This document shows positions 1-20,772 of a stretch of DNA of 20,772 bases, piece after piece; within the stretch, counting starts at the first letter, position 1, and every line of letters starts with the position of its first letter. The position numbers and the translations under genes were made by a program. Under the pieces are notes generated by a model. That model searched no databases and was not told the origin of the DNA. It saw nothing but the letters and a program-made list of their open reading frames with translations. Source of the DNA: a virus; IMG/VR virus record IMGVR_UViG_3300014838_000097, positions 1 to 20,772 of that record; one strand, written 5' to 3'.

Positions 1-156
1 CCAACGTGGACTACCACAACGTATCCTGCAACGAACGCTATAAACACCATAATGTATGCAAGTAGCGCGAACGTTTTAGGAGTGGTAACACCGGTTAATA
101 GCGCTGTTTTAATCAGTAGTGCAGGCGGTGTTCCAAGCATGTCAACTGTTTTACCG
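1..156 (+). repeat. Tail-fibre module, copy 1 (possibly longer to the left)
   Basis: This is the first copy of a coding repeat that matches 778-933 codon for codon over 52 codons. Amino-acid differences are conservative (V/I, L/M, A/S and similar), and many differences at DNA level are at third positions. The pair looks like a diverged, selected duplication rather than a recent copying event. The left boundary is cut by the window. Confidence 0.8.
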
Positions 157-1548
157 GGTGGATTAACTACGACAGACCCGACTTTAACGCAAGGATTGGC
201 TACAAAAAATTATGACCAGACCGCATTGAACGGCACTGCTGTTTACGCAGCATCTGCGGGAAGTTTAGGCACAGTCACACAATCAGGTGCGGGTGTTGGT
301 GCAACCCTAACAAATGCGGGAGCGCAAGCGACATTTGCCCTGGATAGTGTCAATCCTCCTGTTGGAACGAATGTATTAATCAAAAATACTGCTACTGGCA
401 TGACTTCTGCAAATGAGGGAATTTACACGGTAACCTCAGCTGGATCAGGTGCAACAAATTGGGTTTTGACTCGTGCAACAACCTATGACACGGCACCAGA
501 AGTGAACAGAACCGGTTTAATCGCCATTCAGAATGGATCAACTTTAGCCAGAACAGCATGGTACAACGCTGCAACTATTGTCACAGTTGATACAACAGCA
601 TTTGTTTACAATCAATTTGGAAATATTATATTTCCAATCACTTTGGCAAATGGTGGTACGTCAGCGGCATTGACGGCATCTAATGGTGGAATTGTTTACT
701 CGACAGCATCAGCTATGGCAATTCTGGCTGGAACGGCGACAGCCGGTCAGTTATTAACTTCGGGTGCCTCCACGACGCCTGCTTGGACTACGACAACTTA
801 TCCAGCCACAAATGCTATCAATACAATTATGTACGCAAGCAGTGCGAACGTTTTAGGGGTGATCACACCGGTTAACAGCGCAGTTATGATCAGTAGTTCG
901 GGTGGGGTGCCATCTTTTAGTACCACATTACCTGCTAGTTTAACGATTCCGTCGCCAAAAGTTACAACGGCAATCTATGACACCAACGGTAATATCATAC
1001 TCGGATTATCACCTGTTTCTAGTGCTGTGAATTACATTGCTATCACAAACTCTGCAACTGGAAATGCGTTAGGATTTGGCGCAGCCGGTTCAGATACGAA
1101 TATAACAATGTCCCTTACCGGGAAAGGAAATGGTGGAGTACAAAGACAAGGATTGATGACGGGAGGGGGTTATTCAGTCGGTTTTGGTGGGGAGGTAATA
1201 ACAAGTAATGTTTCAGCAAATACTGTTCCTCTCTCTAATAACACCAATAAAGACATTACGACGATATCTGTGACTGCCGGTGTTTGGGCTGTTTATCCAA
1301 ATATATTTTTTACAGCAAGTATAGCAATGACAGCCAGACAGGCATGGGCAAGTTTGACTTCCGCAACTACCCCTGATGCATCAAAAATTGCTGCTGTAAA
1401 TGGTGTAACTGGAGTATATATGGGACTTACAGCGCCTGTATTGATAGTTTCTGTTGCGGCTACCACAACTGTTTATTTAAGTGGTTTAGCTTCATTTGGA
1501 TCAGGAACCGTTGGCGCAGGAGGAACATTAACGGCAGTAAGATTATAG
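1..1548 (+). CDS. Phage tail fibre / tail-associated protein, 5'-truncated by window edge
   Basis: The reading frame is open from base 1, so the true start lies upstream; 515 codons are visible. The protein is rich in Ala, Thr, Ser, Gly and Val with almost no charged residues, and contains phrases typical of phage fibre shafts such as NGGTSAAL and TPAWTTTTY. A 52-residue module at codons 1-52 recurs at codons 260-311 with 46 of 52 residues identical by eye. The last ~110 residues change character (GVWAVYPNIFF ... TTTVYLSGLASFGSGT) and resemble the beta-sandwich C-terminal domains often found at the ends of fibres. It probably builds a trimeric, host-contacting tail appendage. Fibre shaft repeats are commonly exchanged by recombination, which fits the duplication. 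Which fibre it is, and its receptor, cannot be told. Confidence 0.75.
   Translation, partial: PTWTTTTYPATNAINTIMYASSANVLGVVTPVNSAVLISSAGGVPSMSTVLPGGLTTTDPTLTQGLATKNYDQTALNGTAVYAASAGSLGTVTQSGAGVGATLTNAGAQATFALDSVNPPVGTNVLIKNTATGMTSANEGIYTVTSAGSGATNWVLTRATTYDTAPEVNRTGLIAIQNGSTLARTAWYNAATIVTVDTTAFVYNQFGNIIFPITLANGGTSAALTASNGGIVYSTASAMAILAGTATAGQLLTSGASTTPAWTTTTYPATNAINTIMYASSANVLGVITPVNSAVMISSSGGVPSFSTTLPASLTIPSPKVTTAIYDTNGNIILGLSPVSSAVNYIAITNSATGNALGFGAAGSDTNITMSLTGKGNGGVQRQGLMTGGGYSVGFGGEVITSNVSANTVPLSNNTNKDITTISVTAGVWAVYPNIFFTASIAMTARQAWASLTSATTPDASKIAAVNGVTGVYMGLTAPVLIVSVAATTTVYLSGLASFGSGTVGAGGTLTAVRL
778..933 (+). repeat. Tail-fibre module, copy 2
   Basis: Second copy of the 52-codon module seen at 1-156, in frame, beginning at the PAWTTTTYPA phrase and ending at the Leu-Pro before the next segment. 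The residues just upstream (GQLLTSGASTT) probably belong to the same module, but the matching part of copy 1 is outside the window. Confidence 0.8.
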
Positions 1549-1585
1549 TTAATAAAAACATTCTTGTTCAGAACAGATTATAAAT

Positions 1586-1614
1586 AATAAGAGGTGAATA
1601 GCCCCTTTTTTATT
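1586..1614 (+). terminator. Weak terminator-like element after the tail gene
   Basis: An AAUAAGAGG arm can fold back on CCUUUUUUAUU with one G-U pair and a small bulge, ending in a U-rich stretch, 38 nt after the tail-gene stop. The stem is short and imperfect, so it may only be partly effective. Confidence 0.25.
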
Positions 1615-1670
1615 GTACCTGTTTGATAAATCACTTATTATAATTTTTTAACTTTTAACAGGAAATTGTT

Positions 1671-1973
1671 ATGACAGATGTTACACAATTGACCGCTGAA
1701 AATGAAGCATTAAAATCTGAAAGCGCAAGCTTAAAAGATGTGATTAGTCGATATGAGTCACAATGTATGGCGCTCGATCAAACGGTCAAAGAAGTTTTAA
1801 CTGCAAATATTTCATTTAAAGCAGGAGCGCATATGATGGAAAAAAAAATCAATTCTATCAATTCGGATTCATCTCAAAAAGATGAAACCATTAAAATGCT
1901 TAATGATCAATTGTCATCAGCCAGAACTGAAATTGAATCATTATCTTCACAATTGAATGCATTACTTGCATAA
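1671..1973 (+). CDS. Small coiled-coil protein of unknown function
   Basis: This encodes 100 residues, almost wholly alpha-helical by composition, with heptad-like spacing of Leu/Ile/Met (LTAENEALKSESASLKDV at the N-terminus; LNDQLSSARTEIESLSSQL near the C-terminus). There is no signal peptide or membrane segment. An AGGAAA ribosome binding site lies 8 nt before the ATG. It sits directly behind the tail fibre and ahead of the His/Lys-rich microprotein, so a tail-assembly or fibre-chaperone role is possible, but position is the only support. Rz-type spanins are also coiled coil, but this protein lacks the N-terminal anchor they need. Confidence 0.7.
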   Translation: MTDVTQLTAENEALKSESASLKDVISRYESQCMALDQTVKEVLTANISFKAGAHMMEKKINSINSDSSQKDETIKMLNDQLSSARTEIESLSSQLNALLA

Positions 1974-2006
1974 TATTATATAAACTCATTTAAAAGGGTT
2001 TTTGAC

Positions 2007-2162
2007 ATGGAACATAAATCAGCACATCACGCCAAAGCAGCACACCATATGGAAAAAGCATCCCATCATCATGAAAAAGCCAAACACCACATGGAAAAAG
2101 CTTCTCATGAAAAGAAAGAACATGAAAAGAAACCAGCTAAAAAACACGCTAAAAAGAAATAA
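2007..2162 (+). CDS. His/Lys-rich 51-residue microprotein with internal repeats
   Basis: The start is ATG at 2007, with an AAAGGG element 10 nt upstream, and the stop is TAA at 2160-2162. About two thirds of the residues are His, Lys, Glu or Ala, arranged as loose repeats: HHMEKAS, HHHEKAK, HHMEKAS, then a Lys-rich end (KKPAKKHAKKK). It is very basic, has no hydrophobic core and is probably disordered or a single charged helix. The HH-x-EKA spacing could bind metal or polyanions such as DNA. It follows the coiled-coil gene by 33 nt and is followed by a good terminator, so it closes this transcription unit. No family assignment is made. Confidence 0.65.
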   Translation: MEHKSAHHAKAAHHMEKASHHHEKAKHHMEKASHEKKEHEKKPAKKHAKKK

Positions 2163-2179
2163 CATTTAATCGTTTAAAC

Positions 2180-2207
2180 TGCCGCTGTGAAAGGCGGCGT
2201 TTGTTTT
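2180..2207 (+). terminator. Rho-independent terminator
   Basis: A GC-rich stem UGCCGC/GCGGCG with an 8-nt UGUGAAAG loop is followed by UUUGUUUU. It lies 18 nt after the microprotein stop and separates the tail unit from the RHH/membrane pair. Confidence 0.65.
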
Positions 2208-2230
2208 GACAAAAACAATATGGACACGCA

Positions 2231-2431
2231 ATGAGCGAGCTTACTCTTGAGCTGGATGAACGAGCATCAGATTCTATACGGGATCTGATGAGTTACTATC
2301 GAGTAAGTACGAAAGCTGAAATCATTTCAAAAGCAATTGCAATACTTAAAATAGCTTGTCATATAGACCGTACTGATGGCGAGTTATTTGCACGTAAAGG
2401 TAATCACGAAACAAAAATAATTGTCAGATGA
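2231..2431 (+). CDS. Ribbon-helix-helix DNA-binding protein (66 aa)
   Basis: Residues 3-8 (ELTLEL) form the DNA-contacting beta strand, followed by two helices (ASDSIRDLMSYY and TKAEIISKAIAILKIACH) joined by RVS. This is the RHH (MetJ/Arc/CopG) pattern. The C-terminal tail (DGELFARKGNHETKIIV) matches a common extended form of bacterial RHH proteins. Such proteins usually dimerise and repress their own promoter. The ribosome binding site is weak. Its last codons overlap the next gene by 4 nt (ATGA), so the two are translated together. It is separated from the tail genes by a terminator and may be an independent moron. Target site and partner are unknown. Confidence 0.75.
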   Translation: MSELTLELDERASDSIRDLMSYYRVSTKAEIISKAIAILKIACHIDRTDGELFARKGNHETKIIVR

Positions 2432-2706
2432 AAAACAGACTTGATATGGGTGAGAACCTCTTGGATGATCTATATAAGGTAAAATCGTTCGAGTCTCACC
2501 ATATTCAATCGGGTATCATTACCGCGAAAGATAAATTTCTTGCTGCAAAACAAATATTGTTAGGTCTTGGAGTATTATACATTCTAACGATAGTGGCCTA
2601 CTTGTTGAGGCCACTGGATGGAAGCAAACTGCTTGATATCTGCACGACTATTTTTCCACCTCTGGCGACTCTGATACTGGTTGCGTATTTTCGCGAGAAA
2701 CAATAG
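2428..2706 (+). CDS. Two-helix membrane protein paired with RHH gene
   Basis: This is a 92-residue protein with a soluble N-terminal ~40 residues and two hydrophobic segments at about 43-60 and 69-88, separated by a short polar turn (RPLDGSK). The tail FREKQ is positive, which suggests both ends lie in the cytoplasm. The start overlaps the RHH stop by 4 nt. A small two-helix membrane protein could be a holin, an exclusion protein or a toxin; none has specific support here. The last 59 nt overlap the 3' end of a convergent membrane-protein gene on the other strand. Confidence 0.65.
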   Translation: MKNRLDMGENLLDDLYKVKSFESHHIQSGIITAKDKFLAAKQILLGLGVLYILTIVAYLLRPLDGSKLLDICTTIFPPLATLILVAYFREKQ

Positions 2707-3088
2707 AGGCGTATGTTGGATCAGTATAATATTTTATGGTTTCTTCATACTGTTTTTTTGCGCCATTCATACAATTAACAGCATCAATATATTCTTTCTG
2801 ATTCATTAACTCATTCAGATTTTTTTTATTCCATCTTTCAATTTTGTTATCAGAACGATTCATCATTATATCGCCTAAAAACCATACTATATTTGCCGCT
2901 AAAACACCCATCATCATGATGCTTATTTTTGACATATCAGGATTTGTTAAATATACATAAATATCAAATGTTAAAACAGCAATCGTAGCAATTAAAACTG
3001 TCATTGATATTTTGTATAGAAATCTGAGATTTTTTATTGTTGACTCGCAAATACTTAACTTTAAATCAATAATTTCATAGTTATACAT
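2648..3088 (-). CDS. Two-helix membrane protein at the end of the leftward operon
   Basis: This encodes 146 residues with an N-terminal amphipathic helix, two membrane segments at about 27-47 and 55-75, and a long soluble C-terminal part rich in Lys, Asn, Glu and Tyr. A clear AAGGAA ribosome binding site stands 8 nt before the ATG. It is the last gene of the minus-strand array, and its C-terminal codons overlap those of the plus-strand gene ending at 2706. It lies just downstream of a secreted-protein gene, so the end of the operon looks directed at the cell envelope, as expected for superinfection exclusion or lysogenic-conversion genes. That role is an inference from position. Confidence 0.65.
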   Translation of the reverse strand: MYNYEIIDLKLSICESTIKNLRFLYKISMTVLIATIAVLTFDIYVYLTNPDMSKISIMMMGVLAANIVWFLGDIMMNRSDNKIERWNKKNLNELMNQKEYIDAVNCMNGAKKQYEETIKYYTDPTYASIVSRENTQPVSESPEVEK

Positions 3089-3141
3089 TTGTTAAATTCC
3101 TTTTTCCGGTGATACAGTGAAAATAATAAGCTGATTGTTTT

Positions 3142-3327
3142 TAATATAATGTTCTACAACTCCATGGAATCTTTTTATTTCTTTTTTGTGCTGCCACTTG
3201 AACTGAACTCATCCATGTTAAGTTCTGGCACGCACATACGCTTCTCGGAAAGCTGCTTTAGGCAGCAGCTCTCCTCCTCACATTCACGATCAAGATTTTG
3301 AGTGCAGTATTTTGGAATCTCATTCAT
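3142..3327 (-). CDS. Cysteine-rich 61-residue protein, translationally coupled
   Basis: The ATG (3327-3325) overlaps the TGA of the upstream exported-protein gene by one base (TGATG). A GAGG element lies 10 nt before it. The protein has six cysteines (C8, C16, C21, C22, C32, C57), an acidic run (CEEESCC) and a Ser/Lys-rich tail, with no signal peptide of its own. The Cys spacing does not match a common zinc ribbon. The coupled start is the main evidence for the gene; the last dozen codons look low in complexity. No family recognised. Confidence 0.5.
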
Positions 3328-3731
3328 CAGTAGTGTACCTCAGCATATTTTGTGTCTGACGCAATAGCATATGCGCCACCGGTAATTTCGGTTTTAGCGG
3401 TGAATGGTTTGGTGCCGACTGCATGAAATACAACTACTGTATCGAGATAGTAAGTTTTACCCCAATGCTGTCCGGTAGCCAGCCCAAGATGATCCTTTTT
3501 AACTAAACAATGTTCAGGCTGTGTATCTGGACACAGTGATATAGTCCATGAAAAATCTTTAAATCCAGGGGTTGTGTTATAAATTGTAACGCCATGAACG
3601 CTGTGCAGAGCTGTGGGTTGATTAATCTGCGTTGATACCCCCGCAGTGCCAGCCACTGCGATTGCTGTATCTGTAGGTTCTGCGATTGCAATTTGAGTGG
3701 TTGCTAATAAAGCTAATGTTGCTAATTTCAT
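3327..3731 (-). CDS. Exported (signal-peptide) protein of unknown function
   Basis: The first 17 residues form a classical Sec signal peptide: MK, then a hydrophobic stretch (LATLALLATTQIAIA), with an Ala-x-Ala site before Glu-Pro. The mature ~117 residues are rich in beta-forming residues, Thr and aromatics (TIYNTTPGFKDFSWTISLCP, KTYYLDTVVVFHAVG) and contain two Cys (SLCPDT and EHCLVK) that could form a disulfide in the periplasm. It ends in an aromatic residue (VHY), a feature sometimes seen in outer-membrane or fibrillar proteins. A phage-encoded periplasmic protein in an early operon is most often an envelope moron that blocks DNA entry or modifies the host; this is inference. Confidence 0.7.
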   Translation of the reverse strand: MKLATLALLATTQIAIAEPTDTAIAVAGTAGVSTQINQPTALHSVHGVTIYNTTPGFKDFSWTISLCPDTQPEHCLVKKDHLGLATGQHWGKTYYLDTVVVFHAVGTKPFTAKTEITGGAYAIASDTKYAEVHY

Positions 3732-3733
3732 TT

Positions 3734-4012
3734 TTATTTTTTTACTTCCTTAAGGTTAAATAATTCGTTTATATTACATCCGCATTTTTCAAGAAATTCG
3801 TCTTCTCCTATATCTCCAAGTTTTTCATCGTCAATATATTCAAAAACATCTTTCATAAACATCGTCATATGTATGGATGCAGCTGCCAAGTTTTTTAATA
3901 TCGAATGTTCTCCAGCTTCTTTTGGGAAAAGCTTTAATAAAAGCCTGATACGATCCATTATTTCTAAATTTACAGCCGAAACAAGCTCGACATCAAATTT
4001 CATTTTTGTCAT
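3734..4012 (-). CDS. Hypothetical helical protein (92 aa)
   Basis: This is a mostly alpha-helical, acidic protein with a Leu-rich N-terminal half (RIRLLLKLFPKE) and a C-terminal Cys pair (KCGCN). A GGAA element sits 8 nt before the ATG at 4012; an ATG three codons later is an alternative start. Its gene begins 2 nt after the DUF551 gene stop and is followed by the exported protein 2 nt later, so it is clearly part of the operon. No family recognised. Confidence 0.65.
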   Translation of the reverse strand: MTKMKFDVELVSAVNLEIMDRIRLLLKLFPKEAGEHSILKNLAAASIHMTMFMKDVFEYIDDEKLGDIGEDEFLEKCGCNINELFNLKEVKK

Positions 4013-4014
4013 TT

Positions 4015-4188
4015 TTATAATTCCGGTTGTGAAGGAAGCGGCATCCAGTGGCTTGCGGTTGTATCATCGAATTTACCATTACGCAAAGATGAGACACCCA
4101 TCCACGGACAAGGAGGGGATGGGACATAGACAAAATAACGTCCATCTTTGTCTGGTAACTTTTCTTTAACACTAATCCAGTTAGTCAT
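4015..4188 (-). CDS. DUF551-domain protein (57 aa)
   Basis: The sequence has the whole DUF551 signature: MTNWISVKEKLPDKDGRY at the N-terminus, then a strand (FVYVP), and the closing motif ASHWMPLPSQPE. This family is widespread in phages and prophages of Proteobacteria; its function is not known. The ATG at 4188 overlaps the 3' end of the zinc-ribbon gene by 8 nt. The protein carries a Pro-rich insert (PSPPCPW) between the two motifs. Confidence 0.85.
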   Translation of the reverse strand: MTNWISVKEKLPDKDGRYFVYVPSPPCPWMGVSSLRNGKFDDTTASHWMPLPSQPEL

Positions 4189-4390
4189 TTATAACCTCTA
4201 TCTTTTGATTTTCTAACTTATAACAATTTGTACACCAATATTCCACATTTGCTGGAACAATTCTGTAGAATTTGTCTCCTATAGGTTCTGTTTTAAATTT
4301 CATTGACGTTCCGGGCACACACTGATATCGTTCATAAACTGGATTATCTTTTTTTCCGCAGTTGAAACACTCTTTGTTTATGTAGGACAT
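4181..4390 (-). CDS. Zinc-ribbon small protein (69 aa)
   Basis: C8-x2-C11 (CFNC) and C53-x2-C56 (CTNC) form a likely four-Cys zinc ribbon separated by about 40 residues of predicted strand, with an extra Cys at 24. An excellent GGAGG ribosome binding site lies 8 nt before the ATG at 4390. It probably folds as a small metal-stabilised protein; DNA, RNA or protein binding is possible. A perfect inverted repeat (4415-4438) sits just upstream. Confidence 0.75.
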   Translation of the reverse strand: MSYINKECFNCGKKDNPVYERYQCVPGTSMKFKTEPIGDKFYRIVPANVEYWCTNCYKLENQKIEVIND

Positions 4391-4414
4391 TTTTAGTACC
4401 TCCGAATACCATAT

Positions 4415-4438
4415 TTCCAGTAAGTGCGAATACTGGAA
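4415..4438. repeat. Perfect 8-bp inverted repeat upstream of the 4390 start
   Basis: TTCCAGTA and TACTGGAA surround an 8-nt spacer (AGTGCGAA). There is no U-run on either side, so it is a poor terminator. It lies 25 nt upstream of a zinc-ribbon gene and 28 nt after the stop of the HTH gene, at the one noticeable gap in this part of the operon. It could be an operator, an RNA processing site or an mRNA-stabilising hairpin. Confidence 0.5.
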
Positions 4439-4466
4439 GGATCATTTGAGCAAATATTGACAAGGC

Positions 4467-4724
4467 TCACTTATAACCCTCATGTTTTAACATCTCAAAA
4501 TAAATGGTCTTTATTTTACCTTGTAAATTTGTCTTACGATGGAACCACCCATTAACAGTTCCTTGGCTTATATCTAGTATTTTTGCCAATGTTAACTGAT
4601 TGAGTCCATGTTTTTCCATGATACGTAACATTTTCTTTGTATCTTTTGTTTGAAGATACGGGGATCGTATTTTTAATTTTCCCGTCCCATTACATCGAAG
4701 ACATTTTTTGTACTCTGACTTCAT
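4467..4724 (-). CDS. Zinc-knuckle plus helix-turn-helix protein (85 aa)
   Basis: The N-terminus carries one CxxCxGxG motif (CLRCNGTGK, residues 8-16), as in DnaJ-type zinc repeats. Residues ~38-65 form a helix-turn-helix of XRE type: LNQLTLAKILDISQGTVNGW, with the usual A-x3-hydrophobic and G-T-V-x2-W positions. A single CxxC pair would need a dimer or another ligand to bind zinc. The ATG overlaps the upstream TAA (TAATG). It is a likely transcription regulator within the leftward operon. Confidence 0.75.
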   Translation of the reverse strand: MKSEYKKCLRCNGTGKLKIRSPYLQTKDTKKMLRIMEKHGLNQLTLAKILDISQGTVNGWFHRKTNLQGKIKTIYFEMLKHEGYK

Positions 4725-5023
4725 TATTTAATTTTCTCACTTGCCTGTTGTATATAAAGATTAAAAACCTCTTGACATTCTTTTAGGAAAATATGTTTTT
4801 GCGAATCATCTTTCATGAGAGTTAAAAGTGATTTTATTGTGTGACCTGCATGAGACAGCGTTCCATCCCTTATCGTCACAAATATTTCACCATTTGAACA
4901 AGACTGCCTGTTAAGATTAACAAACACTTCTGTTGTTTCAGCTAATAATTTATGTAATTCAACTACTAAATTTTCTTCTTTTGTATTTGTATCATCACGT
5001 TTAAATTTATATCTGTATGTCAT
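4724..5023 (-). CDS. Hypothetical helical protein (99 aa)
   Basis: I choose ATG at 5023 over an in-frame TTG at 5038 because ATG overlaps the preceding stop as ATGA, the standard junction in this operon. The protein starts MTYRYKFKRDD, then has three amphipathic helices with conserved-looking Asn/Gln and a polar middle (NRQSCSNGEIFVTIRDG). No known domain is visible. It is translated with the zinc-ribbon gene upstream and the HTH gene downstream. Confidence 0.65.
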   Translation of the reverse strand: MTYRYKFKRDDTNTKEENLVVELHKLLAETTEVFVNLNRQSCSNGEIFVTIRDGTLSHAGHTIKSLLTLMKDDSQKHIFLKECQEVFNLYIQQASEKIK

Positions 5024-5250
5024 ATTATTTTTTTCCAATCTTCACGCATTTGTTTTTTCTCTTCATCTGAAAATTTACTAAACCAAGCTTTAAACAATTC
5101 ATTGCAATCGTCGCACAGAACGTCTGTTGGATCGTTCTTTGTTTCAGGATATAAAGTAAGCATCTCTTCCGCTGAATCGAAATCGCTCCATTCTTCATAA
5201 GGAGATTTATCATATGTGATGTTGCACTTGCAGCAAGTAAATTCACTCAT
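5020..5250 (-). CDS. Zinc-ribbon small protein (76 aa)
   Basis: The start is placed at ATG 5250, not at the far-upstream in-frame start, because it overlaps the previous gene by 8 nt (ATGAGTGA) and leads straight into the zinc motif. C6/C7-x-C9 (TCCKC) and C46-x2-C49 (CDDC) form a ribbon with an acidic centre (EEWSDFDSAEE). The C-terminal third is a charged helix (FSDEEKKQMREDWKK). Similar short zinc proteins recur in phage early operons; specific function is unknown. Confidence 0.7.
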   Translation of the reverse strand: MSEFTCCKCNITYDKSPYEEWSDFDSAEEMLTLYPETKNDPTDVLCDDCNELFKAWFSKFSDEEKKQMREDWKKII

Positions 5251-5569
5251 CTTCTTTACATCCATTCTTAACCCATTCAACAGCTTCCTTGTGACCTTCT
5301 TCTGCCATCTGCCATGTGGGAAATTGCTGGCAGTAAATTTCGCCTTTCCCGTCAAAAACCATTGTTTCAAAAATTAATGGGGTAGCTTCATCATCCATAG
5401 CATGATTAATACCGAGCCAAACTGTTGAAACTCTTTTTCCATCTACCATTTCATCATCTACATGCTTTGTTTTGGTTCTTCTCATAAATTCACGCTGATC
5501 ACCCCATTCTTTAACAGTACAAGGAACAGCATTTTTATTTTCATCAAGACGATAATAGTCGATCATCAT
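5243..5569 (-). CDS. Conserved phage hypothetical protein (YYRLDE... family)
   Basis: The layout matches a common phage early protein: MIDYYRLDENKNAVPCTVKEW, then a variable part, then RVSTVWLGINHAMDDEATPLIFETMVF, ending in a helix (TWQMAEEGHKEAVEWV). I recognise the pattern but the family has no established role. The first ATG (5569) overlaps the upstream stop as ATGA, which favours the MM start. It ends with a polar tail and an unpaired Cys (NGCKEDE). Confidence 0.75.
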   Translation of the reverse strand: MMIDYYRLDENKNAVPCTVKEWGDQREFMRRTKTKHVDDEMVDGKRVSTVWLGINHAMDDEATPLIFETMVFDGKGEIYCQQFPTWQMAEEGHKEAVEWVKNGCKEDE

Positions 5570-5847
5570 TGGCCTCTAATAACTTCTACTTTATTAATAG
5601 GGTCTGATAATTGTATAGCTTCAGATATTTTCTCTATGAAATTATTTACATTTTTTGTTATTTCTTCATTTCCATTAGATATACCTTTCATATGATTGAA
5701 AAGTGATGAAATATGCGCGCTTAAAACGAGATTAATCAAGTCTGACGTATTTTCTGTAGAATTAAGATTTTCTAAACAAAAGTCATAAACGCTCAACTCT
5801 AATAAGTCAGAAAGTTTAATTGTTAAATTTTTATATCGTGGTGTCAT
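5566..5847 (-). CDS. Hypothetical helical protein (93 aa)
   Basis: This is a leucine- and asparagine-rich, nearly all-helical protein (LSDLLELSVYDFCLENLN; DLINLVLSAHISSLFNHM) with no membrane segment. It has a 4-nt overlap (ATGA) with the gene before and another with the gene after it. No family recognised; it may be a small interaction or inhibitor protein. Confidence 0.65.
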   Translation of the reverse strand: MTPRYKNLTIKLSDLLELSVYDFCLENLNSTENTSDLINLVLSAHISSLFNHMKGISNGNEEITKNVNNFIEKISEAIQLSDPINKVEVIRGQ

Positions 5848-5999
5848 TTAAGCTCCAATACTTTATTATCTTTTATTACCAACTCACGGTGTACGTCATA
5901 GTTTTTATTCTTCTGACACCGACAAGGCATTTTAATTGCTTCGTTAATAACGCCATGCACTATTACAAATTTATGTCCGTGACAGTATTCACAATTCAT
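5844..5999 (-). CDS. Zinc-knuckle microprotein (51 aa)
   Basis: The start is ATG at 5999, which overlaps the upstream stop as ATGA; a more distal start nine codons earlier would reach into the DUF2829 gene. C3-x2-C6 (CEYC) and C26-x-C28 (CRC) give a compact CxxC...CxC zinc site with HGHKFVIVHG between. The tail is a hydrophobic/charged strand (RELVIKDNKVLELK). It lies directly behind the DUF2829-like gene. Confidence 0.65.
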   Translation of the reverse strand: MNCEYCHGHKFVIVHGVINEAIKMPCRCQKNKNYDVHRELVIKDNKVLELK

Positions 6000-6409
6000 T
6001 TTGTTTTTTCCTCTATTATTTCCCAATCAGAAGAGCTAAAACATTCAAATGTAGGCGTGAAATCATATTCACAAATGCGGCGAAGAAATATTTCTTTTCT
6101 GTTAGGTGTAGATTCAATAAAACAATCCGGTGGCCAATCAAGCAATTTCGCTTTATACCCTTCGAAAAGTTTTTGACACATATCGGGAAACGTTAATAGT
6201 CCGTCAGCATCTACACAATCCAAAATTATCCAGCCATTTGATGTAATAATGCTGGAATCATAAACATACGTAACACATTCTTGAATGTAACACTTAATTC
6301 TATTTTCATGATCCTGTAGACCCATTTTTAAATATATTGATTGTGGCCAACCTTTACGACGCACTTTAAAGTTTGATAACAAACTGGAATACGCTTCTTT
6401 AAACTCCAT
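5996..6409 (-). CDS. Protein with two tandem DUF2829/Tad2-like domains
   Basis: The N-terminal part (MEFKEAYSSLLSNFKVRRKGWP ... IYL) has the DUF2829 opening (F-x-E-A ... L ... V-x-R-x-x-W), and the C-terminus ends with the family's closing SSDWEII. The second half repeats the first: residues 1-28 and 72-99 align without gaps (F3/F74, W21/W92, P22/P93), and W60/W129 mark the two domain ends. It is therefore a degenerate tandem of the ~65-residue fold. The family includes Tad2, known to bind and sequester Thoeris-type cyclic-ADPR signals as an oligomer. A fused pair might form the dimer within one chain. Sequestration here is inference. The ATG overlaps the preceding TAA (TAATG). Confidence 0.65.
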   Translation of the reverse strand: MEFKEAYSSLLSNFKVRRKGWPQSIYLKMGLQDHENRIKCYIQECVTYVYDSSIITSNGWIILDCVDADGLLTFPDMCQKLFEGYKAKLLDWPPDCFIESTPNRKEIFLRRICEYDFTPTFECFSSSDWEIIEEKTK

Positions 6410-6783
6410 TAGTTATTCCTCAGTAATTGCAGTGTCCTGGATTTTAATTTTGTGTGCTTCAATCCTTCTTTCTTCTCTAGCCCAAATATATATTCTTCAA
6501 AGAATATGGCTACATCAACAGGTGACGCGACCGGCGGTAAACTTTTAACATTTTCATGATTCACATGTGCAGGAACCTGATATTTCTGCAACATTTCCAA
6601 AGCATCCTCTTTACACAAATCCCATCGGTTTTGCAACATGGAAATAGTAAATCCTTTCCGCTTTTCCATAAATTCTCGGTAGTCGGTTATTGTATTATCT
6701 TTTATAGAATTTACAATCATAGGGATTTCAGCGCCTGTTGGGATATGGCGTGCTAGATGTATAACAAGTTTCGGAGTTTTCAT
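6409..6783 (-). CDS. Hypothetical protein, first gene after the structured RNA region
   Basis: I place the start at ATG 6783, which has AAGGA 6 nt upstream; an earlier in-frame ATG at 6882 would read through the structured element. The 124-residue protein starts MKTPKLVIHLARHIPTGAEIP. It contains a likely helical domain (FTISMLQNRWDLCKEDALEMLQKYQVPAHVN) with the W-x3-x4-A-x3-L pattern of small winged-helix/excisionase-like modules, followed by a hydrophobic helix (SPVDVAIFFEEYIFGLEKK) and a basic C-terminus. A regulatory or DNA-binding role is possible but not shown. It begins 17 nt after the end of the folded RNA element and would be the gene controlled by it. Confidence 0.6.
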   Translation of the reverse strand: MKTPKLVIHLARHIPTGAEIPMIVNSIKDNTITDYREFMEKRKGFTISMLQNRWDLCKEDALEMLQKYQVPAHVNHENVKSLPPVASPVDVAIFFEEYIFGLEKKEGLKHTKLKSRTLQLLRNN

Positions 6784-6800
6784 ATCATCCTTAATATAAT

Positions 6801-6991
6801 TGGCAATCGGAAGGAATTGCACCTTCTGTGTAATAAGATAGGCGTGGACTGGACGCCTTGTTTTACAGCTACAGGTAGGCATACTACTGTGTGCCGTTTT
6901 CTGCCTCTATTCTGCCTAACACATTACTTACCAGCCCAGAATAGCTCTCTTATTACTGATTACGTTTCACTGTTCAACGCCGCGATTGCCA
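6801..6991 (-). ncRNA. Structured, tRNA-like RNA element (191 nt) in the 295-nt gap
   Basis: Read on the minus strand, the ends pair over 9 bp (TGGCAATCG at 6991-6983 with CGATTGCCA at 6809-6801). Right inside the 3' arm, and abutting it, is a 5-bp stem with a 7-nt loop (GAAGG-TGCAATT-CCTTC, 6826-6810). This loop keeps T54, C56, A57, A58 and Y60 of a tRNA T-loop. After the 5' arm comes a D-arm-like hairpin (6980-6962). A second perfect nested helix (9 bp, 6956-6948 with 6838-6830) encloses three hairpins at 6944-6907, 6890-6871 and 6857-6841. This is the ground plan of a tRNA or tmRNA tRNA-like domain with a long branched insert. No CCA, anticodon or tmRNA tag is evident. It could be a trans-acting RNA or a leader of the downstream operon. 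Confidence 0.45.
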
Positions 6992-7077
6992 TAAACTGGT
7001 GACCCACATACTTTATTGTTCTCTCACTTTTTCGAGATAGAATCAAAATATACAAATATATGGGCCTTAAACCGACA

Positions 7078-7566
7078 TCAAAATGGAATTTCCTCATCCA
7101 GAAATCCATCCGTATTTGCTACAACAGGTTTATCGCTGACCGATCCGACAATATAATCTTCAACCTTATTCTTATCTGGATATCTTGCACCAGGTGCTTT
7201 TCCTTTTAACTTATCTATCGGGATTTCTCCACCTTTTTCTGTGCCTATTCGTACTTTTACATTGCATCCACGGATAACATCCGCACAGAACTTTTTGTCC
7301 TTGTATTCCTGAAGCTTTCCAGCAGATTCCGCGCAGTGGATCATTTTCCATGCCATGCTTCTTGAATAGCTCAGATAGTCTTTTACAGTGTGATCTTTTC
7401 CATTGGCATCATACACAGTTAATATAACCTCTATCATAGGATTCCCGCTGTTTTGGGATATCTTATCTATCGGTGACGAAATGACTGCGGAATACTCTCC
7501 ATCCGGCAGCAACTGGTATCTTTCCTGCATTGCTTCACTTTCTGTTAAAACCTCATAGTCAAACAT
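7078..7566 (-). CDS. DUF669-type single-stranded DNA-binding protein
   Basis: This 162-residue protein opens with MFDYEVLTESEAM ... LLPDGEYSAVISS and continues with an OB-like beta-rich body (NPMIEVILTVYDANGK; CNVKVRIGTEKGG), as in the DUF669 family. It ends in the acidic tip DEEIPF, the tail by which SSB proteins recruit partner enzymes. It probably coats single-stranded DNA during phage replication and recombination. The ATG overlaps the stop of the RecA-like ATPase (TAATG), and such pairs work together in annealing-type recombination. It is the last gene before the structured RNA region. Confidence 0.8.
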   Translation of the reverse strand: MFDYEVLTESEAMQERYQLLPDGEYSAVISSPIDKISQNSGNPMIEVILTVYDANGKDHTVKDYLSYSRSMAWKMIHCAESAGKLQEYKDKKFCADVIRGCNVKVRIGTEKGGEIPIDKLKGKAPGARYPDKNKVEDYIVGSVSDKPVVANTDGFLDEEIPF

Positions 7567-8438
7567 TAGGCTGCTTCTCCTTGAATTTTAGATGTGTAAT
7601 GAGTAATACATTTTTGAATATATTCTGATGACATATACTCAAAATCTTCTACTTCTTCCTTTTTCAACAGCTTGTCTACAGTATCCTGTGGAACATGTAA
7701 CAACTCTATAAGCCTTTTAATCTCTTTTATTTGTTCAGCGCTTGCAAGTTGTATTGGTGCGCACTCTCTTTCAAGCACATCACGGCCGTAACGTTCTGCC
7801 ATATCATCATAACTGAAAGGGAATGTTTCATCTTCCTTGAATCCATCAAGGCGGGTTCCTTTAACTAGCGCAACACGATCTTTCCCCCTTTTCTGTATTT
7901 CAAGTATAAGATCAAACATATAATCCATCTTTTTATAGCAGTCAAATGTTTGTCCTATGATAGTCAAGTTTGCGCCATATTCATTCTTTGCATGAGATGT
8001 AATAATTACATTCATGTCCAATCGTAGCAACAAGTTATAAAGTATCTTTATCTTTTTATTTGCGGCTCCATAATGTCCACCAAATGCTGTGCCGTCTGGA
8101 TCTTTGTCACTTATTCGTGACTTCGCAGATTTGTCTATCAAATCGTTATAGATGGTTGTCAGAGGGTCAATTATAAGAGTTTTATATTCGTGTTTCTCTG
8201 TCAGCAATGCTTTAACTTCCTTGATTACTTCATCAAAGTCGTTTGTTTGGAATATAACACCCTTTCCTTTTTCAAGAAGATCAACATACTTTTCGTTTTC
8301 TGCACCGCGCTCTGTATCTATCAGATAAGGTTTAGGAAATTGTATTGCTGCTGTGGTCTTTCCAACTTTTGCATTGCCGTAGAAAAAAGCTTTTAATCTT
8401 TTCTCAACTGTTTTAGGTTTAACGCCTCTTAAAGCCAT
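7566..8438 (-). CDS. RecA-like AAA_24 ATPase, Sak4-type annealing/recombination protein
   Basis: It has 290 residues. Walker A is GNAKVGKT at 21-28, followed by the YLIDTERGAE phrase common to this family. Walker B is TLIIDP at 87-92, and a sensor-like strand VIITSHAK lies at 144-151. The core resembles a trimmed RecA fold (PF13479, Sak4 group), with a C-terminal ~65-residue helical extension. Proteins of this kind promote single-strand annealing with an SSB partner, which is the next gene. A GAGGTG ribosome binding site lies 4 nt before the ATG. The upstream gap has two hairpins, so expression of this pair may be separately controlled. Confidence 0.82.
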   Translation of the reverse strand: MALRGVKPKTVEKRLKAFFYGNAKVGKTTAAIQFPKPYLIDTERGAENEKYVDLLEKGKGVIFQTNDFDEVIKEVKALLTEKHEYKTLIIDPLTTIYNDLIDKSAKSRISDKDPDGTAFGGHYGAANKKIKILYNLLLRLDMNVIITSHAKNEYGANLTIIGQTFDCYKKMDYMFDLILEIQKRGKDRVALVKGTRLDGFKEDETFPFSYDDMAERYGRDVLERECAPIQLASAEQIKEIKRLIELLHVPQDTVDKLLKKEEVEDFEYMSSEYIQKCITHYTSKIQGEAA

Positions 8439-8462
8439 GTGACACCTCTACTAGTTTAATTT

Positions 8463-8476
8463 AGACCTTCCGGTCT
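8463..8476. repeat. 5-bp GC-rich hairpin with UUCC loop
   Basis: AGACC-TTCC-GGTCT is a perfect stem-loop 25 nt upstream of the ATPase start. On the plus strand it is followed by GTTTAATAA, a weak T-run; on the minus strand by TAAATTAAAC. It could be an attenuator or mRNA-stability element for the ATPase leader. Confidence 0.4.
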
Positions 8477-8492
8477 GTTTAATAAATTCTTG

Positions 8493-8515
8493 ATAGGCAC
8501 TCAACGAATGCCTAT
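8493..8515. repeat. 7-bp hairpin in the ATPase leader
   Basis: ATAGGCA and TGCCTAT enclose a 9-nt loop. Together with the hairpin at 8463-8476 it fills the 84-nt gap between the zinc microprotein stop and the ATPase start. Confidence 0.45.
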
Positions 8516-8522
8516 GGATCAT

Positions 8523-8621
8523 TTATTCTTCTTCACACTGACACTCTGTAAAATGGTTCTCACACTCTGTGCAAAACAATCTTGCGAAGTCATGTTCCAT
8601 GTCGTCTGATGAGTCACTCAT
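8523..8621 (-). CDS. Acidic zinc-knuckle microprotein (32 aa)
   Basis: The ATG at 8621 overlaps the stop of the preceding gene as ATGA. The 32 residues are very acidic (MSDSSDDMEHDF and a CEEE end) and contain C17-x2-C20 (CTEC) and C27-x-C29 (CQC). This is the same CxxC...CxC arrangement as the 51-residue protein at 5844-5999. The coupled start and intact metal motif support a real gene despite its length. Confidence 0.55.
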   Translation of the reverse strand: MSDSSDDMEHDFARLFCTECENHFTECQCEEE

Positions 8622-8929
8622 GCAGCAATCTCCTGATGCGGAAGAACAAAAGGAATATAATCTTTCAACTCTTTCTCGCTAACCTCAAACAAGGCCTCAT
8701 CGTATATTTCACACCAATCCTCTTTTCCGTGACATTGTTCAAATTCCCCGTTTTCTTCAGCACATGCATACGCTTCATCTTGAGTATCAAATAAATATGT
8801 GTGCAGAGTCATACTTATTGCGGGCGGATATTTGTTTTTATATTCTTTAATTCCTGAATGTTTACATACACCAGTTTGCACAAGTTCGCATGGATATCCT
8901 TGATATGCCCAATATGTTTTATCACTCAT
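8618..8929 (-). CDS. Hypothetical acidic protein (103 aa)
   Basis: This is an acidic mixed alpha/beta protein with five Cys (C14, C22, C56, C66, C73) scattered and not in zinc-ribbon spacing. It starts MSDKTYWAYQGYPCELV and has an aromatic strand (MTLHTYLFDTQDEAYACAEE). Both junctions are 4-nt ATGA overlaps. No family recognised. Confidence 0.65.
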   Translation of the reverse strand: MSDKTYWAYQGYPCELVQTGVCKHSGIKEYKNKYPPAISMTLHTYLFDTQDEAYACAEENGEFEQCHGKEDWCEIYDEALFEVSEKELKDYIPFVLPHQEIAA

Positions 8930-9339
8930 AAGTTAACCCTCAAGTTTCTATCGTGCGCTATACGCGGCGAATATTTAATACTGTCATTCATATCTGAAGC
9001 TGCGCTTTCAAATAGTTCAATCATGGATGATTTAAAGTAAATTGTTACACCTTCTTTCCATTCAGACATAAACTCTATTTGTTTATCTTTATCGGTAGGC
9101 CTCTCAAGGTATCGAATGAGCGCGGGTAACATTGTTTTATCATATGCAGGGTTGTCGCAACCTGTAGCCTCTGATGCCAGACATTTATCTTCGGACATAA
9201 TTAACGCTGATAGTTCATGCAGATCAAAGTCTGCAATATCATCAATGTCTATAAGATATTGTTGGTCAAGAGTATTGAAGCGTGCGTAGTGAGAAGTTAT
9301 CTCACGAGCGAGTCGGATAACATTTTTAGAATAGTTCAT
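8926..9339 (-). CDS. Hypothetical protein (137 aa)
   Basis: This is a soluble, mainly helical protein with an acidic N-terminal half (DQQYLIDIDDIADFDLHELSALI) and a basic tail (RIAHDRNLRVNL). It is joined to its neighbours by ATGA overlaps on both sides. No catalytic motif or known domain is visible. Confidence 0.65.
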   Translation of the reverse strand: MNYSKNVIRLAREITSHYARFNTLDQQYLIDIDDIADFDLHELSALIMSEDKCLASEATGCDNPAYDKTMLPALIRYLERPTDKDKQIEFMSEWKEGVTIYFKSSMIELFESAASDMNDSIKYSPRIAHDRNLRVNL

Positions 9340-9482
9340 GACCAGTCACTCCATGACATTTGGCACCAAGTATTGTTCTCGTGCCATGCTTCACACATAG
9401 GACAAAATACTTCTGCATACACCCCGTCATTCCTTGACGGTTGATTTGTTACGTAACTTCGTTGTATATTGTTCTCGATCAT
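9336..9482 (-). CDS. Cys/Trp-rich zinc-finger microprotein (48 aa)
   Basis: The ATG at 9482 has TGAGGA 7 nt upstream, and the TGA overlaps the next ATG (ATGA). The N-terminal half is polar; the C-terminal half holds C27-x2-C30 (CPMC), H34 and C40 and is unusually rich in Trp (EAWHENNTWCQMSWSDWS). C27, C30, H34 and C40 could coordinate zinc, and the exposed tryptophans suggest a protein-binding surface. Confidence 0.6.
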   Translation of the reverse strand: MIENNIQRSYVTNQPSRNDGVYAEVFCPMCEAWHENNTWCQMSWSDWS

Positions 9483-9509
9483 ATAGAATCCTCAAGGTTT
9501 TTATGTTCA

Positions 9510-9542
9510 GTGGGTCAGAAGATTCGTCGTCTACTGACCCAC
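9510..9542. repeat. 9-bp perfect inverted repeat with inner stem
   Basis: GTGGGTCAG pairs with CTGACCCAC; after one A-A mismatch, AGA pairs with TCT around a 7-nt loop. It lies between the 37-residue membrane peptide and the zinc microprotein. No U-run follows on the minus strand, so it is more likely an mRNA-processing, stabilising or attenuation hairpin than a strong terminator. Confidence 0.55.
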
Positions 9543-9549
9543 ACTCCAA

Positions 9550-9663
9550 TTATTTCGATGCAGCCATCATTAACAATCCTGTTGTACACACTATTACTAC
9601 CGCCATCGGTGGGAATATGTTCGCACAAACTATATCTATTGGACCGCCTACTATGTAACCCAT
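9550..9663 (-). CDS. Single-span hydrophobic membrane microprotein (37 aa)
   Basis: The ATG at 9663 follows the RHH gene stop by 2 nt, with GAGGAAG as ribosome binding site inside the end of that gene. Residues ~9-34 are continuously hydrophobic (IDIVCANIFPPMAVVIVCTTGLL) and include two Cys, two Pro and several Met; the ends are short. This is the size and character of small phage membrane effectors and of type-I toxin-like peptides. The pairing with an antitoxin-like RHH gene is suggestive only. Confidence 0.55.
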   Translation of the reverse strand: MGYIVGGPIDIVCANIFPPMAVVIVCTTGLLMMAASK

Positions 9664-9665
9664 TT

Positions 9666-9836
9666 TTATACTTCCTCTGATGCTTCTAACTGTTTACTTT
9701 TTCCCTTAACATGTTTATCCAAAATATCTCGAACAACATCTTGTAGTGTCATATCTCTAGTTATAGAAATTATTTTTAACTTCTTCCATACTTCGTGACT
9801 TACCTCAATATTAATATTCTTTGTATCCTTTGCCAT
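9666..9836 (-). CDS. Ribbon-helix-helix repressor-like protein (56 aa)
   Basis: The ATG at 9836 (MAKDTKN) is chosen over a TTG at 9860; AGGAAA lies 12 nt before it. The strand NINIEVS, first helix EVWKKLKIISITR and second helix MTLQDVVRDILDKHV give the RHH fold of the Arc/CopG type, with a polar C-terminal tail. A copy of the TACCATGGTA palindrome is 62 nt upstream, so self-regulation is likely. It is the second of two RHH genes that open the leftward operon. Confidence 0.75.
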   Translation of the reverse strand: MAKDTKNINIEVSHEVWKKLKIISITRDMTLQDVVRDILDKHVKGKSKQLEASEEV

Positions 9837-9897
9837 TATATATTGTTTCCTATTTATCAAAGTTATTTATGTAAGTTACGTAAGTTATGAGCCATTC

Positions 9898-9907
9898 TAC
9901 CATGGTA
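9898..9907. promoter_or_regulatory. Operator-like palindrome TACCATGGTA, copy 2
   Basis: A perfect 10-bp palindrome sits immediately after the stop of one RHH gene and 62 nt upstream of the next. It is the core of the 16-bp palindrome at 10108-10123. Short symmetric sites like this are typical RHH targets. Confidence 0.55.
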
Positions 9908-10066
9908 TTAGAATTCGTCAACACTTTTTTCAACATGCTTTCTATATTTTTCCAAGCATTTTGTAACCACATGATTCATTGACACATCATTGTCCACGGC
10001 GCTTTTTTTGACGAAAGCCCACAAATCTTTAGATATCCTGACATTGAATGTTTTTACGTTTTCCAC
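9908..10066 (-). CDS. Ribbon-helix-helix repressor-like protein, GTG start (52 aa)
   Basis: GTG at 10066 is preceded by GGGAGG 8 nt away, a near-perfect ribosome binding site that fixes the start. The strand KTFNVRIS, helix 1 DLWAFVKKSAVDN and helix 2 SMNHVVTKCLEKYRKHV match the RHH fold; at 52 residues it is the size of Arc. It is the first gene of the leftward operon and stands 42 nt from the 16-bp palindrome in the control region. It is the best candidate for the early-operon repressor in this window; no CI-like repressor is seen. Confidence 0.7.
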   Translation of the reverse strand: MENVKTFNVRISKDLWAFVKKSAVDNDVSMNHVVTKCLEKYRKHVEKSVDEF

Positions 10067-10107
10067 TGTTTTTCCTCCCTTTTTATTGTATTTATTTCAT
10101 AGATCGA

Positions 10108-10123
10108 TGATACCATGGTATCA
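10108..10123. promoter_or_regulatory. 16-bp perfect palindromic operator candidate
   Basis: TGATACCATGGTATCA reads the same on both strands. It shares the inner 10 bp with the site at 9898-9907. On the minus strand a possible -35 (TTGTGA, 10126-10121) overlaps its edge, so a bound dimer would block leftward initiation. The promoter itself is weakly supported. Confidence 0.65.
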
Positions 10124-10177
10124 CAATGATGCTTTAGATTAAACATTTTTAGGTTTATTTGGTCAGATAATAGTTAT

Positions 10178-10206
10178 TTGAATAAGAGGGATAACTGGAT
10201 TAAGAT
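10178..10206 (+). promoter_or_regulatory. Candidate rightward sigma-70-like promoter
   Basis: TTGAAT and TAAGAT are separated by exactly 17 bp, each with four of six consensus bases or better, 127 nt before the replication gene. The 10067-10332 control region otherwise holds the 16-bp palindrome, an AT-rich segment and a GTGCG/CGCAC inverted repeat near 10219, and no convincing gene. Confidence 0.3.
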
Positions 10207-10332
10207 GGTGAAACAACCGGTGCGCTGCTAGAAACAACGCACATTTTCAATTCATAAGGTGATCAGCCCGTATGCCTAGTCATTATAACTTGGCCACCGG
10301 ATTGGTCAACCCCAACATAAAGGAATATTGCT

Positions 10333-11058
10333 ATGTCTGCTATTGCTCTGAAATGGGTATCTGAAACAAAAACAGGTAGTCCATCTGCTAAACATCTTCT
10401 TTTATTTATGGCTACCCATAATTTTGCTGGTAATAAAAACTTCTTCTCTATTAGAACACTATGTGAGCAATTAGAGCTTTCCGAACGATCTGTTCAAACA
10501 GCCTTGAACCTATTAATCGAACAAAGTTTAATCATAAAAGAACAAAGATATAAGAAAGACGGTGGTCAAACAACCAACTGTTATGAGTTAAACATCCCAG
10601 AAACATACGCCGAAGATTATTTCAAAACCTACGTAGCCCCCCCCGCAATATCTCCCCCCCCCCCTGCAATATCTGCATCCCCCCCCCGCAGCAGCTGCAC
10701 CCATAATAATAATATTAATAACAATACTAATAAAACAGAGAGCACGCGCCCTGAAAAGCGGGCGCCTCTCTCTCAAGATTTTCAACCTGATAAGCCAACC
10801 AAAGCATTATTCTTTGAAACAGCCGAGCGCTGTGGAATAGAACCCGATGAGCTTCGATCCAAGTTCTTCAGCGTTTATGAGTCCAATGGAAAGGAAAGCG
10901 CTAACTGGAACGCCGAGCTGTCTTTATTCCTAAGACGCGAAAAGCCTTCGTCCAAAAAACATGTGTCAAGCCATGCCAATGAGGTGCGCAGCACCGTTCC
11001 AGAATGGGGTCCAGGGCATCCAAGCTATGACTCAATGCACGGAACACAAATTCAGTAA
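10333..11058 (+). CDS. Replication initiation protein, lambda-O-like layout
   Basis: This 241-residue protein has three parts. Residues ~18-90 form a winged helix-turn-helix (LLLFMATHNFAG ... FSIRTLCEQLELSERSVQTALNLLIEQSLI), the pattern of phage replisome organisers. Residues 101-150 are a Pro/Ala/Ser/Asn linker encoded by poly-C tracts and an AT-rich run. Residues ~151-215 form a helical domain (ALFFETAERCGIEPDELRSKFF ... WNAELSLFLRRE) resembling the part that contacts the helicase or helicase loader. AGGAAT lies 7 nt before the ATG. It probably binds iterons in its own gene and loads the host or phage helicase. No helicase or loader gene is recognised in the window. Confidence 0.75.
   Translation: MSAIALKWVSETKTGSPSAKHLLLFMATHNFAGNKNFFSIRTLCEQLELSERSVQTALNLLIEQSLIIKEQRYKKDGGQTTNCYELNIPETYAEDYFKTYVAPPAISPPPPAISASPPRSSCTHNNNINNNTNKTESTRPEKRAPLSQDFQPDKPTKALFFETAERCGIEPDELRSKFFSVYESNGKESANWNAELSLFLRREKPSSKKHVSSHANEVRSTVPEWGPGHPSYDSMHGTQIQ
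10637..10765 (+). other. Candidate replication origin inside the initiator gene
   Basis: Runs of 8, 11 and 9 C (10637-10644, 10654-10664, 10679-10687) alternate with the repeated GCAATATCT (10645-10653 and 10666-10674). Next comes a 34-nt stretch of almost only A/T with repeated AATA (10703-10736), then a 6-bp hairpin GCGCCC/GGGCGC (10746-10765). Iterons beside an AT-rich region in the middle of an O-type gene are how lambda-type origins are built. The C-runs give strong strand asymmetry. Function as ori is inferred. Confidence 0.45.
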
Positions 11059-11100
11059 AAGGCGTTTCAAATTAACCATCATTGACAGGAAGTTGATGAC

Positions 11101-11325
11101 ATGGACAAAGAACGAAGGGATTACCTTCTATCGCTTGGCGAAGAAGAAGCGGCGTTGCTACCTAGATCAGAGTGGTATGACAGGGTACGGCTATTTCGTG
11201 AAATAGACGGCGCCAAGATGCTAGAACAGATAGCAAGGGATCGCGTGGTACCTCTGAAGGAGAAAACGTCGTCACGGGCTTATAATGAGCCCACAAGCAT
11301 AAAGGATGGATGGTTAAAAGATTAA
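11101..11325 (+). CDS. Hypothetical charged protein (74 aa)
   Basis: This is a strongly charged helical protein (MDKERRDYLLSLGEEEAALLPRSEW; DRVRLFREIDGAKMLEQIARDRV) with no cysteines. AGGAAG lies 10 nt before the ATG. It follows the replication gene after 42 nt. No family recognised; it could be a helicase-loader accessory by position, without motif support. Confidence 0.6.
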   Translation: MDKERRDYLLSLGEEEAALLPRSEWYDRVRLFREIDGAKMLEQIARDRVVPLKEKTSSRAYNEPTSIKDGWLKD

Positions 11326-11573
11326 CAAATATAACAAGGATGTTATACGTGGAACATTTTGGTGGAAACAGATTCAGCGGTAATCGATGGGAACGGCGTG
11401 GCAAAAAGTACAAAGCTGCCGTTATGAGCGCACTCAAACAATTATACGGGAATCAAAACAATGACAAGGATTGTCAAAGTGAAGAAAGTAATGCCAGTGA
11501 TACCTCTAGAAGACTACGAACAGATAGTATTTGTAGTGTGGCTACAGAAGCAGGGCTTCCGACCAAGCGCTAG
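11310..11573 (+). CDS. Possible small basic protein overlapping the nuclease gene
   Basis: The first ~50 codons encode a basic, plausible protein (YVEHFGGNRFSGNRWERRGKKYKAAVMSALKQLYG) and fill the gap before the VRR-NUC gene. The remaining codons run 113 nt into that gene in another frame and look like an out-of-frame reading. AAGGA stands 4 nt before the start. It may be real with a long overlap, or a true gene whose end has been lost by frameshift. Confidence 0.35.
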   Translation: MVKRLTNITRMLYVEHFGGNRFSGNRWERRGKKYKAAVMSALKQLYGNQNNDKDCQSEESNASDTSRRLRTDSICSVATEAGLPTKR

Positions 11574-11853
11574 CGCCAATGGTGGATCTCGCAATCTCTA
11601 TGAGGCGATGAAGCTTAAGCGTATGGGTGTATGGGCGGGATGGCCGGACGTCTTTGTGCCTCTTGCTACGCCCAAATTTCATGGATTTTTTTGTGAAATG
11701 AAGCGTATCAAGGGTGGAAAAGTTTCCCCGCAACAGTTAGAATGCCTGTCGTATTTGCGTGATAATGGATATTACGCAGAGGTCGCGCACGGTGCAGAAG
11801 ATGCAAAGAAACATTTTAACTTCTATCTATCAACTATTCCCGCTGCCGCATGA
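11461..11853 (+). CDS. VRR-NUC domain nuclease
   Basis: The PD-(D/E)xK core of the VRR-NUC family is visible in order: E20 in LEDYEQ, GGSR at 41-44, GWPDVFVP with catalytic D63, and CEMKRIKGG with E79 and K81, then the family's Q91-x-x-x-L helix. At 130 residues it is a stand-alone domain, as in many phages. It probably cleaves branched DNA or makes flap incisions during replication or recombination. GGGAA lies 9 nt before the ATG. The gene is followed by a strong terminator, closing the replication unit. Confidence 0.85.
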   Translation: MTRIVKVKKVMPVIPLEDYEQIVFVVWLQKQGFRPSASANGGSRNLYEAMKLKRMGVWAGWPDVFVPLATPKFHGFFCEMKRIKGGKVSPQQLECLSYLRDNGYYAEVAHGAEDAKKHFNFYLSTIPAAA

Positions 11854-11881
11854 ATTTCATCACTATAGCCTCCTCTTGGGC

Positions 11882-11907
11882 AAGCCGTTTAGCTGCGGCT
11901 TTTTTTT
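11882..11907 (+). terminator. Rho-independent terminator after the nuclease gene
   Basis: AAGCCG and CGGCTT form a 6-bp stem with an 8-nt TTTAGCTG loop, followed by eight T. It is 29 nt past the nuclease stop and separates replication genes from the lysis and packaging genes. Confidence 0.8.
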
Positions 11908-11922
11908 GTTAAGGATAACAAA

Positions 11923-12087
11923 ATGTTCATCTCTCGTTGTCATAAATCCACTGTATATGTTCTTACCGATTACTATATTTGCGATAATTGCGGCAAATCA
12001 TGTGATATAGTTTCTAGTCCAACATGGATGAGAGACCGTCACGATGACACCCGATATGATGCTGAAGCTCAAGCAATCTTTGGTTAA
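11923..12087 (+). CDS. Zinc-ribbon small protein (54 aa)
   Basis: TAAGGA lies 7 nt before the ATG. C6-H7 (RCHKS) and C20-x2-C23 with C27 (CDNCGKSC) make a short zinc ribbon, followed by a polar tail (TWMRDRHDDTRYDAEAQ). The pattern of a short ligand-bearing strand, then YYICDNCG, is common to small phage zinc proteins. The last 44 nt overlap the lysozyme gene in another frame, so either the coupling is real or the lysozyme starts slightly later. Confidence 0.6.
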   Translation: MFISRCHKSTVYVLTDYYICDNCGKSCDIVSSPTWMRDRHDDTRYDAEAQAIFG

Positions 12088-12469
12088 ACATGAGTCATAT
12101 TCAAAGTTTCCATATACCGATACAATGGGTAAAATCACAATTGGAATAGGTTACAACCTGACTGATCGTGGTGTGACTGATGACTGGATTACAGAACAAT
12201 TCAACAATGACGCAATCTATTTCTATCAACTATTACTTGCATTCCCCTGGTTCAAACAATTAACATCAGATCGTCAGATTGTCCTGATAGACATGGCTTT
12301 CATGGGATGGAAGCGCTTTATGACATTTAACAAAATGCGAGATGCATTATTAACACATGACTATAAACGCGCAGCTTTTGAGATGCTAAATAGCAAATGG
12401 GCTGAACAGGTTAAAGGCCGTGCTGTTGATTTGGCACAGGGTATGCTGACAGGAACCTATAATATTTAA
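12044..12469 (+). CDS. Endolysin, T4-type lysozyme (glycoside hydrolase 24)
   Basis: The catalytic triad is intact: E17 (VKHES), D26 (YTDT) and T32 (GKITIGIGYN), with the same 9- and 6-residue spacing as T4 lysozyme E11/D20/T26. The rest (QLTSDRQIVLIDMAFMGWKRFMTFNKM and SKWAEQVKGRAVDLAQGM) follows the GH24 C-terminal lobe. It cuts the bond between N-acetylmuramic acid and N-acetylglucosamine in peptidoglycan. There is no signal or signal-anchor sequence, so a holin is needed; no clear holin adjoins it. ATGs at 12056 and 12059 are alternative starts. Length (141 aa) is slightly below T4 lysozyme's 164. Confidence 0.88.
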   Translation: MTPDMMLKLKQSLVKHESYSKFPYTDTMGKITIGIGYNLTDRGVTDDWITEQFNNDAIYFYQLLLAFPWFKQLTSDRQIVLIDMAFMGWKRFMTFNKMRDALLTHDYKRAAFEMLNSKWAEQVKGRAVDLAQGMLTGTYNI

Positions 12470-12543
12470 CCATAGGTTATCTAATAGCTTTTATTAACTA
12501 AACTATACTTACATTAAGCCACGGATGGCATATTCGGAGGCTT

Positions 12544-12756
12544 ATGATAAAGTTTGAGAATAAAGAGAATGGGCGTTTTTATTATGTGTCGATTGAAAAC
12601 GACCTTTTACATAACTCTGTTTTGCGTATCACTTATGGTGGCAAACAGGTGTGCCGCTCTCGCGTCATCGGCTTTGAAAATAACGGATATATCCAAAAAG
12701 AAATTGTTAGAATATCGAAAAAGAGAATCAAGCGTGGATATTCTCTCGTGACTTGA
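12544..12756 (+). CDS. Stand-alone WGR-like domain protein (70 aa)
   Basis: GGAGG lies 5 nt before the ATG. The sequence GRFYYVSIENDLLHNSVLRITYGGKQVCRSRVIGFENNG ... KKRIKRGYSLV follows the outline of WGR domains: a strand with Y-x-V, a leader D-L, R-x-x-Y-G-G in place of WGR, and a K-R-x-x-x-G-Y end. WGR modules bind DNA ends or nucleic acid in PARPs and other enzymes; short single-domain forms occur in phages. The central Trp is replaced by Tyr, so the match is partial. It stands alone between the lysozyme and the small terminase. Confidence 0.55.
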   Translation: MIKFENKENGRFYYVSIENDLLHNSVLRITYGGKQVCRSRVIGFENNGYIQKEIVRISKKRIKRGYSLVT

Positions 12757-12797
12757 TGTAATATTAATCCATCATTACACAAAAGGATTTGTGATAA

Positions 12798-13229
12798 ATG
12801 GAAGCTAAACCCTATAAAATTCCTCATCCCTATCGCAAGCTTACAAAGAAGCTAATCGATGCTCTTGTTAAAGACATTTATAACGGATGTACCCATGTTC
12901 TCGCCGCAGAATCAAACGGCATTACTGAATCCATATTCTACGTCTGGCGTGCTCAAGGAAAAATTGATATCGAGCATCAAGAGGATAGTTTGTGCGCCTA
13001 TCTGGTGGAGTCTCTAGCAAAAGTCAAAAAACGCGAAGTAATCGTCTGTAGACAACTGATCGTTGAGTCTGAAAAAGGCCACAAGGGTGCTGAATGGACA
13101 CTTGAGCATGCCTATTGGCGAGACTTTGGCAAGGATGCGAACATCAAGGAACTGGCCGACGATATTGCACATTTGCGTGATTCAATGAAGGGAGTAACCA
13201 AGGATGGCGATACGGCATGTGATATTTAG
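12798..13229 (+). CDS. terS: Terminase small subunit
   Basis: This 143-residue protein has an N-terminal HTH at ~33-52 (HVLAAESNGITESIFYVWRAQG), the pattern typical of DNA-recognising small terminases. A helical oligomerisation region follows (LVESLAKVKKREVIVCRQLIVE), then the HKGAEWTLEHAYWRDFGK motif found in this group. It would bind the pac or cos site and hand DNA to the large subunit, which is encoded five genes later. AAAGGA lies 11 nt before the ATG. Confidence 0.8.
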   Translation: MEAKPYKIPHPYRKLTKKLIDALVKDIYNGCTHVLAAESNGITESIFYVWRAQGKIDIEHQEDSLCAYLVESLAKVKKREVIVCRQLIVESEKGHKGAEWTLEHAYWRDFGKDANIKELADDIAHLRDSMKGVTKDGDTACDI

Positions 13230-13266
13230 TCAGTCATAGGGTATACTATTAGTTTTTGAGAATAGT

Positions 13267-13746
13267 ATGACTACATATGATGATGTAAAAGAATGGCGAA
13301 AAAAGAATAAGGACAAAGTAAATGAACAAGCAAAACGATACAGAGCCAAGCATCCAGAAACCAATAAAAAGGCCAAAGAAAAGTATCGAGAAAACAATAT
13401 CGACAAGATCCGTAACCGTGACAGAGTGGCGCAAGCTTTGCGAAGAAAGAATGATCCTGAAGGACAAAAGCGACGAAACAAAGCATATGCTTTAAGACAG
13501 GAATCTAAAAAATGGGAAGCGGCTGGAAGGCCTGGACCATCGATATGCGAGCTTTGTGATGAAAATAGACTAACTGTTTTTGATCATTGCCATGTGTCTG
13601 GAAAGTTTAGAGGATGGATTTGTGATAGATGTAACAAGGTTCTAGGAATAGTAAAAGACTCAGTTTTGTTGTTAAGGAAGATGACGAAATATTTGGAGAG
13701 ACATGATGTCGAAGTTAACGACCAAAAAGAGAAACAAGCTACCTGA
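13267..13746 (+). CDS. Recombination endonuclease VII-like HNH nuclease
   Basis: The C-terminal half has the endonuclease VII core (PF02945): C94-x2-C97 (CELC), FDHCH with D106-H107, FRGWICDRCN with C119-x2-C122 and N123, then LGIVKDSVLLLRKMTKYLE. The four Cys should hold zinc; D106, H107 and N123 fit the catalytic positions. The N-terminal ~80 residues are a Lys/Arg-rich helical region with short repeats, probably for DNA contact. It probably resolves branched DNA before packaging, which suits its place between the terminase subunits. The gene overlaps the next by 44 nt. It could also be a free-standing homing-type HNH, but the full motif favours endo VII. Confidence 0.8.
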   Translation: MTTYDDVKEWRKKNKDKVNEQAKRYRAKHPETNKKAKEKYRENNIDKIRNRDRVAQALRRKNDPEGQKRRNKAYALRQESKKWEAAGRPGPSICELCDENRLTVFDHCHVSGKFRGWICDRCNKVLGIVKDSVLLLRKMTKYLERHDVEVNDQKEKQAT

Positions 13747-13930
13747 ATCAAAATTTGCTGGGCCTGATCGTTCCTATCCGGTTAATGATAAGGCTCACGC
13801 ATCGAATGCAAAGGCTCGTGCAACACAGATGGTTAAGAAAGGAAAGTTGTCTCCTGCGTCTAAAACGAAGATAGACAACAAGGCAAACAAGGTTTTAGGA
13901 CACAAGACTTTGAGCGGTGTACGGAAGTAA
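13703..13930 (+). CDS. Small basic phage protein (75 aa)
   Basis: This is a basic protein with the phrase LPESKFAGPDRSYPVNDKAHASNAKARATQMVKKGKLS, which I recognise as a recurrent small module in phage head regions (an FAGPDR-YPV-D-AHA-NA pattern). Its function is not established. GGAGAG lies 4 nt before the first ATG; the second ATG codon follows at once. It starts inside the endonuclease gene. Confidence 0.65.
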   Translation: MMSKLTTKKRNKLPESKFAGPDRSYPVNDKAHASNAKARATQMVKKGKLSPASKTKIDNKANKVLGHKTLSGVRK

Positions 13931-13950
13931 TAACCAAAAGGATATTGACC

Positions 13951-14133
13951 ATGAAAGAAGATAATGGCTCACAGGATGTGGGCGCAACTGCGTTTGATTA
14001 CCCGAACTCTCAACATCCCGGTTACACAAACCACATTCATTATGGTCCTCAATTTGTGCCGAAGCCTACCAATGCTTCGGCTAAAGAAGTGGATCATGCG
14101 AAAGTAATGACTCAGGTATTACACGGAAAATAA
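13951..14133 (+). CDS. Hypothetical protein (60 aa)
   Basis: The ATG at 13951 is chosen over a TTG at 13945; AAGGA lies 9 nt upstream. It is a Pro/His/Asn-rich, probably disordered protein (YPNSQHPGYTNHIHYGPQFVPKP) with a short C-terminal helix (KEVDHAKVMTQVL). It is part of a row of closely spaced small genes before the large terminase. Confidence 0.6.
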   Translation: MKEDNGSQDVGATAFDYPNSQHPGYTNHIHYGPQFVPKPTNASAKEVDHAKVMTQVLHGK

Positions 14134-14144
14134 GGAATACTGAC

Positions 14145-14354
14145 ATGGCTGTCGAACGCGATAACGCGGGATTAAGCAGTGCGTTTCATAACATCTTGCA
14201 GAGCGCAAAAGATGCTATGAACACACGTGCTGATGAGAAAACAGGTCAATACTATGTTAAAGGACAACCTGCACATAAAGGTGATTCTGATCCTGTGATG
14301 GGTTATGGGGATAAAGATGTAGATTTTGAGTCTGACCCTTCATTAGGTAAATAA
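14145..14354 (+). CDS. Hypothetical protein (69 aa)
   Basis: TAAGGA lies 9 nt before the ATG. It has an N-terminal helix (SSAFHNILQSAKDAMNT), then a polar, Gly/Asp-rich half (YVKGQPAHKGDSDPVMGYGDKDVDFES). No family recognised. It is followed 1 nt later by the zinc-ribbon gene. Confidence 0.6.
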   Translation: MAVERDNAGLSSAFHNILQSAKDAMNTRADEKTGQYYVKGQPAHKGDSDPVMGYGDKDVDFESDPSLGK

Positions 14355-14355
14355 C

Positions 14356-14541
14356 ATGCAGTGTACGGTATGCAAATACCCCAAATCGCATGTTGTTGAA
14401 ACCAGGCATGACGATATGCGTGATGCGATTGTTCGTCGCCGTGAGTGCTTGCGTTGCGGTATGCGCTTCACGACACATGAGCAATTAAAGCGTCCGAGAC
14501 AGTTGCAAGATGACAGATTCCCGGTGGGACATAAACCATGA
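14356..14541 (+). CDS. NrdR-like zinc-ribbon-only protein (61 aa)
   Basis: C3-x2-C6 (CTVC), then VVETRHDD, then IVRRRECLRCGMRFTTHE with C31-x2-C34, match the N-terminal zinc ribbon of the transcription repressor NrdR almost position for position. The ATP-cone that follows in NrdR is absent; the protein ends after 61 residues. It may bind DNA near the packaging genes or imitate the NrdR ribbon. Its stop overlaps the large terminase start as ATGATG. Confidence 0.8.
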   Translation: MQCTVCKYPKSHVVETRHDDMRDAIVRRRECLRCGMRFTTHEQLKRPRQLQDDRFPVGHKP

Positions 14542-16121
14542 TGTCACTTGCAGCTTGTCGTCAGGAGTTTCACACACTAAAAGATTCGCTTAAGCGACAG
14601 GATGTCCAACATATTCAATTTGACAAGGATGTAACGAGAATCTATGCAAGCGATAAAGAACGGATATACAAACCTAATCCAACGGGTAAGCTTTTTCATG
14701 CTGACGATACTTTTGTGCAGCTCGTTATGGGGCCTTATGGTTCAGGCAAGTCTACACTCTGCATTAACAAGATTGTTGACACTACCTGTCGAATGCCCAA
14801 ATGGTTCAATGGTAGGCGACGATCAAAATGGCTCATCATACGAAACACAAGTGGAGAGCTTCAATCAACCACCCTTCAAACATGGCTCCAATGGTTTGGT
14901 GATCTTGGCGTTATTAAAAAGAGACAAAAGCCACTCCTCACCTACGAACACACATTCAATGATGGACATGGCATAATCGAGCTTGAGCTGGTATTTATTG
15001 CATTGGATCGTGATGAAGATATACGTAAACTTAAATCTATTGAAGCGACAGGCGCGTACATTAATGAACTTTCTGAGGTACCTCAAGCAGTCCTGCACCA
15101 CCTCATTGGTCGCGTTAACCATCGGTATCCTTCTCGTGCATTTTGTGCTGATCCTTATTGGTCAGGAATCATTGCAGACACTAATCCACCTGATGAAGAT
15201 CACTGGATCAATAAAGACTTCGAGCTAAACCCGACACCCAACTATAAAATATTTCATCAGCCATCAGGCTTGATTCAAAATGGAGACGGCAGTTTTGCGA
15301 AAGATAAACAAGGTAACTATCTGGCTAATCCTGATTGCGATAACTATGAAAATCTATCGCCAGATTATTATGTCAAGCTTGCTGAGAAGCGTTCAGAAGG
15401 CTTTATCAAGGTTTATTGCGGTGGAAAATACGGAATTGTTGAGTCTGGCAAACGTGTTTATCCTGAGTATAATGATGATCTTCATTCAGTACCGACACTC
15501 GATGCAATACAAGGCTTGCCTATTCATCTGGGTTGGGATTTTGGTCTCACACCTGCTTGTATTGTGTTTCAGATTTCACCGCGTGGGCAGGCACGAGTCT
15601 TAAAAGAATACATCGCATCTGATATGGGTATCAGGACGTTCGCCAAGAATGTCGTATTGCCTGATCTTCCTGTTTCATTCCCATATAACAAAGTTGGTGA
15701 GTCTGAGGCTGATCCATCAGGGGCGGCAGGGGATGCAATCATGGAAGAATTAAGCTGTATTGGTGAGCTTAATTCACTCGGTATCAAAACAAATGGAGCA
15801 ACTACAAATGATCCTGACATACGTATATCAAGTGTCCGTTATTTCCTAAACTCAATGATTGATGGACAGCCTGCCTACTTATTGTCACGAGAAGGATGTC
15901 CTGTATTACGTAAAGGATTTATTAATGGGTATGTGTTCAAACGATTGAGTGTGACAGGTGATGAGCGTTATCAGGATAAGCCAAACAAGAACAAATTTTC
16001 TCATCCGCATGATGGTCAGCAATACGGCTTGATGAAGTTTGCATCAGATCGAATCGTTGAAAATAAGAGACCAGAGGCGAACAAGATTGACATGTGGAAT
16101 CCAGTATTACGTATCTTCTAA
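14538..16121 (+). CDS. terL: Terminase large subunit
   Basis: This 527-residue packaging motor has Walker A GPYGSGKST at 65-73, a Walker-B-type strand TGAYINELSE with the likely catalytic E177, and ADTNPPDEDHW at 213-223. The RNase-H-like nuclease has D334 in LGWDFG, D392 in ADPSGA and the C-terminal HPHDGQQYGLM with D492. It translocates DNA into the procapsid using ATP and cuts the concatemer. The architecture belongs to the Terminase_6 type, and the P22-type portal downstream suggests headful packaging. The start overlaps the preceding stop. Confidence 0.93.
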   Translation: MMSLAACRQEFHTLKDSLKRQDVQHIQFDKDVTRIYASDKERIYKPNPTGKLFHADDTFVQLVMGPYGSGKSTLCINKIVDTTCRMPKWFNGRRRSKWLIIRNTSGELQSTTLQTWLQWFGDLGVIKKRQKPLLTYEHTFNDGHGIIELELVFIALDRDEDIRKLKSIEATGAYINELSEVPQAVLHHLIGRVNHRYPSRAFCADPYWSGIIADTNPPDEDHWINKDFELNPTPNYKIFHQPSGLIQNGDGSFAKDKQGNYLANPDCDNYENLSPDYYVKLAEKRSEGFIKVYCGGKYGIVESGKRVYPEYNDDLHSVPTLDAIQGLPIHLGWDFGLTPACIVFQISPRGQARVLKEYIASDMGIRTFAKNVVLPDLPVSFPYNKVGESEADPSGAAGDAIMEELSCIGELNSLGIKTNGATTNDPDIRISSVRYFLNSMIDGQPAYLLSREGCPVLRKGFINGYVFKRLSVTGDERYQDKPNKNKFSHPHDGQQYGLMKFASDRIVENKRPEANKIDMWNPVLRIF

Positions 16122-16130
16122 AGGAATAGT

Positions 16131-16367
16131 ATGAAAAATAGCATGATGAAAAAGGGAATTATTAACGAGATAAGATCAGCATTGAATCATATAGAAAATG
16201 CGTATAATGTTCTAAAATACAATCTCGACAATGAAGATGCATTGAATTCCAAAGAACGTGAAGTGTTCTATGGTTATGGGATTGAGACAGCAAAGCTTAA
16301 TATTGTGAGACTGGTTAATGCAAATAAAGGATTGCTTGCTGTTACAGGTGAGCTTAAAAAAGATTAA
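16131..16367 (+). CDS. Hypothetical helical protein (78 aa)
   Basis: AAGGAA lies 6 nt before the ATG. This is a predominantly helical protein (IINEIRSALNHIENAYNVLKYNLDNEDAL; GIETAKLNIVRLVNANKGLLAV) with no cysteines. It is part of the closely packed row of small genes between large terminase and portal. No family recognised. Confidence 0.6.
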   Translation: MKNSMMKKGIINEIRSALNHIENAYNVLKYNLDNEDALNSKEREVFYGYGIETAKLNIVRLVNANKGLLAVTGELKKD

Positions 16368-16379
16368 GGAAAATGATTA

Positions 16380-16631
16380 ATGGAAATTAAAATAGAATTA
16401 GGCGCTGATATTCGTTATGAAAGTCCAGTTTTAAGAGTTGAATTATATAGATCACTTGATGCATTGTTGAATCCTATTGAGCATCCTGAAGATTGTTTTA
16501 ATTGTGTATCGCTTATTGATTTAAAGGATACAAGCAAACATGATAATGCCTGCTCTCTGATAAAGACTATTCAGGTATCTGTAAACGCTCTTTTACGAAT
16601 GGCTGAAGATAAAAAGGAAAAAAACTTATGA
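16380..16631 (+). CDS. Hypothetical protein (83 aa)
   Basis: An N-terminal beta strand region (EIKIELGADIRY; RVELYRSLD) leads to a Cys pair (DCFNC) and a C-terminal helix (LIKTIQVSVNALLRMAEDKKEK). AAGGAAA lies 8 nt before the ATG. It overlaps the next gene by 4 nt (ATGA). No family recognised. Confidence 0.6.
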   Translation: MEIKIELGADIRYESPVLRVELYRSLDALLNPIEHPEDCFNCVSLIDLKDTSKHDNACSLIKTIQVSVNALLRMAEDKKEKNL

Positions 16632-16777
16632 ACGAAAATGAAAACCGAAAAGAAGTACTGGCCAACGATAAGGACATAGCTCGGCAGGTTCCATTGATAC
16701 TGACTGATCGCACCGGAGTGGCTAAACCACAGGCATTGCGTAATGAAGAATTATTCTACAGGGCGATTGGGCGATGA
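16628..16777 (+). CDS. Hypothetical microprotein (49 aa)
   Basis: The start overlaps the upstream stop (ATGA) and the stop overlaps the next ATG (ATGA), which argues for a real gene. It encodes a polar, charged protein (NRKEVLANDKDIARQVPLILTDRTG) with an aromatic end (LFYRAIGR). No family recognised. Confidence 0.55.
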   Translation: MNENENRKEVLANDKDIARQVPLILTDRTGVAKPQALRNEELFYRAIGR

Positions 16778-16896
16778 GTAATAATCCATGGGAATGCCCT
16801 CGATGCGGTAGAATAAACTCTCCATTTAACCCGGCTTGTTTTTGTAGAAAGGAAGAAGATCATGCCACTGATAAAAGGTGCGAAGGCGAAAAGTAA
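16774..16896 (+). CDS. Zinc-knuckle microprotein (40 aa)
   Basis: C8-x2-C11 (CPRC) and C22-x-C24 (CFC) form the same CxxC...CxC site seen in two microproteins on the other strand; W6 precedes the first pair. The tail is charged (KEEDHATDKRCEGEK). The start overlaps the previous stop as ATGA, and the 3' end overlaps the next gene by 35 nt. Confidence 0.55.
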   Translation: MSNNPWECPRCGRINSPFNPACFCRKEEDHATDKRCEGEK

Positions 16897-17011
16897 GTCT
16901 GGAATATCTGAAAACATAAGGCGGGAACGCAATAGTGGACGCCCTGAAAAGCAGGCAATTGCCATCGCATTTTCGGAAGCGCGAGGCAAGAAAGGTAATA
17001 AAAAGAAATAG
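16862..17011 (+). CDS. Small basic phage protein (MPLIKG...SEARGKK type, 49 aa)
   Basis: The pattern MPLIKGAKAKSKSGISENIR ... GRPEKQAIAIAFSEARGKK is a very common small protein of phage head regions: a basic N-terminus, a helix with I-S-x-N-I-R, and the Q-A-I-A-I-A-x-S-E-A helix. Its function is unknown; DNA binding is likely from its charge. AAGGAAG lies 6 nt before the ATG. Confidence 0.75.
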   Translation: MPLIKGAKAKSKSGISENIRRERNSGRPEKQAIAIAFSEARGKKGNKKK

Positions 17012-17041
17012 GGAATTATTTTTAATCACAAGGAGAGTGTC

Positions 17042-17293
17042 ATGGGTGTTACAAACTTTAAGATCAATTTTCCAGGTCAAAACAATGATGTTGTTCCACG
17101 CATAGGTCATTTATATGCGCCACTTGATACTTTATCTACAATCTCGGGTGCTGGATATTTGGATAGCTATATTCAAAGCCAGGGGTTTACCGTTCAAGCA
17201 ACGGATGTGATCTGCGCGGTTGGATCAAATGGCACGCAATGGTATAAACCCGTTTTCACCGGAACATCATGTCAATTAACAGTTCTACCATAA
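17042..17293 (+). CDS. Probable virion-associated beta-rich protein (83 aa)
   Basis: AAGGAGAG lies 4 nt before the ATG, one of the best ribosome binding sites here, as expected for a highly made protein. It has little charge and is beta-rich and Gly/Thr/Val-rich (ISGAGYLDSYIQSQGFTVQATDVICAVGSNGTQWYKPVFTGTSCQLTVLP). The phrase SNGTQWYKPVF resembles phage surface or decoration modules. A capsid decoration or fibre-associated role is likely but not shown. Confidence 0.65.
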   Translation: MGVTNFKINFPGQNNDVVPRIGHLYAPLDTLSTISGAGYLDSYIQSQGFTVQATDVICAVGSNGTQWYKPVFTGTSCQLTVLP

Positions 17294-17303
17294 GGATTAA
17301 ATC

Positions 17304-17525
17304 ATGTTGAATAGTTTAGGAACTTCGAGACATTTTGGTGAAACAAATACAGCTCAACTTAATTGTGCGCCCAAAGAAGAAAACAAATATTTGAGAAATG
17401 AAGAAGCTGATATGCAAAAAGCAATTGGCTATTTATATGACTTCAAAAAGAAGTTAGATGAACTTCACCCGCACTGTATAACACTAATTGAGCAAATGTT
17501 ACAAAGACCCATCAATCGTTATTAA
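17304..17525 (+). CDS. Hypothetical protein with C-terminal helix (73 aa)
   Basis: This protein has a polar, disordered N-terminal third and then a helical region (NEEADMQKAIGYLYDFKKKLDELHPHCITLIEQML). AAGGAT lies 8 nt before the ATG. It is directly followed by the DUF2829/Tad2-like gene (15 nt gap). No family recognised. Confidence 0.6.
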   Translation: MLNSLGTSRHFGETNTAQLNCAPKEENKYLRNEEADMQKAIGYLYDFKKKLDELHPHCITLIEQMLQRPINRY

Positions 17526-17540
17526 TGGAGAAACTTAACA

Positions 17541-17783
17541 ATGAAGTTTGAACAAGCATTAGATTTATTGGAACAGGGTAAGTACATAGTTCGAGAAGGT
17601 TGGCACAGAACGGATGGTTTTATTTGCTTGATGCCAGGAATGCCTTTGCCTTGGAAGATCATGCCAGCACCTAATGCGCACGCGGGTGTACATACTCTTT
17701 CGCGTGATGACATAAAGGCGACTGACTGGAAGGAAGTTACCTATTGCGATCTGAATAAAGCTGATGAAGTAGACGCAGCGTAG
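17541..17783 (+). CDS. DUF2829/Tad2-like protein
   Basis: All landmarks of the single-domain family are present: MKFEQALDLLEQGKYIVREGW at the start, a strand (GFICLMPGMPLPWKIMP), then SRDDIKATDWKEV, corresponding to the usual S-x-x-D-x-x-A-x-D-W-x-x-V end. At 80 residues it is near the size of known members. The family includes Tad2, a phage protein that captures the cyclic-ADPR signal of Thoeris and, in some members, CBASS nucleotides. A role in counter-defence is plausible. It sits among late-region genes, in contrast to the tandem version on the early strand. The last ten residues are a nonconserved acidic tail. Confidence 0.75.
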   Translation: MKFEQALDLLEQGKYIVREGWHRTDGFICLMPGMPLPWKIMPAPNAHAGVHTLSRDDIKATDWKEVTYCDLNKADEVDAA

Positions 17784-17967
17784 TACAATGTGAATGGCAC
17801 TCTCGACGTGGTGTGACACGTAGTCGCTACAGTAGTGATCACGATGCCGGCTGCTACACCGGAAGCCGTTAGAATCGGCAGGGTGCCTTGATTTAAAACC
17901 TTTTCAGGATGAGAAGGTTTACAATGTAACACCCTTAAGTTTCCAAACAAACCAAGGATGGTTGACA
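17784..17967 (+). other. Hairpin-rich leader upstream of the portal gene
   Basis: No convincing gene lies here. Seen: ACGTG/CACGT with a 6-nt loop (17806-17820 region), GCCG/CGGC around TTAGAAT near 17865, and a 10-bp stem with one G-U and a 5-nt AGGAT loop (17896-17905 with 17911-17920). An outer AGGGTG/CACCCT pair (17880-17885 with 17930-17935) encloses the last hairpin. It could be a leader that tunes portal translation or a processing site; promoters are not obvious. Confidence 0.4.
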
Positions 17968-20181
17968 ATGGAACGCGACGAGCATGACGTAAACACGGAA
18001 AACCTGTCTCCTGATGAAATCAACGAGATGGAAGAGCGCCGAGTTGATGCCTTAAACGATGCTGGCATTGATGAGGTTAAAGTCCTTCAAAAGTGCAATG
18101 AACATTTAAATACCTGGAATTCCTATTTCAACGAGAATATTGTCCGTGGTAAGGATGACATGAATTTCGTTTTGCGTGATCAATGGACGGCAGTCGAGCG
18201 TTCAGAGTTCACTCGTTTATTCAAACCTGCGATGACTTTCAATAAACTTTACGATTCGACGAAAAAAGTCGTAGGAGAACAACGAAAGAATAAGCCAGAC
18301 TTGATCGTTCGATCATTGACAGGAAAGGCCACACAAGAACAAATAAATCTACGCGCAGACTTAGTGCGAACAATATCTTATCAATCACAGAATGACCTGG
18401 TTTATCAAACTGCATTTAAGAGCGCCCTCATGATGGGTTTCGGCGCATTTCAAGTCCTGATTGACTATGAAGCACCGAGAAGTTTTAACAAGATCATAAA
18501 ATACGACATTATCCCTGATGCGACAAGCTGTTCATGGGATCCCACTGCATTAAAGCCACACAAGGGTGATGGAAACTTCTGTTCAAGGCGTTTCGTATTT
18601 ACTCGTGATGAATTCTTTGCGACCTATCCGTATGTGCTTAACCCTGTGTCCTATGTTGATCCATATATGCTTCTGGATTTCCAATGGACTACACGTGACA
18701 CAATCATTGTGTGTGATGAGTTTGTGAAAGAATGGTTTCCGCTGACAATTAATCATGTGAAAGTGGGCGATCAATTCAAGGTATTAACCAATGACGAATG
18801 GGAAGATGAACAGAAAAACTATAAGAAGAAATTGGACATCGCTGGGATGGGTGAGGCTCGTTCAATTATTGAAAAGGATAAGCCAATCAAGGTTGGGGAA
18901 CGCCAAACGCAAGATTATAAAATTATGCACTACCGACTTATTAGAGATCGTATTATTGATTTCTCTGTGTGGCCTTCCCGTCAGTTGCCTATACCTTTCG
19001 TGGATGGTGACAGCTACTACATTGAAGGACGCCAATACACGAAATCCTTCATCCATGAAGCCCGAGATGCTCAGAAACTGTTGAACTATTCGAGATCGGA
19101 AACAGCAGCAGAATTAAAGAATAGACGCCGTGAACAGTGGCTTGGAACACCAGATAATATCATAGGCTATGAACAAGACTGGCGTAACCCTGAATTACAG
19201 ATGGGTATTCTTCGTGCCAAACCTGACCCTAAAACCGGAATGATGCCGCAGAAAATGCCCGCTTGGGAAATCTCACAAGGTCTATTTGCGACATCGGCTG
19301 CCGCAGGACAAGATATCAAAGAGATTCTGGGATTTTCTGAAAACGATAATCTTCAAGGACAAGACATATCCGGCAAGGCTAGGCGCGAACGCAAACTCGA
19401 AGGATCGATGTCATCCTATGTCTTTCAGGATAACCTGAATCAGGCTATTGAACAGGGTGGCCGTATTGTAAATGATCTTCTTCCATACATCATCGGTGAT
19501 GAACAGCGCCAGATGAATATATCCAAGAAGGATGGAAAGACCGACACAATCGTTATGAATCAGCGCCAAGGTGAGGGTGACAATGCGAAGATCATGAATC
19601 GACTGATGCCGGGTGAGTTTGATGTTGAGATTGATACGGGCCCATCATTCTCTGTACAAAAAGATATTGCGCTGGAATTCCTGCAAAATACATTGCAGAT
19701 GTTCCCACAAGCCTTTCCGCTTATTGCTGATCTATGGGCTAAAAACCTGGACGTCCAATTCATGCCACAAATGGCTGAACGCTTCCAGACTTTGGTGCCA
19801 CCGGATATCCTGGCTAAAGAACAAGGCAAACCCGCGCCTCCTCCAAAACCTGATCCACAAGCACAGATGGCACAACAAGAGATGCAATTAAAACAGCAAC
19901 AGATGCAACAAGGTCAGATGGCATTGCAAATCAAGGCTGCGGAATTACAGTTGAAGAAAGAGAAAAACCAGCTTGATCAACTTGAACTGCAATTAAAAGC
20001 AGAGCAAGCACACATGGATGGTCAGTTGGATGTTTATAACCATCAGGCTGATATCAAGCAAGCATCTATTACACATGGGCTAGATCATATGAAGCACCGT
20101 GATCATATGGATCTTGAAATGATCAAGCATTTGGTTGACATCCATAAACATGAAAATCCGGTACAAAGAGCCTCTACCTAG
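17968..20181 (+). CDS. P22-type portal protein
   Basis: The start is ATG 17968 (AAGGATGG 7 nt upstream), not the TTG at 17962. The 737 residues compare with 725 in P22 gp1. Family features include an N-terminal helix with FNENIVRGKDDMNFVLRDQW, the RPAMTFN-like FKPAMTFNKLYDSTKKVVGEQRKNKPDL segment, GFGAFQVLIDYE, and a long C-terminal helical barrel region. The last ~130 residues are Gln/Met-rich coiled coil, then His-rich. It forms the dodecameric ring at one capsid vertex, binds the terminase for packaging, and senses head fullness. The stop codon lies inside the terminator hairpin. Confidence 0.92.
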   Translation: MERDEHDVNTENLSPDEINEMEERRVDALNDAGIDEVKVLQKCNEHLNTWNSYFNENIVRGKDDMNFVLRDQWTAVERSEFTRLFKPAMTFNKLYDSTKKVVGEQRKNKPDLIVRSLTGKATQEQINLRADLVRTISYQSQNDLVYQTAFKSALMMGFGAFQVLIDYEAPRSFNKIIKYDIIPDATSCSWDPTALKPHKGDGNFCSRRFVFTRDEFFATYPYVLNPVSYVDPYMLLDFQWTTRDTIIVCDEFVKEWFPLTINHVKVGDQFKVLTNDEWEDEQKNYKKKLDIAGMGEARSIIEKDKPIKVGERQTQDYKIMHYRLIRDRIIDFSVWPSRQLPIPFVDGDSYYIEGRQYTKSFIHEARDAQKLLNYSRSETAAELKNRRREQWLGTPDNIIGYEQDWRNPELQMGILRAKPDPKTGMMPQKMPAWEISQGLFATSAAAGQDIKEILGFSENDNLQGQDISGKARRERKLEGSMSSYVFQDNLNQAIEQGGRIVNDLLPYIIGDEQRQMNISKKDGKTDTIVMNQRQGEGDNAKIMNRLMPGEFDVEIDTGPSFSVQKDIALEFLQNTLQMFPQAFPLIADLWAKNLDVQFMPQMAERFQTLVPPDILAKEQGKPAPPPKPDPQAQMAQQEMQLKQQQMQQGQMALQIKAAELQLKKEKNQLDQLELQLKAEQAHMDGQLDVYNHQADIKQASITHGLDHMKHRDHMDLEMIKHLVDIHKHENPVQRAST

Positions 20182-20190
20182 AGGCTTTTC
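20169..20190 (+). terminator. Rho-independent terminator overlapping the portal stop
   Basis: AGCCTCT and AGAGGCT form a perfect 7-bp stem with an ACCT loop, then TTTT. The portal TAG (20179-20181) is within the loop and right arm, so ribosomes finishing the portal would cover the hairpin, which may modulate read-through into the scaffold gene. Confidence 0.65.
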
Positions 20191-20327
20191 CTGAAATAAA
20201 CCCCACCTGTACGACTATTTTATCCTGTAAACACGCGTAAAATTTTAACTATCAGCGACAGGAGTTGCTGGGCGTCAGGGTCGCCTTACAACCTTTGGGC
20301 AAATGAATGCCGAGTGGAGAAGTGAAT

Positions 20328-20772
20328 ATGGAAGTTCAAGATTCAAATCAAGGCCAGGATGGTCTTGCTGATCAAGTGAATGACAGTATGGGGATCGATG
20401 AATCACAACATGAGGCGAAAGCTGAAAGTGGTGAAGATAGCGATGAAGGACACTCAAAGGAAACATTAGCCGTTCAAAAACGGTTGAAGTCTCAAAAGAG
20501 AGCCCACGAACGGGAAGTTCGTGACCTTCACGCCCGAATAGGCGATCTAGAGTCCAGGATGACACAACCCATGCAAAATACACAAGATCAGCCGATGAAT
20601 CCCTATCAAGCCCCGCAAGGTGGTGGGATAGATGAGCATATCCACAAGGCAGTGAGCTACGCACTCCAGCATAAGGAAATGCAGGAGCGCCAGGCGCATG
20701 AAGCGCAAAGCCAGGCACATATTCAAAGGCAGTATCAGGATTTCCAAAAACATCTTGATAACGTTGGCGATA
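20328..20772 (+). CDS. Probable scaffolding protein, 3'-truncated by window edge
   Basis: The ATG at 20328 follows GGAGAAG by 7 nt and stays open for 148 codons to the window end. The protein is acidic and polar at first (DGLADQVNDSMGIDESQHEAKAESGEDSDEGHSKE), then a helical coiled-coil region (VQKRLKSQKRAHEREVRDLHARIGDLESRM), then Pro/Gln-rich and another helix. Placement directly behind the portal and this highly charged helical composition fit a P22 gp8-like scaffold, which directs coat assembly and leaves the head. There is no sequence proof, and the C-terminal coat-binding part is outside the window. The region 20191-20327 holds no gene. Confidence 0.65.
   Translation, partial: MEVQDSNQGQDGLADQVNDSMGIDESQHEAKAESGEDSDEGHSKETLAVQKRLKSQKRAHEREVRDLHARIGDLESRMTQPMQNTQDQPMNPYQAPQGGGIDEHIHKAVSYALQHKEMQERQAHEAQSQAHIQRQYQDFQKHLDNVGD

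Follow-up and report, generated by a model that had tools for sequence, protein, structure and literature searches.

An element of 191 nt on the minus strand of the viral DNA analysed here (the window, 20,772 nt, IMG/VR record IMGVR_UViG_3300014838_000097) is, on comparative sequence grounds, a real and previously uncatalogued folded RNA gene of a phage. Its structure includes two pseudoknots, its tRNA-like outer frame is conserved while the enclosed cargo is replaced, and its distribution is phage-associated. We lean towards reading it as the gene for a stable, structured phage RNA that would be expressed, be matured like a tRNA and act in trans, built from a tRNA-like frame and an exchangeable effector cargo.

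Structure of the element

The two nested 9-bp helices reported in the preliminary description, here called P1 and P2, are exact at the positions given in Table 1. The minimum-energy fold of the minus strand, in whose sense the element runs from 6991 to 6801, contains both of them (z = -2.67; equally good folds arise in 2 of 200 shuffles). The hairpins likened to a D-arm and a T-arm (H1 and H2) are also borne out, as are three hairpins inside the insert (P3, P5 and P6), although the insert additionally holds two pseudoknots that the preliminary description had not seen. As it had read, there is no encoded 3' CCA, no evident tag and no evident anticodon arm in the sequence or the alignment.

Table 1. 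Features of the element and its downstream gene in the window; paired counts refer to the alignment of 16 homologs
Feature	Position	Strand	Sequence and evidence
Whole RNA, tRNA-like frame and cargo	6801-6991	-	191 nt; covarying homologs and fold
P1 5' strand (acceptor-like)	6983-6991	-	UGGCAAUCG; P1 paired 115/117
P1 3' strand	6801-6809	-	CGAUUGCCA; 16-homolog alignment
H1, D-arm-like hairpin	6962-6980	-	GCGUU-GAACAGUGA-AACGU; 55/57 paired; last U is also first base of UAAUCA
Linker UAAUCA	6957-6962	-	In all 16 aligned members; GAAUCG variant in L010
P2 5' strand	6948-6956	-	GUAAUAAGA; pairs with 6830-6838; 135/136 paired
P2 3' strand	6830-6838	-	UCUUAUUAC; 16-homolog alignment
P3	6907-6944	-	CUAUUCUG (6944-6937) / CAGAAUAG (6914-6907); 126/128 paired
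Pseudoknot 1 5' strand	6931-6936	-	GGCUGG; pairs with hairpin loop 6852-6847, CCAGUC; 93/97 paired
Pseudoknot 2 5' strand	6919-6923	-	UGUGU; partner 6892-6888, ACACA; 74/80 paired
Pseudoknot 2 3' strand	6888-6892	-	ACACA; 16-homolog alignment and tree-aware test
P5	6877-6906	-	AGGCA (6906-6902) / UGCCU (6881-6877); 79/80 paired
Signature AAAACAA-GGCGU-CCAGUCC-ACGCC, P6 hairpin	6841-6864	-	80/80 paired, invariant; loop is pseudoknot 1 3' strand
H2, T-arm-like hairpin	6810-6826	-	GAAGG-UGCAAUU-CCUUC; 86/87 paired
Cargo in place of anticodon and variable arms	6827-6962	-	136 nt; unrelated cargo fills the frame that L206 and L220 keep at this locus
Downstream gene	6409-6783	-	124 aa, matching no family; 17 nt separate the end of the RNA from the start codon of this gene, as first described

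The stretch AGCUA of the P3 5' strand (6941-6946) is also complementary to a conserved UAGCU (6867-6871) that precedes AAAACAA. This pairing, which is partly broken in L016 and L026, and P3 are mutually exclusive, and a switch or a triple is possible. A second structured element lies directly upstream on the minus strand (7001-7066), where GGCCCAUAUA can pair with UAUGUGGGUC over 10 bp including wobbles; a similar element closed by GGCC...GGCCACC stands at the matching place in the relatives L206, L221, L223 and L231.

Homologs and covariation

Listeria phage B025 carries a 156-nt match with 73.6% identity to the window element. A pattern derived from this pair, together with a second pattern from the 3' hairpin, retrieved 24 viral loci, one Pseudomonas genome contig and one Clostridiaceae MAG contig, and homologs occur in phages of Listeria, Pseudomonas, Clostridiaceae and others. 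Of 299 Pseudomonas genomes (the genus to which L028 belongs), one has the core pattern, and that one is the source genome itself; the plasmids searched gave no credible match to the element.

Sixteen members were aligned by hand, and every row was checked letter for letter against its source. The alignment was made by eye around the proposed structure, and the paired counts in Table 1 consequently lean towards that structure. All proposed helices (P1, H1, P2, P3, P5, P6 and H2) are kept in the 16 homologs, with many compensatory changes in P1, P2, P5 and both pseudoknots. Double-sided changes are found at 7 of the 8 pairs of P1, 8 of the 9 pairs of P2, and all five pairs of P5 and of pseudoknot 2. 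The pairs of pseudoknot 2 read UGUGU/ACACA in the window, UACGA/UCGUA in B025, UGCCA/UGGCA in L016 and AUCCA/UGGAU in L013; in pseudoknot 1, U-A is replaced by G-C and C-G among homologs.

Under a null model that preserves the tree and shuffles substitutions among columns, 18 structural pairs are significant, while 6 pairs outside the structure also exceed the threshold. The 18 fall in P1 (6), P2 (3), P3 (1), P5 (1), H2 (2), pseudoknot 1 (1) and pseudoknot 2 (4 of its 5 pairs), and so include both of the long helices for which the preliminary description had proposed a search for covariation in relatives. Energy folding alone is not decisive, because the B025 element folds with z = -0.37 and because both pseudoknots, found by sequence comparison, were missed by it. 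Chance is excluded since the homologs keep their pairing with compensatory changes.

The same covariation contradicts the view that the element is a decayed, functionless tRNA or tmRNA gene. Such decay would account for the absence of a CCA and an anticodon, and for the collapsed frames seen in Enterococcus phages phiFL2A and phiFL3A. However, it is highly improbable given the strong compensatory evolution of helices and pseudoknots and a core that is invariant across phyla.

Independent evolution of frame and cargo

Relatives of the window locus were obtained with the terminase and the downstream gene as baits. At this locus, which is flanked by the Sak4/SSB genes on one side and the 124-aa gene on the other, L206 and L220 retain the frame, with 79-90% identity to the window in its 5' part and 81-92% in its 3' part, while their cargo resembles that of the window only at the level of shuffled sequences. 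In L206, P1 reads UGGCAAUAG/CUAUUGCCA, an acceptor change that is compensated. The D-loop core ACAGUGA is the same in the window, L206 and L220, though the H1 stem changes, and the T-loop UGCAAUU is identical in all three; the T-arm of L220 has a single mismatched stem pair. The downstream gene also persists without the RNA in L212, L228 and several other relatives.

Enterobacterial phages combine a near-constant frame (GUGGUGAAUGCGCAGGCUGAUGCG ... GCCGGAGAUCAGCACCGGCCACCAC) with at least 44 distinct inserts in 87 copies, 17 of them bearing the core described below, although this frame was chosen by pattern and its constancy is partly built in. That selection bias is absent from the comparison of L206 and L220 and from that of phage HK629 with prophage loci of the CUS-3 type. 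In the latter (L104, L140), the 200-nt flanks are 98-99% and 95-98% identical, and the inserts, of 65 and 163 nt, have no evident similarity (no shuffle baseline was made for that pair). In these comparisons the outer frame of acceptor helix, D-arm and T-arm is the conserved unit, and frame and cargo evolve separately, which supports the earlier proposal, made from the window, of a tRNA-like frame whose anticodon arm gives way to a large insert.

Relationship to known RNAs

ARAGORN and Rfam, two of the resources named for checking in the preliminary description, find nothing at the element. ARAGORN calls no tRNA or tmRNA gene anywhere in the window, nor does it call one at the element in homologs. 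No Rfam family matches the window element at gathering thresholds, which agrees with the suggestion of a new phage RNA, and the window stretch yields two chance-level hits only at E up to 10 (ST7-OT3_3 and Tymo_tRNA-like).

Acceptor helix, D-arm and T-arm follow one another in tRNA order, all covarying or structurally kept. There is no cloverleaf with a 7-nt anticodon loop, 136 nt taking the place of the anticodon arm, and the element is not a tRNA. The window T-loop keeps U54, C56, A57 and A58 with G at 55, as had been noted. Firmicute members have the T-loops UUCGAAU (L004 and others) or UGCAAAU, and the enterobacterial T-loop is AGAUCAGCA. The Firmicute member L004 has a canonical T-arm, GCAGGGUUCGAAUCCCUGC, and the D-arm GGUGGCGGAAAGGUGUAGACGC; we take the D-arm of such members to resemble that of tRNA-Leu. 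Recognition by tRNA enzymes is uncertain because of G55, the enterobacterial AGAUCAGCA loop, the lack of an ARAGORN tRNA call and the lack of an encoded CCA.

The earlier comparison with a tmRNA domain holds as a likeness: in tmRNA (RF00023, RF04321) a tRNA-like domain also closes on a long P2-like helix, with pseudoknots inside. In contrast to tmRNA, the element is 191 nt long, has a presumably tRNA-Leu-like D-arm instead of the tmRNA D-loop and has no evident tag. Membership is very unlikely on account of this D-arm, the absence of a match at the element to Rfam covariance models or the ARAGORN profile, and the absence of a tag reading frame evident on inspection of the conserved cargo in the alignment.

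YrlA, the bacterial Y RNA of the Wolin laboratory, is reportedly a non-coding RNA with a tRNA-mimicking module that also occurs in phages, and the element resembles it in being phage-borne and non-coding with a tRNA-like module. Membership is nevertheless very unlikely, since an Rfam search of the window stretch that admitted hits up to E = 10 did not bring up YrlA. T4 species 1 RNA (rnaC) is likewise a stable phage RNA, located in a tRNA cluster and bearing a canonical T-arm (CCGGGUUCGAAUCCCGG), but comparison by eye found neither the AAAACGAGGCGU core nor similar sequence, and kinship with the frame was rejected. The UPEC sRNA PapR and the Pas sRNAs were considered as possible known names; neither text links them to the element. 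Proteo-phage-1 RNA (RF03044), a structured phage RNA, precedes the tRNA-framed RNA by about 120-150 nt in two homologs (L013, 5030-5109; L028, 1674-1753), but is a separate element of about 80 nt. In B025, an mcrA RNA (RF03010) lies downstream of the element.

The closest analogue in layout, as an analogy, is the engineered tRNA scaffold of Ponchon and Dardel. It is man-made for RNA production, whereas the phage element is natural and its cargo evolves. The scaffold keeps the acceptor stem, D-arm and T-arm, and a foreign structured RNA replaces the anticodon arm (PMC3753655).

A wider class built on the core

The window RNA fits a class plan, UAAUCA-P2-GAG-P3-pk1 ... pk2 ... AAAAC(G/A)AGGCGU-pk1'-ACGCCUA-P2', where pk denotes a pseudoknot strand. 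At least 120 viral contigs contain the core hairpin AAAACNAGGCGU[5-8]ACGCCUA, and most core-bearing loci have the UAAUCA linker. The plan followed by most is P1 - H1 - UAAUCA - P2 - GAG - P3 - pk1 - variable domain - AAAACGAGGCGU[pk1']ACGCCUA - P2' - H2 - P1'. The variable domain may be the double pseudoknot of the window, the CUS-3 type, a recurrent CUUCGUUCGGUGAGACCGCGUAACG... domain or a tRNA-containing domain; ARAGORN places a tRNA inside or directly upstream of 16 of 111 distinct elements. The double-pseudoknot cargo of the window class recurs in phages of very different bacteria, both Firmicute and proteobacterial.

The recurrent CUUCGUUCGGUGAGACCGCGUAACG ... GAUACGGUGGAUGGAAU domain is itself highly conserved and common to phages of Gram-positive and Gram-negative bacteria (L051, L071, L073, L076, L079, L101, L106, L115, L128, L129 and L138). 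Another variant of the core has no D-arm and T-arm frame and is closed directly by P2 (GGGGUGAGCUUACCGGUAAUUG...; L086, L096, L097, L098, L100, L125 and L139). Eight loci have a permuted order, with the hairpin ahead of UAAUCA (L043, L067, L072, L075, L078, L090, L118 and L124). In these, the AAAACGAGGCGU..ACGCCUA hairpin precedes GGUAAUCAG, and in several of them an intact or odd tRNA immediately precedes the core.

Unpaired bases that are strictly conserved surround the pseudoknotted core, and the core can be permuted or have tRNAs inside it or directly upstream, as ribozyme cores can. The element could on this basis be a ribozyme or self-processing mobile RNA, whose catalytic core (UAAUCA-P2-GAG-P3-pk1 ... 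AAAACGAGGCGU-pk1'-ACGCCUA-P2') inserts into tRNA-like genes. We consider this quite unlikely: a protein-binding core would fit the conserved bases and the permutation too, other frames without the core hold different inserts, no Rfam ribozyme, riboswitch or intron covariance model matches, and nothing directly supports catalysis.

Genomic setting

Where a neighbour of a window-class copy could be identified, it is in most cases a late-gene regulator immediately upstream of the RNA. In several neighbourhoods this upstream gene is phrog_36 (five) or encodes a Q-like protein (one), and an HNH endonuclease, small terminase or holin gene follows. The element lies between Q and holin in lambdoid phages and, in HK620, between pR' and the tQ terminator. 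In the corresponding late-operon slot, two related phages of the P22-like group, L and Sf6, hold tRNA genes (PMC8022706). Of 5,426 complete E. coli genomes, 126 match the CUS-3 element, and in 115 the match spans 80% or more of its length.

Copies are also found in other settings, including a tail module (L010) and, in the window, an early operon. Phage ZCKP8 has a copy beside two tRNAs with neighbours on the opposite strand, and in phage Meifeng a copy precedes tRNA-Arg/Thr. In Enterococcus Schiekvirus 21C1 (L195), a phage tmRNA occupies positions 1-300 and a frame begins 2 nt later, from 303 onward; this frame, which also appears tRNA-Leu-like, carries yet another cargo. Near the element, promoter-like sites are no more frequent than expected by chance, and the sites that resemble terminators are hairpins of the RNA itself.

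The main rival to a trans-acting RNA is a cis-acting leader of the following operon, governing either antitermination, as put or EAR RNA does, or translation of the next gene. The latter corresponds to the tRNA-mimic leader that had been raised as one option. The position behind late regulators, the HK620 copy and the 17 nt that separate the window RNA from a start codon all suit a leader. Nevertheless, it is unlikely: cargo is swapped while the following genes remain, relatives retain the downstream gene without the RNA, and the downstream genes themselves vary, with copies in tail and early modules, at tRNA and tmRNA sites and next to opposite-strand genes.

The region downstream had been called a counter-defence operon; the label has behind it one Tad2-like match (PF11195) in the second gene downstream (5996-6409, minus strand), which at 24.4 bits falls below the cut-off of 25. 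Elsewhere in the window, a Tad2-like match on the plus strand (17541-17783) reaches 36.7 bits, above that cut-off. Together with the tRNA-like frame, the hypervariable cargo and the patchy distribution among phages, the weak match nearby would suit a decoy, a tRNA mimic to whose frame a host defence nuclease, an aminoacyl-tRNA synthetase or a translation factor binds while an arms race varies the cargo. This too is improbable. A decoy for an anticodon nuclease should retain an anticodon loop, which is absent, and the window-class cargo is conserved between phages of Firmicutes and Proteobacteria, unlike the fast change of an arms race.

Proposed function and implications

A trans-acting framed RNA is favoured because helices and pseudoknots covary and because the frame is kept while the cargo is replaced, in L206 and L220, across the 44 inserts and between HK629 and CUS-3-type prophages. 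It is further favoured by the D-arm, taken to be tRNA-Leu-like, and the UUCGAAU and UGCAAAU T-loops of Firmicute members, by copies that adjoin tRNA or tmRNA genes or fill the late-operon tRNA slot, and by the same layout in the engineered scaffold. The frame, an acceptor-like helix of 7-9 bp with D-arm and T-arm, would most likely let host tRNA-processing enzymes (RNase P, tRNase Z or other 3' enzymes) cut the RNA from long phage transcripts, and most likely also shields it from decay. The exchangeable cargo, standing in place of the anticodon and variable arms, would be the effector; that of the window, a compact double-pseudoknot domain, probably binds a conserved host or phage component.

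No description of the element was found in the open-access literature, to which the search extended. It would represent a new class of non-coding RNA in phages, one with no entry in Rfam 15 or in the open literature covered, whose shell and effector evolve independently of each other. It is a plausible, if tentative, proposal that phages possess a natural tRNA scaffold for the maturation and protection of interchangeable effector RNAs, one of them the double-pseudoknot cargo, a widely shared effector in phage-host or phage-phage conflict. If true, this would give a widely used trick of RNA engineering a precedent in nature and would indicate RNA effectors in the well-studied E. coli phages CUS-3, HK620 and HK629. 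It would also suggest one possible reading for stable phage RNAs of unknown function.
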